Source: Ruegeria aquimaris
Lineage (GTDB): Bacteria > Pseudomonadota > Alphaproteobacteria > Rhodobacterales > Rhodobacteraceae
NCBI RefSeq assembly: GCF_025751555.1
Contig: NZ_JAOWLB010000001.1
Span: 1-64,000, forward strand
DNA: 64,000 nt
Direction of reading: 5' to 3'
Shown in pieces: positions 1-64,000 of the stretch; positions within the stretch are counted from its first letter, which is position 1; each line of letters starts with the position of its first letter. The position numbers and the translations under genes were made by a program. Below the pieces are notes generated by a model, which saw only the letters and a list, made by a program, of their open reading frames with translations, searched no databases and had not been told where the DNA came from.

Positions 1-264
1 AAGCTGGTCTCCATCGCAGATACCAGCTTGAATCACGTTCAGCGCTGCCTGTGAATCCCTTTTGTCAACACGGCCTAGCAAGCTATCACCAGCCGTATTG
101 GCTATCCGACCTCCGAATTTTTCTATGATCGGATCAACGATCGTTTCACGCAAAGCTTGGAATGCACGAACGGTCCCTTCCTCGTCCTTGGCGACTAGGC
201 GCGAGTAGTCAACAACGTCAGCTGCTAGAATAACGGCTAATTTTCGGTCAGAGTTTTCGGTCAT
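1..264 (-). CDS. Class III adenylate/guanylate cyclase domain protein, N-terminus only (cut by window edge)
   Basis: The first 88 codons of a minus-strand gene run off the left edge. The start of the catalytic domain is visible: LAADVVDYSRL near residue 13 carries the first metal-binding Asp, and NTAGDSLL carries the second. This is the usual opening of the soluble cyclases with C-terminal TPR or TolB-like regions that are abundant in Rhizobiales and Rhodobacteraceae. After GDSLL the sequence (GRVDKRDSQ) departs from the common AEF-S-V pattern, so the gene may be divergent. Its nucleotide product and C-terminal part cannot be judged. The start is the ATG ending at 264. Confidence 0.7.
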   Translation of the reverse strand, partial: MTENSDRKLAVILAADVVDYSRLVAKDEEGTVRAFQALRETIVDPIIEKFGGRIANTAGDSLLGRVDKRDSQAALNVIQAGICDGDQL

Positions 265-441
265 TTCAGACTCATGGCTGTTAGCCCTCCCCCTCCAGTT
301 TTGCACACTTAGCCAGATGTCGTCGAGAAGAAGGCGCGGGACCGCTTTGGGCTCAAACCAGACGTTTGCTGCAAAGAGACCAAATGACCGGTCTCGGCTG
401 TTTCATGGGTCTGCAAAGCCACTTCCCCCACACCCCACAAC

Positions 442-470
442 AAAAAAGGCCGCGCAATGCGCGGCCTTTT
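442..470 (-). terminator. Rho-independent terminator after rpsI
   Basis: The arms AAAAGGCCGCGC and GCGCGGCCTTTT pair perfectly over 12 bp around a 3-nt loop, and six T's follow on the minus strand. It lies 20 nt past the rpsI stop and would end the rplM-rpsI transcript. Confidence 0.85.
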
Positions 471-490
471 CCATGTTCTGGGTCCGAAGC

Positions 491-973
491 TTAGCGCTTC
501 GAGAACTGGAACGAACGGCGGGCTTTGCGCTTGCCGTATTTCTTACGCTCGACCACGCGGCTGTCGCGGGTCAGGAAGCCGGCAGCCTTGAGCGCGCCAC
601 GCAGCGAGGGATCGTAAAGTTGCAGCGCCTTCGAGATGCCGTGCTTGACCGCGCCGGCCTGACCGGTCAGGCCGCCGCCCTTGACGGTTGCCATCACGTC
701 GAACTGACCCTCGACACCGGCCACCTGGAACGGCTGGCGCAGGATCAGTTGCAGCACGGGACGTGCAAAATAGGTGTCCTGGTCCTTGCCATTGACGATG
801 ACCTTTCCCGAACCCGGCTTGATCCAGACGCGGGCGACCGCGTCCTTGCGCTTGCCGGTGGCATAGGAGCGGCCCAGCTCGTCGCGAACGGGTTCGCGCG
901 GCTCGTCGGCGGCCAGGGTTTCGAGGCCTGCGACGGCGCCCAGCTCTTCGAGAGTATTGATCTGATCAGCCAT
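491..973 (-). CDS. rpsI: 30S ribosomal protein S9
   Basis: Component of the small ribosomal subunit whose basic C-terminal tail reaches the P-site tRNA. The family core starts near residue 35 ([17 protein letters not shown]) and the protein ends in the diagnostic [13 protein letters not shown]. At 160 residues it is about 30 longer than enterobacterial S9 because of an acidic N-terminal extension, which is normal in alphaproteobacteria. It lies five bases after rplM, the conserved rplM-rpsI pair, and a strong terminator follows it. Confidence 0.97.
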
Positions 974-978
974 CGGTT

Positions 979-1437
979 TCAGCTCCGGGTGTTTTTCTTG
1001 TTCATGGACTTGACGTCCAGAACTTCGGGGGCCTGGGCGTCATGCGGGTGCTCGGCACCGGCATAGATGCGCAGGTTGGTCATCTGCTGGCGCGACAGGC
1101 GGTTGCCCGGCAGCATGCGCTTGACGGCCTGGAAGACCACGCGCTCGGGGTGAGCCCCCTCGAGGATCTGCTGCTTGGTGCGCGACTTGATGCCGCCCGG
1201 GTGGCCGGTGTGCCAGTAGAAGTGCTCTTCGCGCTTCTTGCCGGTCATCTGCACCTTGTCGGCATTGATGATGATGACATTGTCGCCCATGTCCATATGC
1301 GGGGTGAACGACGGCTTGTGCTTGCCACGCAGGCGCATGGCAACGATCGACGCAAGACGGCCCAGAACAACGCCCTCGGCGTCGATCAGGATCCATTTCT
1401 TGTCGATGTCTGCAGGTGTTGCAGAAAAGGTTTTCAT
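979..1437 (-). CDS. rplM: 50S ribosomal protein L13
   Basis: Early-assembling large-subunit protein. Clear L13 signatures are [34 protein letters not shown] and the TGHPGGIK region. The ATG ending at 1437 gives 152 residues and the family start ([15 protein letters not shown]). An upstream in-frame start would add 13 residues unlike any L13. It is the first gene of the rplM-rpsI operon, behind a good sigma-70 promoter at 1503-1531. Confidence 0.96.
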
Positions 1438-1502
1438 GGCAGGATGGTCCTGTTTGATGTGACAGACCGGACGCAAGCGACCGGCCCTGATCCGATGGGC
1501 GG

Positions 1503-1531
1503 GTTCTAGAGACTGCCAACACCCGCGTCAA
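1503..1531 (-). promoter_or_regulatory. Sigma-70 promoter of rplM-rpsI
   Basis: On the minus strand a -35 element TTGACG (1526-1531) is followed after 17 bp by TAGAAC (1503-1508). Both resemble strong housekeeping promoters of Rhodobacteraceae. The start codon lies 66 nt downstream. Confidence 0.6.
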
Positions 1532-1563
1532 GCAGGTTACCTTTGAATTTCTTTAGTATTATC

Positions 1564-1610
1564 AGTGTCTTGAAAAATCGGTATTATAATACCCCAAAAA
1601 TTCAGACACT
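1564..1610. repeat. AT-rich interrupted palindrome at the 3' end of the MocR gene
   Basis: The outer arms AGTGTCT (1564-1570) and AGACACT (1604-1610) enclose a perfect inner palindrome GGTATTATAATACC (1580-1593). The right arm overlaps the MocR stop codon. It may be a bidirectional terminator or a cruciform between the MocR gene and the rplM promoter. Confidence 0.45.
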
Positions 1611-3005
1611 TATTTGCTCCGGAGGATTGTCGAGCAGCCCCCTGAGGCGTTGCATCGCATCCTCGAAACGTTCAAGCGAGACATGAGCGTTGATCGCGAT
1701 CCGCACGGCATTGGGTGCGCGCCCGTCGCGCAACGCGAACTCGTCGGCGGACCGGACCTGAACTCCGATGCGCTCTGCCGCCCGGGTGAAGGCCGCCGAA
1801 CGCCACCCCGACGGCAGCCGCAGCCACAGAAAGGGAACGTCAGAATCCCAGACGAGATCAAAGGCGCCCAGGGTGTTGACGGCAACCCGCACGTAATCCG
1901 ACATGCGCTGGCGCACGGCGAGCGCCAGAAGCCGCGCGCGGGGATCGGACAACAGCAACCGGGTCAGTTCCGCCAATGGCTGTGCCAGGCCAAAGTAACC
2001 ATACTCGGCCGATCGGCGCAGTCGCGCGGCCTGCTCCACAGGCGCGATGGCAAAACCGACACGCAACGACGGGGTCAGCGATTTCGAGATAGAAGACACA
2101 TGCCAGCCCCGCTCCGGCGCCAATGCGCGATAGCTCGGCGCTCGCGGCTCTCCGATCCGATAGCAATCGTCCTCGATGATCTGAAGGTCATGCTTGCGCG
2201 CAACCTCGATCACTTCCTTGCGCCTTTCCAGAGGCGAGAAGCTGCCGGTCGGGTTCTGGACCTCGGGTGAAACACACACCGCCTGCCCCGGCATCTGGCG
2301 CGCGGCCAGATCGAGCGACATGGGATCGATCCCCCATTTGTCCATACGGATACCGGCTACCTCGGCCCGCATCAGCTCTGCGGCCCGGCGAAATCCGGCA
2401 TATGACAGGTCCTCGACAAAGACCACCGGTTTGGGACCGCTGAGAATGCTTTGAAAGACAACACACAGGCCGCTCTGCCCACCATGGGTCAACACGATGT
2501 CATCCGAGCTCAGATGCCCCAAGGGCAATGGCGACAGCCATTCGACAACCGCCTTGCGCACCCCGACATATGCGTCGCGAGTCGGATAGTTCAGGAACAT
2601 GGCGGGATCGCCCTGTGCGATCTTGTTCAGGCACTCGCGAATCACCGAAACCTGCCCAACGTCCGGCAGGCGCGGGCTGAACAGGCTGACATGCTCGTCG
2701 TCCTGCTCTTCCAGCTTGTACAATTGCCGTGACCAGACATCGTCCAGCACCGGTTTTTTCGGCGGCGCCACGAATGTGCCGCGACCAACTTCGGCCGACA
2801 GAAGCCCTTCTTCCGTCAGGATGGAATAGGCGCGCGCCACCGTCCCCGGCGTAATGCTCAATTTATAGGCAAGCTCCCGCACCGGCGGAAGTTTGGCCCC
2901 AACCTCCAGAGACTTGTTTTCTATGCCTTTTCGGATGGCATCGGCAACCAGGGTGTACTTGGGACCCTTGGTGGCAGGGAGAGTATCCGGCCAAATTGTA
3001 CCCAT
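1602..3005 (-). CDS. MocR-family transcriptional regulator (GntR wHTH fused to PLP aminotransferase fold)
   Basis: A 467-residue chimera. A GntR-type winged helix spans about residues 15-82 (KLPPVRELAYKLSITPGTVARAY). A fold-type I aminotransferase domain follows, with NPTG near residue 251, EDDCY near 279 and the PLP lysine in SISKSLTPSLRVG at about 308. Such proteins sense PLP or an amino compound and bind direct repeats near divergent promoters. The ATG ending at 3005 is chosen because AAAGGA lies 6 nt before it; an upstream start at 3029 lacks a ribosome site. It is divergent from a DUF1127 gene across a TGTAC-rich operator. Its ligand is not evident. Confidence 0.9.
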   Translation of the reverse strand: MGTIWPDTLPATKGPKYTLVADAIRKGIENKSLEVGAKLPPVRELAYKLSITPGTVARAYSILTEEGLLSAEVGRGTFVAPPKKPVLDDVWSRQLYKLEEQDDEHVSLFSPRLPDVGQVSVIRECLNKIAQGDPAMFLNYPTRDAYVGVRKAVVEWLSPLPLGHLSSDDIVLTHGGQSGLCVVFQSILSGPKPVVFVEDLSYAGFRRAAELMRAEVAGIRMDKWGIDPMSLDLAARQMPGQAVCVSPEVQNPTGSFSPLERRKEVIEVARKHDLQIIEDDCYRIGEPRAPSYRALAPERGWHVSSISKSLTPSLRVGFAIAPVEQAARLRRSAEYGYFGLAQPLAELTRLLLSDPRARLLALAVRQRMSDYVRVAVNTLGAFDLVWDSDVPFLWLRLPSGWRSAAFTRAAERIGVQVRSADEFALRDGRAPNAVRIAINAHVSLERFEDAMQRLRGLLDNPPEQISV

Positions 3006-3028
3006 TACAATCTTTCCTTTGATCTCCA

Positions 3029-3067
3029 TACATTCTTAAATGTACCAATCTTATGTACCAAGTACAT
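3029..3067. promoter_or_regulatory. Candidate MocR operator cluster
   Basis: Four TACAT/ATGTA-type half sites lie between the divergent genes. They form TACAT-N6-ATGTA (3029-3044), a direct repeat TGTACCAA (3041-3048 and 3054-3061, 13 bp apart) and the perfect palindrome ATGTAC-CAA-GTACAT (3053-3067). Direct plus inverted repeats are typical of MocR targets. Assignment to this MocR is inferred from position. Confidence 0.6.
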
Positions 3068-3103
3068 TCACATTGTGTCAATACAATTCGAAAGGAACCC
3101 GTC

Positions 3104-3331
3104 ATGACACGCGCAATGCCCTCCTCCGCCCTCATGCTGCTGAACGCCAGCCCCCGGCTGCCGCTGATCGCCGCACTGGCCGTGGGTTTTGCTGCGACCG
3201 TGACCAAGTGGGAACAACGCCGGCGAACCCGCCTGAACCTCGGAAAGCTGGACGACCGCCTGTTGCAGGACGTCGGCCTTACCCGCAGCCAGATGCGCCA
3301 TGAAACCGCCCGCAGGTTCTGGCAGGGCTGA
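3104..3331 (+). CDS. Small DUF1127 (YjiS-like) protein
   Basis: A 75-residue protein whose C-terminal 40 residues match DUF1127: KLDDRLLQDVGLTRSQM followed by a basic tail (RRFWQG). DUF1127 proteins are arginine-rich, often stress- or phosphate-responsive, and in some alphaproteobacteria bind RNA. A hydrophobic stretch near residues 17-30 (PLIAALAVGFAATV) precedes the domain. The start at 3104 follows AAAGGAA. It is divergent from the MocR gene and ends in a strong terminator, so it is probably the main target of that regulator. Confidence 0.8.
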   Translation: MTRAMPSSALMLLNASPRLPLIAALAVGFAATVTKWEQRRRTRLNLGKLDDRLLQDVGLTRSQMRHETARRFWQG

Positions 3332-3368
3332 CAGAAATCCCCAGTCCCTTCATTGGGACCTCTTCACT

Positions 3369-3394
3369 GGCCGGGGTTCGCCCCGGCCTTTTTT
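3369..3394 (+). terminator. Rho-independent terminator with UUCG tetraloop
   Basis: GGCCGGGG-TTCG-CCCCGGCC followed by TTTTTT, 37 nt past the DUF1127 stop. The stem is perfect over 8 bp. Confidence 0.9.
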
Positions 3395-3837
3395 CATGAG
3401 AACGAGGCCGCAGCGCTGCCCGCCGGCGGAATGGAATAGGTGAGCGTCGCCCGTGCCACCGGTTTATCCGATCCGTCCGAGAACATCAGCACATCGCCCA
3501 CCGCCAGCGTTCTGCCCAGCTTGAGCAGACGGCACTCGGCGATCATCTGGGCACCGCCTTCGGGCTTGCGCATGAAATCCATCGAACAATTGGTGGTCAC
3601 CGCCAGCGCCTGGCGGCCCAAGCGCGCCAGGACCATCGCGTAGACACAGACATCCGCCAGCGCAAACATCGAAGGCCCGGATACCGTGCCGCCGGGCCGC
3701 AGATGCCGCTCTGCCGTCAACAGGCGCATGGTTACCGAGTCTTCGGTCAGGGCGTCGATGGCAAAATCCTCGCGCACCTGGGGAAAGACCTCGGCCAGGT
3801 ATTGCGACAATTCCTCCTTGTTCAACGCCAATGCCAT
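3394..3837 (-). CDS. PaaI-type hotdog-fold acyl-CoA thioesterase
   Basis: A 147-residue single hotdog domain. The PaaI/YbgC-like signature LRPGGTVSGPSMFALADVCVY holds the helix that carries the active site, and FMRKPEGG and GDVLMFSDG follow. The predicted reaction is hydrolysis of an acyl-CoA (possibly phenylacetyl-CoA or another CoA ester) in the cytoplasm. It is divergent from a crotonase-family gene across a 58-bp gap, which suggests a shared acyl-CoA substrate, but no pathway can be named. Confidence 0.8.
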   Translation of the reverse strand: MALALNKEELSQYLAEVFPQVREDFAIDALTEDSVTMRLLTAERHLRPGGTVSGPSMFALADVCVYAMVLARLGRQALAVTTNCSMDFMRKPEGGAQMIAECRLLKLGRTLAVGDVLMFSDGSDKPVARATLTYSIPPAGSAAASFS

Positions 3838-3895
3838 GCTTTCCCTCCCTGCCTAGTGCGCCTAGAGTTGCCCCGACTTTGGCAGGGAGGGCAAG

Positions 3896-4681
3896 ATGGC
3901 AATTCTGGAACGTCACGACACGGGGGCAATCGCGCATCTGGAAATGAATGCACCAGAGCGGCTGAACGCGCTCAGCGACGAGATGCTGGCGGCGCTTCAG
4001 GCAGAGTTCGACACGCTGCGCGATGATCGCTCGATCCGGGCCGTCATCCTGTCGGGCGCGGGCAAGGCATTTTGCGCGGGCCACGACCTGAAACAGATGA
4101 CCGCCGGACGACAGGCCGAGGACGGCGGCAAGGCCTATTTCAAGGACCTGTTCGACCGCTGCGCCCGGATGATGATGACAGTTCAATCGCTGCCGCAACC
4201 CGTCATTGCCCGGGTCCATGGCATCGCCACCGCCGCGGGCTGCCAGCTGGTGGCCACCTGCGACATGGCCGTCGCCGCCGAGGGCACCCGGTTCGGGGTC
4301 AATGGCGTCAATATCGGCCTGTTCTGCTCCACCCCCATGGTGGCGCTCAGCCGCAACATCCCGCGCAAGCAGGCCTTTGAAATGCTGACCACCGGCCAGT
4401 TCATCGAAGCCACCCGCGCTGCGGAACTGGGGTTGGTCAATCGGGTGGTGCCTGCTCAGCAGCTTGCCGACGAAACCCAGACCCTGGCCGCAACCGTCGC
4501 GGGCAAGCTGGGTGCCGCTGTACGGATCGGTAAAGAGGCGTTTTATCGCCAGCAGATGCTGCCGCTGGATCAGGCCTATGCCTATACCGGGGATGTAATG
4601 GTCGAGAACATGCTTTACCGCGACACCAAGGAAGGCATCGCCGCCTTCATCGAAAAGCGCGACCCTGATTGGAACCAATAG
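3896..4681 (+). CDS. Enoyl-CoA hydratase/isomerase (crotonase) family protein lacking the usual catalytic glutamates
   Basis: A 261-residue crotonase fold. The first oxyanion-hole segment is GAGKAFCAGHDLKQM, the second is HGIATAAGCQLVATCDMAVA, and then FGVNGVNIGLFCSTP follows. It resembles the ECHDC3-like branch. Where 2-enoyl-CoA hydratases carry Glu-144 this protein has Gln (AAGCQLV), and no Glu stands at the Glu-164 position. Ordinary hydration is therefore doubtful. It is divergent from a thioesterase gene. Confidence 0.8.
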   Translation: MAILERHDTGAIAHLEMNAPERLNALSDEMLAALQAEFDTLRDDRSIRAVILSGAGKAFCAGHDLKQMTAGRQAEDGGKAYFKDLFDRCARMMMTVQSLPQPVIARVHGIATAAGCQLVATCDMAVAAEGTRFGVNGVNIGLFCSTPMVALSRNIPRKQAFEMLTTGQFIEATRAAELGLVNRVVPAQQLADETQTLAATVAGKLGAAVRIGKEAFYRQQMLPLDQAYAYTGDVMVENMLYRDTKEGIAAFIEKRDPDWNQ

Positions 4682-4760
4682 CCCGCCAACGTGATCAATC
4701 GCGGAGAATTGTTTCCAAACGAAGCCTTTCAAATTGGGCAACAACGTGGCAAAGGTAGGG

Positions 4761-4862
4761 CAAGGCAGATGCCTTGCTGACTTTTGGGTCGCCGTGGGCG
4801 GAAGGTCCCTCCAGCCGTTCTCTCTCACCGGCGCTGACATTCCCGCAGCGGCGACCCCAAAA
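4761..4862. other. Structured intergenic segment upstream of trmFO
   Basis: The 295-bp gap before trmFO holds no convincing gene. It contains a 6-bp hairpin CAAGGC-AGAT-GCCTTG (4761-4776) and a wide inverted repeat TTTTGGGTCGCCG (4782-4794) against CGGCGACCCCAAAA (4849-4862), with one bulged G. This could be a leader structure or a small RNA. Confidence 0.35.
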
Positions 4863-4976
4863 TCCCCAAATTGAAGAGTTTCGGGCAACCCGCAAGCGCA
4901 GGGTTGGCTGTTCTATTTCAAGCGGATCCCGCCTGCCCCGTTGCGCCGCGTCGCGCGCTGCCCTATGTGGCCACTC

Positions 4977-6317
4977 ATGACAGACAGTTTGCATATCGTG
5001 GGCGGCGGCATGGCCGGGTCCGAAGCGGCCTGGCAGGCGGCGGAAATGGGCGTAGACGTGGTGATTCACGAAATGCGGCCAAAGGTCGGAACATTTGCCC
5101 ACCAGACCGGCAACCTGGCCGAAATGGTCTGTTCCAACTCTTTCCGGTCGGACGACGATGAACAGAACGCCGTCGGCTTGCTGCATTGGGAAATGCGCGC
5201 CGCAGGCGGATTGATCATGTCATCGGCCGACGCCCATCGCCTGCCTGCCGGCGGCGCCCTGGCCGTTGACCGCGACCCGTTCGCCGAGACGGTGACCAAC
5301 CGGTTGCGCAACCACCCTCGTATCTCGGTCACCGAGGAAGAGGTCACCGACCTGCCGAAGGACGGCCAGTGGATATTTGCCACCGGCCCGCTCACCTCTC
5401 CGGCCCTGGGAGAGGCGATCCGGCACCAGACCGGAGCGGATTCGCTGGCCTTCTTCGATGCGATTGCGCCGATTGTCTATGCCGACACCATCGACATGCG
5501 CCGTGCCTGGCTGCAATCGCGGTACGACAAGGGCGAGACCGAAGAGGAACGGACCGCCTATATCAACTGCCCGATGGATCGCGACCAATACGAAGCTTTC
5601 ATCGACGCGCTTTTGGCGGCGGACAAGACCGAGTTTCATGAAGGTGAAACCGCCACCTATTTTGACGGATGCCTGCCGATCGAAGTCATGGCCGAACGCG
5701 GCCGCGAGACCCTGCGCCACGGTCCGATGAAGCCCGTGGGCCTGACCAACCCGCACCAGCCGGACGTCAAACCCTATGCCGTCGTGCAACTGCGCCGCGA
5801 CAATGCGCTGGGCACGCTCTATAACATCGTAGGCTTTCAGACCAAGATGAAATACGGCGCGCAAACCTCTGTTTTCAGGATGATACCTGGACTGGAAGAG
5901 GCCGGTTTCGCGCGCCTGGGTGGCATCCATCGCAACACGTTCATCAACTCGCCGACACTTCTGGACAGCCAGATGCGGCTCAGGTCGCGGCCCAACATCC
6001 GCTTTGCCGGGCAGATCACCGGGGTCGAGGGTTATGTGGAAAGCGCCGCGATGGGGCTTCTTGCCGGACGGTTTGCCGCCGCCGAGATGCTGGGGCGCGA
6101 TATCGCTGAGGTCCCGCACGACAGCGCCATGGGCGCGCTGATCCATCACATCACCGGCGGCGCGGATGCCAAGACCTTTCAGCCGATGAACGTCAACTTT
6201 GGTCTGTTTCGCCCGGTCGACGGGTTGAAAGGCGGCCGCAGAGGGCGCAAGGACCGCTACAAAGCCTATACCGATCGGGCCAAGGCCGCGTGGAACGATT
6301 GGTTGTCTCATTCCTGA
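4977..6317 (+). CDS. trmFO: tRNA m5U54 methyltransferase, folate/FAD dependent
   Basis: Methylates U54 of the tRNA T-loop using methylene-tetrahydrofolate and FADH2 instead of SAM. The FAD-binding motif [14 protein letters not shown] lies at the N-terminus, and the family motifs [20 protein letters not shown] and [14 protein letters not shown] follow. The catalytic/flavin-linked cysteines lie in MVCSNS and the INCPM segment. The 446-residue length matches the family. The ATG at 4977 ([10 protein letters not shown]) puts the Rossmann strand at the start; an earlier frame opening lacks homology. A methyltransferase and gluQ follow in the same direction. Confidence 0.95.
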
Positions 6318-6353
6318 CTGGACGGAAATCGCGGCCTGTGCCTAACATCGGAC

Positions 6354-6968
6354 ATGATCCTGCGGTTTCTCAAATCGTCTTACACGCTGTCCTCGCCAAA
6401 GGACACTCAGGCCCATTACGACAAATGGGCCAACAGTTATGACGAGGAACTGACCGACAACGGCTATGCAACGCCCGACCGGCTGGCGCGCGCCCTATGG
6501 GAGAAGCGCCCGGACGGCCAGATGCCGGTTCTCGATTTCGGCTGCGGTACCGGCTTGTCGGGGCTGGCCCTGCAACGGGCCGGTTTCCAGATACTTGACG
6601 GCATGGATCCGACCCCGGGAATGCTGGAGGCCGCGCGCGAAAAAGGGATCTATCGCGATCTGACGGGCTTTGCGATCTCCGCGCCGCCGCCAGTCCCGAA
6701 AGGGGTGTATCGAGCGATTGCCGCCATCGGCGTCATCGGTCAGGGCGCGGCGCCACCCGAAACCGTCGATCTCTTGCTGCATGCCTTGCCCAAGGGCGGT
6801 ATCCTTGGGTTTTCGCTCAACGACATCGCCTTGGCTGAGCGGGCCTATGTAGGGCGGTTGAGCGAATGGCTGGACATGGGCGCCGCGCGCCTGCTATTGC
6901 GCCAGTCCGGGCCACATTTACCTGGAATAAACTTGAACTCTGACATCTTCATCGTTGAAAAAGCGTGA
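6354..6968 (+). CDS. Class I SAM-dependent methyltransferase
   Basis: A 204-residue Rossmann methyltransferase of the UbiE/Williams-Beuren type. SAM motif I is VLDFGCGTGLSGLAL (about residues 60-74), with the ribose-contacting acidic residue in GMDPTPGML. A typical N-terminal AHYDKWANSYDEEL precedes it. The substrate is unknown. It starts 36 nt after trmFO and its TGA overlaps the GTG of gluQ, so the three genes may be co-transcribed. Translational coupling to gluQ is likely. Confidence 0.85.
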   Translation: MILRFLKSSYTLSSPKDTQAHYDKWANSYDEELTDNGYATPDRLARALWEKRPDGQMPVLDFGCGTGLSGLALQRAGFQILDGMDPTPGMLEAAREKGIYRDLTGFAISAPPPVPKGVYRAIAAIGVIGQGAAPPETVDLLLHALPKGGILGFSLNDIALAERAYVGRLSEWLDMGAARLLLRQSGPHLPGINLNSDIFIVEKA

Positions 6969-7807
6969 CTTTCACCACCCGCTTCGCTCCGTCCCCAACA
7001 GGGCCGTTGCATCTTGGCCATGCCTATTCGGCACTGCTTGCGCATGATCGCGCGCGGGCCGAGGGCGGGCGGTTCCTTCTCAGGATAGATGACATAGACC
7101 AATCCCGCGCCCGCCCGCATTGGGAAGCGCAATTAATGGATGATCTGGCCTGGTTGGGCGTGACCTGGGACGCGCCGCCACGACGGCAATCCGACCACAC
7201 AAGAGAATATGTCCACGCACTCGACCAGTTGCGCATGGCGGACCTGACCTTTGAATGCCGGTGCAGCCGCCGTGACATCGAGAGCGCCGCCAATGCCCCG
7301 CAAGAAGGCGTACCCGCGTTTGGTCCCGATGGGCGGATCTATCCAGGCACCTGCCGCGACCTTGATCTGCACCCTTCGTCGGAAACCTGCTGTCGGCTGA
7401 ACATGGCCCGGGCCTGCGCCACGGGATTGCCCGCCCAGTTCCTCGAAACTGGCCCCCGCCACGCCGGGCAGCACAATCTGTCGGCGGACAGCCTGATGCA
7501 GACTGTGGGCGATGTGGTCCTCTCACGCCGCAACATGGCGGCCTCTTATCATCTGTCTGTCGTTGTCGACGATGCTGCCAGCGGCGTGACTCATGTCATC
7601 CGGGGCGAAGATCTGTTTGAAGCGACATGCATCCATGTGCTCTTGCAATCGCTGCTGGGCTTGCCAACGCCGGTCTACCATCACCATGGCCTGATCCGCG
7701 ACGATCAAGGCAAGCGTCTGGCCAAGCGTGACGACGCGCGCGCCATAGCCAGATATCGCAGCGACGGTGCCACCCCTCAGGATATCCGCCAAATGGTCGG
7801 TCTCTGA
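6965..7807 (+). CDS. gluQ: Glutamyl-Q tRNA(Asp) synthetase
   Basis: Attaches glutamate to queuosine in the anticodon of tRNA-Asp. It is a truncated GluRS: class I motif HLGH at about residue 17, KRLAKRD as the KMSKS equivalent near residue 250, and a Zn site built from CRCSR and YPGTC. The anticodon-binding domain is absent; 280 residues fits GluQRS. The start is GTG at 6965, overlapping the preceding stop. A queuosine gene, tgt, is found elsewhere in this window. Confidence 0.93.
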   Translation: MTFTTRFAPSPTGPLHLGHAYSALLAHDRARAEGGRFLLRIDDIDQSRARPHWEAQLMDDLAWLGVTWDAPPRRQSDHTREYVHALDQLRMADLTFECRCSRRDIESAANAPQEGVPAFGPDGRIYPGTCRDLDLHPSSETCCRLNMARACATGLPAQFLETGPRHAGQHNLSADSLMQTVGDVVLSRRNMAASYHLSVVVDDAASGVTHVIRGEDLFEATCIHVLLQSLLGLPTPVYHHHGLIRDDQGKRLAKRDDARAIARYRSDGATPQDIRQMVGL

Positions 7808-7809
7808 CC

Positions 7810-8169
7810 TCAGACCTCGGGCTGCATCAGTTCCACTTCGGCCCCGTCCCGTACCGCCGTATAGAAACAGCTGCGCCGGTTGGTGTGGCAGGCCGGTCCG
7901 GTCTGACGCACAGTGACCAGCAGGCAATCCCGGTCGCAATCCACCCGCAAATCCACCAGTTCCTGCACATGGCCCGAGCTTTCGCCCTTGATCCAGAAGC
8001 TCTGCCGGGACCGCGACCAATAGGTCACGCGGCCACTGGCCAGCGTCCGCTCCACCGCCCGTGCATTCATCCAGGCCATCATCAGAACCTCGCCCGTTGC
8101 CGCATCCTGGGCAATGGCCGGGATCAGACCATTGGCATCATACTTTAGTGTCGAAGCGTCGAAGGACAT
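7810..8169 (-). CDS. hisI: Phosphoribosyl-AMP cyclohydrolase
   Basis: Third step of histidine synthesis: opens the adenine ring of PR-AMP. This is the stand-alone form (119 residues, no HisE). Zn and Mg ligands are visible in DCDRDCLL and GPACHTNRRSCFY. The start at 8169 (MSFDASTLKYDANG) matches the family. It is convergent with gluQ (2-bp gap) and divergent from the IscU-like gene. Confidence 0.95.
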   Translation of the reverse strand: MSFDASTLKYDANGLIPAIAQDAATGEVLMMAWMNARAVERTLASGRVTYWSRSRQSFWIKGESSGHVQELVDLRVDCDRDCLLVTVRQTGPACHTNRRSCFYTAVRDGAEVELMQPEV

Positions 8170-8236
8170 GGCCAAAAACCTTTTGCATCCGGAGTATCGC
8201 CCACTATGTATTGGGAACCGGCCAAGAGGGAAAGCC

Positions 8237-8689
8237 ATGTCCACGGAAACCGATCTGATCAAGCTCTATTCCGGTCGCATCCTTGCGCTGGCCGCGGATA
8301 TTCCGCATCTGGACCGGCTCGATAACCCGGATGCCACGGTCAAGAAACGCTCGCCGCTTTGCGGATCGACCGTCACCGTTGATGTCAAACTCAAGGATGG
8401 CCGGATCGCGGAGTTTGGCCAGGATGTCAAGGCCTGCGCGTTGGGACAGGCGTCGGCTGCCGTGGTCGGCGGCGCGATCATCGGTGCAACGCGGGCTCAG
8501 GTGGAAACCGGGCGGAATCAGCTCAAGGCGATGCTCAAGGAAAACGGGCCGGTGCCCGACGCACCGTTTGAAGGGCTCGAAGTGCTGATGCCCGCGCGCG
8601 AGTACAAGAACCGTCACGCGTCGATCCTGTTGACCCTCGAAGCGACGGCCGAGGCGATGGCAAAGGCGGAACAGGCAAACTGCGCCTGA
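8237..8689 (+). CDS. Iron-sulfur cluster assembly scaffold-like protein (NifU N-terminal/IscU family), third Cys missing
   Basis: A 150-residue IscU/NifU-N fold protein. Cys-42 lies in SPLCGSTVTVDV and Cys-68 in KACALGQAS, two of the three cluster ligands. The third position, normally HC in IscU, reads NRHASILL, so the Cys is Ala. The Asp after the first Cys is Ser. A Cys near the C-terminus (NCA) might substitute. It probably binds or delivers Fe-S clusters in a modified way, or has lost scaffold function. The start at 8237 follows AGAGGG. Confidence 0.8.
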   Translation: MSTETDLIKLYSGRILALAADIPHLDRLDNPDATVKKRSPLCGSTVTVDVKLKDGRIAEFGQDVKACALGQASAAVVGGAIIGATRAQVETGRNQLKAMLKENGPVPDAPFEGLEVLMPAREYKNRHASILLTLEATAEAMAKAEQANCA

Positions 8690-8762
8690 GCCTGCTGCGG
8701 CCTCTCCGCCCATCACAGATTGCTTGCCACGCGAGATGCTTCGCGGCGTAGCGTGCCGCCTG

Positions 8763-8801
8763 AAAAAAAACCGCCGCACCTTCGATCAGGAAGGGCGGCG
8801 G
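8763..8801 (-). terminator. Rho-independent terminator for the 40-residue peptide gene
   Basis: On the minus strand, CCGCCGC is followed by an inner CTTC-GAAG pair and then GCGGCGG, and eight T's come next. It lies about 150 nt past the small gene. The rest of 8690-8951 holds nothing I can call. Confidence 0.85.
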
Positions 8802-8951
8802 CAGGTTATGCGTCTCTCGTACGGGGTCCGGTGGCGGTGCGCCATGGGCCGAGGCGGGGCCCAGGGAAGGGTATCGGGATAGGCAGGTCACCCTTGCATC
8901 GAATGGGACAGGATGCGCACAGCGCCGGAACGAGATCGCAGGCAGAAACGG

Positions 8952-9074
8952 TTAAAGGACTCCGGGCAGGTGGAGGGCGACCATGAGCATGACCATTAGC
9001 GAGGCCGCGCCAATTGCATCCTGCAACAGCGTGCCCTGGGAACGGGACAGAACGTTCTTGATCTGGGTCACCAT
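8952..9074 (-). CDS. 40-residue hydrophobic peptide, candidate SOS-induced membrane protein
   Basis: The peptide begins MVTQIKNVLSRSQGTLLQD and ends with a single hydrophobic helix of about 20 residues (AIGAASLMVMLMVALHLPGV). A very strong ribosome site (GAGGAGGAAA) lies 5 nt before the ATG at 9074. A LexA-type box sits 71 nt upstream and a strong terminator follows, so it is a complete small transcription unit. From memory, similar short peptides occur in other Rhodobacteraceae genomes. The basic, amphipathic N-terminus plus one TM helix recalls SOS-controlled membrane peptides such as TisB, but homology is not shown. Confidence 0.7.
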   Translation of the reverse strand: MVTQIKNVLSRSQGTLLQDAIGAASLMVMLMVALHLPGVL

Positions 9075-9144
9075 CAGCTTTCCTCCTCGCCATCAGTTAA
9101 TCATTTGTTGACCCTTTGTTCTCATTTCTTCGCGAGTCGATCAA

Positions 9145-9159
9145 GAACTTTATGAGAAC
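9145..9159 (-). promoter_or_regulatory. LexA (SOS) box, alphaproteobacterial type
   Basis: The minus strand reads GTTC-TCATAAA-GTTC, an exact match to the GTTC-N7-GTTC LexA site known in Rhodobacter and related genera. Additional GTTC/GAAC words occur at 9118-9121 and 9166-9169, and TGTTCTCAT/ATGAGAACA (9117-9125 and 9152-9160) form an inverted repeat. The next gene on this strand is the 40-residue peptide. Confidence 0.65.
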
Positions 9160-9186
9160 ATTTGTGAACTTTTTGGCAAATCAGGT

Positions 9187-13572
<4,386 letters not shown>

Positions 13573-13640
13573 TTCAGGTCCAGATACTGTCTGTGAGTGG
13601 TGGTGCCGCGCTGGACTCGCAGCCGGTGTTCCTGCCTTTC

Positions 13641-14357
13641 CTATGCGTTTACGGCAATGCGCGAGGGCGGCACTTCGTCCGACTTCGGATCCCGCAACAC
13701 GTAGCCACGCCCCCAGACGGTTTCGATATAATTTTTGCCCCCGGTTGCATTGCTGAGTTTCTTCCGCAGCTTGCAAATGAACACATCAATGATTTTCAGC
13801 TCGGGCTCATCCATACCACCATAGAGATGATTCAAGAACATCTCCTTGGTCAGCGTGGTCCCCTTTCGCAGGCTCAGGAGTTCCAACATCTGATACTCCT
13901 TGCCCGTCAAGTGCACCGCCTGCCCCTCGACCTCGACCGTTTTGGCGTCCAGGTTCACCGCAATACATCCGGTTCTGATGATCGACTGCGAATGTCCCTT
14001 TGACCGGCGCACGATCGCATGAATCCGCGCGACCAGTTCCTCGCGATGGAATGGTTTCGTCATATAGTCGTCGGCACCAAATCCGAAGCCTTTGATCTTG
14101 CTTTCAGTATCATCGACCCCGGAAAGAATGAGAATAGGTGTTTCGATCCGCGCCAGACGTAGTTGGCGCAGGACTTCAAGGCCGTTCATGTCGGGGAGAT
14201 TCAAGTCAAGAAGGATAAGATCGTAATCATACAACTTGGCGAGATCGATCCCTTCCTCGCCCAGATCGGTCGCGTAGACATTCAAACTGGCATGCGTCAG
14301 CATCAGTTCGATGCTTTTCGATGTCGTCGAATCATCCTCAACCAGAAGTATGCGCAT
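13641..14357 (-). CDS. ctrA: Cell-cycle response regulator CtrA
   Basis: OmpR-family master regulator. The receiver domain has Asp-51 as phospho-acceptor ([11 protein letters not shown]) and Lys in [10 protein letters not shown]. The C-terminal winged helix contains [20 protein letters not shown] and [11 protein letters not shown], which are diagnostic of CtrA. In Rhodobacteraceae CtrA is non-essential and controls motility, gene transfer agent release and recovery from quorum-sensing-linked states. The inhibitor-type gene sciP lies just upstream on the same strand, so they may share a transcript. Confidence 0.95.
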
Positions 14358-14413
14358 CTCGTTTCTCCGTCTTCACCTTGTTCAGATTTGAAACCAACCG
14401 TGCCGAACAAAGG

Positions 14414-14428
14414 TTAACTCGACGTTAT
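14414..14428. promoter_or_regulatory. Possible CtrA binding site upstream of ctrA
   Basis: TTAA-CTCGACG-TTAT matches the CtrA consensus TTAA-N7-TTAA in seven of eight fixed positions and lies 57 nt before the ctrA start. Autoregulation would be expected for this family. Confidence 0.4.
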
Positions 14429-14453
14429 CGATATTTTTTTATGCAAAATCAAC

Positions 14454-14732
14454 CTAAAGTTGTCGATACTTTTTTAGCAAAGTAGCTTTCAATCCATCTT
14501 TCCCGTGCTCGGCAAAGGCCGATACCCAGCTGTTGAACTCCTCATCACTCAACCCATAGGTATTTTTCGCTTCGGACAGCGGAATCAGCCCGTACAACAC
14601 CCCCCGAACCACAGCGATCTTTCGAGACGCGACCCATCGTCGGGTCGTCGCCGGCGGCAGATCCGAACGTGTCATTTTGGTTCCATCCGGCAGAGTGACT
14701 GACCGGGGGCCTTCAACCTTTCGCAAGAACAT
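14454..14732 (-). CDS. sciP: DUF1153 / SciP-type small CtrA-inhibitor protein
   Basis: A 92-residue helix-turn-helix protein with the family start MFLRKVEGPRSVTLPDG, then LPPATTRRWVASRKIAVV and the C-terminal YGLSDEEFNSWVSAF. In Caulobacter SciP binds DNA and blocks CtrA-activated transcription. The ATG ending at 14732 is preferred over a GTG one codon upstream because GAAGGG lies 7 nt before it. It is adjacent to ctrA on the same strand, and divergent from mnmA. Confidence 0.88.
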   Translation of the reverse strand: MFLRKVEGPRSVTLPDGTKMTRSDLPPATTRRWVASRKIAVVRGVLYGLIPLSEAKNTYGLSDEEFNSWVSAFAEHGKDGLKATLLKKYRQL

Positions 14733-14799
14733 CACCTATCCCTTCTTGTGTCAGGGCAACATTGGCGACAGCCTACTTAATGCGGGGTGAAACCGCCCC

Positions 14800-14827
14800 T
14801 TGAGAGTATTTCGGATTTTCCTATATT
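14800..14827 (+). promoter_or_regulatory. Sigma-70 promoter of mnmA
   Basis: TTGAGA (14800-14805), 16-bp spacer, TATATT (14822-14827), ending 35 nt before the mnmA start. Confidence 0.55.
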
Positions 14828-14862
14828 CTGCCGGTCTTCCTTAATCGTCAGGAGCTGCCCCA

Positions 14863-16008
14863 ATGGCGCTGGACACCGAAACGCCGCTGAACTCGCTTGG
14901 CTTTGCCAAACCGCCCTCGGAAACACGTGTGGTGGTTGCCATGTCGGGTGGCGTCGACAGCTCGGTCGTGGCCGCCTATCTGGCCGATCAGGGCTATGAC
15001 GTGGTCGGCGTCACCTTGCAGCTCTACGATCACGGCGCGGCCCTGGCCAAGAAGGGCGCCTGTTGCGCCGGGATCGACATCCATGACGCCCGCCGCGTTG
15101 CCGAGGAACGCGGCTTTCCTCATTACGTGCTGGATTACGAGAACATCTTCAAGGATGCGGTGATCGACGAGTTTGCCGACAGCTATCTGGCCGGTGCCAC
15201 CCCGGTGCCGTGCATCCGCTGCAACGAGCGGGTAAAGTTCAAGGACCTGTTGGAAACCGCCCGCGATCTCGAGGCCGACTGCATGGCCACCGGCCATTAC
15301 ATCCAGCGCAAGATGGGCCCGAACGGGCCCGAGCTGCATTGCGCCGAGGATGCCAACCGCGACCAGTCCTATTTCCTGTTCTCGACCACGCCGGAACAGC
15401 TCGACTATCTGCGCTTTCCGCTGGGCCATCTGCCGTCAAAGGACGCGACCCGCGAAATGGCGGCGCAATACGGCCTGGCCGTGGCCGACAAGCCCGACAG
15501 TCAGGACATCTGTTTCGTGCCCAACGGCAATTACGCCAGTGTGATCGAGAAACTGCGCCCCGGCGCCGCCGAACCGGGCGAGATCGTGCATGCCGATGGC
15601 CGCGTGCTGGGCAGCCACGAGGGCGTCATCCACTACACGATCGGCCAGCGCCGCGGTCTGGGCATCGGCGGCCTCAGTGATCCGCTTTATGTTGTGCGTC
15701 TGGACGTGGACAGGAAACAGGTTGTCGTCGGCCCCAAGGAGATGCTGGCCACCCGCACAATCCCGGTTCGCGAGATCAACTGGCTGGGTGATGAAGCATT
15801 CACCTCGCGCCCCGAATGGCATCTGTCGGTCAAGGTCCGCTCGACCCGACCGCCGCGCGAAGCCATCGTGCGCCCGATCAGCGAGACCGAGGCCGAGGTA
15901 GAGCTGCTGACGCCCGAGGAAGGTGTGTCGCCCGGGCAGGCCTGCGTGTTCTATGCAAGCGAAGACAGCCGCATCTTTGGCGGCGGCTGGATCTGGCGTG
16001 GGTATTGA
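14863..16008 (+). CDS. mnmA: tRNA-specific 2-thiouridylase
   Basis: Puts sulfur on U34 of tRNA Lys, Glu and Gln. The PP-loop SGGVDSS lies at residues 28-34. The catalytic cysteines are Cys-120 ([10 protein letters not shown]) and Cys-217 (DSQDICFVP). TGHY sits near residue 144. Length 381 is typical for alphaproteobacteria, slightly extended at the N-terminus. The last codons overlap the GTG start of the next gene by 11 nt. Confidence 0.96.
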
Positions 16009-16534
16009 GACGCTTCAAACCCCGCGCCTGACCCTCTGCCCGATGCGAGCAGAGCATGCCCCTGCCCTGCATGCCTTCTTCTCCGACCCGCAGGCGATGC
16101 GGTTCTTTGGTGACACCCATACCGATCCGGCCCAGACCGAACGCTGGGTCGCCGGGACATTGGCCGAACCGCCCGAGCGGTGCCGCGAATATGTGTTGCT
16201 TCAGGACGGTGTGGCGATCGGCAAGGCGGGACTGTGGGCGGCACCCGAACTTGGCTTCTTTCTGCGCCGCGACCGCTGGGGCCAGGGGCTGATGCGCGAA
16301 GCCTTGACTGCGCTGATACCGCATCTGTTCGCGACCCTGCCCCTCGACCATATCCGGGCCGATGTCGACCCGCGCAACGCCGCCTCGCTTGCGCTTTTAC
16401 GACACCTTGGATTTGTCGAAACCCATCGCGCCAGCCGGACGATCCAGATCGGCGGGGAGTGGACCGACAGCGTCTATCTCAGGCTTTCCCGCCCGGATCA
16501 GACCAGATCGGTGCCGCTGTTGGACAGGACATAG
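15998..16534 (+). CDS. GNAT-family N-acetyltransferase (RimJ/RimL type)
   Basis: A 178-residue acetyltransferase. It begins [21 protein letters not shown] as in RimJ/RimL homologues. The acetyl-CoA pocket is [14 protein letters not shown] and the C-terminal part contains [15 protein letters not shown]. The substrate may be a protein N-terminus or a small amine; it cannot be deduced. The GTG at 15998 is used because earlier starts lie inside mnmA and add no family sequence. Its last 37 nt overlap the 3' end of the opposing CadD-like gene. Confidence 0.8.
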
Positions 16535-17076
16535 AGACCCGCGCCCAGCATGACCCAGGGCGCCAGCGCCTCGAGCCGGGCGGCCCAGCGGCCCAGCCCC
16601 CGGCGCAAGCCAGCAGCGGCCAGACCGCCCACGCCGAGGGTCAGCGCGGCAAAGGCAGCTCCCGCCAGACCGGCCCTGCGAAAGGCCGGTGCCGAGTCTG
16701 CCAAGAGCGGCGCCAGCACCGAAAAGCTGTCCAGCGACAGGCTCAGAAACAGGACTGCGGTGGCCACAAGGCCCCGCCGCATTGGCACCCGCTGTTCCGC
16801 CTCTAGCTGTCCACGCCTCTGCGCGACGATGCCGCGAAGGCCCAATGCCAACGGCACCAGTCCCAGATAACCGGTCCAAGTGAGCGGCAGACTGGACACC
16901 CCCAGCGTCACAGCAAGCGCCGCGCTCAGAACCACGACCTGTGCCAGCAGATAGCCGCCCACGGCGGCGCGCGACCCCGTGGCTACCACAAGCGTCAGCA
17001 GCAGCGCCAGATTGTCCAGATTGGTCAGGATCTGCGCCAGTGCCGCCGAGGCGGCAAAGCCCAAAAGCGCGCTCAT
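16498..17076 (-). CDS. CadD/LysE-type small integral membrane transporter
   Basis: A 192-residue protein with about five or six hydrophobic helices. TNLDNLALLLTLV near residue 18 and GYLGLVPLALGLRGI in the middle resemble the cadmium-resistance CadD branch of the LysE superfamily. A role in metal or cation export is a guess. Its ATG overlaps the lpxB stop by 4 nt, so it is translated from the lipid A operon, an unexpected place for such a protein. Confidence 0.65.
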   Translation of the reverse strand: MSALLGFAASAALAQILTNLDNLALLLTLVVATGSRAAVGGYLLAQVVVLSAALAVTLGVSSLPLTWTGYLGLVPLALGLRGIVAQRRGQLEAEQRVPMRRGLVATAVLFLSLSLDSFSVLAPLLADSAPAFRRAGLAGAAFAALTLGVGGLAAAGLRRGLGRWAARLEALAPWVMLGAGLYVLSNSGTDLV

Positions 17077-18230
17077 CGCGTCAGCCGGTCCAGCACCGCC
17101 TGTGCCGCGCGCAGCCCGGGCGGAGGGCCACCCCGGCCCAGACGCTCCATCGTCAAGCGCATTGCTGCGTCCTGCGCGGCAGGGTCGGCATGCACCGCTG
17201 CCAGCCGCGCGGCAATGTTTTCGGGCGTGCAGGCGGGGCCCAGACATTCCGGCACCACCCGTGTCTCGCTGACCAGATTGACCAGAGTCACCGTGTCGAT
17301 GGTGACCATCCGCTCGGCGATCTTCTGGGTCAGCCAGTTCACCTTGTAGGCGATCACCATGGGTGTGCCCGCCGCCGCCAGCTCCAGCGACACCGTGCCC
17401 GAGGCCGCCAGCGCCAGATCGGCGGCGGCAAAGGCCGCGCGCTTGTGCGTGGCGGCCTGTTCAGGCGCCAGCCCGCGCGGATCGACCAGCACCGGCGCAC
17501 CCGGCCAATCGGCCACATGCTGCGCCACCTGATCGGCCACATGCGGCACCACCGGCACCACCACCCGCATGCCGGGATGCTCCGGCAAAAACCTCTTGAG
17601 TGCCGCGCCAAAGACGGGCGCCAGACGCTCCACCTCGCCGCGCCGCGATCCGGGCAGCGCCAAGAGCAGCGGCGCGTCGCCAAGCCCCAGTTCGTCGCGC
17701 AGTGCCGCGATCTCGGCGCCGCTCGCCTCGGGCTCCCCCACCACCGGGTGACCGACGAAATCGCATTCCATCCCGGCGCGCTCAATATACGGCGGCTCAA
17801 ACGGCAACAGCGCCAACACGTGGTCGATTACCTTGGCCATCTTGTCGGCGCGCCCGGGCCGCCAGGCCCAGACGCTGGGCGCCACGTAATGGACGGTGCG
17901 GATATCGCTCGCCGCTTTGACCCGCCGCGCCACACGCAGGCTGAAATCGGGGCTGTCGATGGTGATCAGGACATCCGGCCGCATCGCCAGAACGGCTTGC
18001 GCCGTCTCCTCGATCCGGCGTTTGAGGTGAAAGTACTTGGGAAGGACCTCGACCAGCCCCATGATGCTGAGTTCGGCCATCGGAAAACGGCTCCGAAGAC
18101 CCTGCGCTTCCATCGCCGGACCCCCGATGCCTTCGAACACCACATCAGGGCGCAGGGTCCGCAGACCTTCCATCAGCGCGCCTCCCAACCGGTCGCCCGA
18201 AGGTTCACCCGCCAGGACAAAGACACGCAT
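17073..18230 (-). CDS. lpxB: Lipid-A-disaccharide synthase
   Basis: Joins UDP-2,3-diacylglucosamine and lipid X to form the beta-1,6 disaccharide of lipid A at the inner membrane. N-terminal LAGEPSGDRLGG, SPDFSLRVA, VHYVAPSVWAWRPGR, LPGSRRGEV and the donor-site YKVNWLT are all present. 385 residues. The start at 18230 overlaps the lpxI stop (ATGA). Confidence 0.95.
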   Translation of the reverse strand: MRVFVLAGEPSGDRLGGALMEGLRTLRPDVVFEGIGGPAMEAQGLRSRFPMAELSIMGLVEVLPKYFHLKRRIEETAQAVLAMRPDVLITIDSPDFSLRVARRVKAASDIRTVHYVAPSVWAWRPGRADKMAKVIDHVLALLPFEPPYIERAGMECDFVGHPVVGEPEASGAEIAALRDELGLGDAPLLLALPGSRRGEVERLAPVFGAALKRFLPEHPGMRVVVPVVPHVADQVAQHVADWPGAPVLVDPRGLAPEQAATHKRAAFAAADLALAASGTVSLELAAAGTPMVIAYKVNWLTQKIAERMVTIDTVTLVNLVSETRVVPECLGPACTPENIAARLAAVHADPAAQDAAMRLTMERLGRGGPPPGLRAAQAVLDRLTR

Positions 18231-19024
18231 CAGCAGGCACGCTCCTGCACCATCAGGAACAGCCCGAGCCGGTCGCACTCGGCAATGACCCTGGATTGGT
18301 CCAGCACGATCACCCCGCCCGCTTCGATCACGATCCCGGAGAGGCCCGCAGCCACCGCCGCCGTCACGGTATCAATTCCGATCGTCGGCAAATCCGCCCG
18401 CCTGTCCTGTCCCGGTTTCGGAGCCTTGTAGAGAACCCCGCCACCGGCATCAGGACGTTGAGCGAGACTGTTGAGCATCCAATCCGTACCAAAGACGCTT
18501 TCGATGGCCAGCGCCTGTCCACGATGCACCACACAGGCTTGCCCCACATCGGCGACCGCCATGGCGCGCAGGATCGTCGCGCCGCGCCGCGCATCGGAAC
18601 TCTCCTGATCGCCTGGAGCACTGGCGGTGACACAGCCCACCGGCAACAACAGATCCGGCGCGATCTCTTGCGCGGCCCGAACCGTCATGCCCGCCTGTTC
18701 GATCAGGCCGATCACGGCCCGCAGGGCTCCGTCATCTCCAGTGGCCAAAGCCTGCTGGATCACCGGCACAAGCGGCAGGGTCGCGGTGTCGATCTGGCTG
18801 GGATCGACAACAGGCCTGCCCACAGCCCCTGCCATGCAAACCTCGGTCACGCCCCGCGCTTTCAGATCGGCAAGGAAACTGCCCAGATGTTCGATCCGAA
18901 AGACCACGTCCGGTTTCAGACGATCCGGCAGGAACCCAGCCATCGAGCAGACCAAAGGTCTGTCTTGCAGCCGGATGGCGACCTCGTCCGGTAACGCGCC
19001 GGCGCCTGCGATCAGGGCCAGCAT
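18230..19024 (-). CDS. lpxI: UDP-2,3-diacylglucosamine diphosphatase, LpxI type
   Basis: Hydrolyses UDP-2,3-diacylglucosamine to lipid X and UMP. This is the LpxI enzyme that replaces LpxH in alphaproteobacteria. The N-terminal LALIAGAGALPDEVA motif, AQEIAPDLL and the C-terminal catalytic region (DVGQACVVHRGQALAIE, then FGTDWML) fit the family at 264 residues. It lies between lpxA (one base) and lpxB (overlap) in the lipid A operon. Confidence 0.95.
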   Translation of the reverse strand: MLALIAGAGALPDEVAIRLQDRPLVCSMAGFLPDRLKPDVVFRIEHLGSFLADLKARGVTEVCMAGAVGRPVVDPSQIDTATLPLVPVIQQALATGDDGALRAVIGLIEQAGMTVRAAQEIAPDLLLPVGCVTASAPGDQESSDARRGATILRAMAVADVGQACVVHRGQALAIESVFGTDWMLNSLAQRPDAGGGVLYKAPKPGQDRRADLPTIGIDTVTAAVAAGLSGIVIEAGGVIVLDQSRVIAECDRLGLFLMVQERAC

Positions 19025-19025
19025 G

Positions 19026-19811
19026 CTACCGACCCGGGGTCAGATACGACCGGTCTGTTTCACCCAGGATGAACTCGGCAATCTCGCGCACATACGCGCT
19101 GTCAAACTCCTGCCCCATCCTGCGCGCCCGGTCCTGAAACGTTCCCTCTCCCTGCGCCAGCATCTGGAAGGCGGCGCGCAATTGGGTGATATCGCTCCTG
19201 GCGACACCCCGCCTTTTGAGCCCGACAAGGTTCAACCCGTCCAGTTCACCGCGCGGAGCCTGAACCAGCCCATAAGGTATGACATCGTTGGGGACCATCG
19301 TCAGGGCGCCGATGATCGCCCCCCGGCCCACCCGAACCCATTGGTGCAGGCCCGAAATACCACCGATGATAACGTCATCCTCGACAATGCAATGCCCCGC
19401 CGCCCCGGCATGATTGACCATGATCACCCGGTCGCCGATCTGGCAATCATGGGCGACATGAACACCCGCCATGAACAGGCAGTCATTGCCGACACGCGTC
19501 ACTCCGCCGCCACCCGCGGTGCCGGTGTTGATGGTCACATGTTCGCGAATCCTGTTGCGCGCGCCGATCTCCAGCCGTGTTTCCTCGCCGCCGAATTTCT
19601 TGTCCTGCGGAATCTCACCGATAACGGCAAAGTTGAAGATGATGGTCTCTTCACCGATGGTGGTATTTCCGGTGATCACGACATGGCTTTTCAACTCGAC
19701 GCGATCACCCAGAACCACGTTGGGGCCGACGACGCAGAACGGGCCGATCACGCAGTCCTGGCCGATCTGCGCCCCCTGTTCGATGATGGCGCTGGCGTGA
19801 ATGCGGCTCAT
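19026..19811 (-). CDS. lpxA: UDP-N-acetylglucosamine acyltransferase
   Basis: First step of lipid A synthesis, 3-O-acylation of UDP-GlcNAc by hydroxyacyl-ACP. A left-handed parallel beta-helix is formed by hexapeptide repeats ([17 protein letters not shown] and onward). The catalytic His is in [13 protein letters not shown]-terminal helical region completes 261 residues. The ATG overlaps the fabZ stop by 4 nt. Confidence 0.96.
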
Positions 19812-20281
19812 TTGCTTTTCTCTCCGGTCAGGTCGACATAAGCGGAAAACTCGGCTTCTGCGGCAACTTCGCCGTCGACGGTCGCAACGCCTTTGAACTT
19901 GAAGATCTTGCCCCCCATCTTGCCGCGCAACGTCTCGACATGCATCTTCATGACATCCCCCGGCACCACCTTGCGGCGGAACTTGCAGTTGTCGATATTC
20001 ATGAAATAGATCAGCAACTCGCTGTCGATGATATCCATACCGACCCCCAGCATGACCCCTGCGGTTTGCGCCATCGCTTCGACAATGGTCACGCCGGGCA
20101 TGATTGGCGTTCCGGGAAAATGGCCCTGGAAATGCGGCTCGTTCATGGTGACATTCTTGATGCCCACGGACGAAGAGTAGCCGTTGATCTCGATCACCTT
20201 GTCCACCAGCAGGAACGGGTAGCGATGCGGCAGAATCCGCTGGATCAACTGGATGTCGGCACTCTTGGTTTCGGTGGTCAT
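19808..20281 (-). CDS. fabZ: 3-hydroxyacyl-ACP dehydratase
   Basis: Removes water from 3-hydroxyacyl-ACP in fatty acid elongation and competes with LpxA for hydroxymyristoyl-ACP. Motifs: [14 protein letters not shown], catalytic His in [13 protein letters not shown], and Glu in [10 protein letters not shown]. 157 residues from the ATG at 20281; sequence before it is not family-like. Confidence 0.95.
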
Positions 20282-20360
20282 GCGGGACAGGTCCTGTATT
20301 CGTGCGTGATCATCAGGGATTAGCAATACTGACAGGCAACAGCAAGCAAAGCCGCACCGG

Positions 20361-20942
20361 TCAGTTCTTGCCGTCCTTGCGCAAGGCACTGCCATCGCCG
20401 ATCACCTCGTCGATCCGGCTGATCGCCAGCGCCGTGACATCGGTTGAATCGAGACTGAAGAACACCGTCGAACGGTCCAGGATAACGCTGGCGCCAGTAT
20501 CCCGCATCAAGGCGCCCAGGATCGGCCGGGTCAGTTCCACAAAGGCCGCGCGCGCCGCGTCACCGCGCCGGGCCAAGGCCTCCCGCTTGGCTTCCTGATT
20601 CTCGCGGTGCGATTGCACCTTCCGGTCGAAGGCCTCGGCCAGAACGCGAAACGCATCCGGCTCCATCTTGGCGCGCCTTTCGGTCAGGTCCAGTTCCTCG
20701 CGGCTGAGTTCGGCGATGATGCGCTCGTTCTCTGCCGCCAACAGCGCGCCTTCTGCCTCGATCTCGTCGATCACCCGCCGTCCATAGGCGGATTTGGCAA
20801 ACAGGATTTCGCCGGAAATCGTCAGCACCTCGTGCCGGGGCAGTCCCAGCTGTTGCGCCGTCGCAGGCGCAGAGGTCGCGATTGCCAGGGCGACCGCGAC
20901 CATCAGACCAAGCCGCCACCGCCCTGAGCCGTTGCGTGACAT
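20361..20942 (-). CDS. skp: OmpH/Skp-family periplasmic chaperone
   Basis: A 193-residue secreted protein. The signal peptide covers about residues 1-29 ([20 protein letters not shown], cleavage near ATAQ). A long charged helical segment (about 75-135) forms the tentacle coiled coil of Skp. It would hold unfolded outer-membrane proteins on the way to BamA. It lies 6 nt after bamA and before fabZ, the conserved order. Confidence 0.85.
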
Positions 20943-20948
20943 CGCAGA

Positions 20949-23312
20949 TCAGAACCGGGCCTGGATTGTCAGGTCGAAACTCTGTTCCTTGTCAAAGGTC
21001 TCTTTCTTGAGCGCCTTGGAGAAGTTGAACCGAAGCGGTCCAAAGGCGGTCGTCCACAGCAGCGAGAAACCGACCACGTGACGGAAGGACCCGTCCGCGC
21101 CCACGATGGTTCCGCCTGCCGTGTTCACATCGCTCAGGTCCCAGACGTTGCCGACGTCATAGAACAGGCCACCGCGCAAACCCAGTTCCTCGGGCAGGCC
21201 CAGGGGAAACTCTGCCTCGAAACGTGCCACAGCGTAATAGTTGCCGCCAAGCGCGTCGTTCACCCCATTCGACAGGTCACGCGGCCCGACGCCCGCCGGT
21301 TCGAACCCGCGGAACGTATTCGGCCCGATGACAAAACGGTCAATCGCCCGGCTAAACCCGTTTCCCTGCCAACTGAAGGCCCCCACATCCACCGAGGCGC
21401 GCAACGTGATCTCTTCGTGCCAGACCCGTGTCTGGGCGATCGCGCGCGCGTTGGTCTTGAAATACTTGTTGTCGCCGCCAAGACCCGCCGCATCGACACC
21501 GACCTCGAACAGGACACCCGCATTCGGGTTAAGCCCCCCGATCCGGCTGTCATAAGTGTATGTCAGCCCCAGGGAACTCGATGTCAGACGCCCCTGGGCA
21601 ATTTCGCTGGCGATGACCGCGCCACTGACCGATGTCGCGCTCCGCTTGACCATCTCGCTGGCATCCCAGCGGTATCTGACCTGCAGACTGGACAATTCGC
21701 CCAGGCGGAAGGTCAGCCCGGGGGCAAAGAAGCGCCGATCTGTATCGTAGCTGGCAAAGCTCGAATTGGTCGCAGAAATCCCCAGGTCGATGTCGAACTT
21801 CAGATCGCGGCCCAGCAACTGCGGTTCGGTAAACGACAGGATGTACTGTTCGGCATCCTGCGCGGTCGACAGGGTCAGACCCAGACGCTGACCGCGGCCA
21901 AGGAAGTTGCTTTCGCTGAGCCCGATGGCGACGCCAAAACCGTCGGACACCGAGTAGCTGCCGCCAAAGCTGAGCGAGCCGGTCGGTTGTTCCTCGACAT
22001 CCACATCGACGATGACCTGACTCGGGGTCGAGCCTTCGCGGGTTTCCACGTTTGCATCGGCAAAGAAACCCAATGCCCGGATGCGTTCAGCGCTCTCGCG
22101 GATTTCGCGCGGATTGAACGGATCGCCTTCGACCGTGCGGAACTGACGACGGATCACGCGATCCAGGGTGGTGGTATTACCTTCGATATCGATCCGCTCG
22201 ACAAAGATACGGGGGCCTTTGACCAGAGCGAACTCGACATCCAGCGTTAGATCCCGGTCGTTTCGCTTGATCCGCGGCTCAACCCGCAGAAAATCGACAC
22301 CGTTCTTGAGGCCAAGGCGCTCTTGCCGGGCAATCGAGTTCTCCACCAGGCTTGGGGAGTAGACCACGCCAGGCTTGACATTGAGAGCGGCCTGGTAATC
22401 GGCGGCGTCCACACCCGGGATTTCGCTGACCGTGGTGATGTTGCCAAAGGAAAACTGTTGGCCCTCGGTTACATCCATGACCAGAAAGAAGGCGTCACGC
22501 TCACGGGTGAATTCGACGTTGGCGCTGTTGACGCGGAAATCGACATAGCCCCGCGACAGATAGAAATCGCGCAGCACCTGCTTGTCGAACTCGATCCGGT
22601 CGGCAATGAACGTGTCCGAGCGAATGAAGGTCCGCAGCAGACCCGCCTGCTTGGTTTCAAGAATGCGCCGCAGGCGCCGGTCCGAAAACGCCCGGTTGCC
22701 GACGAAGCTTACGCGCTCGATCTCGATGGTGTCGCCTTCGGCAATCTCAAAGATCAGATCGACCCGGTTGTCGCTGCGGCGTATGATCCGGGGTACGACC
22801 GTCGCCGCCACGCGGCCCTGAGTCGAATAAATCTCGGCAATCGTCGCCGCGTCGCGTTCGGCCTGTTCCGCGGTAAAGACACGCCGTGATTCCGACGCGA
22901 TGGCCCCCTGGAGGGTTTCGTCCTTGACGCGTTTGTTACCTTCGAAGTTGATCTTGTTGATCGTCGGGAACTCGGTGACCTTGATGATCAGGGTGTTGCC
23001 ACGCGGAATCATCTCGACTGTCTCGAAGACGCCACTGTCAAGCACGCGCTGATAAGCATCGTTGAGTTGTCCGGCACTGACTTCCTTGCCCCGTTCGAGA
23101 CCGGTCCGCGCCACGATTGTCGAGCTCTCGATACGCTGGTTGCCCTCAACCTGAACCGACGTAAAGGTATAGGATTGTGCGAACGCTGTTTGCGGCAAGC
23201 TGACCAAACTCGTTGCCGTCACCAGAAAAATCGCCGAGACAGAATTCATCAACATATGGCTGCCAGAAATTCGACCGCCACAGTATCTACCTGTGCCACT
23301 CCTGTTGTTCAT
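20949..23312 (-). CDS. bamA: Outer-membrane protein assembly factor BamA
   Basis: Central pore of the BAM complex. A long signal peptide (about 46 residues from the ATG at 23312, cleavage after QTAFAQ) is followed by five POTRA repeats (to about residue 440) and a 16-strand beta-barrel ending in the C-terminal aromatic signature LTIQARF. Start choice is uncertain: a TTG four codons earlier or an internal Met 20 codons later would also leave a signal sequence. It heads the bamA-skp-fabZ-lpxA-lpxI-lpxB set. Confidence 0.94.
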   Translation of the reverse strand: MNNRSGTGRYCGGRISGSHMLMNSVSAIFLVTATSLVSLPQTAFAQSYTFTSVQVEGNQRIESSTIVARTGLERGKEVSAGQLNDAYQRVLDSGVFETVEMIPRGNTLIIKVTEFPTINKINFEGNKRVKDETLQGAIASESRRVFTAEQAERDAATIAEIYSTQGRVAATVVPRIIRRSDNRVDLIFEIAEGDTIEIERVSFVGNRAFSDRRLRRILETKQAGLLRTFIRSDTFIADRIEFDKQVLRDFYLSRGYVDFRVNSANVEFTRERDAFFLVMDVTEGQQFSFGNITTVSEIPGVDAADYQAALNVKPGVVYSPSLVENSIARQERLGLKNGVDFLRVEPRIKRNDRDLTLDVEFALVKGPRIFVERIDIEGNTTTLDRVIRRQFRTVEGDPFNPREIRESAERIRALGFFADANVETREGSTPSQVIVDVDVEEQPTGSLSFGGSYSVSDGFGVAIGLSESNFLGRGQRLGLTLSTAQDAEQYILSFTEPQLLGRDLKFDIDLGISATNSSFASYDTDRRFFAPGLTFRLGELSSLQVRYRWDASEMVKRSATSVSGAVIASEIAQGRLTSSSLGLTYTYDSRIGGLNPNAGVLFEVGVDAAGLGGDNKYFKTNARAIAQTRVWHEEITLRASVDVGAFSWQGNGFSRAIDRFVIGPNTFRGFEPAGVGPRDLSNGVNDALGGNYYAVARFEAEFPLGLPEELGLRGGLFYDVGNVWDLSDVNTAGGTIVGADGSFRHVVGFSLLWTTAFGPLRFNFSKALKKETFDKEQSFDLTIQARF

Positions 23313-23385
23313 CTTTATTATCAACCCAGATTTCAGCAGACTTTGGTCAGTCAGTACCGGGATTGAGCCGGGTTGTCAAAAGCCC

Positions 23386-23419
23386 AAAAACGAAAGACGC
23401 GGCTCAGGGGCCGCGTCTT
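23386..23419 (-). terminator. Rho-independent terminator after the 41-residue membrane protein gene
   Basis: A perfect 10-bp stem, AAGACGCGGC against GCCGCGTCTT, with a 6-nt loop. On the minus strand the run TTTCGTTTTT follows. It separates the upstream unit from bamA. Confidence 0.85.
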
Positions 23420-23442
23420 GCCTCGGAACCGGAGGACAAAGT

Positions 23443-23568
23443 TCAGAAGCTGCCCAGAAATGCGCCCAGGAACAGGGCCGCCACAATCGCTCCGACAAAT
23501 AGAATGCGATCCCAGTTCAACTGCATGAGCAGACCCAGACCGCGATAGGAATGATTCAACATCTGCAT
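23443..23568 (-). CDS. 41-residue single-helix membrane protein
   Basis: The peptide begins MQMLNHSYRGLGLLMQLNWD and ends in a hydrophobic helix (ILFVGAIVAALFLGAFLGSF) with small-residue spacing. GGAG lies 10 nt before the ATG at 23568. The gene sits between rseP and bamA and has its own terminator. From memory, short proteins opening LNHSYRGLG followed by a helix recur at this place in Rhodobacteraceae. Function is unknown; its site among BAM and regulated-proteolysis genes makes an envelope role plausible. Confidence 0.7.
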   Translation of the reverse strand: MQMLNHSYRGLGLLMQLNWDRILFVGAIVAALFLGAFLGSF

Positions 23569-23705
23569 GGCAAAGCTCCGGCTTTTTGCGTTTCCATGGC
23601 AGACTAGCCGGTGAATATGGCAAGACTTTGGCGCATTTCAAAATCGTGAGGCCGCGCGCGCGTTTACCCGGCACCGGCCGTTCGATCCCTCAGAACGCCA
23701 AAGCC

Positions 23706-25058
23706 TCAGCAAAAAAGATCATTGCTGAGCGAAAACAGCATCAGCGACAGGATCAGGGTGATGCCGATCGCCATCAGCACCCGCAGCACATTGTCGCTGG
23801 GGGGTTTACCTGCCACGGCCTCGTAGGCGTAGAACATAAGATGCCCGCCATCCAACGCCGGTATCGGGAAAAGATTCAGCAAGCCAACGGCAGTGGACAG
23901 CACGGCGATGAAGGCAATGAAGCTCTGTGCACCCTGGCTGGCGACAGCCCCGGAGGCCTGCGCGATTCCGATCGGGCCAGAGATATTGCAGGTCGATATC
24001 TGGCCCGCAATCATGTGCCACAGGCCCGAGAGCGACGACTCGACGATGCCATAGGTGCCTTCGACCCCGGCCATCAGCGCAGCGCCCACCCCCGGAGTCG
24101 TGGTTGCCGGCTCGAAAGCCTGCCCGCTTGCAACACCAATCCGCCAGTTGGTCTCGTAGCCTCCTTCTGGCTTTGGTGTGTCGGTCCGGCGCGGCACAAG
24201 CAGCAACTGCAACGTCTCGCCCCCCCGCCGGACATCCAGAACCAAAGGTTTTCCGCCAGACCCCTCGACCGTATCCTTCAACTGACGAAACGCGACGATC
24301 GGCGTTCCGTCAATGGCCGCGATCACGTCGTCCGGGCGCAGTCCCGCGTCCTGCGCCGCGCTGCGCGGAATCACGCTGCCGACCACCGCCGGATAGAAAT
24401 GCGGACCGGGTACCACCAACTCGGCACCATCGCGTGCGACTTTGTAGTCCAGCGGGCTTTCCAGCGGCAAAGATGCCTCGAATGTGTTCCATCCAGAGGT
24501 TTCGGTTCCCTGGGGCGGAACATGTCCCGCAATCGACACGATCCTGTCACCGGGCTGCAATCCGCTTTCGATCCCGGGATGGCTCGGTGCCTCGCCCACG
24601 GTCAAGGGTTCGACCGGAACGCCACGCGCGAAAAAGATCGCCGAGAAGACCAGGATCGACATGACAAAGTTGAACACCGGGCCCGCGGCAACCGTCGCCG
24701 CCCGCGCCCAGAGCGGCGCGCCATGCATGGTGCGGCGCAGATCGTCAGGGTTGCGCCGATAGATCTCGGCCAAGGAGTCGCCGTCCTTGCCCGAGGCCGC
24801 GTTGGCATCGCCCATGAACTTGACATAGCCGCCAAAAGGAAGCGCTGCGATCTGCCAGCGGGTTCCGCGCCGGTCGACCCGGCTCCACAAGACCGGGCCG
24901 AAGCCGATGGAAAACACCTCGGCATGGATGCCCGACCAGCGGCCGACGATGTAGTGACCATATTCATGCACCGCGACGATAACGGATAGTGCCGCGACGA
25001 AGGCCGCAATCGTGTACAGCAATCCACCGAATTGCGGAATCAAGCCCAGAATATCCAA
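23706..25058 (-). CDS. rseP: RseP-type site-2 intramembrane zinc metalloprotease, TTG start
   Basis: Inner-membrane protease that cleaves anti-sigma factors and signal-peptide remnants. Zn motif His-31, Glu-32, His-35 (AVHEYGHYIVGR). Two PDZ-like segments cover the middle (GLRPDDVIAAIDGTPI is the clearer one). The third ligand is in NLFPIPALDGGHL near the C-terminus. The only possible start giving the family N-terminus (MDILGLIPQFGGL) is TTG at 25058, since no ATG or GTG lies before the HEYGH motif. It follows dxr by 5 nt, with TAGGGA overlapping the dxr stop as ribosome site. Confidence 0.94.
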   Translation of the reverse strand: MDILGLIPQFGGLLYTIAAFVAALSVIVAVHEYGHYIVGRWSGIHAEVFSIGFGPVLWSRVDRRGTRWQIAALPFGGYVKFMGDANAASGKDGDSLAEIYRRNPDDLRRTMHGAPLWARAATVAAGPVFNFVMSILVFSAIFFARGVPVEPLTVGEAPSHPGIESGLQPGDRIVSIAGHVPPQGTETSGWNTFEASLPLESPLDYKVARDGAELVVPGPHFYPAVVGSVIPRSAAQDAGLRPDDVIAAIDGTPIVAFRQLKDTVEGSGGKPLVLDVRRGGETLQLLLVPRRTDTPKPEGGYETNWRIGVASGQAFEPATTTPGVGAALMAGVEGTYGIVESSLSGLWHMIAGQISTCNISGPIGIAQASGAVASQGAQSFIAFIAVLSTAVGLLNLFPIPALDGGHLMFYAYEAVAGKPPSDNVLRVLMAIGITLILSLMLFSLSNDLFC

Positions 25059-25063
25059 AGTCC

Positions 25064-26251
25064 CTACCCTGCTCGTTGTGCCATGGCCGCGTCCACCCTC
25101 TGACGGGCCAGATGGTCTGTTTGCGTCACAGTATCAAGGGTCATTGGGGCATCAATAAGACCCGGGTCGGACTCAAACCGGTCCAATACCGCCTCGACCA
25201 GCCGCGCCATGTCGAGAAATCCGATATGCCCCGCGATAAAGTGATCAAGCGCGCGCTCCTTGGCGGCGTTGAACACCGCGCCCGACAGCCCGCCCCGCGC
25301 CATCACCCGCCGCGCCAGCGCCAGCGCCGGGTAGCGGGCACCGTCGGGCGCACGAAAGTTGAGTTGCCCCAGCGCTGCAAGGTCAAGCCGCGCCACCGGC
25401 AGGTCGCGTCGTTCCGGCCAGTGCAGCGCATAGCCGATCGCGTGCCGCATATCGGGCGCGCCGAGATGCGCCATCAGCGCGCCGTCGCGGAATCCGACCA
25501 GCGCATGGACCATGGATTCGGGATGCACGATGACCTCGATCCTATCCGGGTCTATCCCAAAAAACTCCCTGGTTTCAATGACCTCCAGCGCCTTGTTGAA
25601 CATGGATGCACTGTCGATGGTGATGCGCTGACCCATGTCCCAATTGGGGTGTTGGGCGGCCTCTTCGGCGGTGGCGCTGGCCAGCCGCTCCAGCGGCCAG
25701 TCGCGGAACGCCCCGCCCGAGGCGGTGATGACGATCCGTTCGACCGCCGCCATGTCCTCGCCCACCAGCGCCTGGAACACCGCCGAATGCTCGCTGTCCA
25801 CAGGCAAGAGCCGGGCGCCATGGCGACGCGCGGTTTCCAGCACCAGAGGACCGGCGCAGACCAGCGTTTCCTTGTTGGCCAGCGCCAGCGTAGCGCCCTG
25901 TTCCAGCGCCGCCAGACCGGGCGCCAGCCCCGCCGCGCCGACAATGGCCGACATCACCCAATCCGCCGGGCGTGCGGCCGCCTCGACCAGCGCCGCAGGC
26001 CCCGCCGCCGCCATAACCCCGCTGCCCGCCAGCGCGGCGCGCAGATCATGCAGACGCTCGGGAAAAGCGGTCACCGCCACATCGGCGCGCAGCCGCCGCG
26101 CGTCCTCGGCCAGCCGCGCGATATTGGCACCGCCGCTCAACGCCACAACATCATAAGCGTCCGGATCGCGGGCGATCAGGTCGATGGTATTCTGCCCGAT
26201 CGAGCCGGTCGCCCCGAAAATCGAGACCCTGCGCGGATCGGCCGCCTGCAT
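25064..26251 (-). CDS. dxr: 1-deoxy-D-xylulose-5-phosphate reductoisomerase
   Basis: Second step of the MEP isoprenoid pathway (DXP to MEP with NADPH). The dinucleotide motif is IFGATGSIGQNTIDL. The metal-binding segment is VDSEHSAVFQAL and the substrate loop ITASGGAFRDW. 395 residues from the ATG at 26251, which overlaps the cdsA stop (TGATG). It supplies isoprenoids that UppS, two genes upstream, turns into undecaprenyl carriers. Confidence 0.96.
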   Translation of the reverse strand: MQAADPRRVSIFGATGSIGQNTIDLIARDPDAYDVVALSGGANIARLAEDARRLRADVAVTAFPERLHDLRAALAGSGVMAAAGPAALVEAAARPADWVMSAIVGAAGLAPGLAALEQGATLALANKETLVCAGPLVLETARRHGARLLPVDSEHSAVFQALVGEDMAAVERIVITASGGAFRDWPLERLASATAEEAAQHPNWDMGQRITIDSASMFNKALEVIETREFFGIDPDRIEVIVHPESMVHALVGFRDGALMAHLGAPDMRHAIGYALHWPERRDLPVARLDLAALGQLNFRAPDGARYPALALARRVMARGGLSGAVFNAAKERALDHFIAGHIGFLDMARLVEAVLDRFESDPGLIDAPMTLDTVTQTDHLARQRVDAAMAQRAG

Positions 26252-27033
26252 CACAGGCCTCCGAACGCGCGAAACAGCCCGGCCAGCATCACAAAGACCG
26301 CCGCACCCATCATCCCGTCGAACCGGTCAAGAAAGCCGCCATGACCCGGGATCAGGTTGGAACTGTCCTTGACCCCCATCTTCCGCTTCAACGCGCTTTC
26401 GGCGATATCGCCCGCCTGGCTGGCCATCGAGGCCAGCACGGAAAGGAGCAGCAGCCCCGCGCCCAGCCCCGCATAGATCGCGAAACCACCACCAACCAGC
26501 GCCGCCGCGGCCCAGCCACCCGCAGTGCCCGACCAAGTCTTCTTCGGGCTGACGCGCGGCCAGAACTTGGGCCCGCCGATCATCTTGCCCACGAAGTAGC
26601 CCGCCACATCGGTGGCCACCACGACCAGCACCAGCCACAGCATCCAGTCAAGCCCCATGACCTCGCGAATCCAGATGAAGCCCAGCCCGGCCAGGGCGAT
26701 CCAGAGCGCAAAGACGGCATAGAGCCCCTTGTGCCTACCGGCTTGCCCGGCCCCCACCAATGCTGGGGCCACAAGCACCGGCAAGCTGTAAAGCGATGGC
26801 AGGTGATAGGCGAGCAATACGGCAAACCCGGTCAGCAGCGCCATCTGCACCGCCGCCCCGCCGCGCTCGGGCGCGACCATCCGCATCAGTTCCCAGACCA
26901 TCAGGCCGGTCACAACGGCGATGAAACTCTCGAACCACAATCCGCCAAGCCACAGCTCGATTCCCGCCACGGCGACCATCACCACCGCCGAGCCCACCCG
27001 TGGGGCCAGATCGGACCAGCGCCCGTCGTTCAT
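26251..27033 (-). CDS. cdsA: Phosphatidate cytidylyltransferase
   Basis: Makes CDP-diacylglycerol, precursor of membrane phospholipids. A 260-residue polytopic protein. The family signature is KKTWSGTAGG in the middle and SALKRKMGVKDSSNLIPGHGG followed by DRFDGMM near the C-terminus. The start at 27033 overlaps the uppS stop by 4 nt. Confidence 0.95.
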   Translation of the reverse strand: MNDGRWSDLAPRVGSAVVMVAVAGIELWLGGLWFESFIAVVTGLMVWELMRMVAPERGGAAVQMALLTGFAVLLAYHLPSLYSLPVLVAPALVGAGQAGRHKGLYAVFALWIALAGLGFIWIREVMGLDWMLWLVLVVVATDVAGYFVGKMIGGPKFWPRVSPKKTWSGTAGGWAAAALVGGGFAIYAGLGAGLLLLSVLASMASQAGDIAESALKRKMGVKDSSNLIPGHGGFLDRFDGMMGAAVFVMLAGLFRAFGGL

Positions 27034-27764
27034 GCCTTGACCGCACCGAACCTGCGGTCGCGGCTTCCATAGCTCTGACACAGCCGGGCCAGTTCCTCGG
27101 CGGTGAAATCGGGCCATAGCGTGTCGATGAATTCATACTCGGAATAGGCCGACTGCCAGAGCAGAAAGTTCGAGATCCGCGCCTCGCCACTGGTGCGGAT
27201 CACCAGATCGGGATCGGGCAGCACCCGTGTATCCAGGTAGCGTGGCAGCGTTTCCTCATCCACTTCCTCGGGCTTCAGGCGGCCCTCGGCCACGTCGCGG
27301 GCCAGACGGCGGGTGGCGCGGGCCACCTCGTCGCGGCCGCCATAGTTGAGCGCGATGGTCAGGTGGACACCCTCGTTCTCGCGGGTCTGCTCTTCGAGCG
27401 TGTCCATCAGCGCGATCAGCTTGGCATCCAGCCGCACCCGATCGCCGATGAAGCGCACCCGGACCCCGCGCGCATGAAGCGCCCGGGTCTCCTTGGCGAT
27501 ATAGCGACGGAAGAGGCTCATCAAACCGGCAACCTCGACCTGGGTCCGCTTCCAGTTCTCGGTCGAAAAAGCGAATATCGTCAGATATTTGATGCCCAGA
27601 CTTGGGCAGGCCTCGACCACCTCGCGCACGCGTTTGGCACCTGCATGATGCCCGAACAGGCGCGGTCGGCCGCGCGCCTGGGCCCAGCGACCGTTGCCGT
27701 CCATGATAATGGCGACGTGCCGCGGGCCAGAGGATTCGGTTCCGGATTGCGGATCACTCGGCAT
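27030..27764 (-). CDS. uppS: (2Z,6E)-undecaprenyl diphosphate synthase
   Basis: Cis-prenyltransferase making the C55 carrier lipid for peptidoglycan and O-antigen. The catalytic Asp is in HVAIIMDGNGRWAQ (about residue 22). FAFSTENWKR, LNYGGRDE and the C-terminal RTSGEARISNFLLWQ are present. 244 residues from the ATG at 27764. It follows frr after 8 nt. Confidence 0.96.
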   Translation of the reverse strand: MPSDPQSGTESSGPRHVAIIMDGNGRWAQARGRPRLFGHHAGAKRVREVVEACPSLGIKYLTIFAFSTENWKRTQVEVAGLMSLFRRYIAKETRALHARGVRVRFIGDRVRLDAKLIALMDTLEEQTRENEGVHLTIALNYGGRDEVARATRRLARDVAEGRLKPEEVDEETLPRYLDTRVLPDPDLVIRTSGEARISNFLLWQSAYSEYEFIDTLWPDFTAEELARLCQSYGSRDRRFGAVKA

Positions 27765-27772
27765 GAAAGCGA

Positions 27773-28336
27773 TCAAACCTGCATGATTTCTGCTTGCTTG
27801 TGCTCAAGCGCTGCGTCCACCCCTTTGATCATTTTGTCTGTCAGTTCTTGAACCTCGGCTTCCCAGAACTTCTGGTCATCCTCGGAGATGCCGTCGGCCT
27901 TGGCTTTCTTGATCTGGTCCATGCCATCCCGGCGCACGTTGCGAATGGACACCCGGGCATGTTCTGCATACTGCCCCGCGACCTTGGTCAGTTCGCGCCG
28001 ACGCTCCTCGTTCAGCTCCGGGATCGGCAACATGATGATCGTCCCGTTGAGCTGCGGGTTGATGCCCAGACCAGACTCGCGGATCGCCTTCTCGACCTTG
28101 CCGACCATCGACTTGTCCCAGACGTTGATGGTGACCATCCGCGGCTCGGGAACGTTGATGGTGCCGACCTGGTTGATCGGGGTCATCTGGCCATAAGCCT
28201 CGACCTGGATCGGCTCCAGCATCGAGCCGGACGCGCGCCCGGTCCGAAGCGAGGCGAACTCGGTCTTCAGGTTTTGCATCGCGCCTTCCATGCGGCGCTT
28301 GAGATCGTCGGTGTCCAGCTCGAATTCATCGGACAT
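27773..28336 (-). CDS. frr: Ribosome recycling factor
   Basis: Splits post-termination ribosomes with EF-G. A 187-residue three-helix protein: [36 protein letters not shown] and the C-terminal [16 protein letters not shown] helix. The ATG at 28336 is preceded by GAGGAG at a good distance; a GTG three codons upstream is less likely. It sits between pyrH and uppS as in many proteobacteria. Confidence 0.96.
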
Positions 28337-28520
28337 GCTGCTCACTCCTCTGCTTGAGGTCCTGTTTGTTGGGTCTTAAGCCATCCCCGGCGAGATGTAT
28401 AGCAATCAGGGAATAGAAAGGCTTTCGAAACGTTTTGGCAACGGTCGACCGCCCGGCCCGGCCCGCTTCCAAACACGCCACGTATGGCTGTATGTTCAAT
28501 GTGCCGACCGTTTCGTCTGA

Positions 28521-29261
28521 TCAGCCCCGCACGGTCGTATAGGTTCCGCGCCCCGCCAGAATACCCCGGAAGCCGCCCGGCTCATCCAGCGAAAAGACGA
28601 TGATCGGCAGATTGTTGTCACGTGCCAGCGCGATCGCACTGGCATCCATGACCCCCAGACGCTTGGCCAGCACGTCATCATAGCTGACCGTCTCATAGCG
28701 CTTGGCATCGGCGAACCTGACCGGATCCTTGTCATAGACGCCATCGACCTTGGTTCCCTTGAAGATCGCCTGACATCCCATCTCATTGGCCCGCAGCGTG
28801 GCCGCCGTGTCTGTCGTGAAATAGGGATTGCCGGTACCGGCGGCAAAGATGCAGACCCGTTTCTTCTCCAGGTGCCGCACCGCGCGTCGGCGGATATAGG
28901 GCTCGCAAACCTGATCCATGGGAATCGCCGAAATGACCCGGGTAAAGACCGACAGGCTTTCCAGCGCCGCCTGCATGGCCAGCGCGTTCATAACGGTCGC
29001 CAGCATCCCCATATAATCCGCGGTCGTCCGCTCCATCCCCTGCGCCGCGCCGCTCAGCCCGCGAAAGATGTTGCCGCCACCGATGACCATGCAGATCTCG
29101 ACACCCAGGTCGTGCACCGATTTCACTTCCTGCGCGATCCGCTGCACCGTGGGGGGATGCAGGCCAAACCCCTGATCCCCCATCAGCGCCTCACCGGAGA
29201 TCTTCAGCATCACGCGCTGGTACTTGGTATCCGAGATTTCCGGTTTGGGGGACAGGGTCAT
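28521..29261 (-). CDS. pyrH: Uridylate kinase
   Basis: Hexameric UMP kinase of the amino acid kinase fold. [15 protein letters not shown] binds ATP phosphates, [10 protein letters not shown] the substrate, and [19 protein letters not shown] is the family hallmark. 246 residues. It is the first gene of the pyrH-frr-uppS-cdsA-dxr-rseP group, 184 bp before frr. It is divergent from miaA. Confidence 0.96.
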
Positions 29262-29354
29262 ATTGCGCTCCGCTCTGGCACAGGTCTATTTTTCCGGCGC
29301 AAAATGACGGAAAATCACCGAGGGTTCAATGCAGGTCGCGGCGGGAAAAACAGA

Positions 29355-30257
29355 ATGAACGACAAAGGCCGCGCAACGACCGTGAAACTGATCGACCAGT
29401 TGCCCGAGATACCGGAGGGTCGGCCGATCCTGCTGGCCGGTCCGACCGCCTCGGGAAAATCCGCATTGGCAATGGAAATCGCGGAACGGTTTGGCGGCGT
29501 CATCGTCAACGCCGATGCCAGCCAGGTCTATGACTGCTGGCGCGTGATCAGCGCCCGGCCCTCAGACGAGGACGAAAGGCGTGTTCCACACAGGCTCTAT
29601 GGCTACATATCCTGCCAGACCTCCTATTCGACCGGCCATTGGCTGCGGGACGCAAGGGCGACGCTTGCTGGCGCGGAAAGGCCCATCATCGTGGGCGGAA
29701 CCGGGCTCTACTTTTCAGCGCTGACCGAAGGCATGGCCGACATACCCGAAACCCCTCCCGAGATACGGGCCGAAGCCGACACGCTTTCCATGGAAACGCT
29801 CTTGGCCGGGATAGACCCGGTGACCGCTACGGGGCTGGACCTGATGAACCGGGCGCGGGTGCAGCGCGCCTGGGAGGTTCAGCGCGCAACGGGCCGGACC
29901 CTGCATGCCTGGCAGGCCGAAACGCCGCCCCCCACGCTTGAGCTGCGGGATTGTGTGCCGCTCGTGCTCGGGGTCGACAAGCTCTGGCTGTGGGATCGAA
30001 TCGCACGGCGCTTCAATCAGATGCTCAACGAGGGCGCACTGGACGAGGTGACCGCCATCATGGATCATTACACCCCCGCGCTGCCCGCCTTCAAAGCCAT
30101 CGGCGTACCCGAACTTGTCGCCCATCTGCGTGGCGAATTGTCTTTGGATGCGGCGCGAGAAAAGGCCACCATCGCCACGCGCAGATATGCCAAGCGCCAG
30201 CGCACATGGTTCCGCGCAAGAATGAGGGCATGGAACCACCTGACCGTGCCGGTCTGA
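29355..30257 (+). CDS. miaA: tRNA dimethylallyltransferase
   Basis: Adds dimethylallyl to A37 of tRNAs that read U-starting codons. P-loop GPTASGKS at residues 29-36, [24 protein letters not shown], and the C-terminal [12 protein letters not shown] tRNA-binding end. 300 residues from the ATG at 29355. It uses dimethylallyl diphosphate from the MEP pathway, whose dxr gene is nearby. Divergent from pyrH. Confidence 0.95.
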
Positions 30258-30297
30258 GGTCCCTGCCCTTACCGCAACACGTTTGAATAGGCCTGCC

Positions 30298-31098
30298 ATG
30301 GCGTCTGCCCCCGCATCCCCCTTCCAAAGCCATTTGCAAACCCTTGCGCAGCTGACGGCGCGCGGGGCCTGGCAGGTCACCCTCCCCCATGATCGCAGCC
30401 ACCATCTCCTGGTCTGGATCACCCGGGGTCAGGGAACCTGCATTCTGGATGGCGCACGCGAGGGATTCGGGGCGCATAATGCGCTGTTTCTGCCAGCCCG
30501 CCATCTTTTCATTCTCGAACCCGGCAGAGGGTGCCTGGGACAGGCGCTGTCCATACCCGCCGGGGCCACAACGCTCTTGCCAGACAAGCCGCAGCACCTG
30601 AGAATTCGGGACACGTCCAGTCAGGCCGAGCTTACCGGTCTGCTGGACGCGATCGGGCAGGAACAACTGGCCAATCGGCCCTATGTGACCGAGGCGGTGA
30701 ATGCGACGGCCAATCTGGTCGGCATCTGGCTGCTTCGAAAATCTGCAACCCTTTCTTCGACCCTACCGGAAACCCCGGCCCGCCGTCTGGTATGCAAATA
30801 CCTCAACCGTCTCGTCACCGATTTCGACAGCGGCGACAGCGTTGCAATGCATGCCGCCGCCCTTGGCGTCACGCCAGAGCACCTGACCCGGACCTGCAAG
30901 ACCGCTACCGGCAAAACCGCCTCGGAGTTGTTGTCAGGCCGTATCGAACATGCCGCGCGCAGCCTGATCTGCGGCACCAAACGGCCAATAGGTGTCATCG
31001 CGAGCGATCTTGGCTTTGCCAGCATCCAGTCGTTCTCGCGCTTTGTCCGGCAGCAAACCGGACAATCCCCGCGCGATCTTCGCCGGGCGACAAAATGA
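30298..31098 (+). CDS. AraC-family transcriptional regulator
   Basis: A 266-residue regulator. The N-terminal half is a cupin-like sensor (HHLLVWITRGQGTCILDGAR). The C-terminal half has two helix-turn-helix motifs: MHAAALGVTPEHLTRTCKTATGKTASELL and GVIASDLGFASIQSFSRFVRQQTG. It lies just upstream of the peptide ABC operon in the same direction, with palindromic sequence between them, so it may control that operon. The ligand is unknown. Confidence 0.85.
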   Translation: MASAPASPFQSHLQTLAQLTARGAWQVTLPHDRSHHLLVWITRGQGTCILDGAREGFGAHNALFLPARHLFILEPGRGCLGQALSIPAGATTLLPDKPQHLRIRDTSSQAELTGLLDAIGQEQLANRPYVTEAVNATANLVGIWLLRKSATLSSTLPETPARRLVCKYLNRLVTDFDSGDSVAMHAAALGVTPEHLTRTCKTATGKTASELLSGRIEHAARSLICGTKRPIGVIASDLGFASIQSFSRFVRQQTGQSPRDLRRATK

Positions 31099-31103
31099 CG
31101 AAA

Positions 31104-31119
31104 TGGACACTCCTGTCCA
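31104..31119. repeat. Inverted repeat between the AraC gene and the ABC operon
   Basis: TGGACA-CTCC-TGTCCA, perfect over 6 bp, lies 5 nt past the AraC stop. It could be a weak terminator or a regulator site. Two TGACGAAA words flank it (31096 and 31177). The remaining leader to 31334 shows no clear promoter hexamers. Confidence 0.4.
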
Positions 31120-31334
31120 CTTTAGCGCTCTCAGGGTCCAAAATCGACGGTCAAATGTCGCATTCTAACCAGTAAGTGACGAAACCAGTCATTGACGTGA
31201 GGGGATTTCTGTTGCGGAATGGAGCCCACGGGGACGCAAGAATTCCACAAGTTGGGGGCGGTCCGATTGGTGCACCGGGCGCCATTCTGGATCAACATCT
31301 TCCAGAACCTGAACGAAGTCACAGGGAGACTTTC

Positions 31335-32999
31335 ATGAAAACCGAACTTCACACCACGCAGTCCACCCATTGGGCAGCGGAAATGCACGCACAGGAGTAT
31401 CGCGATGGCAAACTGAGCCGCCGCGAGTTCCTCACCCGCGCGACCGGTCTTGGTGTCAGCGCCGCCGCCGCCTATGGCCTGATCGGTCTGACTGCGCCGA
31501 CACCGGCAGCGGCCGAAGCCAAGCAGGGCGGCACCCTTCGCGTGCAGATGAGCGTGCGCGAACTGAAGGATCCGCGCACCTATGACTGGTCCGAACTGGG
31601 CAACGAGACCCGCGGCACCATGGAATATCTGGTCGAGTACAACTCGGACGGGACCTTCCGCGGCATCCTGCTGGAAAGCTGGGAGATCAACGACGACGCA
31701 ACCGTCTACACCCTGAATGTCCGCAAGGGTGTCAAATGGAACAACGGCGATGATTTCACAGCCGATGACGTTGCCCGCAACATCGCCCGCTGGTGCGACA
31801 AGAGCTCGGAAACCAACTCGATGGCGGGCCGGTTCGCAACGCTGATCGACGCCGATTCCGGCCAGGCGATCGACGGCGCCATCGAAGTGGTCGACAGCCA
31901 TACCGTGCGCCTGAACCTGCCCAATTCGGACATCTCGCTGATCGCGGGCATGTCGGACTATCCGGCGGCCATCGTGCACAGCTCGTTCAGCGAAAGCGAC
32001 CTGACCAACAACGTGGGCACCGGCCCCTATGTGATCGAAGAGCTGGAAGTGGGCGTGAAATGCTCGCTGGTGCGCAACGAGAACCATACCTGGTGGGGTG
32101 AGGCCGTGTTCGGGCGTCCGGCGCTCGACCGGATCGAGTATATCGACTATGGCACCGACCCGTCGGCCTGGCTGTCGGCGCTGGAATCCGACGAAGTCGA
32201 CATGCTGCACGAATCCGTCGGTGAATTCATCGACGTGATGGATGGGCTGGGCTATGCCAAGTCCGAAGTGGTGACCATGAGCACCGTGGTGGTGCGTCCC
32301 AACCAGCTGGCCGAGATCGACGGCAAGAAACCCTATGCCGACAAGCGCGTGCGTCAGGCCATCTCGATGGCAGTCGACAACGCGGTCTGCCTCGAGCTGG
32401 GCTATGGCGGGCGCGGCGCGCCGGCCGAAAACCACCATGTCGGCCCGAGCCACCCGGAATATGCCGCCCTGCCTGCGCGCAAGCATGATCCGGCCGCGGC
32501 CAAGGCCCTGATGGAAGAAGCCGGCATGATGGATTTCGAGCACGAGATCGTCTCCATCGACGACGACTGGCGCCGCAACACCACCGACGCCGTGGCAGCT
32601 CAGCTGCGTGACGCGGGCTTCAAGGTCAAGCGGACGGTTCTGCCCGGCTCGACCTTCTGGAACGACTGGACCAAGTATCCGTTCAGCTCGACCAACTGGA
32701 ACCACCGTCCGCTGGGCGTGCAGATCTGGGCGCTGGCCTATCGTTCGGGCGAAGCATGGAACGAGTTCGGCTGGGCCAACCCCGAGTTCGACGCCATCCT
32801 GTCCGAGGCGCTGGCCCTTGCCGATGCCGACAAGCGGCGCGAGGTGGTGGCCAGGGGCGAGGCGCTGATCCAGGAGGAAGGCGTGACCATCCAGCCCTAT
32901 TGGCGCGCGCTCTACCGTCACATGAAAGAGGGTCTGGTGGGCACCGACATGCACATCGCCTTTGAACACCACCACTACAAGTGGGGCTGGGCGGCCTGA
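31335..32999 (+). CDS. Peptide-type ABC transporter substrate-binding protein (family 5), Tat exported
   Basis: A 554-residue periplasmic binding protein of the DppA/OppA class. The N-terminus has a Tat motif ([14 protein letters not shown]) and a hydrophobic stretch ending near PAAAEA. The family-5 pattern [29 protein letters not shown] and [10 protein letters not shown] follows. The start at 31335 follows AGGGAG. The substrate could be a peptide, opine, sugar or other compound; family 5 is broad. It is the first gene of a four-gene import operon and is followed by a stable hairpin. Confidence 0.9.
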
Positions 33000-33022
33000 T
33001 CGGTCACCACCCGATATCGACC

Positions 33023-33046
33023 GGAGCGCGCCTTTGGGCGCGCTCC
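33023..33046 (+). promoter_or_regulatory. Intercistronic hairpin after the binding-protein gene
   Basis: GGAGCGCGCC-TTTG-GGCGCGCTCC, a perfect 10-bp stem with no T run, 23 nt past the stop. Such structures protect the upstream mRNA and raise binding-protein level over permease. Confidence 0.65.
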
Positions 33047-33136
33047 TCCAGCCGCAGAATTACCCCGCTTCCGGGGTCCAGACGCCGAAACCAAGGGCGC
33101 GAGAGCTGCGGACCAGCCTGACCAACAGGGGCTAAC

Positions 33137-34183
33137 ATGGGACTTTTCATTCTGCGGCGGTTCGGGGTGATGCTGCTGACGGCATTGTGCCTGACCTTCA
33201 TCGTCTTCTTCCTGACCAATCTGTACCCGAACCTGGAAAAACTGGCGAAAACCCAGGGCAACCAGCGGATGAGCGACGAGCAGGTACAGACCTGGCTCGA
33301 CAATCGCGGTTACAGCGACCCGCTTCTGACCAAATACGGGCGTTGGCTGGGCGTGATGCCGGGCTTTACCAAGACCCTGAACGATGGCCAGTTCGTCGGA
33401 ACCTGCGTGCGCCCCGGGCTGACCCCGGAAGAGACGCCCCGGTTCTGTGGCATCGCCCAAGGCGATTGGGGCTACTCCACCCGCTTCAAGGCCGATGTGG
33501 ACGAGATCATCTGGAAACGGCTCGGCAACACGCTTTACCTGATGATGTGGGTGATGATCCTGATGGTGCCCTCGGCGCTGCTGGTCGGCGTGCTGGCGGG
33601 CATGCGCGAAGGATCGCGAACGGACCGTTCGCTCTCGACCTTTTCCATCCTCAGCACGGCCACCCCGGAATATGTCTCGGGCGTGATCTTCATCGCGGTC
33701 TTCACCTCGTCGACGGTGGGGCTGAAATGGTTCAAGGGTACTGCGACCCAGGCGATGGAAGAACCGACGTTTGAGAACTTCTTTCTGCCGGTGCTGACCA
33801 TCGCGCTTTACGGCATGGGCTATATCGCCCGGATGACCCGCGCCTCGATGACCGAGGTGATGACGGCGCAGTATATCCGCACCGCGCGGCTCAAGGGCGT
33901 ATCCTTCCCCAATATCGTGATCAAGCATGCGCTCAGAAACGCGCTGATCGCGCCGTTCACGGTGATCATGCTGCAATTTCCCTGGCTGTTGAACGGTGTG
34001 GTCATCGTCGAGAGCCTGTTCAACTACAAGGGCTTCGGCTGGGTTCTGGTCGAAGCGGCGGGCAATAACGACATCCAGCTCTTGCTGGCGGTATCGGTGG
34101 TTTCGGTCTTCGTGGTTCTGATCACGCAGCTGATCTCGGATATCGGCTATGTCTACCTCAACCCGCGCATCCGCATTTCGTAA
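33137..34183 (+). CDS. ABC transporter permease (DppB/OppB type)
   Basis: A 348-residue inner-membrane permease. The N-terminal helix (FILRRFGVMLLTALCLTFIV) is typical of DppB. The cytoplasmic loop that contacts the ATPase is present as YIRTARLKGVSFPNIVIKHALRNAL (EAA-type loop). There is a long periplasmic loop at about residues 30-125. It pairs with the next permease in a heterodimeric channel. Confidence 0.92.
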   Translation: MGLFILRRFGVMLLTALCLTFIVFFLTNLYPNLEKLAKTQGNQRMSDEQVQTWLDNRGYSDPLLTKYGRWLGVMPGFTKTLNDGQFVGTCVRPGLTPEETPRFCGIAQGDWGYSTRFKADVDEIIWKRLGNTLYLMMWVMILMVPSALLVGVLAGMREGSRTDRSLSTFSILSTATPEYVSGVIFIAVFTSSTVGLKWFKGTATQAMEEPTFENFFLPVLTIALYGMGYIARMTRASMTEVMTAQYIRTARLKGVSFPNIVIKHALRNALIAPFTVIMLQFPWLLNGVVIVESLFNYKGFGWVLVEAAGNNDIQLLLAVSVVSVFVVLITQLISDIGYVYLNPRIRIS

Positions 34184-34197
34184 GGGAGGAACGGGAC

Positions 34198-35400
34198 ATG
34201 GAACCTCTCGGTACATTCGAAATCATCATCCGCGTGCTGTATCAGCTGTCATCGGTCTGGATCGCGCTCTTGCTGCTCTTTGCCCTGTCGATCGCCTTCA
34301 AGCGGCGGCTGGGGCTCTATGGCAAGCTGTTTGACAGTCCGATCGGCATGATCGGCTTTGGCCTAGTGATGTTCTGGGTCTTTGTCGGCATCTTTGGCGC
34401 CATGGACCTGATCATCACCCATGACCCGCTGAGCCAGGTATCGGGCATGAAGAACAAGGTGCCCGGCACGCCCCTGGCGGGCGCCGAGGAAGGCGAATAC
34501 GCTTGGTATCTGCTGGGCGGCGACAACCTGGCGCGCGACGTGTTCAGCCGGGTGGTCAAGGGCGCCTGGATCGTGGTGCAGATCGCACCGCTGGCCACGC
34601 TTTTCGCCTTCATGGTCGGGATCACGCTGGGCCTGCCTGCCGGGTATTACGGAGGTCGGCTGGACACGTTCCTGTCCTTCCTCGCCAACCTGATCCTGGC
34701 CTTTCCGGTCATCCTGCTGTTCTACCTGCTGGTCACACCCGAAATCGTGGCCACCGGCCTGCCCACCATGATGGCCATCGTGCTGTTCATGTTCCCGATC
34801 ATCTTTCTGGGCGTGCTGCTGAACTCGCGTTACCGTACCCAGCCCGCGTTCCGCACGCCGTTGCTGATCGGGGTGCTGGGGTTCGCGCTGTGGCTCTATC
34901 TGGCGCTTATTTCAGAGAACGGCTATCTGGTGCGCAGCATCCCCGGCCTACCCTCGGTGCTGGATCCGTTCGATATTCCGGGCGGCATCCTGGTGGTCTT
35001 TGTCTCGGTGGTCTTCGTCAACTCGCCCACGGTGTTCCGTATCGTGCGGGGCCTGGCGATGGACATCAAGACGCGCGACTATGTAGCCGCCGCCCAGACC
35101 CGCGGCGAGGGTCCGTGGTACATCATGCTGTGGGAGATCCTGCCAAATGCGCGCGGACCGCTGATCGTCGATTTCTGTCTGCGGATCGGCTATACCACCA
35201 TCCTTCTGGGAACGCTGGGCTTCTTTGGCCTGGGTCTGCCGCCGGAAAGCCCGGACTGGGGCAGCACGATCAACGAAGGGCGCAAGCTGTTGTCGATCTA
35301 CCTGCACCCGGCCCTGCCGCCCGCGCTGGCGCTGCTGTCGCTGGTTCTGGGTCTGAACCTCCTGGCCGACGGGCTGCGCGAAGAAAGCCTGAAGGACTGA
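34198..35400 (+). CDS. ABC transporter permease (DppC/OppC type)
   Basis: A 400-residue permease, about 100 longer than typical DppC owing to extra hydrophobic sequence at about residues 180-260. DNLARDVFSRVVKGAW and the EAA-loop DYVAAAQTRGEGPWYIMLWEILPNARGPL identify the family, with LGFFGLGLPPESPDWG near the end. It starts 14 nt after the first permease. Confidence 0.9.
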   Translation: MEPLGTFEIIIRVLYQLSSVWIALLLLFALSIAFKRRLGLYGKLFDSPIGMIGFGLVMFWVFVGIFGAMDLIITHDPLSQVSGMKNKVPGTPLAGAEEGEYAWYLLGGDNLARDVFSRVVKGAWIVVQIAPLATLFAFMVGITLGLPAGYYGGRLDTFLSFLANLILAFPVILLFYLLVTPEIVATGLPTMMAIVLFMFPIIFLGVLLNSRYRTQPAFRTPLLIGVLGFALWLYLALISENGYLVRSIPGLPSVLDPFDIPGGILVVFVSVVFVNSPTVFRIVRGLAMDIKTRDYVAAAQTRGEGPWYIMLWEILPNARGPLIVDFCLRIGYTTILLGTLGFFGLGLPPESPDWGSTINEGRKLLSIYLHPALPPALALLSLVLGLNLLADGLREESLKD

Positions 35401-35410
35401 GGTGAATACG

Positions 35411-35463
35411 GCCGGGGGGCCAGCCCCCCGGACCCCCCGGAGTATTTCGGGCGAAATGAAGAA
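35411..35463 (+). repeat. Roseobacter-type GC-rich extragenic repeat
   Basis: The stem CCGGGGGGC-CA-GCCCCCCGG (35412-35431) is followed by ACCCCCCGGAGTATTTCGGG and a GAAATGAAG tail. I recall elements of this form scattered between genes of Rhodobacteraceae. Only one clear copy lies in this window. It separates the second permease from the ATPase gene. Confidence 0.6.
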
Positions 35464-35505
35464 CAAGGGGGCGAAACGGCCCACGCTCCAACAGGGAGAT
35501 GCATA

Positions 35506-37593
35506 ATGTCGAAACTGGCGGAATATGACGGACCGATCCTGGAGATCGACAAGCTGTCGATTTCCTTCTTTACCCGGCTGCGGGAAATTCCCGCGGTGAT
35601 GGATTTCTCGGTCAGCGTGCAGCCCGGCGAGGCGGTGGGGCTGGTGGGCGAATCCGGCTGCGGCAAATCCACCGTGGCGCTGGGGGTGATGCAGGACCTG
35701 GGCAAGAACGGCCGCATCGTGGGCGGCACCATCAAGTTCAAGGGCCGCGACCTGGCCGAGATGAGCGCCGACGAGCTGCGCGACATTCGCGGCAACGAAA
35801 TCGCGATGATCTATCAGGAGCCGATGGCAAGCCTGAACCCGGCGATGAAAATCGGCAAACAGCTGATGGAAGTGCCGATGATCCATGAAGGGGTCAGCAA
35901 GGAAGAGGCCTATAAACGCGCGCTGGAGGTGGTGACCGATGTGCGCCTGCCCGACCCCGAGCGGATGCTGAACAGCTACCCACACCAGCTGTCGGGCGGT
36001 CAGCAGCAGCGTATCGTCATCGCCATGGCGCTGATGTCGAAACCGGCGCTGCTGATCCTGGACGAGCCCACTACCGCGCTTGATGTGACGGTCGAGGCCG
36101 CCGTGGTCGCGCTGGTCAAGGATCTGGGCAAGAAATACGGCACCTCGATGCTGTTCATCAGCCACAACCTAGGCCTGGTGCTGGAAACCTGCGACCGGCT
36201 TTGCGTGATGTATTCCGGCGAGGCGGTCGAGCGCGGCTCGATCAAGGATGTCTTCGACGAGATGCAGCACCCCTATACCCAGGCGCTGTTCCGCTCGATC
36301 CCGCTGCCGGGTGCCGACAAGAACAGCCGCCCGCTGGTGGCCATTCCCGGCAACTTCCCCTTGCCCCACGAGCGCCCGCCCGGCTGCAATTTCGGGCCGC
36401 GCTGCGACTATTTCGAGGCCGGGCGCTGTGACGCGCAGGACATCCTGATGGAGGCGGTGCCCGGCAATGACCGCCACCACACCCGTTGCCTGAAGTTCCG
36501 CGAGATCGACTGGAACGCGCCGATTGCCCTGGGCAAACAAAAGGCAAAGGCGCAGGTGGGCGACGTGGTCCTGAAGATGGACAACCTCAAGAAGTATTAC
36601 GAGGTGGCCGCCAATGCCCTGTTCGGCGGCGGTGACAAGAAGGTGGTCAAGGCCAACGAGACCCTGTCATTTGAAGCCCGCGAATCCGAGACGCTGGCCA
36701 TCGTCGGCGAATCGGGCTGCGGGAAGTCCACATTCGCCAAGGTGCTGATGGGGCTGGAAACGGCGACAGACGGCCATATCCTGCTCGACAATCGCAGCAT
36801 CGAACAGATCCCGATCGAGGCGCGCGATACCAAGACCGTGTCGGATGTGCAGATGGTGTTCCAGAACCCGTTCGATACGCTCAACCCCTCGATGACCGTG
36901 GGCCGCCAGATCATCCGCGCGCTGGAAATCTTTGGCATCGGCAAGACCGATGGCGAACGCCAGCAGCGGATGCTGGAACTGCTCGATCTGGTGAAACTGC
37001 CGCGTGCCTTTGCCGAGCGGATGCCGCGACAGCTGTCTGGTGGCCAGAAACAGCGCGTCGGCATCGCCCGCGCCTTTGCCGGCGGTGCCCGGATCGTGGT
37101 GGCGGACGAGCCGGTCTCGGCGCTGGACGTGTCGGTGCAGGCGGCGGTGACCGACCTGCTGATGGAGATCCAGCGCGAGCAGAAAACGACGCTGCTGTTC
37201 ATCAGCCACGACCTCAGCATCGTGCGCTATCTCAGCGACCGGGTGATGGTGATGTATCTGGGCCATGTGGTGGAACTCGGCACCACAGACCAGGTGTTCA
37301 GCCCACCTTATCACCCCTATACCGAGGCACTGCTGAGCGCGGTCCCGATTGCCGATACCAGCGTGCAGAAGAAGCATATTGTTCTGGAAGGCGACATTCC
37401 CTCGGCCATGAACCCGCCGCCCGGCTGCCCGTTCCAGACCCGCTGCCGCTGGAAATCCAAGGTGGCAGACGGGCTTTGCGAACGCGAGGTGCCCCCGGTC
37501 AAGACCCTGGCAGATGGTCACCAGATCAAGTGCCATCTGTCCGAGGCCACGTTCGCGGAAATGGAGCCGGTGATCAAGATCGCGGCGGAATAG
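35506..37593 (+). CDS. Fused double ABC ATPase for peptide-type import (DppD-DppF)
   Basis: A 695-residue protein with two complete nucleotide-binding domains. First: GESGCGKSTVALG, LSGGQQQRI, LLILDEPTTALDV. Second: GESGCGKSTFAKV, LSGGQKQRVGIARA, VVADEPVSALDV. Each ends in the oligopeptide-transporter Cys motif (PPGCNFGPRCDYF and PPGCPFQTRCRW). It energises the two permeases. It is the last gene of the operon and converges with the sulfonate operon. Confidence 0.94.
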   Translation: MSKLAEYDGPILEIDKLSISFFTRLREIPAVMDFSVSVQPGEAVGLVGESGCGKSTVALGVMQDLGKNGRIVGGTIKFKGRDLAEMSADELRDIRGNEIAMIYQEPMASLNPAMKIGKQLMEVPMIHEGVSKEEAYKRALEVVTDVRLPDPERMLNSYPHQLSGGQQQRIVIAMALMSKPALLILDEPTTALDVTVEAAVVALVKDLGKKYGTSMLFISHNLGLVLETCDRLCVMYSGEAVERGSIKDVFDEMQHPYTQALFRSIPLPGADKNSRPLVAIPGNFPLPHERPPGCNFGPRCDYFEAGRCDAQDILMEAVPGNDRHHTRCLKFREIDWNAPIALGKQKAKAQVGDVVLKMDNLKKYYEVAANALFGGGDKKVVKANETLSFEARESETLAIVGESGCGKSTFAKVLMGLETATDGHILLDNRSIEQIPIEARDTKTVSDVQMVFQNPFDTLNPSMTVGRQIIRALEIFGIGKTDGERQQRMLELLDLVKLPRAFAERMPRQLSGGQKQRVGIARAFAGGARIVVADEPVSALDVSVQAAVTDLLMEIQREQKTTLLFISHDLSIVRYLSDRVMVMYLGHVVELGTTDQVFSPPYHPYTEALLSAVPIADTSVQKKHIVLEGDIPSAMNPPPGCPFQTRCRWKSKVADGLCEREVPPVKTLADGHQIKCHLSEATFAEMEPVIKIAAE

Positions 37594-37678
37594 CGGAGCG
37601 ATAACAATCGCGCTCGGAATCGGGGTCGCAAATGCGCGCCCCGGTCCGGACTCCGGCTTGTCGCAAGACGCTGCTTGC

Positions 37679-38785
37679 TCAGGCCTGTTCGCGGGCCTCG
37701 CGGATGGAAGTAACCCCGATCTGGGCCATCGCGATACTCAACTCTTCGCTCAGTATCGCCCACATGGTGTGCAGCCCGGCCTCGCCCGCGGCGGCTATGG
37801 CGTATTGTAGAATACGTCCGACAAAGGCAAAATCCGCCCCCCGTACCAGCGCCTTGAGGACATCCTCTCCGGATCGGATGCCGCTATCGTAGTAGATCGG
37901 ATAGTCGGGTCCCAACGCGGCACGGATCTCGGCCAGCACATCAATTGGCGCAGGCGCGCTTTCCAGCTGCCTTGCACCATGACTGGACACCTGTATTGCG
38001 TCGACGCCGGCCATCACCAACCCCTTGGCGTCCTCGACATCCAGGACACCTTTGACCACCAGGGTCCCGGGCCACGCGTCGCGCAGCCTCTTGAGCACAT
38101 CCCAGGTCAGATTGGCGCGTGTCTCGGTCCGGTCGAAGTCATACCCGTCCATTTCGAAATTCGCCATCTGCGGCTTGCCTTGCCAGAGAGTGGCAAGAGA
38201 CCATCGCGGGTGCAGGGCAAAATCCACGAACTGGCGCGGTCCAATGCGGAACGGCATCTTGAAACCATGCCGCAGTTCTCGCGGGCGGCGGCCCACCTCG
38301 GGGACATCTGCCGTCAGGACAAGGGTCTGGTACCCCGCCGCTTTTGCCCGTTCGACCAGCTTGAACGTGCCAACACCATCGCCACTGAAATAGAGCTGAA
38401 ACCAGGCATGGCCTTCAGCCGTTTCGATGATCTTCTCCATCGGGGTCGAGGCCACCGTAGAGACACCATGTGGAACACGGTACCTTGCGGCAAGCCGGGC
38501 CAGCATCAGGTCCGCGCCCGGGCGCGACAGGTTGCACATCCCCATCGGGGCAATGCCAAACGGCCGATCCGCCGACGCGCCAAAAACACTGGTGGCCAAC
38601 GAGCGCTGACTGACGTCTTTCAGGATCCGGGGGCGCAGCGTCACGGCGTCAAGGGCCGCGCGATTGCGCGCGGCCCCGGTTTCCTGACCTGCGGCGCCAT
38701 CGATATAGTCAAACACCATCCATGGCAGACGACGCTTCGCCAAGCGGCGGGCGTCGGCGGCGGAATGGATGGCGTTTGCCCCCAT
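37679..38785 (-). CDS. slcD: FMN-dependent alpha-hydroxyacid dehydrogenase, probable sulfolactate dehydrogenase
   Basis: A 368-residue member of the lactate/glycolate oxidase family. PWMVFDYIDGAAGQE binds FMN near the N-terminus, the catalytic His and Arg lie in SSHGARQLESAP, and the phosphate site is YYDSGIRSGEDVLKAL. In the DHPS route an oxidation of 3-sulfolactate to sulfopyruvate is needed between HpsN and ComDE. This gene overlaps comE by 4 nt, so it is the natural candidate. Plain lactate or glycolate oxidation cannot be excluded, and the slcD name rests on context. Confidence 0.75.
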   Translation of the reverse strand: MGANAIHSAADARRLAKRRLPWMVFDYIDGAAGQETGAARNRAALDAVTLRPRILKDVSQRSLATSVFGASADRPFGIAPMGMCNLSRPGADLMLARLAARYRVPHGVSTVASTPMEKIIETAEGHAWFQLYFSGDGVGTFKLVERAKAAGYQTLVLTADVPEVGRRPRELRHGFKMPFRIGPRQFVDFALHPRWSLATLWQGKPQMANFEMDGYDFDRTETRANLTWDVLKRLRDAWPGTLVVKGVLDVEDAKGLVMAGVDAIQVSSHGARQLESAPAPIDVLAEIRAALGPDYPIYYDSGIRSGEDVLKALVRGADFAFVGRILQYAIAAAGEAGLHTMWAILSEELSIAMAQIGVTSIREAREQA

Positions 38786-39339
38786 CAGCTTGCCACCGCC
38801 TTCATGAATCTGTCGCGGATGATGACGGGGTCCATGGTGATGACCGGCATCTTGGCATTGCCGCTGTCGCATTTCACCACCAGCACCGTGGCTTGCCCGC
38901 CCTCGATCGCCGCTTGCAGCGCCGGGCCGGTGTCAACGTCCTGAACAACAACGACATTGTCGCAGCCCGCCGCCCGCGCCATCCCGGCCAGGTCGGTCTT
39001 CTTGCCGGTATAGGTCGGCTGGTCCCCGGTCGAGCCATAAGAGCCGTTGTCGATGATCATCAGGATATAGTTGCCGGGCGCGTTGTTGCCGATCGTCGGC
39101 AGGGTACCCAGGTTGGTCAGCACCGAGCCATCCCCATCAATCACGATCACCGTCTTGGGCTGCGCCAGCGCCAGCCCCAGCCCGATGGAAGAGGCCAGCC
39201 CCATCGTGCCCAGCATGTAGAAATTGCTGGGCTGGTCATCGATCGCATGCAGCTCCTGGCTGGGAATGCCGATGTTGCAGACCACCAGCTGGTCCCGCAG
39301 GATGGGCGCGATCTCGCGCAGGATTTCGGAACGGATCAT
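38785..39339 (-). CDS. comE: Sulfopyruvate decarboxylase beta subunit
   Basis: TPP-binding half of the enzyme that converts 3-sulfopyruvate to sulfoacetaldehyde and CO2. The TPP/Mg motif is GDGS at residues 69-72 followed by NNAPGNYILMIIDNGSYGSTG. 184 residues from the ATG at 39339, which overlaps the comD stop by 4 nt. The two-subunit form was first described in methanogen coenzyme M synthesis and is used for sulfonate breakdown in Roseobacters. Confidence 0.9.
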   Translation of the reverse strand: MIRSEILREIAPILRDQLVVCNIGIPSQELHAIDDQPSNFYMLGTMGLASSIGLGLALAQPKTVIVIDGDGSVLTNLGTLPTIGNNAPGNYILMIIDNGSYGSTGDQPTYTGKKTDLAGMARAAGCDNVVVVQDVDTGPALQAAIEGGQATVLVVKCDSGNAKMPVITMDPVIIRDRFMKAVAS

Positions 39340-39842
39340 TGGTCGCCATAGCCTCCCCAGAAATTGGCGTCGGTCAGGATCGCCACGGGCTTCGAGCACA
39401 TGAAGGTGTATTTCAGGATCATGTCGAGCTCCTCGACATCGCTTTGCCGGTGAAAATGGTAGGTGGGGATGTTCAGCTGCGCCAGCAGCGCCTTGGTATG
39501 CACCGCCATCTCGACCTGGCAGGCCACCGGCTCGCGCAGCTCGCCCCGGTACGAGATCAGCATCGGCAAGGGCATCCGGTAATACTGGATCAGCGTGGCC
39601 AGCGTGTTGATGGTGACGCCGATGGCCGTGTTCTGCATGATGATGGCCGGGCGCTTGCCACCCATCCATGCACCGGCGCAAAGCCCCATGCCCTCGTCTT
39701 CCTTGTTGGACGGGATGTGAAAGATCCCCTCGCGCCGGTCCACCTCGTCAATCACACCCGCCAGCTGCTTGCAGGGCACGGTGGTGACAAACGAGACGTC
39801 ATTGGCGACCAGGTCGTCCACGATCTTCTTGTCGATACTCAT
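39336..39842 (-). CDS. comD: Sulfopyruvate decarboxylase alpha subunit
   Basis: PYR-domain half, 168 residues. FVTTVPCKQLAGVID begins the domain, and SNKEDEGMGLCAGAWMGGKR holds the conserved Glu that activates TPP held by ComE. MQNTAIGVTINTLATL follows. It is coupled to comE by overlap. Upstream on the same strand is a universal stress protein gene. Confidence 0.9.
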   Translation of the reverse strand: MSIDKKIVDDLVANDVSFVTTVPCKQLAGVIDEVDRREGIFHIPSNKEDEGMGLCAGAWMGGKRPAIIMQNTAIGVTINTLATLIQYYRMPLPMLISYRGELREPVACQVEMAVHTKALLAQLNIPTYHFHRQSDVEELDMILKYTFMCSKPVAILTDANFWGGYGDQ

Positions 39843-39877
39843 GATCGGTTAGCCTTTGTCTTGTTGATGAATTGATC

Positions 39878-40291
39878 TCAGGAACTGCGATGGACATGCA
39901 CGGCGCAGGGCGCATGGCGCACGACACGAGCTGCGGTCGAGCCAAGCAGGTAATCGCTCAAACCCGGCTTGTGAGAGCCAATGACAATGCACCCGATGTC
40001 ATGTTCGACCGCGTAGCTGATGATGGTGCGATAGGTGTGGCCAGTGACAATCTCGGCCTTGATGCCCGGAATCCCTGCGGTTTTCTTGGCCAGCAAGGCG
40101 CGCGCGGCTTCAAACGCTTCGCGAACCACGTCCTTGTCCAGATAGGCGCTCACAGATCCCTGCGGCGCCTCATAGACGTGCAGCGCGATGATCTGCCCAC
40201 CTGGATTGCACAGGGCCTTCGCCACGCCAAGGGTGGAACCGGACACCCCGTGATCGAGGGCCATGGGAACCAGAATTCTGTCATACATCAT
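39878..40291 (-). CDS. Universal stress protein (UspA family)
   Basis: A 137-residue single Usp domain. It opens MYDRILVPMALDHG and has the ATP-binding pattern GCIVIGSHKPGLSDYLLGSTAARVVRHAPCAV (G-2x-G-9x-G-S/T). Such proteins are often encoded with TRAP transporters, where they may bind ATP and the transporter. It sits inside the DHPS operon between hpsP and comD. Confidence 0.88.
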   Translation of the reverse strand: MMYDRILVPMALDHGVSGSTLGVAKALCNPGGQIIALHVYEAPQGSVSAYLDKDVVREAFEAARALLAKKTAGIPGIKAEIVTGHTYRTIISYAVEHDIGCIVIGSHKPGLSDYLLGSTAARVVRHAPCAVHVHRSS

Positions 40292-40315
40292 TGGCCTCCT
40301 TCATTGCGGCGCCAC

Positions 40316-41296
40316 TCACGACCACGGGTCGAGCACGATCTTTGGGGCGGCAACGGCGCCCGCGCGAAGATCGCGAAAGGCTTGCGCCCCCTCCGACAGC
40401 GCGCGCGTTTCGAACCAGTCCAGCGCACCCAGCCGACCATCGAAAATCGCCTGAACCGTGTCGCGGAAATCCCGGGCGGTATAGGTATAGGTGCCGATAA
40501 AACTGATCTCTTGCAGCGTCATCCGGCGGATATCCAGCCCGCCCGCACCCTCGCCCAGGCCGACATGCGCAATCACCCCACCCGGCATCGCAAGCCTGGA
40601 AGCCGTGGCGCGGGTCGCCGCATAGCCAACCGCGTCGATCACGATGGATGCCGGACGCTTGCCCTCATGCGTCACCGCCTGGCCACATCGGTCGGCCAGG
40701 AACCCGCGCCGGTTGTCGTTTGGCTCAAGGATGGTGACCTCCTCGACCCCCATCGCATGCAGGGCCAGGGCCGCGGCCAATCCGATCGCACCGCCCCCCA
40801 GCACCAGTGCCGAGCGCTCCATCTCCGGATGCAGCGCCTCAAGCGCAAGACGCACGGCGTGCCAACTGACCGCCAGCGGTTCGGCAAGGGCCGCCTTCGC
40901 CAGCGCTACGCCGTCCGGCACGGTCACAAGGTTGCTGCCCGGCATGGCCACGTACTGCGCAAACGCGCCTTCGCGCGGCGGCATCGAGATGATCTGCCGC
41001 TCGGCGCAGAGGTTCTCGCGACCCGTCGTACAGGCCTTGCAGCGGCGACAGGTGACCAGCGGATTTATCGTCACACGCCGCCCGGCCTCGGGGCCGCCTT
41101 CGATGACCCCCGCGGCCTCGTGGCCCAGGATCAGGGGGGCCGGGCGCCGGTTGTCATGCCCCAGATAGGCATGCATGTCGGATCCGCAAATGCCCGAAGC
41201 CTCGATGCGGATCAGGTGTTCGCCCTCGTTCTGCATGGCCTTCGCGACGTCGCGATAGCCAAGCGTTTCGACCCCATCATAGACCAATGCCTTCAT
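40316..41296 (-). CDS. hpsP: Zinc-containing alcohol dehydrogenase, probable DHPS 2-dehydrogenase
   Basis: A 326-residue medium-chain dehydrogenase. Catalytic Zn site: SGICGSDMHAY and GHEAAG. Structural Zn cysteines: CRRCKACTTGRENLC. NAD-binding motif: VLGGGAIGLAAAL. In Cupriavidus the paired HpsO and HpsP are proposed to interconvert the DHPS enantiomers through the 2-keto form so that HpsN can use both. The start at 41296 overlaps the hpsO stop. The name follows from operon order with hpsN and hpsO. Confidence 0.82.
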   Translation of the reverse strand: MKALVYDGVETLGYRDVAKAMQNEGEHLIRIEASGICGSDMHAYLGHDNRRPAPLILGHEAAGVIEGGPEAGRRVTINPLVTCRRCKACTTGRENLCAERQIISMPPREGAFAQYVAMPGSNLVTVPDGVALAKAALAEPLAVSWHAVRLALEALHPEMERSALVLGGGAIGLAAALALHAMGVEEVTILEPNDNRRGFLADRCGQAVTHEGKRPASIVIDAVGYAATRATASRLAMPGGVIAHVGLGEGAGGLDIRRMTLQEISFIGTYTYTARDFRDTVQAIFDGRLGALDWFETRALSEGAQAFRDLRAGAVAAPKIVLDPWS

Positions 41297-42054
41297 TTCG
41301 CCGTGAACCCCCCGTCGACCATCAGAACCTGCCCCGTCACATAGGCCGACGCATCCGAGCACAGGAACAGCAACGGACCGTCCATGTCCTCCAGCCTCCC
41401 GTTCCGCCCGATACAGGTCTGGCCCGCGTTTCTCGCCGCGCGCGCATCATCGTCGAACACGGCCCGGGTCAACTCGGTCGGGAAAAAACCCGGACCGATG
41501 GCATTTACCGTGATCCCGAAGGGCGACCAGGCCTCGGCCATCGCCCGCGTCAGTTGCCCGACACCCCCCTTGCTGGCCCCATATGCAATGCCGCCGGGAA
41601 AGGCGCGCGTGGTCTGAAGCGAGGCGAAATTGACAATGCGCCCCCAGCCTTTTTCCTTCATCGCGGGCACCAGCGCCTGACTGAGGAAAAACGGTGCCGA
41701 CAGGTTCAGCGCCAATGTCCGATCCCAACCTTCCGGGGTCACCTCGTCGGCGGCTTGCCGGGTATTGACGCCCGCCGCATGCACCAGAATATCCGGCGAT
41801 CCGAACGGGTCGGAGAGTGCGGCACACAAAGCGCCAAGATTTGAGCGATCCGCCACATCCGCCGTGACATATGCCGCGTTTCTTCCGATTTCCGCGGTCA
41901 GGCTTTCCAGCGCGTCCGTGCGGCGGGCGACCGACACCACTCGAGCGCCCGCCGCTGACAGGGCAATGGCGGCCCTGCGGCCCAGCCCCGAACTGGCGCC
42001 GGTGATGCAGGCGACCCTGCCCGTCAGGTCAAACAGGGATCTGGGATCAGCCAT
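41293..42054 (-). CDS. hpsO: Short-chain dehydrogenase, probable DHPS 2-dehydrogenase
   Basis: A 253-residue classical SDR. NAD(P)-binding TGASSGLGRR near residue 19, catalytic Ser in NFASLQTTRAF, Tyr-x3-Lys in YGASKGG, and the C-terminal DGPLLFLCSDASAYVTG. Its predicted role is oxidation or reduction at C2 of DHPS together with HpsP. It overlaps hpsN by 8 nt and hpsP by 4 nt, so the three are translationally linked. Confidence 0.83.
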   Translation of the reverse strand: MADPRSLFDLTGRVACITGASSGLGRRAAIALSAAGARVVSVARRTDALESLTAEIGRNAAYVTADVADRSNLGALCAALSDPFGSPDILVHAAGVNTRQAADEVTPEGWDRTLALNLSAPFFLSQALVPAMKEKGWGRIVNFASLQTTRAFPGGIAYGASKGGVGQLTRAMAEAWSPFGITVNAIGPGFFPTELTRAVFDDDARAARNAGQTCIGRNGRLEDMDGPLLFLCSDASAYVTGQVLMVDGGFTAK

Positions 42055-43354
42055 TTGCAGTCAGATCAAAGGTTTCGTTGGGAAAGTACTTCTCCAAACG
42101 CACATCCGCCGCACGGGCGTGGCCTTCCATTCCCTCCAGACGTGAAATGCGGGCCGTGGCTTCGGCCACGGCTTTCGACCCTTCGCGCGTGGCGCGCTGC
42201 CAGGTCACGATCTTCATGTATTTGTGCACCGACAAACCGCCGGTGTAGCTCGCCGCGCGCGAGGTGGGCAGAACGTGGTTCGTGCCCGTCGCCTTGTCGC
42301 CATAAGACACGGTAGTCTCCTCGCCCAGGAACAGCGACCCGTAACAGGTCAGGTTCTCCAGCCACCAATCCAGGTCCTCGGCCTGCACGGTCAGGTGTTC
42401 GGGCGCGTATTCATCCGAACACGCGGCCATTTCCGCGCGATCCGAACAGACAATCACCTCGGCATAGTCCCGCCATGCGGCCGAGGCATTCTCCCGGTTC
42501 ACGTCGGGCAGATCGGCGATCAGCACGGGCACGCGGGCCATAACATCCTCGGCCAATGCCCGGTCGTCGGTGACAAGCCAGACGGGCGAGTTGTAACCAT
42601 GCTCGGCCTGGCTCACCAGATCGGTCGCCACGATATGCGCATCGGCGGTCCTGTCCGCCAGAATCAGGCTGTCGGTGGGACCTGCGATCATGTCGATCCC
42701 AACCCGGCCAAACAGGATGCGCTTGGCCTCCGCGACAAACTGGTTGCCGGGGCCGACCAGGATGTTTGCCTTGGGCAGGCCAAACAGACCAAAGGTCATC
42801 GCCGCCACACCCTGCACACCGCCCATCGCCATGATCTTGTCCGCGCCGCAGATATGCGCCGCGTAGACGATGGCGGGGTTGATCCCCACGCCCGGTCTGG
42901 GCGGGGAACATGCGGTGATGTGCTTGCACCCGGCGACCTTGGCCGTGGTCACGGTCATGATCGCACTGGCGATGTGGCTGTAGCGCCCACCCGGAACGTA
43001 ACATCCCGCCGCCTCGACCGGGATCGCCTTTTGCCCGGTCACAAAGCCCGGCGTTATCTCGGTTTCCACATCGCTGACCGTGCTCTTTTGCAATTCGGCA
43101 AAGCGGCGCACATTGTCATGGGAAAACCGGATGTCGGCTTTCAGCTTCTCCGGCACTAGGGCGCAGGCTGCCTCGATCTCCTCGGGCGACAACAGGATGC
43201 TGCCTTCGTACTGGTCGAACTTGGCGGCATATTCCAGCGCCTTGGCATCACCGCCCGCTTCGATGTCATCCAGGATTGACTTGACGATCTCATGGGTTTC
43301 GGTTGCGTTCGACTTCGCTGTCAGAGAGGCCTTTTTCAGATATTCACGGGTCAT
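42047..43354 (-). CDS. hpsN: (R)-DHPS 3-dehydrogenase, histidinol-dehydrogenase-like
   Basis: A 435-residue HisD-family enzyme that oxidises (R)-2,3-dihydroxypropane-1-sulfonate to (R)-sulfolactate in two NAD-dependent steps. Family motifs: CYVPGGRYSH, GPGNQFVAEAKR, AGPTDSLILADRTAD, SQAEHGYNS and EYAPEHLTV. A histidine-synthetic HisD is unlikely, because the gene stands between a TRAP transporter and sulfonate genes and hisI is elsewhere. It starts 12 nt after dctM. Confidence 0.9.
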   Translation of the reverse strand: MTREYLKKASLTAKSNATETHEIVKSILDDIEAGGDAKALEYAAKFDQYEGSILLSPEEIEAACALVPEKLKADIRFSHDNVRRFAELQKSTVSDVETEITPGFVTGQKAIPVEAAGCYVPGGRYSHIASAIMTVTTAKVAGCKHITACSPPRPGVGINPAIVYAAHICGADKIMAMGGVQGVAAMTFGLFGLPKANILVGPGNQFVAEAKRILFGRVGIDMIAGPTDSLILADRTADAHIVATDLVSQAEHGYNSPVWLVTDDRALAEDVMARVPVLIADLPDVNRENASAAWRDYAEVIVCSDRAEMAACSDEYAPEHLTVQAEDLDWWLENLTCYGSLFLGEETTVSYGDKATGTNHVLPTSRAASYTGGLSVHKYMKIVTWQRATREGSKAVAEATARISRLEGMEGHARAADVRLEKYFPNETFDLTANG

Positions 43355-43366
43355 GTCAGGCGGGTC

Positions 43367-44695
43367 CTACTTGTAGATATCGGGAAGCAGCGTGGTCGAG
43401 ATTGCCGGGATATAGGCAATCAGAAGAACCACAATCAGCATGGTCAGAACAAAGGGAACGGCGCGGGCGGCGATCTTGAGGATCGACTCTCCGGTGATCC
43501 CCGAGACAACGAAAAGGTTCAGCCCCAGGGGAGGCGTGATAAAGCCCACACCCAATGCGGTGATCATCATGATGCAGAACTGGATCTCGTTCATGCCGAT
43601 ATTGTCGGCAAGCGGTTTCAGGATCGGCGCAAGGATCACGATATTCGGCGTGGTTTCCATGACGCAGCCGGCCGCGATCAGAATGCCGATCATCAGCAGG
43701 ATCAGGACATAGGGGTCCTCGGTCATTCCGGTGACTGCGGTCACAAAACCCTGCGGCACGCCCATGATCGCCAGTGCCTCGGCCAGCGGAGCCGAGAAGG
43801 CGATGATCGGCAGGATCACCCCGTTCACCTTGGCCGAACTGACCAGCATGGCCGGAAAGTCGGAAAACCGCAGGGTGCGCAGGACAAAGCCCATGAGGAT
43901 CGTTATGACCACGGCGGTCGCGCCCGCCTCGGTCGGGGTCAGGCGACCCGAGAAGATGCCGAAAAAGATGATGCCCGGCACGATGAAGGCGTACCAACCG
44001 GATTTCAGGGACTTGCCCAGATTGGCCGCCCATTCGCCGACGCTCATGTTGCCGCCGGATTCGTAACTGTAGAGCCGGTTGACGATGATGTTCGTCACCA
44101 GGATCGAGACCAGAATGGCCAGGCCGGGAATAAGTGCGGCCAGAAACAGGGTCGAGGCGGAAATACCCAGCACAAGGCCGATGATGATATAGGCGATCGA
44201 GGGGGGAATAAGGATGCCGGTACAGGCACCCGCCGCCACCAGAGCACAGGCATAGGGGCGCGGATAGCCGCTTTCCACCAGCCGGTTAATCGTCATCCGG
44301 CCCACCGCCGCCGCCCCGGCGGCATCAGATCCCGAGATTGCCGCGAACATGCCACAGACCAGAACCGTGGCGGAGCCGAACCCGCCCTTGGTCCAGCAGG
44401 TCAGCGCCTCTGCCACGTCCAGGAACTTTCGGCTCAGCCCGGTGCGCACCAGCACGTCACCGGTCAGGATGAACAACGGTACGGCGGTCAGGGCAAACGC
44501 GTCTATGCCGGTGAACAGGCTTTCCCCCACCGCGGACAGCGGCAAGTCACCCGACATGACCAGCATGGTGATCGCCGCCGCACCAATGGCGGCCCAGACC
44601 GGCACGGCCAATGCGATGAGGCCGACAAAGAGGAGGACGGGAAGGTAGAAATCCCACCCCAGTTCGACTGTTTGACCAACTTGTTGCCAGAGCAT
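43367..44695 (-). CDS. TRAP transporter large permease (DctM type)
   Basis: A 442-residue integral membrane protein with about 12 helices, the ion-coupled channel of the TRAP importer. Typical segments: GGFGSATVLVCGMFAAISGSDAAGAAAVG, TGILIPPSIAYIIIGLV and GFITPPLGLNLFVVSGIT. The likely substrate is DHPS, corresponding to hpsM-type genes described in other Roseobacters. It follows dctQ by 11 nt. Confidence 0.92.
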   Translation of the reverse strand: MLWQQVGQTVELGWDFYLPVLLFVGLIALAVPVWAAIGAAAITMLVMSGDLPLSAVGESLFTGIDAFALTAVPLFILTGDVLVRTGLSRKFLDVAEALTCWTKGGFGSATVLVCGMFAAISGSDAAGAAAVGRMTINRLVESGYPRPYACALVAAGACTGILIPPSIAYIIIGLVLGISASTLFLAALIPGLAILVSILVTNIIVNRLYSYESGGNMSVGEWAANLGKSLKSGWYAFIVPGIIFFGIFSGRLTPTEAGATAVVITILMGFVLRTLRFSDFPAMLVSSAKVNGVILPIIAFSAPLAEALAIMGVPQGFVTAVTGMTEDPYVLILLMIGILIAAGCVMETTPNIVILAPILKPLADNIGMNEIQFCIMMITALGVGFITPPLGLNLFVVSGITGESILKIAARAVPFVLTMLIVVLLIAYIPAISTTLLPDIYK

Positions 44696-44706
44696 CTGCT
44701 ACGTCC

Positions 44707-45219
44707 TCAATCGAAGAGTTTGTCACCTTCAAAGACGGGCGTACCGTCCCGAAGGCTGCGGACATCGCGCCACAAGGATTGCAGCAGGCGCCAGATTATC
44801 AGGGCGAAACCGGCCGGAACCGCCATCAGGAACCACACCATCGAGATGCGCAGCCCATGGCTGACCGATCCGAACTTTGCCGAGACATGAACCGTCTCAA
44901 GCGACCAGTAGAGGGCGATCACCGCGACCACGAACATCACCAGGTCGCCAAAGATATAGAGCAGCGCCTTTGCGCGCGGCCCAAGGTAGTGCATCACCAC
45001 ATCAATGCGGATATGGGCGCGCTCCTTGACCGCTGCTGCGGCCCCGATCCAGGCCAGGTAGATGAAGGAATAGCGCACGATCTCTTCGCCCCAGATCGAG
45101 GAATAGGCGAACAGTTCGCGCCGGATGACCTCGACCGCCATCGTGACCACCAGCATCACGTAAAAGGTCAAGAGCAGCCATCGTTCCGCATTCTTGTCGA
45201 TTGCCCGCAGGATATCCAT
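44707..45219 (-). CDS. TRAP transporter small permease (DctQ type)
   Basis: A 170-residue four-helix membrane protein. IDKNAERWLLLTFYVMLVVTMAVEV opens it, and EEIVRYSFIYLAWIGAAAAVKERAHIRID is the diagnostic second/third-helix motif. It bridges the periplasmic binding protein and DctM. It lies 112 nt after dctP, behind a terminator-like hairpin. Confidence 0.9.
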   Translation of the reverse strand: MDILRAIDKNAERWLLLTFYVMLVVTMAVEVIRRELFAYSSIWGEEIVRYSFIYLAWIGAAAAVKERAHIRIDVVMHYLGPRAKALLYIFGDLVMFVVAVIALYWSLETVHVSAKFGSVSHGLRISMVWFLMAVPAGFALIIWRLLQSLWRDVRSLRDGTPVFEGDKLFD

Positions 45220-45291
45220 CTCGCATCCCTTGCATTAGACATGCGCCGGAATGCGGCCCGTTGGGCCGTTCGACGGTCATGTCATCGGGGT

Positions 45292-45322
45292 GAAAAGGCG
45301 GGCACAACACCTCGTGCCCGCC
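45292..45322 (-). terminator. Leaky terminator or attenuator between dctP and dctQ
   Basis: On the minus strand GGCGGGCAC-8 nt-GTGCCCGCC pairs perfectly over 9 bp and TTTT follows. It starts 9 nt past the dctP stop. A second small hairpin CGGCCC-GTT-GGGCCG lies at 45254-45268. Partial termination would make more binding protein than permease. Confidence 0.65.
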
Positions 45323-45331
45323 GTGTCCGGC

Positions 45332-46477
45332 TCAGGCGTCGTGAACGTAATACTTGCCCTGCGTTCCGGCGGCCTCTTCCATCTTGGCGAAATTCTCCAT
45401 GGAACCGGCCAGTTCGACCTTGAATTCATCCCATTCGGACCGCTGATAACCACCGGCCTCTTTCCACTCTCCAAGCTGGTCTGCGCTGAGTGAGTGAAAC
45501 TGAACCCCGGCCTTGGCAAGCTCGGACATCGCATAGCTGCGCGCCGAAGGCACCTTGGACAGGTTTTGATGCGCGGTCATTTCAGAGCCCCACATCACGC
45601 CTTCCTGCACATCGGCGGGCAGCGCGTTGAACCATTCAAGGTTGCACGAATAGACCTGGCTGTCAGGCACCGCCTGGGTAAAGGTCACATGGCTCAGGAT
45701 ATCCTTGAAACCAAAGACATAGAGCGCCCCAACCGACGGGTCCAACGCATCCGCGACACCCTGCTTGATCGCCGAAGGGGTTTCACCCCAGGCAACCGGC
45801 GTCGGGTTCGCGCCAACCATGCGATAATACTGTTGCAGCATCTTCGAACCCGGCACGCGGAACTTCACGCCCGCCATGTCACCCGGCGTCATCACGGCAT
45901 TGCCGCCCTTGCGCACCGCAACCACACGCGGGTCGATGTTCACATAGAACAGCGCCTTGAAGCCATTGGCCTCGACCTTGGGCTCGACTTCGGACTTCCA
46001 GAAACCCGAGTTCACCAGATTGGTAAAGCGCTGGTTGGAGCCGCAGAGATAGGGCATGTTGATCAGGTCGACGGTCGACGCGAAGGGCGCGAAGTTCGAC
46101 AGCGAATGCTGTGCCGCCTGGATGGTGCCGCCCTGCACCTTTTGCACCAACGCTCCACCGGCACCCAGTTGCCCACCCGGCGCCAGCTTGACATAGACCT
46201 TGCCGTTGGTGGCGTTCTGGATGTTCTCCTTCAGATCCAGCTGCATGATCGGGTAGCTGCGCGAGGCGCCCAGCACATAGGCCGTGGCCACCGTCATCAC
46301 ATGCTCTGCCGCAGCCTCCCGCTCCTTCTCCTCCTTGGCGGTCTGCGCAACGGCTTCGGTTGACCAAAGCACGCCACCGGCCCCCGCAACCATGGCGGCG
46401 GTAAAACCGCCCGTTGCACTCAGTTTCAGAAAGTTGCGGCGTTCCGCCGACTTCAGCCCATCTTTGTCTTTTCTCAT
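45332..46477 (-). CDS. TRAP transporter substrate-binding protein (DctP family), Tat exported
   Basis: A 381-residue periplasmic receptor. The N-terminus carries a Tat motif (ERRNFLKLSATGG) and an export segment to about AVAQTA. The conserved Arg region FRVPGSKMLQQYYRMVGANPTPVAWGE fixes carboxylate- or sulfonate-type ligands in this family. The ATG at 46477 is chosen because AGGGAGGA lies 4 nt before it; an ATG at 46498 overlapping the upstream stop is the alternative. The predicted ligand is DHPS, from context. Confidence 0.9.
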   Translation of the reverse strand: MRKDKDGLKSAERRNFLKLSATGGFTAAMVAGAGGVLWSTEAVAQTAKEEKEREAAAEHVMTVATAYVLGASRSYPIMQLDLKENIQNATNGKVYVKLAPGGQLGAGGALVQKVQGGTIQAAQHSLSNFAPFASTVDLINMPYLCGSNQRFTNLVNSGFWKSEVEPKVEANGFKALFYVNIDPRVVAVRKGGNAVMTPGDMAGVKFRVPGSKMLQQYYRMVGANPTPVAWGETPSAIKQGVADALDPSVGALYVFGFKDILSHVTFTQAVPDSQVYSCNLEWFNALPADVQEGVMWGSEMTAHQNLSKVPSARSYAMSELAKAGVQFHSLSADQLGEWKEAGGYQRSEWDEFKVELAGSMENFAKMEEAAGTQGKYYVHDA

Positions 46478-46497
46478 TCTATCCTCCCTAGAATTCA

Positions 46498-46719
46498 TCA
46501 GCTGCCTTGCTTCTTGGTCTTCTGGTCAGCTTCTTTTTTGAGAATCGCGATGACGAACAGGATCGTCGCCGCGAACAGAACCAACATCTCTCCAACATCC
46601 CCGAGAAATGCGCTGCCCGCGAAAGCCCCAAGGGCAATATTCGCAAAGAAGACCGCAAAGACGATGGCTGAGGCGACAAGGAACATCGGTTGCTCCGCAA
46701 TGAATCGGTTCCATGTCAT
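46498..46719 (-). CDS. 73-residue two-helix membrane protein heading the DHPS operon
   Basis: A short protein, start MTWNRFIAEQPMFLVASAIV, with two hydrophobic segments (about residues 10-32 and 42-62) and a Lys-rich tail (LKKEADQKTKKQGS). It starts directly next to the LacI operators and is therefore the first gene transcribed. I do not recognise the family. Position suggests an accessory role with the TRAP importer. It is a real gene by its coding pattern and its tight spacing to dctP (20 nt). Confidence 0.7.
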   Translation of the reverse strand: MTWNRFIAEQPMFLVASAIVFAVFFANIALGAFAGSAFLGDVGEMLVLFAATILFVIAILKKEADQKTKKQGS

Positions 46720-46720
46720 T

Positions 46721-46755
46721 TGTAAGCGCTTACATGAAAAATGCAAGCGCTTACA
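46721..46755. promoter_or_regulatory. Two LacI-family operators between the regulator and the DHPS operon
   Basis: TGTAAGCGCTTACA (46721-46734) is a perfect 14-bp palindrome. TGCAAGCGCTTACA (46742-46755) differs in one base. Their centres are 21 bp apart, two helical turns, so two dimers can bind the same face. The first site begins one base upstream of the small membrane protein start codon, so a bound repressor would block the operon. Confidence 0.85.
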
Positions 46756-46817
46756 TTGCAAGATGGAAATTCCCTTCGCATGTGGTAAGAAGGTGGGAAA
46801 AGACTGGTGAACAAGAT

Positions 46818-47846
46818 ATGGGAAAAACCCGTTCCGCTCCGACACTTAACGATGTGGCAAGTCATGCCGGGGTTTCGACCGCAACGGTGTCTCGCTGCCT
46901 GAACTCTCCAAACCAGGTCGTGGAAACGACCCGTGTTCGGGTGCTGCAAGTGATCGAAGAGCTGGGCTATACGCCGAATTTCGCCGCTCGGGTCATGGCC
47001 GCGAAACGCTCGTTCACCATTGGCGCCATCATCCCAACCATGGATAACGCGATCTTTGCGCGCGGACTGCAAGCCTTTCAGAACGAGCTGCGCCAGAACG
47101 GGTATACTCTTCTTGTCTCCAGTTCCGACTACAAGCCCGAGATCGAGAAAGAACAGATCCGTGCCCTAGTGGCACGGGGGGCGGATGGTCTGCTGCTGAT
47201 CGGGCACGAGCGCGAAAACGAGATCTATGATTATCTGAAGCGGCATCAGGTACCCGCGCTTGTCGCGTGGTCCTATCTTCCCGACGCGCGGCAACCTTCG
47301 GTCGGGTTCAGCAACCGCGATGCCATGTTCGCCCTGGCTCAGGACGTCATCAATACGGGTCACCGCCGCATTGCCATGATTTCAGGTGTGACCGCCGGAA
47401 ACGATCGGGCACAAAGGCGTGTTCAGGGGGTCCGGGATGCGTTGCAGGCCAATGGAATTTGCGCCGATGACATGAGAGTGATCGAAACCACCTACGAGAT
47501 CGACAGCGGCGCACATGCGTTTCGCGACCTCATGTCCCGGACCCCGCGCCCCACCGCGATCATCTGCGGGAACGACGTCTTGGCGGTCGGTGCCCTTCGC
47601 GAAGCGCGGCGCATGGATGTATCGGTCCCCGACGAGGTCTCGATCACCGGTTTCGACGATATCGAACTGGCGGAAATCGCCAGCCCTGCCCTGACCACCG
47701 TTCACGTTCCCCACCGCGAGATGGGCCGCAAGGCGGCGCAGGAGTTGATTGCCATGGTCAATGGCACCTCGAAGGGGGTTTCAACCTGCATCGACACACA
47801 TATCGTGTACAGGGCGTCGCTGGCCACCCCCCCGAACGGGGCCTGA
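46818..47846 (+). CDS. LacI-family repressor of the DHPS operon
   Basis: A 342-residue regulator. N-terminal helix-turn-helix PTLNDVASHAGVSTATVSRCLNS with hinge region up to about residue 60, then a periplasmic-binding-protein-like sensor (FTIGAIIPTMDNAIFARGLQ and GFDDIELAEIASPALTTV). It is divergent from the DHPS operon across two CGCT-centred operators, the type recognised by this family. The inducer may be DHPS or a pathway intermediate. The ATG at 46818 gives the standard N-terminus. Confidence 0.92.
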   Translation: MGKTRSAPTLNDVASHAGVSTATVSRCLNSPNQVVETTRVRVLQVIEELGYTPNFAARVMAAKRSFTIGAIIPTMDNAIFARGLQAFQNELRQNGYTLLVSSSDYKPEIEKEQIRALVARGADGLLLIGHERENEIYDYLKRHQVPALVAWSYLPDARQPSVGFSNRDAMFALAQDVINTGHRRIAMISGVTAGNDRAQRRVQGVRDALQANGICADDMRVIETTYEIDSGAHAFRDLMSRTPRPTAIICGNDVLAVGALREARRMDVSVPDEVSITGFDDIELAEIASPALTTVHVPHREMGRKAAQELIAMVNGTSKGVSTCIDTHIVYRASLATPPNGA

Positions 47847-47986
47847 GGCCCGTCGCGCACCAGCCTTTGCCAGCCCCCCTGCCCTGTATCGCAGCGGCCC
47901 GCAAACAGTTGAGTCAACATCCAACGGAAAGCGTATCCAGGCAGGCCTGGCAAAGGCGCCAAGCCCAGCCGCGACACGCGTGACGC

Positions 47987-48928
47987 TCAGCTGACCTTGG
48001 ACATCGAATAGGAAAGTGCCTCGGCACTTTCCACAGCCTTGTCGACCAGGAACAGCGCCTCAAGCTTGTTTGCCGCCTTCAGCGGTACCGTCTCGCCGAC
48101 CCGGAGGGAAACAGATGCCACCTCAGGAACGTCCCGTCCAACTGCCGAAGTAAGAGTCGTCACCTCACCCGCCAGCCTGCGTGAATCAAAGGCCGCATCA
48201 CTGTCCAGAACGACCAGAAACACGCCATTGCCCCAATACGCGGCAAAGTTTCTTGCGCCATCGGTCTTTTCCATGATCGCTTTGCCGGCGAATGACATGG
48301 CGCGCCGGAAATCGGCGGACGATCCTGTCTCGAAAATCCGCTCCGCTTCCTCGACCTTTACCGCCAGAACAGAGCTGTGCAGCGGATGCGCTGTCGAGAT
48401 CTTGAACACATAGTTTTCGAACTCCGGCATGCCAAAACATCCCGGAACGCCGTCGATATATATCGGATCGCTCAGATGGAACTCACGGTCAGACCCGTCC
48501 TGGTCCTGCGCCGCCTCAATCGCCTCCATCGCAAGAATGGCCGATTTCCGTTCAGCCGCCATTCTATAGGCATCGGAAAGCCGCTGGCGAAGGTCGTCGA
48601 ATTCAAAGGGTTTGGTCACGTAATCCGTCGCTCCGGCGTCGAATGCGTGGTCGATATACTGTTTCTGCACCATGGCCGTCACCATGATGACCGGGGTAAA
48701 GCGATAATCCGGAAGCTTGCGGACCTCCTGGCAAAGGTCGATACCGTTCATCTGGGGCATCTGTACGTCAAGCAGCAAGCAGTCAAACGGCTCTGGTTCG
48801 CTGCCCAGAATCTGAAGCGCCGCACGGCCATTGGCGGCCGTGACCACATCGTCATATCCGAACGCGGCCAATATCTGCGTCAGCAGTTCCAGGATGCTGG
48901 GCTCATCGTCTACGGCAAGAATTCGCAT
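47987..48928 (-). CDS. Response regulator with degenerate GGDEF-like output domain (first paralogue)
   Basis: A 313-residue protein. The receiver domain (1-120) is intact: acidic pair Asp-7/Asp-8, Asp-54 as phospho-acceptor, Lys-106 in YVTKPFEF. A charged helix (about 120-145) links to a C-terminal domain ending in a conserved strand YWGNGVFLVVLD. This aligns with the GGDEF loop (RYGGDEF), but the catalytic residues read GNGVF at 233-237, so diguanylate cyclase activity is not expected. The same architecture occurs at 53362-54495. It lies downstream of the autoinducer-synthase-like gene on the same strand. Confidence 0.8.
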   Translation of the reverse strand: MRILAVDDEPSILELLTQILAAFGYDDVVTAANGRAALQILGSEPEPFDCLLLDVQMPQMNGIDLCQEVRKLPDYRFTPVIMVTAMVQKQYIDHAFDAGATDYVTKPFEFDDLRQRLSDAYRMAAERKSAILAMEAIEAAQDQDGSDREFHLSDPIYIDGVPGCFGMPEFENYVFKISTAHPLHSSVLAVKVEEAERIFETGSSADFRRAMSFAGKAIMEKTDGARNFAAYWGNGVFLVVLDSDAAFDSRRLAGEVTTLTSAVGRDVPEVASVSLRVGETVPLKAANKLEALFLVDKAVESAEALSYSMSKVS

Positions 48929-49056
48929 ATTGGTTCACCACCTTTATGGCATCGCTCAGGTTTCCGGGGCGATACGGATATGTATCTGGGTCCGCCTGAA
49001 CAGCGGATCCGGGTCATTTTTACTATTCTTTAGGGAAAAAACGGCAAATTGATGAC

Positions 49057-49108
49057 CCGTAGGTGGCAGGTCCGTGCATTTTCCGCCGACCTCCCGAACC
49101 GTAGGTGG
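49057..49108. repeat. Direct repeat CCGTAGGTGG, two copies 42 bp apart
   Basis: Copies at 49057-49066 and 49099-49108 lie in the 238-bp gap between the synthase-like gene and the downstream response regulator. The spacing is close to four helical turns, which suits a regulator binding site. Nothing else is evident in the gap. Confidence 0.4.
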
Positions 49109-49166
49109 GATGGGCGATCCCGAGATGACCGGGCCACCGTGTCTTTACGATGGACGGGTCCTGGGC

Positions 49167-49925
49167 TCAGCTCAGGTAATTCCGGATATTGAACAGCACC
49201 GGCTGGCTTGCCGCGCCATCAATCGAGAACCTGGGCCCGACAGGCGTGGCGTCCGCGCCGATGCGGCGAGCCCAGCGCGACCACACCGCAGGTACGATGC
49301 CCAGAATGGAAGAGGCACCATTCTGATAGGCCGTCCTTGCCATGCCTTCAAACAGCATGTGCTGAACCGACAGCCTGCGGGCTGCGGGCACCGTCTCCGC
49401 GATGAAAAACCGCGTCGCTTCCCAGACATTGGCTCTGACCGGTGCCTCAAAGAACAGGACATCGGTCGGGATGCTGTCAAGCAGACCTCTTTGGGCATCC
49501 CGCAACATATAGCTGTAGATGCCGCATCTGGCCGTGGTCGGCAGCAACCGCACCCCGCCCACGATCTCGCCGAACTGATGCAGCACGATCCACTGACACG
49601 CGGGCGTGTCGTATTGATCGAACTCCATTCCCCCGGCCTCGGACACATTCCAGTGCAGGGTATCTATGAAGATGGATTTTCGGGCTTCGAGATATTTGGC
49701 AAGAAGCGTTCCATGCTCGTGGATATTGCGAAAGCTCATGACGCTTGACCGGACATTGCCAAGCGGGGACGGCTTCTGAGGCAAGCCGCGCGCAGGCAGG
49801 CGAAACCTGTGTCGCACCCTGCTTTTGGGCGCGATCTCCGCAGAGGCGCCTCCGGTAACCGGCTCCAGCTCCGGAAAAACCGTCGAAGCCAGACTGGCAC
49901 CCGCTAGCCTGAAAGTTTGGTCCAT
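49167..49925 (-). CDS. Acyl-homoserine-lactone synthase-like protein (LuxI family)
   Basis: The C-terminal 190 residues have all LuxI hallmarks: Arg/Phe in ARKSIFIDTLHWNV, the acidic motif EFDQYD, Arg in GGVRLLPTT, and WEATRFFI (usually E-S-R-F). The product would be an acyl-homoserine lactone, made from SAM and an acyl donor. The frame opens 62 residues before the family core. If the ATG at 49739 is the true start, the Arg, Phe and Trp fall at 19, 23 and 29, very near EsaI positions; the longer form has no better ribosome site. No LuxR gene is adjacent. Instead there are a histidine kinase, a P450 and two receiver proteins. Confidence 0.78.
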   Translation of the reverse strand: MDQTFRLAGASLASTVFPELEPVTGGASAEIAPKSRVRHRFRLPARGLPQKPSPLGNVRSSVMSFRNIHEHGTLLAKYLEARKSIFIDTLHWNVSEAGGMEFDQYDTPACQWIVLHQFGEIVGGVRLLPTTARCGIYSYMLRDAQRGLLDSIPTDVLFFEAPVRANVWEATRFFIAETVPAARRLSVQHMLFEGMARTAYQNGASSILGIVPAVWSRWARRIGADATPVGPRFSIDGAASQPVLFNIRNYLS

Positions 49926-50272
49926 GTCCTGCTCTGTCTTTTTGCCACACTTTTGACAAGAACATCCCAGTAAAGTCTATACCTAAGTGAAAGTCCTGTG
50001 CACCCAGAAAAACAGTGTGGCCAATTCGCAAGGAATCTGTGCGCGAATGGCAACGTGCTGATCGGGCAGCACCATGCACCGGCGGCAGGATCGGAGTTCG
50101 GGACCTCACGCCGCTGCCGATAGACGCCTTCCCGCCCCTGCTGGGCGCCCCCAAGCAGCCGCCCCTGTCGAAACCGGCCCGAGCCAGTCAAACTGTGACC
50201 GCATTTCCGGCCCACTGCTTCCTCAATCGGCAGATACCACTGCCGTGATGTCCCCAATGCGCAGTTGGAAAC
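49926..50272. other. Divergent intergenic region between the synthase-like gene and the histidine kinase
   Basis: About 350 bp without a gene. On the synthase side ACACTTTTGACAA (49947-49959) is close to a sequence before the second response regulator (54581-54593). I see no classical lux box and no terminator. Confidence 0.4.
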
Positions 50273-51661
50273 ATGACCGCAATAGACGCAAGGCAGCTTG
50301 ATCAGGTTCCGGAAAAACCCGTCGAGCGGATGCTGCAAAACATGAAGGATTACACTGCCATGAGCTTCGAGCTCATCTGGCAGCGTCAGGCAATTCTGCT
50401 GTCGGCAACCATTCTCACCGGCTATTTCTTCGACTTCTTCAACGCATTGCTGTTCTATTCGTGCATCCTGATTTGCGAGGGGCAGGATCTTATCCTTGCC
50501 AGACGGGTGGCCCGTCTGCGGCCCGATCAGCGCAAGGCGATCTTCGAGTCTCTGGCCTGGATTCTGCTCAATACGGTGCTGCATTCGACCGCCATTTGTC
50601 TTTACGCCATCTCGGTCGCGCTGGCGCAACCGTCTGGCGGGCACTTTACCCCGCTGTTTTTCCTGTTTGCCGCCGCCCTCTTTGCCGCAATGAACAACCA
50701 CCAGATCGTTTGGGCGATGATCCTCCGGCTGACCATGTACGGCATCTCGTTCATGGTGATTGTCGTCGAGGACATCTGGGTCGAACGGCCCGACCTGTCC
50801 TCGGAACTCTGGTTGCACTTCTTCACCGTTGTTTTTGTGATGTATTTCCTGATCGACTGTGCGTTTGTCTTTCTGAGGCTCTACAGAACCAATCTGGCGC
50901 AGCTCGAAAAGCTCAGGGAAGAGCATGAACGCACCAAGGCGGCCTATATTGCGAAATCGCAGTTCGTCTCAACGGTCAGCCACGAGCTTCGCACGCCGCT
51001 GACCTCGATCAAGGGCTCGCTGGACCTGATCAACTCGGGCGCCATCGGCGAAGTCCCGGAAAAGATGCAGGGCCTTGTCGATATGGCCAGTAAGAACAGC
51101 CAACGCCTGGCATCCCTGATCAATGACATCCTGGACATTCAAAAGATGGAAGCCGGAGAGATGGTGTACCGGATCCGGACCGTCGATGTCTGCGCCATCG
51201 TCCAGGAAGCGATTTCCAGCAATCTGGGTTATGCCAGCGCCCATAAGGTCACGATCGAACAGGACTGCCCTGATGAGGGGGATCTGTACATCTCCGCGGA
51301 TGCGTCACGTTTGATACAGGTTCTTTCGAACATGATCTCCAACGCGGCAAAGTTCTCCTCCGAGGGCAGCAGGGTTACCGTCGGCTGCCGTCGGACCGAT
51401 ACCGGCATTCGCATCTATGTCAAAGACCGCGGCATCGGGATTCCGCCCGGAAGCCGGGACAAGGTCTTCGACCGCTTTTCGCAGATCGATTCCTCTGACG
51501 AACGTCATGCCGGCGGAACCGGGCTGGGTATGAACATCTCCAGGGAGATCGTCGAACACTTCGGCGGCATCATCGACTATGAAAGCGAGGTCGGCGTCGG
51601 CTCGGTGTTCTATGTCGAGTTTCCGGAAGTCCGTAAGGTGCCCGATCCCGCAACGGCATGA
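50273..51661 (+). CDS. Membrane-bound sensor histidine kinase
   Basis: A 462-residue kinase. The N-terminal 205 residues hold about six hydrophobic helices with short loops (a MASE-like integral sensor, no PAS). After a coiled coil (LEKLREEHERTKAAY) come HisKA with His-237 (FVSTVSHELRTPLTS) and a full HATPase domain: N-box NMISNAAKFS, DRGIGIPPGSRDKVF, GTGLGMNISREI. There is no attached receiver. The candidate partners are the two response regulators flanking the cluster. A sensor buried in the membrane suits a lipophilic ligand such as an acyl-HSL or fatty acid. Confidence 0.88.
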   Translation: MTAIDARQLDQVPEKPVERMLQNMKDYTAMSFELIWQRQAILLSATILTGYFFDFFNALLFYSCILICEGQDLILARRVARLRPDQRKAIFESLAWILLNTVLHSTAICLYAISVALAQPSGGHFTPLFFLFAAALFAAMNNHQIVWAMILRLTMYGISFMVIVVEDIWVERPDLSSELWLHFFTVVFVMYFLIDCAFVFLRLYRTNLAQLEKLREEHERTKAAYIAKSQFVSTVSHELRTPLTSIKGSLDLINSGAIGEVPEKMQGLVDMASKNSQRLASLINDILDIQKMEAGEMVYRIRTVDVCAIVQEAISSNLGYASAHKVTIEQDCPDEGDLYISADASRLIQVLSNMISNAAKFSSEGSRVTVGCRRTDTGIRIYVKDRGIGIPPGSRDKVFDRFSQIDSSDERHAGGTGLGMNISREIVEHFGGIIDYESEVGVGSVFYVEFPEVRKVPDPATA

Positions 51662-51993
51662 GATCTTCCCCGGTCGGCACGGACCACTTGACCCCGCCAT
51701 GAGCCCGACGCGGGACCTGGGCACAGCCCTGTCGCTGGCGGGAGTGTTGTAGATCAGACTCAACCTCGGCGGCCAATCGCACCGGGCGAATTCCATTGTT
51801 TATCTTCCTGCCGCACGCGGGTTAAGATTCCCACAGGGCCAAGTGGCCCCGCCTTATCGCGGTCTTGCTTACCGTTGTTCGCCGTTAACGCGTGCCGCAA
51901 ATCCAGAAATTGAACCTTGCCCGGCTTTCCTCCCCCGTGGGGGATGCGCGGACAGGCAGGTTTACCTTGGCAGACTCGGTTGGAACTGTGGAA
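51662..51993. other. Intergenic region between kinase and P450 genes
   Basis: About 330 bp. It contains the hairpins GGGCC-AAGT-GGCCC (51836-51849) and TCCCCC-GT-GGGGGA (51931-51944). An open frame continues upstream to a GTG at 51892, so the P450 may start earlier. No clear promoter. Confidence 0.4.
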
Positions 51994-53328
51994 ATGAAAG
52001 ACATCAGCATTGCGCCGGTTTCGGCCAGACTGGCGGAAAAGCCGGTTGGTCTGCTTGATTTTGCGCGATCGGCCGGTCGGAACATGCTTGAGGTGATCCC
52101 GGCGGAGACCCTGCGGCAAACCTATGTCCGCGGGCCGCTGAACATTCACTACTTCTGCGATCCCGAGATGATCACCGAACTGCTGGTTGGCCAGGGCCGG
52201 TCGTTTCCAAAGGCGAAGTTCACCAAGGATATCATCGGATCGGCGGTAGGAAACGGCCTGATCCTGTCCGAGGGTCAGAAGTGGCGTCAACAAAGGCGCC
52301 GCTATTCACCGCTCTTTTCCGCCCGCAACCTGCCCACCCTTTCGGATCACTTCGCCGAAACCGGGATCGAGGTCGCGGACTCGCTGGCCGAAAATCCGGG
52401 GCCCGTCGACTTTGCCCAGGTCGCGCCGGCATCGACCCTCACCAACATCTCTAGGGTCATTTTCTCGGGCAACGAAGAGGTCAGCGCAGAACAGATCCGC
52501 ACGGGTCTGATTTCCTACTTCGACTACATTTCCGACATCTCCCTGTTCGACCTGATGGGATTGCCGAAATGGTTGCCGCGCAAGAAATGGTTCCGCAGCA
52601 AGGCGCCGGTCACGACAATGCGCGACCTGGCGCGGAACGTGATTGACCATCGCCGCGCCGAAAACCGCGACACGCCGCGTGATTTTCTGGACTTCATGAT
52701 CGAAGCGCTGAAAACCGACTTCGAGGATGCCGAAACGACGGTCGACAATCTTCTCACTTTTGTCGTTGCCGGGCACGAAACCTCTGCGAACGCCTTGTGC
52801 TGGGGGTATTATCTTCTGGCCATGCACCCGGAGATGCAGCGCAGAATTCGCAGTGAAATCCTGTCGGTCCGAGACAGCGGCAAGATCCGCTTCGAGGACC
52901 TTGAACACATGCCCTTGCTGCGGGCGCATATCAAGGAAACGCTGCGCCTGTATCCTTCTGCGGCCTTCTTCGCCAGGGATGCGGCCGAGGATATCGAAAT
53001 AAAGGGGATCTCGATCAAGAAGAACGACGCGCTGTTCTTTCCGGTCTATTCATTGCATCGCAACGAGGCCCTGTGGCCCGAACCGGATCATTATCGCCCC
53101 GAACGGTTCCTTGGCGCGCCGCTTCCGCGCGGACAGTACATCCCCTTTGGCGACGGCCCCCGCATCTGCATCGGCGCGCAATATGCCGAAACAGAGATCA
53201 TGATCCTGATGGCATCGCTGCTGCGCCGGGTGAAACTGTCCCTGTCCGACCAGCCATTGCCCGAGCCGGTGCTGACCTTCACCATGCGTACCAGCGGACC
53301 GATGGTCCTGACCGTGGCCCCGGCCTAG
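51994..53328 (+). CDS. Cytochrome P450
   Basis: A 444-residue soluble P450. C-helix WRQQRRRYSP, I-helix oxygen-binding motif AGHETSAN (about 259), ExxR in KETLRLYP (about 315), the PERF-type YRPERF, and the heme loop FGDGPRICIG with Cys-392. The substrate-recognition region resembles fatty-acid or terpene hydroxylases, but no substrate is certain. With a signal-synthase-like gene and kinase next to it, hydroxylation of an acyl chain or of the signal is an attractive guess. Start at 51994 is uncertain; a GTG at 51892 would add 34 residues. Confidence 0.88.
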   Translation: MKDISIAPVSARLAEKPVGLLDFARSAGRNMLEVIPAETLRQTYVRGPLNIHYFCDPEMITELLVGQGRSFPKAKFTKDIIGSAVGNGLILSEGQKWRQQRRRYSPLFSARNLPTLSDHFAETGIEVADSLAENPGPVDFAQVAPASTLTNISRVIFSGNEEVSAEQIRTGLISYFDYISDISLFDLMGLPKWLPRKKWFRSKAPVTTMRDLARNVIDHRRAENRDTPRDFLDFMIEALKTDFEDAETTVDNLLTFVVAGHETSANALCWGYYLLAMHPEMQRRIRSEILSVRDSGKIRFEDLEHMPLLRAHIKETLRLYPSAAFFARDAAEDIEIKGISIKKNDALFFPVYSLHRNEALWPEPDHYRPERFLGAPLPRGQYIPFGDGPRICIGAQYAETEIMILMASLLRRVKLSLSDQPLPEPVLTFTMRTSGPMVLTVAPA

Positions 53329-53361
53329 CCCACCGCAGGTGACGCCTCAACAGGCATGCGC

Positions 53362-54495
53362 TTACTTCTGCGCAAGATAGCTGTCTTCGCCGAAGAGTTC
53401 GAACATCACCCGTTCGTAAACCCGCCTGCGTTCCCGGCCTTGGATCGCGGGTTCGGTCGGGTCGCTTGCCAGGTCATGCGTATCCTCGTCCTTCTGCAAA
53501 GCCTGTTCGCGCTCGTCCACGCTCCGGACCGCCTTGCCAAGCGCGGCCATGGCGCCGGCCTTGGACAGAGACCGCATCGACACCCGATCGCCGATCAGCA
53601 CCCGCAACCACCCGGTCGCGCTGCGGTTCCCGACCAGTGTTCCGAACACCTGGTTCAACCTGTCTTCTGACGGAAGGGCGCCGGTCGCGTCTTTCCCGTG
53701 CGTCACCACCAGGAACACGCCGCTGCCCCTGTACGAGAAGATGGCATTTGCCTCTTTGGTCGTCATCTGGATGGCGCGCGCAAGGTCGGAGACCGCGCGG
53801 CGGAAATCGCCGGATTTGCTGAGATCAAAGAAATACTCGGCATCCTGGATCTTGACCGCGATGACCGACGACTCGAAGAGACGGCCACGGGACAGCTGCT
53901 CGACATAGTTGTCGAACTCGACATAGCGCAGGCACCGGCCCAGACCCTCGATCGAGAACGGATCGTCCAGGTTGAATTGCTGGTTGAAGTCCAGTTCGTC
54001 CTGAAGAAATCTTGCGGACTCCAGTGTCCGTTGCGCTTTCATCCGTTCCTGCATCAGCAGATGAGCGGAGTTGATCCGGCTGCGCAACTCAAGGAAGTCA
54101 AAGGGCTTGCTGACATAATCCGTCGCCCCCTCAAGGAACGCCGCCTCGACATAGTGCCGCTCGGTCATGGCGGTGATCATGATGACAGAGGTTTCACGGT
54201 ACTCTGGCAGCGCGCGTATGCGCCGCAACAGTTCTATGCCGTTCACCTGCGGCATCTGAACGTCCAGCAAGAAGCAATCGAACGGGGTCTCACAGCCCTC
54301 GATCGCGCGGAGCGCACGCTCTGCCGAACTTGCCGTCGAAACCTTGCAGTTGCCGAATGACGTCAACGCCGTTTTCAGCAACTCCAGGATGCTTTCATCG
54401 TCATCGACGATCAAGACCTTGAGCAGTTTCTGCTTCTGCGCGCGCAGTTCCAGCTTCTTTTGAAACTGATCTCTTCCCGGGTTCGAGTGCTTCAT
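53362..54495 (-). CDS. Response regulator with degenerate GGDEF-like output domain (second paralogue)
   Basis: A 377-residue protein built like the one at 47987-48928. After a basic coiled N-terminus (about 27 residues) the receiver has DDD at 31-33, Asp-78 (FLLDVQMPQVNG) and Lys-130 (DYVSKPFDF). The C-terminal domain shares FDNYVEQLSRGRLFESSVIAVKI with the paralogue's ENYVFKISTAHPLHSSVLAVKV and has GSGVF (257-261) in place of GGDEF. A charged C-terminal extension is unique to this copy. It is convergent with the P450. Starts at 54531 or 54552 are possible. Confidence 0.8.
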   Translation of the reverse strand: MKHSNPGRDQFQKKLELRAQKQKLLKVLIVDDDESILELLKTALTSFGNCKVSTASSAERALRAIEGCETPFDCFLLDVQMPQVNGIELLRRIRALPEYRETSVIMITAMTERHYVEAAFLEGATDYVSKPFDFLELRSRINSAHLLMQERMKAQRTLESARFLQDELDFNQQFNLDDPFSIEGLGRCLRYVEFDNYVEQLSRGRLFESSVIAVKIQDAEYFFDLSKSGDFRRAVSDLARAIQMTTKEANAIFSYRGSGVFLVVTHGKDATGALPSEDRLNQVFGTLVGNRSATGWLRVLIGDRVSMRSLSKAGAMAALGKAVRSVDEREQALQKDEDTHDLASDPTEPAIQGRERRRVYERVMFELFGEDSYLAQK

Positions 54496-54842
54496 ATCTG
54501 GGGCCTGATGGCAGCTGAGTTTCACCGTCATCCTAGGCAGAGAGTGGGCCAAAAACGTGGCACCTGATCAGATAAATTTTACATTTTTGACAAAATTATG
54601 TTTAAATTTAGACAGTTATCGAGAATTCGGAGACAGTTTCCCGAAAGTCGGTCCTTTGTTCTCGATCCGGAAAACGCGTTCGGTATGGTCGATTTTCCCG
54701 CTAAAGCTGAGTCGGTCCAGATGGAACATGGAACCCCAGAACAGCGACCGGAACGCGCCCCGTTTGCAGCCGGTTTTGTTACCGTCAAGCGGGCAAAGCC
54801 CTTTGTTTGCAAGGTTCTTCTTTAGTTACAAAGGGGGTAGGA
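54496..54842. other. AT-rich promoter region of the second response regulator and tRNA downstream region
   Basis: The segment 54565-54620 is strikingly AT-rich for this genome and contains ACATTTTTGACAA (TTGTCA on the minus strand), so it probably holds the response-regulator promoter. The rest up to the tRNA shows no gene; short open frames there lack coding character. Confidence 0.45.
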
Positions 54843-54917
54843 TGGTGGGTGATAAGAGATTTGAACTCCTGACATCTTCGATGTGAACGAAGCGCTCTAC
54901 CACTGAGCTAATCACCC
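54843..54917 (-). tRNA. tRNA-Val (anticodon CAC)
   Basis: A full cloverleaf: acceptor GGGTGAT/ATCACCC, discriminator A and encoded CCA, D-arm GCTC/GAGC, anticodon stem CTTCG/CGAAG with loop TTCACAT, and T-arm AGGAG-TTCAAAT-CTCTT. Anticodon CAC reads GUG. It lies 19 nt after the HU-like gene on the same strand, and could be processed from that transcript. Confidence 0.93.
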
Positions 54918-54936
54918 ATGAGGCCGGTTATTAGCG

Positions 54937-55434
54937 TTACTCGGCAGGCTCTGCAAGGGGGTCCTGGTCAAGTTTTTCGACCGGCGCGCTGTCTTGTGTG
55001 CTGCGGCGCAGCTTGCAGATGATCACCTGCCCGGTGCCCTTGTCGGTGGACCTGTTCACCTTCAGCTTGCCCATCGGCGACAGGTTCAGACTGCGCCCGT
55101 CCGAGATCGCCTCGCCCAGAATTGCCAGCATCGCCTCGACCGCCGGTTTGGCGAATTTCTTCTTCACCTCCGACCGGGCAACAACCAGGTCGATCAGTTC
55201 GCGCTTGCGCAACTCGTTGCCATCCGTCCCCAGATCGGCATCCTCGGGATCGGCATCCTCGACGCCCGTGTCGCTGTCGTCGGCGCGACCCCTGGTCACT
55301 TCGGGCAGCGGTGTTTCCAATTGTTCGGACGGGTCCTGCGTGTCGGTCTCGACGGGCGTGGCGGGCGCCTTGCGCGGGCTTCGGGTCGTGGTTTTCCGGG
55401 TCGTGCTCGGCGTCCGGGTCGTGCGTTTTGCCAT
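54937..55434 (-). CDS. HU-family DNA-binding protein with long disordered N-terminus
   Basis: A 165-residue protein. The first 70 or so residues are Thr/Arg/Pro-rich then acidic (RKTTTRSPRKAPATPVETD), with low complexity. From about residue 72 a HU/IHF-type fold follows (LRKRELIDLVVARSEVKKKF, AISDGRSLNLSPMGKLKV), which is shorter than HU and lacks a clear Pro-tipped arm. It is probably a nucleoid-associated protein. It follows lon on the same strand, as is common in Rhodobacteraceae. Confidence 0.75.
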   Translation of the reverse strand: MAKRTTRTPSTTRKTTTRSPRKAPATPVETDTQDPSEQLETPLPEVTRGRADDSDTGVEDADPEDADLGTDGNELRKRELIDLVVARSEVKKKFAKPAVEAMLAILGEAISDGRSLNLSPMGKLKVNRSTDKGTGQVIICKLRRSTQDSAPVEKLDQDPLAEPAE

Positions 55435-55535
55435 GATCTCGCCTCTTGGTTCCGTTTTGCGCCAAGTTACTCAACTGTTGCCATTCTGGCTACAGTGTCC
55501 GAAGAAATAGTTGAAACCTGTTCCCCGAATACAAG

Positions 55536-55561
55536 AAAGGCGAGCATTTGTGCCCGCCTTT
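55536..55561 (-). terminator. Terminator after lon
   Basis: On the minus strand AAAGGCGGGC-6 nt-GCTCGCCTTT followed by TCTTGTATT. One G-T pair in a 10-bp stem. It lies 21 nt past the lon stop. Confidence 0.75.
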
Positions 55562-55581
55562 CCCGTCATCTCTGCCGCTGA

Positions 55582-57993
55582 TCAATGCGCGGTGGCCGAT
55601 GCCCCCTCACCGCCCGAAATCGCGCTTTTTGCGGCGGCGGCCTCTTCCTCGGCCACTTCGTCCCATTCCACCGGCTCGGGCTGCCGCACCAGCGCCAGTT
55701 TCAGCACCTCGGAGACATGGGCGACCGGAATGATCTCCAGCCCTTCCTTCACATTGTCCGGAATCTCCGGCAGGTCCTTTGCGTTCTCGGCCGGGATCAG
55801 CACCGTCTTGACGCCGCCCCTGAGAGCCGCCAGCAGCTTCTCCTTAAGCCCGCCGATGGCCAGCACATTGCCGCGCAAGGTGACCTCGCCGGTCATCGCG
55901 ATATCCTTGCGCACCGGGATCTGGGTCAGGACCGATACGATCGAGGTCACCATCGCGATACCGGCGCTCGGGCCGTCCTTGGGCGTGGCACCCTCGGGCA
56001 CGTGCACGTGAATGTCCCAACGGTTCAGCCGCGGCGGTTTCACCCCGATCGACGGCGCGATCGAGTGCACGTAAGACGCCGCCGCGTCGATCGATTCCTT
56101 CATCACCTCGCCCAGCTTGCCGGTGGTCTTCATCCGGCCCTTGCCCGGCAGACGCAGTGCCTCGATCGACAACAGATCGCCGCCGACACTGGTCCAGGCC
56201 AGCCCGGTCACCACACCGACCTGGTCGTCCTTTTCCGCCAGCCCGAACTTGAACCGCCGCACGCCCAGGAAATCCTCCAGGTTCGCCGGGGTCACCTCGA
56301 CCCGTTCGGCGGATTTCTTGAGGATCTTGGTCAGCGCCTTGCGGCAGATCTTGGCGATCTCGCGCTCCAGGTTCCGCACCCCCGCCTCGCGGGTGTAATA
56401 GCGGATGATGTCGGTCAGCGCCGCCTCGGTCAGCTCGAACTCCTTCGCCTTCAGACCGTGGTTCTTGGTCTGCTTCGGCAGCAGGTGACGATGCGCGATC
56501 TCGCGCTTCTCGTCCTCGGTGTACCCGGCCAGCGGAATGATCTCCATCCGGTCCAGAAGCGGCCCGGGCATGTTATAGCTGTTCGACGTGGTCAGGAACA
56601 TCACGTTCGACAGGTCGTATTCCACTTCCATGTAGTGGTCGACAAAGGTGCTGTTCTGTTCCGGATCCAGAACCTCCAGCATGGCGCTGGCCGGGTCGCC
56701 CCGGAAATCCTGCCCCATCTTGTCGATCTCGTCGAGCAGGATCAGCGGATTGGTGGTTTTCGCCTTCTTCAGCGACTGGATGATCTTGCCCGGCATCGAG
56801 CCGATATAGGTCCGCCGATGGCCACGGATCTCGCTCTCGTCGCGCACCCCGCCCAGGCTGATGCGGATGAACTCGCGCCCGGTGGCCTTGGCCACCGACT
56901 TGCCCAGGCTGGTCTTGCCCACGCCCGGAGGACCGACAAGGCACAGGATCGGACCTTTCAGCTTCTGGCTGCGCTGCTGCACCGCCAGATACTCGACGAT
57001 CCGCTCCTTGACCTTCTCCAGACCATAGTGATCGGCGTCCAGCACCTCTTCGGCGCGGCCCAGATCCTTCTTGACCCGGCTCTTCACGCCCCACGGGATC
57101 GACAGCAGCCAGTCCAGATAGTTGCGCACCACCGTAGCCTCGGCCGACATCGGCGACATGTTCTTGAGCTTCTTCAGCTCGGCCTCGGCCTTCTCGCGCG
57201 CCTCTTTCGACAGCTTGGTGGCGCCGATCTTCTCTTCCAGCTCGGCGATCTCGCCGGCACCCTCTTCGCCATCGCCCAGCTCGCGCTGGATCGCCTTCAT
57301 CTGCTCGTTCAGGTAATACTCGCGCTGGGTCTTCTCCATCTGCGACTTGACGCGGGTCTTGATCTTCTTCTCGACCTGAAGAACGCTCAGCTCGCCCTGC
57401 ATCAGGCCATAGACCTTCTCCAGCCGCTCGCTGACCGACAGGGTCTCCAGCAGGTCCTGTTTCTGGCCCACCTCAATTCCCAGATGCCCGGCGACCAGAT
57501 CGGCCAGCTTGGCGGGCTCGGTGGTCTCGCCCACCGCCGACAGCGCCTCTTCGGGGATGTTCTTGCGCACCTTGGCATAACGCTCGAACTCGTCGCCCAC
57601 CGTGCGGATCAGCGCCTGGGTCGTGGTCACGTCACCGGGAATCTCGGTCAGATACTCGGCGCGCGCCTCAAAGAAGTCCTCGTTCTCGAGGAATTCGGTG
57701 ATCTTCACCCGCGCCTGCCCCTCGACCAGCACCTTGACCGTGCCATCGGGCAGCTTCAGCAACTGCAACACATTGGCCAGCACACCGGTGCGATAGATAC
57801 CGTCGACGGCGGGGTCGTCGACGCCCGGGTCGATCTGGCTCGACAGCAGGATCTGCTTGTCGTCCTGCATCACCTCTTCCAGCGCCCGCACCGATTTCTC
57901 GCGGCCCACGAACAGCGGCACGATCATATGCGGAAACACGACGATGTCGCGCAGCGGCAGGACGGGGTAAGAGGCGTTCAGAGGCTCTTGCAT
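55582..57993 (-). CDS. lon: ATP-dependent protease La
   Basis: A homohexameric AAA+ protease that degrades misfolded and regulatory proteins (in alphaproteobacteria including CcrM, DnaA and SciP). N-terminal LonN domain ([23 protein letters not shown]), Walker [12 protein letters not shown], Walker B ILLDEIDK, catalytic Ser in [11 protein letters not shown] and Lys in [12 protein letters not shown]. 803 residues, full length. It has a good RpoH-type promoter upstream. SciP is encoded in the same window. Confidence 0.97.
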
Positions 57994-58298
57994 GCTCTAT
58001 CCTTATCATTGGCAAGATGACACCGGTCCCTGTCATAGGCGACCCCCGGCCATCTCCTGTCTCGGGGTGTAAAGGTGGGGCGCCCGCCCCCCTTTTTCAA
58101 CCGCTCAAACGGATTGGTGTCGCGCAGCATGACGCGAGTATGCCGCGACCGCAAGAGCGCAAAACCCGACTTGCAGCAATCAGGCGGCAAATTCCTGCGG
58201 GACGGCGGGCGGGGCGATCTGCGCCCCCGGCGCAGGAGCGCCGTATCGCCGTCCGACCCGGCCGGGATCAGGGCCCCGCCGGGCGGGAGACGACCAGA
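57994..58298. other. Intergenic region between lon and the OYE gene
   Basis: 305 bp without a gene. The left part is the lon leader and heat-shock promoter. The right part is GC-rich with small palindromes such as TGCGCC-GGG-GGCGCA near 58226-58240, perhaps a transcription end for the OYE gene, but no T run is seen. Confidence 0.4.
58075..58100 (-). promoter_or_regulatory. RpoH (sigma-32) type promoter of lon
   Basis: The minus strand reads TTGAAA-N14-CCCCAC (58095-58100 and 58075-58080). The sigma-32 consensus is CTTGAAA-N11-16-CCCCAT. The leader to the lon start is about 75 nt. Confidence 0.65.
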
Positions 58299-59375
58299 TC
58301 AGGCCGTCTGCAACACCGGGTAATCGGTATAGCCTGCGTCGCCACCGCCGTAATAGGTGGCGGTATCGCCCGCGTTCAGCGGCGCACCGGCGGCCAGCCG
58401 CTCGACCAGGTCGGGATTGGCAATATACGGCCTGCCAAAGGCCACCAGGTCGACCGCGCCCGAGCGCACCCGCGCAAGCGCGCTCTCCCGGTCATAGCCA
58501 TTGTTGCCCATATAGGTCCCGGTCCAGAGCTTGCGCAGATCGTCAAACGCGCCCTCGCGAGCGCCGCCGGTCTGCCCCTCGATCATGTGCAGATAGGCCA
58601 GCCCATAGGTGTCCAGCCGTTCGATCACCGGCGTATAGGTGGCGACCGGATCGCTCTCGGAAATCCCGTTTACCGTGGTGAAGGGCGACAGCCGGATGCC
58701 CACATGGGCGGCATCCCAGGCGCCCACGACGGCATCCAGCACCTCGAACAGGAACCGGGCCCGGTTCTCCACCGATCCGCCATATTCATCTGCGCGCCGG
58801 TTGCTGCCGTCCTTCAGGAACTGCTCGATCAGATAGCCGTTGGCGGCATGGATCTCGACACCATCGAACCCGGCCTCGCGCGCAGAACGGGTGGCATGGG
58901 CGTAATCGGCCACGACACGGGCGATCTCACCCGTCTCCAGCGCGCGCGGCTCCGATGTATGCTCGAACCCGTTATGGGTAAAGGTCTTGGCCTTCGCCGC
59001 CAGCGCCGAGGCCGACACTGGCGCCTGCCCGCCCGGCAACAGCGATGTGTGCGAGATCCGCCCCACATGCCAGAGCTGGATCACGATCTTGCCGCCCCTT
59101 GCATGGACCGCATCGGTCACCTTGCGCCAGGCGGCCACCTGCTCGGGCGTATGGATACCCGGCGTCTGGATATAGCCCTTGCCCTCGGCGCTGATCTGGG
59201 CACCTTCGGTGATCAGCAGCCCGGCGCTGGCGCGTTGGGCGTAATATTCCGCATGACGGTCGAACACGACACCGGTTGTGTCATCGGCCCGGTTCCGCGT
59301 CAGCGGCGCCATCACGATCCGGTTCTTCAGCGCGATATCGCCAGCCTTCAGGGGGGTAAACAATTTATCGGTCAC
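58299..59375 (-). CDS. Old Yellow Enzyme family alkene reductase (NemA-like)
   Basis: A 358-residue FMN TIM barrel reducing activated C=C bonds or nitro compounds with NAD(P)H. FMN contact KNRIVMAPLTRNRA, LITEGAQIS, the substrate His region in GVEIHAANGYLIEQFL, and the C-terminal LVAFGRPYIANPDLVER. The start is GTG at 59375 with AGGAG 8 nt before it; the longer ATG form is not family-like. It stands alone between lon and tgt. Confidence 0.92.
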   Translation of the reverse strand: MTDKLFTPLKAGDIALKNRIVMAPLTRNRADDTTGVVFDRHAEYYAQRASAGLLITEGAQISAEGKGYIQTPGIHTPEQVAAWRKVTDAVHARGGKIVIQLWHVGRISHTSLLPGGQAPVSASALAAKAKTFTHNGFEHTSEPRALETGEIARVVADYAHATRSAREAGFDGVEIHAANGYLIEQFLKDGSNRRADEYGGSVENRARFLFEVLDAVVGAWDAAHVGIRLSPFTTVNGISESDPVATYTPVIERLDTYGLAYLHMIEGQTGGAREGAFDDLRKLWTGTYMGNNGYDRESALARVRSGAVDLVAFGRPYIANPDLVERLAAGAPLNAGDTATYYGGGDAGYTDYPVLQTA

Positions 59376-59547
59376 GATAGGTCTCCTGTGCTCGTCCGCC
59401 CATGGCCATCGGCGCCACAACCGGGTCAGTCAGAGCTATGCCCTGACCCGGGATGCGCAAGGGCGGCCGGACCATACCGGCAATGGACGTCAGGGAAGAA
59501 ATCACCCCTTCGTCCCGATGACTGCGGCTTTGTTCCAGCTACTCACA

Positions 59548-59568
59548 TGCCGGGAAATCTTCCCGGCA
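59548..59568. repeat. Perfect 9-bp hairpin downstream of tgt
   Basis: TGCCGGGAA-ATC-TTCCCGGCA lies in the 277-bp gap between the OYE and tgt genes, 85 nt past the tgt stop. There is no T run on either side. It may stabilise the tgt transcript end. Nothing else is seen in this gap. Confidence 0.5.
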
Positions 59569-59652
59569 AATCCGCAAACGTCAGAACAGGGTTTTCCGTG
59601 CAACCCTGCCATGCCGCCCCGGCATGGCCGCGGACCGTGGTCGCCCCCGACC

Positions 59653-60783
59653 TCAGAGCGGTTCGATATCGCCCTGCGCCCGGCCCGCGTGGAACTCCGC
59701 CTCCCAGGCGGCAAAGGTGCCCGCCGAGATGGCCTCGCGCATGCCCGCCATGATCTCCTGGAAGTAATGAAGGTTGTGCCATGTCAGCAGCATCGAACTG
59801 ATGATCTCCTGACTGCGGAACACATGATGCAGATAGGCGCGGCTGTAATTGCTGCAGGCGGGACAGGTACAGGCCTCGTCCAGCGGGCGCGGGTCGTCCA
59901 TGTGGCGGGCGTTCTTGATATTGAGAACACCGTGGCGGGTGAACACCTGCCCGGTCCGCCCCGAGCGTGAGGGCAATACGCAATCCATCATGTCGATGCC
60001 GCGCTTGACGGCACCGACGATATCGTCGGGCTTGCCCACCCCCATCAGGTAGCGCGGCTTGTCCTCGGGCAGGAAACCGGGCGCATAGTCGAGGCAGTCG
60101 AACATCGCCGCCTGTCCTTCGCCCACCGCCAGACCACCAACGGCATAGCCCTCGAACCCGATGGCCTTCAGCGCCTCGGCGCTCTCCTCGCGCAGATCCT
60201 GCTCCAGCCCGCCCTGCATGATCCCAAAGAGCGCATGCCCCGGCCGGTCGCCAAACGCCGCGCGCGAGCGTTCGGCCCACCGCATGGACAGCCGCATCGA
60301 CTCCGCGATCCGGTCGCGGTCGGCGGGCAGCGCCGGGCATTCGTCGAAACACATCACGATATCGCTGCCCAACAGGCGCTGGATCTCCATCGAGCGCTCC
60401 GGCGTCAGCTCGTGCTTGGAGCCGTCGATATGGGATTTGAACGTCACGCCCTTCTCGGTCAGCTTCCGGAGCCCCGCCAGCGACATCACCTGGAACCCGC
60501 CACTGTCGGTCAGGATCGGCCGCTCCCAGTTCATGAACCTGTGCAGCCCCCCCAGCCGGTCAATCCGCTCGGCCGTTGGCCGCAGCATCAGGTGATAGGT
60601 ATTGCCCAACAGGATATCGGCCCCGGTCGCGCGCACGCTCTCGGGCATCATCGCCTTGACCGTCGCCGCCGTGCCCACCGGCATGAAGGCCGGGGTGCGC
60701 ACCGCGCCGCGCGGCGTCTGGATCACACCGGTCCGCGCCTTGCCATCCGTGGCATGCAGGTCAAAAGAGAAACGCTCGCTCAT
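59653..60783 (-). CDS. tgt: Queuine tRNA-ribosyltransferase
   Basis: Exchanges G34 for preQ1 in tRNA Asp, Asn, His and Tyr. Catalytic Asp in [13 protein letters not shown] and the nucleophile region in [17 protein letters not shown], and Zn site [16 protein letters not shown]. 376 residues. Together with gluQ, which glutamylates Q34 of tRNA-Asp, it shows that this organism makes queuosine tRNA. Divergent from the Band-7 gene. Confidence 0.96.
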
Positions 60784-60897
60784 CTCATCCTCGCGGCTCG
60801 GGTCAACCGGGCAGGCTTTGCCTCAAGCGCGCCCGCAATGCAAGCCGCGCGCCCAAATTCCCCCTTTGCGCGGCGGGCGATACAGCCCATACCTGTA

Positions 60898-60923
60898 TTG
60901 AACGGCGGCAAGACACGCCCCAT
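60898..60923 (+). promoter_or_regulatory. RpoH (sigma-32) type promoter of the Band-7/NfeD pair
   Basis: TTGAAC (60898-60903), 14-bp spacer, then CCCCAT (60918-60923) followed by AT. The -10 region matches the sigma-32 consensus CCCCATNT exactly, with the same spacing as the lon promoter. Confidence 0.6.
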
Positions 60924-60959
60924 ATGTATACCATAGTACACAAAGCACGAGGGCACAGC

Positions 60960-61850
60960 ATGACCGAAGACCAGATCATCGGACTCGTCACCCAGAACAT
61001 CTTCTATCTCGCTGCCGCGATCTTCATCGTCGTGGTCATTCTCAAGGGCATCCGCATCGTGCCCCAATCCGAGAAATTCGTGGTCGAACGCTTCGGACGG
61101 CTGCATGCGGTGCTGGGGCCAGGTATCAACTTCATCGTGCCTTTCCTCGATGTGGTCCGGCACAAGATCTCGATCCTCGAACGCCAACTCCCCACCGCCA
61201 GCCAGGACGCGATCACCAAGGACAACGTGCTGGTGCAGGTGGACACATCCGTCTTCTACCGCATCACCGAACCGGAAAAGACCGTCTATCGCATCCGCGA
61301 TGTCGACGGCGCCATCTCTACCACCGTGGCCGGCATCGTGCGGGCCGAGATCGGCAAGATGGACCTGGACGAGGTGCAATCGAACCGGGCGCAGCTGATT
61401 TCCACCATAAAGGCTTCGGTCGAGGACGCGGTGGACGATTGGGGGATCGAGGTCACCCGGGCCGAGATCCTGGATGTGAACCTCGACCAGGCCACCCGCG
61501 ACGCCATGCTGCAACAATTGAACGCCGAGCGTGAACGCCGCGCCCAGGTGACCAAGGCTGAAGGCGCCAAGCGCGCGGTCGAGCTTAACGCAGATGCCGA
61601 GCTTTACGCCGCCGAACAGACCGCCAAGGCCCGCCGCATCCAGGCCGAGGCCGAGGCCTATGCGACCGAGGTCGTGGCCCGCGCCATCGCCGCCCACGGG
61701 CTTGAGGCCGCGCAATACCAGGTGGCGCTGAAACAGGTCGAGGCGCTCAATGCCCTGGGCAATGGCGCCGGGAAACAGACCATCATCCTGCCCGCCAACG
61801 CGCTCGAAGCCTTTGGCGACGCCTTCAAGCTGCTGAAAGGGGGCAAATGA
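60960..61850 (+). CDS. qmcA: SPFH/Band-7 membrane protein (QmcA/stomatin-like)
   Basis: A 296-residue protein. One N-terminal membrane helix (about residues 14-31), then the SPFH domain (GIRIVPQSEKFVVERFGRL, PGINFIVPF) and a long Ala/Glu-rich coiled coil (about 190-250, ERERRAQVTKAEGAKRAVEL). Such proteins form ring scaffolds around FtsH or in functional membrane microdomains. It overlaps an NfeD gene, its usual partner. A heat-shock-type promoter precedes it. Confidence 0.88.
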   Translation: MTEDQIIGLVTQNIFYLAAAIFIVVVILKGIRIVPQSEKFVVERFGRLHAVLGPGINFIVPFLDVVRHKISILERQLPTASQDAITKDNVLVQVDTSVFYRITEPEKTVYRIRDVDGAISTTVAGIVRAEIGKMDLDEVQSNRAQLISTIKASVEDAVDDWGIEVTRAEILDVNLDQATRDAMLQQLNAERERRAQVTKAEGAKRAVELNADAELYAAEQTAKARRIQAEAEAYATEVVARAIAAHGLEAAQYQVALKQVEALNALGNGAGKQTIILPANALEAFGDAFKLLKGGK

Positions 61851-62122
61851 TGACGGGTGCGCTCTGGTCCGTCTGGTGGCTCTGGCTTGCCGGTGCGCTG
61901 GTGCTGGGCGTGGTCGAAATGCTGCTGCCCGGCTTCATCTTCCTGGGCTTTGCCATAGGCGCGGCCCTCACCGGGCTGCTGCTGCTCGCGGTCGCCCCGT
62001 CGCTGCCGGTGCTGCTGCTGATCTTCGCCGCCCTGTCGCTCGCCGCCTGGCTGATCCTGCGCCGGACATTCGCCCTGCCCCATGGCCAGGTGAAACGCTT
62101 CAAGGACGACATCAACGGCTGA
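61847..62122 (+). CDS. NfeD-like short membrane protein
   Basis: A 91-residue protein with about three hydrophobic helices (WWLWLAGALVLGVVEMLLPGF, then GAALTGLLLLAVAP and LLLIFAALSLAAWLIL). It is the membrane part of the NfeD family and lacks an obvious C-terminal OB domain. ATGATG overlaps the Band-7 stop, so the two are translationally coupled. It likely anchors or modulates the Band-7 ring. Confidence 0.82.
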   Translation: MMTGALWSVWWLWLAGALVLGVVEMLLPGFIFLGFAIGAALTGLLLLAVAPSLPVLLLIFAALSLAAWLILRRTFALPHGQVKRFKDDING

Positions 62123-62164
62123 GCCCGGACTGGAACGGTCACAGATTCCGCCCGCACCCCGCGC

Positions 62165-64000
62165 CTATTGATATCCCGCCTTGCGCAACCCTTCCGCAAG
62201 GCGGTTCCAGTCTTCTGCGCGCCGGAACGGCAGATAGAGCTTCAGCCCGTCGACGGTTGTCCGTGTCCGGTTGGCCAGCCGCGCGGCATTCGCCGCGTCC
62301 TGCCGGTCCAATTGGCCATAGGCGGCCGCCAGCCAGTACAACGGAACTCCCTGATTGACCGGGTCCCGTGCGCGAGTGCGTTCCAGCGCGTCAACCGCCT
62401 CTTCATATCGCCGCAATTGAAACAATGCGATGCCCTTCGCCAGAAGGTAATCGGCCGGGTAAAGAGGTTCGAGGACCATTGCCGTTTCAATGGCCTCCAG
62501 CCCCTCTGCCGCGCGCCCGTCCAACACCAGCGCAAAACTCAGGACCGCATGGCCTTCGGGGTCTCCCGGTTCCAGCGCAACCGCCGCCTGCGCCGAACGC
62601 AGCATGTCCTTCTGGCGGCCATTCAGCCGGTGAATCTGCGCCGCAACCTGATGGGCCAGACCTGTCGGATGCAGCAAAGCCTTCTCCAGGCTGCTTTCGG
62701 ACAGCACCATCAGGGCTCGACGCTGCTCCATTTCATACCCCAAAAGACCGCCTCTGAACGTCTCCCATGCTTGAAAGTAGGTGGCCGCCAGCGCGGCATG
62801 GGCGCGTCCGTAATCCGGATCAAGCTCCAACGCCCGTTCAAACAACGGGATCGCCGCCTGCAAACCGGCCGGAGTGGACTGCTTGTAGTGCCCCCAGCCC
62901 TCCAGAAACGCATCGAATGCCCGGGCATTGCCGGTTTCGCCGGTGGACGCGGTCTTGCCGTTCTGAGGATAGGCCAGTTTCAAAGCTCCCAGCACAGCGT
63001 CGGACACACCGTCCATGAACGCCAGAACATCCTCGGGCGTGCCGTCGTACCGTTCAGCCCAGACATGCCCGCCGGTACCGGCGTCGACAAGTTGCACATT
63101 GATCCGAAGAGTCTCGCCCACCCGTCGGACGCTGCCCTCGATCACATAGGCCACCTTCAGCCTGCGCGCCACCTCGACCGGGTCACGCGCCGTTTCCGCC
63201 GAAGCAAAGGCCGAGTTGCGGGCGATAACAAACAGCCCCGGATGCCGTGACAGGTCCGTGGTCAGATCTTCGCTCAAACCGTCGGCAAACCAATCCTGCG
63301 AGGGGTCGCCGCTCAGGTTGTCCAGCGGCAAAACCGCCAGCGATGGTTTGTCCGAGGCAATGTCTGTCGGTGCTCGCGTCACCGAGGAATAGACCATCCA
63401 GACCGCAACCGCCAACACGGCCACCGCCGCACTGAGCCCGACCAGCAACGGCCAGCGCCGTCGCCCCCTGCCCGTCACCGAACCACCCGTCGCCGCGCCG
63501 GGCACGACCCGATAGACACGGACCGGCGTTGCGATATTCTTCAGCCGCCTCTCCCCCAGCGGTTCGTAATGGGCATCGACATTCGATTTCAGCAGGTCAA
63601 AGACGGGGCCCGAAACCACGATGCCGCCGGGGTCGGCCATTTGCTCCAGCCGGGCCGCGATGTTCACCCCATCGCCATAGACATCGCCCTCGTCAAAGAT
63701 CACATCACCCAGGTTGACCGCCACGCGGTAACGGATCCGGCGGTCCTCCGGTTGGCCCTGCTCGCGCGCCGTGACCTGGCGCTGGAGGGTCAGCGCGCAT
63801 TGCACGGCAGCCACGACCGAGGAGAATTCGGCAATCAGCCCGTCACCGGTCAGTTTGACAACCTGTCCCCGGAACTGTTCGATCAGCGGATCGATCAGGT
63901 CGAGCCGATAGGCTTTCTGCCGCTCAAGCGTGCCGATCTCGTCGGCTTCGACGAGGCGGCTGAACCCGACCATGTCAGCAGCAAGAATGGCAGCGATCCG
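62165..64000 (-). CDS. Class III adenylate/guanylate cyclase with TolB-like and TPR regions (N-terminus cut by window edge)
   Basis: At least 611 residues run in from the right edge; only the first few codons are missing. The cyclase domain (about 1-165) has the first metal Asp in ILAADMVGFSRL, the second in KLTGDGLIAEF, and VYGDGVNIAARLEQMA with the transition-state Asn and Arg. One membrane helix follows (WPLLVGLSAAVAVLAVAVWMV). Then comes a TolB/FlgO-like segment (VGETLRINVQLVDAGTGGHVWAERYDG) and TPR repeats up to the C-terminus. The cyclase sits in the cytoplasm. The product, cAMP or cGMP, is not determinable. It converges with the NfeD gene. Confidence 0.88.
   Translation of the reverse strand, partial: RIAAILAADMVGFSRLVEADEIGTLERQKAYRLDLIDPLIEQFRGQVVKLTGDGLIAEFSSVVAAVQCALTLQRQVTAREQGQPEDRRIRYRVAVNLGDVIFDEGDVYGDGVNIAARLEQMADPGGIVVSGPVFDLLKSNVDAHYEPLGERRLKNIATPVRVYRVVPGAATGGSVTGRGRRRWPLLVGLSAAVAVLAVAVWMVYSSVTRAPTDIASDKPSLAVLPLDNLSGDPSQDWFADGLSEDLTTDLSRHPGLFVIARNSAFASAETARDPVEVARRLKVAYVIEGSVRRVGETLRINVQLVDAGTGGHVWAERYDGTPEDVLAFMDGVSDAVLGALKLAYPQNGKTASTGETGNARAFDAFLEGWGHYKQSTPAGLQAAIPLFERALELDPDYGRAHAALAATYFQAWETFRGGLLGYEMEQRRALMVLSESSLEKALLHPTGLAHQVAAQIHRLNGRQKDMLRSAQAAVALEPGDPEGHAVLSFALVLDGRAAEGLEAIETAMVLEPLYPADYLLAKGIALFQLRRYEEAVDALERTRARDPVNQGVPLYWLAAAYGQLDRQDAANAARLANRTRTTVDGLKLYLPFRRAEDWNRLAEGLRKAGYQ

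Follow-up and report, generated by a model that had tools for sequence, protein, structure and literature searches.

The five-gene block and its products

Within the window, i.e. the 64,000 nucleotides at the start of contig NZ_JAOWLB010000001.1 of Ruegeria aquimaris, five genes form a block at positions 47987-54495:

47987..48928, minus strand: receiver 1 (PF00072), REC domain at about residues 1-120, followed towards the C-terminus by a GGDEF-fold domain lacking the GG[DE]EF motif
49167..49736, minus strand: LuxI-type synthase (orphan, I-delta-like), PF00765 with 61.3 bits
50273..51661, plus strand: histidine kinase, HisKA 66 bits, HATPase_c 97.7 bits, no receiver domain
51892..53328, plus strand: cytochrome P450, an accessory module member, PF00067 with 259 bits
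53362..54495, minus strand: receiver 2 (PF00072), paralog of receiver 1, REC domain and a degenerate GGDEF-fold output

All five open frames are present at these coordinates and, together with the Pfam matches, bear out the block as a sequence-only reading of this DNA had outlined it. That reading had further described a LuxI-type synthase without LuxR, a kinase without a receiver of its own and two paralogous receiver proteins at the edges. Indeed, no LuxR-type gene is found near the synthase, PF00072 is absent from the kinase, and receivers 1 and 2 are 38% identical. The genome harbours four LuxR-type genes, none of them close, the nearest on the same contig being located about 278 kb from the block. 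Two other luxI matches in this genome exceed the cut-off, and each has one of the four LuxR-type genes beside it. Perfect CtrA-like sites (TTAA-N7-TTAA) are not present within the window.

The score of the synthase lies well above the curated PF00765 cut-off of 24 bits. No stop codon interrupts its frame as far as an ATG at 49925, and the resulting N-terminal extension carries the sequence FPELEP. An FPE[LI] motif occurs upstream in 37 of 73 kinase-linked synthase sequences compared to none of 43 LuxR-linked ones. For the P450, a simple gene caller indicates a possible alternative start at 51994.

The kinase is predicted to contain six membrane helices at about residues 35-210, followed by HisKA (227-295) and HATPase_c (343-452). 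Hydropathy analysis yields five peaks for the kinase of the window and six for the family average. Among 55 kinase sequences the mean pairwise identity amounts to 0.51 in the sensor versus 0.57 in the ATPase domain. In a Foldseek search with the kinase model (pLDDT 88.0) the 50 matches listed cover the cytoplasmic kinase part, with BceS aligning over 343 columns.

The model of receiver 1 (pLDDT 86.4) produces full-length Foldseek matches to WspR, DgcR and PleD. Like these proteins, receiver 1 shows a REC domain and then a GGDEF fold along its whole length, and the receiver profile aligns with the GGDEF part of PleD. The match to WspR extends over 325 columns with an E-value of 1.9e-16 and a TM-score of 0.39, while nearly all matches returned by a second structure aligner are receiver domains. 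Over its whole length receiver 1 superposes only loosely on PleD, WspR and DgcR (TM-score about 0.4, rmsd about 25), and the REC and GGDEF-fold domains are therefore set differently relative to each other. The structural model concerns receiver 1; receiver 2 was placed by alignment and by the loss of the motif. In all 65 aligned receiver sequences, the two of the window included, D54, T84 and K106 are kept. In the same set the GG[DE]EF motif is found in none (0/65), which rules out an active diguanylate cyclase output. An RxxD just before the motif position is seen in 3/65, and Pfam GGDEF is weakly matched in 3/65 (best E-value 0.017) and undetected in both receivers of the window. PopA of Caulobacter acts by partner binding and not by c-di-GMP synthesis. 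Since the GGDEF fold is present without its catalytic motif, the receivers probably act by partner binding as well. The degenerate GGDEF output had not appeared in the sequence-only reading, nor had the exclusion of LuxR and the variants with FeeM and a methyltransferase, both of which are described below.

Conservation of the module and exclusion of LuxR

Conserved synteny of the five genes in Rhodobacteraceae had been suggested as a check of the proposed module. We examined 80 loci, the best of 511 relatives and hence a sample favouring close kin, of which 65 are fully flanked. The module recurs around the synthase: among the fully flanked Rhodobacteraceae loci, the kinase is present in 61/65, a receiver in 51/65 and the P450 in 20/65. 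Thus, synthase, kinase and receivers of the proposed five-gene module are conserved together, with the P450 as a further member in some of the loci. In 11 of the 61 kinase loci no receiver match of more than 200 residues is found within 7.5 kb. The 80 loci fall into 31 distinct gene-order strings, incomplete and synthase-only loci included. As the genes are retained around the synthase in relatives despite these 31 orders, the block reflects more than chance.

Across 248 genomes of the family the kinase sensor occurs in 34. A LuxI match lies at most 5 kb from the kinase in 24 of these, a FeeM-type synthase together with a methyltransferase adjoins it in five, and neither synthase is found next to it in another five, two of which have it on a short or split contig. 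Second kinase copies without a synthase are present in two genomes.

Beside the synthase, kinase and LuxR are mutually exclusive with the exception of one odd row: of 123 synthase rows, 73 have a kinase without LuxR, 43 LuxR without a kinase, six neither and one both. A candidate LuxR-kinase fusion at locus L126 was discarded, as the long frame represents a luxR gene following the kinase gene in another reading frame.

The P450 accompanies the kinase in every one of the 20 fully flanked loci in which it occurs. It is found at 58% identity or more in 7/248 family genomes, all of which hold the kinase (Fisher p = 5e-7, relatedness ignored), and on a Sulfitobacter plasmid synthase, kinase and a 59% identical P450 lie side by side. 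Poly-hydroxylated AHLs (PMC5479921) as well as a 16-hydroxy NAME (PMC6296433) exist in the family. These observations argue against the P450 standing outside signal making, as a fatty-acid or terpenoid hydroxylase which merely travels with the block. Such a role is nevertheless conceivable, if rather doubtful, given that the P450 is present in only 20/65 loci, that its best matches of solved structure are a mixture of P450s and that it is unlinked or on another contig in some genomes. Among the seven genomes carrying it, one has the P450 13 kb from luxI, a second has it on the same contig at a distance of 2.2 Mb and a third on a different contig.

Exchange of the synthase beside the kinase

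In two distinct branches of the kinase tree, the kinase is paired with a FeeM-type N-acyl amino acid synthase and a methyltransferase. This swapping of the synthase beside the kinase is newly observed here. The lead came via plasmid relatives of the block (four of 12 records examined); close FeeM matches on plasmid records are confined to Sulfitobacter. Proteins of loci L180, L182, L123 and L126 match FeeM (PF21926) with 122-133 bits at a cut-off of 27, and the FeeM-type proteins of L120 and L127 were recognised solely through tblastn. The LuxI profile matches nothing in the 13 stretches L120-L132, which harbour the kinase without a nearby luxI, the FeeM genes therein included. The GC content of the FeeM stretches ranges from 53 to 63%, compared to 63.9% in Roseovarius tolerans EL-164, a comparison that settles nothing. 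Two further enzymes adjoining the kinase, a GNAT in L129 and a PlsC-type acyltransferase in L128, were not counted as signal synthases.

In a reverse search FeeM types were detected in 6/248 family genomes and adjoin the kinase in five of the six. Strong matches (127-146 bits) are present in 7/84 genomes of the genus Roseovarius, amounting to nine copies, all with a methyltransferase 31-35 bases away and seven adjoining the kinase. The 15 FeeM-linked kinases require two changes on the kinase tree, compared to a mean of 14.1 after shuffling. The set of FeeM and methyltransferase is found in the genus of Roseovarius azorensis (L077) and in Loktanella salsilacus, and also in Sulfitobacter and in genomes of other genera. 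Three kinds of tailoring enzyme occur beside the kinase, namely the P450, a class I methyltransferase and an ICMT/PEMT-like methyltransferase.

The swapping of synthases on one sensor family strongly suggests that the kinase senses the signal. Alternatively, the kinase might respond to another cue such as membrane state or fatty acids, with the synthase being one of its transcriptional targets, held nearby just for the sake of co-regulation. Some kinase copies without a synthase nearby, and the location of kinase and synthase on opposite strands in many loci, would fit this alternative. We consider it unlikely, however, because one sensor family is combined with two unlike synthase families and the three kinds of tailoring enzyme, and because, one odd row apart, no synthase is common to LuxR and the kinase.

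Concerning the product of the LuxI-type enzyme, eight residues are conserved among LuxI proteins (R, F, W, D, D, R, E and R). All eight catalytic residues are kept in 73/73 kinase-linked sequences; the LuxR-linked synthases, a branch which presumably holds the published AHL makers, keep the same eight, one residue differing in 1/43. It is hence quite improbable that the synthase of the window makes an N-acyl product other than an AHL, even though its solved relatives are distant (best E-value 7.5e-12) and other loci carry a FeeM-type enzyme in its place.

Proposed mechanism and relation to known systems

The best explanation, which we consider probable, is a quorum-sensing-like two-component module in which the kinase senses lipophilic N-acyl signals provided by an exchangeable synthase and tailoring enzymes. 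As to ligand, chemistry, phosphotransfer and output, we infer the following course. The LuxI-type enzyme would join the acyl chain of acyl-ACP to SAM and release an N-acyl-homoserine lactone, probably a long-chain one. Where present, the P450 may oxidise the acyl chain or the fatty-acid precursor, which would render the signal more private. The signal would then enter the membrane and bind to the six-helix domain, upon which the kinase would phosphorylate or dephosphorylate the aspartate of both receivers. Their outputs probably bind a partner in a PopA-like manner, with no c-di-GMP being made.

A more far-reaching proposal, for which we see belief and doubt in about equal measure, is that Rhodobacteraceae possess a family of six-helix membrane kinases reading lipophilic N-acyl amino acid derivatives. 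The kinase would stay while the signal changes via the swapped synthase (LuxI- or FeeM-type) and the tailoring enzyme (P450, class I or ICMT-like methyltransferase). FeeM, methyltransferase and kinase would then constitute the missing biosynthesis and receptor of the NAMEs, and the failure of NAMEs to act on LuxR reporters would be explained by a kinase serving as their receptor. NAME producers are linked to the set solely through their genus; for Sulfitobacter and the other genera carrying the FeeM set we saw no NAME reports. According to a 2024 paper, candidate synthase genes for NAMEs had not been found (PMC11580390). If the proposal holds, the abundant marine group would possess a second, kinase-based route of AHL-type communication, in which one receptor family follows its synthase through changes in chemistry, and the swapped synthase would point to candidate genes and a possible receptor for these puzzling compounds.

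The sequence-only reading knew of no described system with this gene set, a statement that is partly wrong. Oxidation of AHLs by a P450 was proposed in 2017 for a Rhodobacteraceae strain (PMC5479921), and orphan luxI genes beside histidine kinases were in print in 2013: Cude & Buchan (PMC3824088) describe them in roseobacters as topologies H, I and J, list seven genomes and draw the comparison with LuxN. These I-delta topologies comprise a luxI without an adjoining luxR and a histidine kinase upstream, an arrangement shared by the block of the window. Two of the strains treated there, Ruegeria sp. TW15 (L049) and Roseovarius nubinhibens ISM (L104), are among our loci, both kinase-linked, the correspondence being by strain and not by individual locus tag. 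In the figure legend of that paper, HK, HK/RR, HK/REC and 2CRS are named, so that neighbouring receivers may be drawn. The term P450 is absent from the main text, and the part consulted contains no mention of synthase swapping or receiver outputs.

The classical LuxI/LuxR quorum sensing pair differs in that luxR adjoins luxI, whereas the synthase of the window has no LuxR neighbour. The FeeM synthases found here lie next to a methyltransferase and, mostly, the six-helix kinase. LuxM and CqsA of Vibrio belong to synthase families other than the LuxI type. Nevertheless, the pairs LuxM/LuxN and CqsA/CqsS (PMC8895600) resemble the block in combining a small-molecule synthase with a polytopic histidine kinase. 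LuxN, LuxQ and CqsS are hybrid kinases, in contrast to the kinase of the window, which lacks a receiver and whose putative outputs are degenerate GGDEF proteins. In the PhcB/PhcS system a fatty-acid methyl ester serves as the signal, and no N-acyl synthase takes part in its production. PhcS of Ralstonia is a histidine kinase sensing a lipophilic methyl ester (PMC11960443), and the variants with FeeM and methyltransferase would work alike.

Composition and conservation of the block

All five reading frames of the block (47987-54495) are found at the coordinates assigned to them in the sequence-only reading, each matching its family. Family matches also bear out that the kinase carries no receiver of its own; the two receivers are indeed paralogous (38% identity between them) and a genome search reveals no LuxR near the synthase. 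In the host genome (5.04 Mb, 61 contigs) two further LuxI-type matches exceed the cut-off, each with an adjoining LuxR-type gene, and one more stays below it. The interval G000:C4:110744-115352 of this genome contains a luxR-type gene and, about 4 kb from it, an autoinducer-synthase match that is weak (21 bits) and does not reach the cut-off. The nearest relative among those compared is Ruegeria sp. PrR005 (synthase 93%).

Conservation was assessed in the best 80 of 511 synthase relatives from named genomes, taking up to 10 kb per side; 65 of these loci are fully flanked (7.5 kb or more on each side) and their neighbours were scored within 7.5 kb. The kinase is present near the synthase in 61 of the 65. 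The four kinase-less loci comprise L040 as well as L099, L103 and L108, in which LuxR adjoins the synthase. A receiver of this type occurs in 51/65 loci (at least two in 29), and the P450, a member of the module in a subset, in 20/65, always together with the kinase. Eleven of the 61 kinase loci lack a receiver match of more than 200 residues, and the 80 loci, counting incomplete ones, display 31 gene-order strings.

In a separate family sample the kinase sensor occurs in 34 of 248 genomes, 24 of which harbour a LuxI match within 5 kb of the kinase. A class-wide sample yielded kinase matches in 2/385 genomes, namely the window's own and one other of the same family. Twelve plasmid records of Sulfitobacter and Loktanella carry the kinase, accompanied by a LuxI- or FeeM-type synthase in all four that were opened; the module is partly extrachromosomal. 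The GC content of the block (0.584) is lower than that of most of the window, some other stretches of which are equally low, and a tRNA-Val gene (54843-54917) lies about 350 bases beyond the block end, a combination which might reflect the pattern of an acquired island. Of the 80 loci, only L035 has genes that closely match the LacI and TRAP genes on the flanks of the block.

Kinase or LuxR as partner of the synthase

In a LuxI tree of 123 sequences (kinase scored within 6 kb, LuxR within 3 kb) 73 synthases are accompanied by a kinase without LuxR, 43 by LuxR without a kinase, six by neither and one by both, counts which are not to be taken as frequencies because 40 of the stretches, with flanks of only about 3 kb, were chosen mostly for having no kinase near. 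A genome-wide search found no kinase beside the LuxR-linked synthases of those 40 stretches. The single case with both partners is a separate luxI, paired with a luxR of its own, and the L058 kinase lies some kilobases off. As to those with neither, the kinase of L039 is 6.3 kb away, L056, L073 and L090 are near contig ends, and L040 and L173 remain. Ten changes suffice to explain the partner label on this tree, compared to a shuffled mean of 41.8 (quick tree, SH-aLRT only). Both groups also differ upstream of the synthase:

49737-49925 (-): N-terminal extension of the synthase, an open frame with FPELEP; FPE[LI] is found upstream in 37/73 kinase-linked versus 0/43 LuxR-linked synthases

The supposition that the system is undescribed is partly wrong, as orphan luxI genes beside histidine kinases and the analogy to LuxN have been in print since 2013 (PMC3824088).

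FeeM-type synthases beside the kinase

Ten kinase genomes lack a nearby LuxI, and in five of them a FeeM-type N-acyl amino acid synthase and a methyltransferase adjoin the kinase, the methyltransferase being ICMT/PEMT-like in G006 and G128 and of class I in G050, G135 and G235. The same sets are present on Loktanella salsilacus and Sulfitobacter plasmids (four of 12 kinase records opened). In the reverse search, FeeM types occur in 6/248 genomes and adjoin the kinase in five; the sixth (G107) gave no kinase match in the search of the 248 genomes. Kinases with neither synthase are found in 5/34 genomes (G159, on a 5 kb contig; G212, with its locus split over contigs; G169, G182 and G208), and G241 and G202 each carry a further kinase copy that is likewise without either. 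A luxR-type gene directly follows the FeeM-linked kinase of G050 (L126:6531-7193), a kinase locus with LuxR, and a PlsC-type acyltransferase gene follows a kinase copy at L128:8053-10080.

In the genus of Roseovarius azorensis (L077) 43 of 84 genomes contain a FeeM-model match above cut-off, only seven scoring above 42 bits; these hold nine copies of 127-146 bits, and the lower-scoring matches are probably other GNAT proteins. A methyltransferase lies 31-35 bases from all nine strong copies, a kinase is adjacent to seven, and every stretch has a receiver match, short in L204 and L205. Both kinase-less copies are the second in their respective genomes, and one of them sits at the edge of a contig. 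In the kinase tree (quick, some long branches) the 15 kinases linked to FeeM fall into two clades apart from each other, the clade with the ICMT-type enzyme residing inside the window kinase's group of 30 (27 LuxI, three FeeM; support 99).

FeeM and methyltransferase genes would be what a pathway to N-acyl amino acid methyl esters (NAMEs) needs. They occur in both genera with reported NAME producers, Roseovarius and Loktanella, a link at the level of genus, but also in Sulfitobacter and other genera. According to PMC6296433, NAMEs and related esters, including a 16-hydroxy form, originate from Roseovarius tolerans EL-164, Roseovarius sp. D12_1.68 and Loktanella F13, F14 and D3, and are inactive on LuxR-type receptors in reporter assays. 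In the genome paper of EL-164 (PMC4582587) the AHLs of this strain are assigned to two LuxI/LuxR pairs. PMC11580390 states that no candidate synthase genes for NAMEs were found; its reference list includes FeeM. The literature searched, with most subscription papers and all preprints outside its scope, yielded no description of synthase swapping or of a FeeM-kinase set.

P450, neighbouring genes and receivers

P450 matches of at least 58% identity occur in 7/248 genomes, each of which belongs to the 34 kinase genomes (Fisher p = 5e-7, genomes counted regardless of relatedness); other P450 matches across the 248 do not exceed 39%. Four of the seven have the gene in the block, and in the other three, one genome each, it lies 13 kb from luxI, on another contig or 2.2 Mb away; on a Sulfitobacter plasmid, synthase, kinase and P450 are consecutive. 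In Ruegeria marina the interval from kinase to receiver retains only short stretches resembling a P450 (L036:12210-12590), likely by loss of the gene. MOLA 401, another member of the Rhodobacteraceae, produces poly-hydroxylated AHLs, for which its authors proposed a P450 (PMC5479921).

A Ser/Thr kinase, an FHA protein, a PP2C phosphatase and two dynamin-like GTPases, together with one same-cluster protein that matches no Pfam family and a small protein, recur partially or wholly and in either orientation near the module in 17/80 loci (L058:465-9593 and 16 others of L035-L114). The large dynamin is present in 59/248 genomes, of which 15 belong to the 34 kinase genomes (Fisher p = 0.004); in six it lies no more than 10 kb from luxI. 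This gene group is a possible output of the module; a search of the window's genome gave no dynamin or FHA protein match.

Six membrane helices are predicted for the kinase, the window protein by itself showing five hydropathy peaks. Among 55 relatives mean identity is 0.51 in the sensor versus 0.57 in the ATPase domain, a near-equal conservation as would be expected if the sensor reads one ligand class.

The model of receiver 1 (pLDDT 86.4) matches WspR, DgcR and PleD over its full length but loosely (TM-score about 0.4), which we read as two domains set differently to each other. A profile of 65 receiver relatives aligns to the GGDEF region of PleD, placing YRGxGxF opposite YGGEEF; GG[DE]EF occurs in 0/65 and Y.G.G.F in 52/65. 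Mean pairwise identity amounts to 0.24 in the output versus 0.49 in the REC domain. Since D54, T84 and K106 are intact in 65/65, GG[DE]EF is lost and the output matches the GGDEF fold, the receivers look like phosphorylatable REC domains with an inactive, fast-evolving output of that fold. The window receivers would accordingly share with PleD, WspR and DgcR the succession of REC and GGDEF fold, but lack the GG[DE]EF motif of these proteins.
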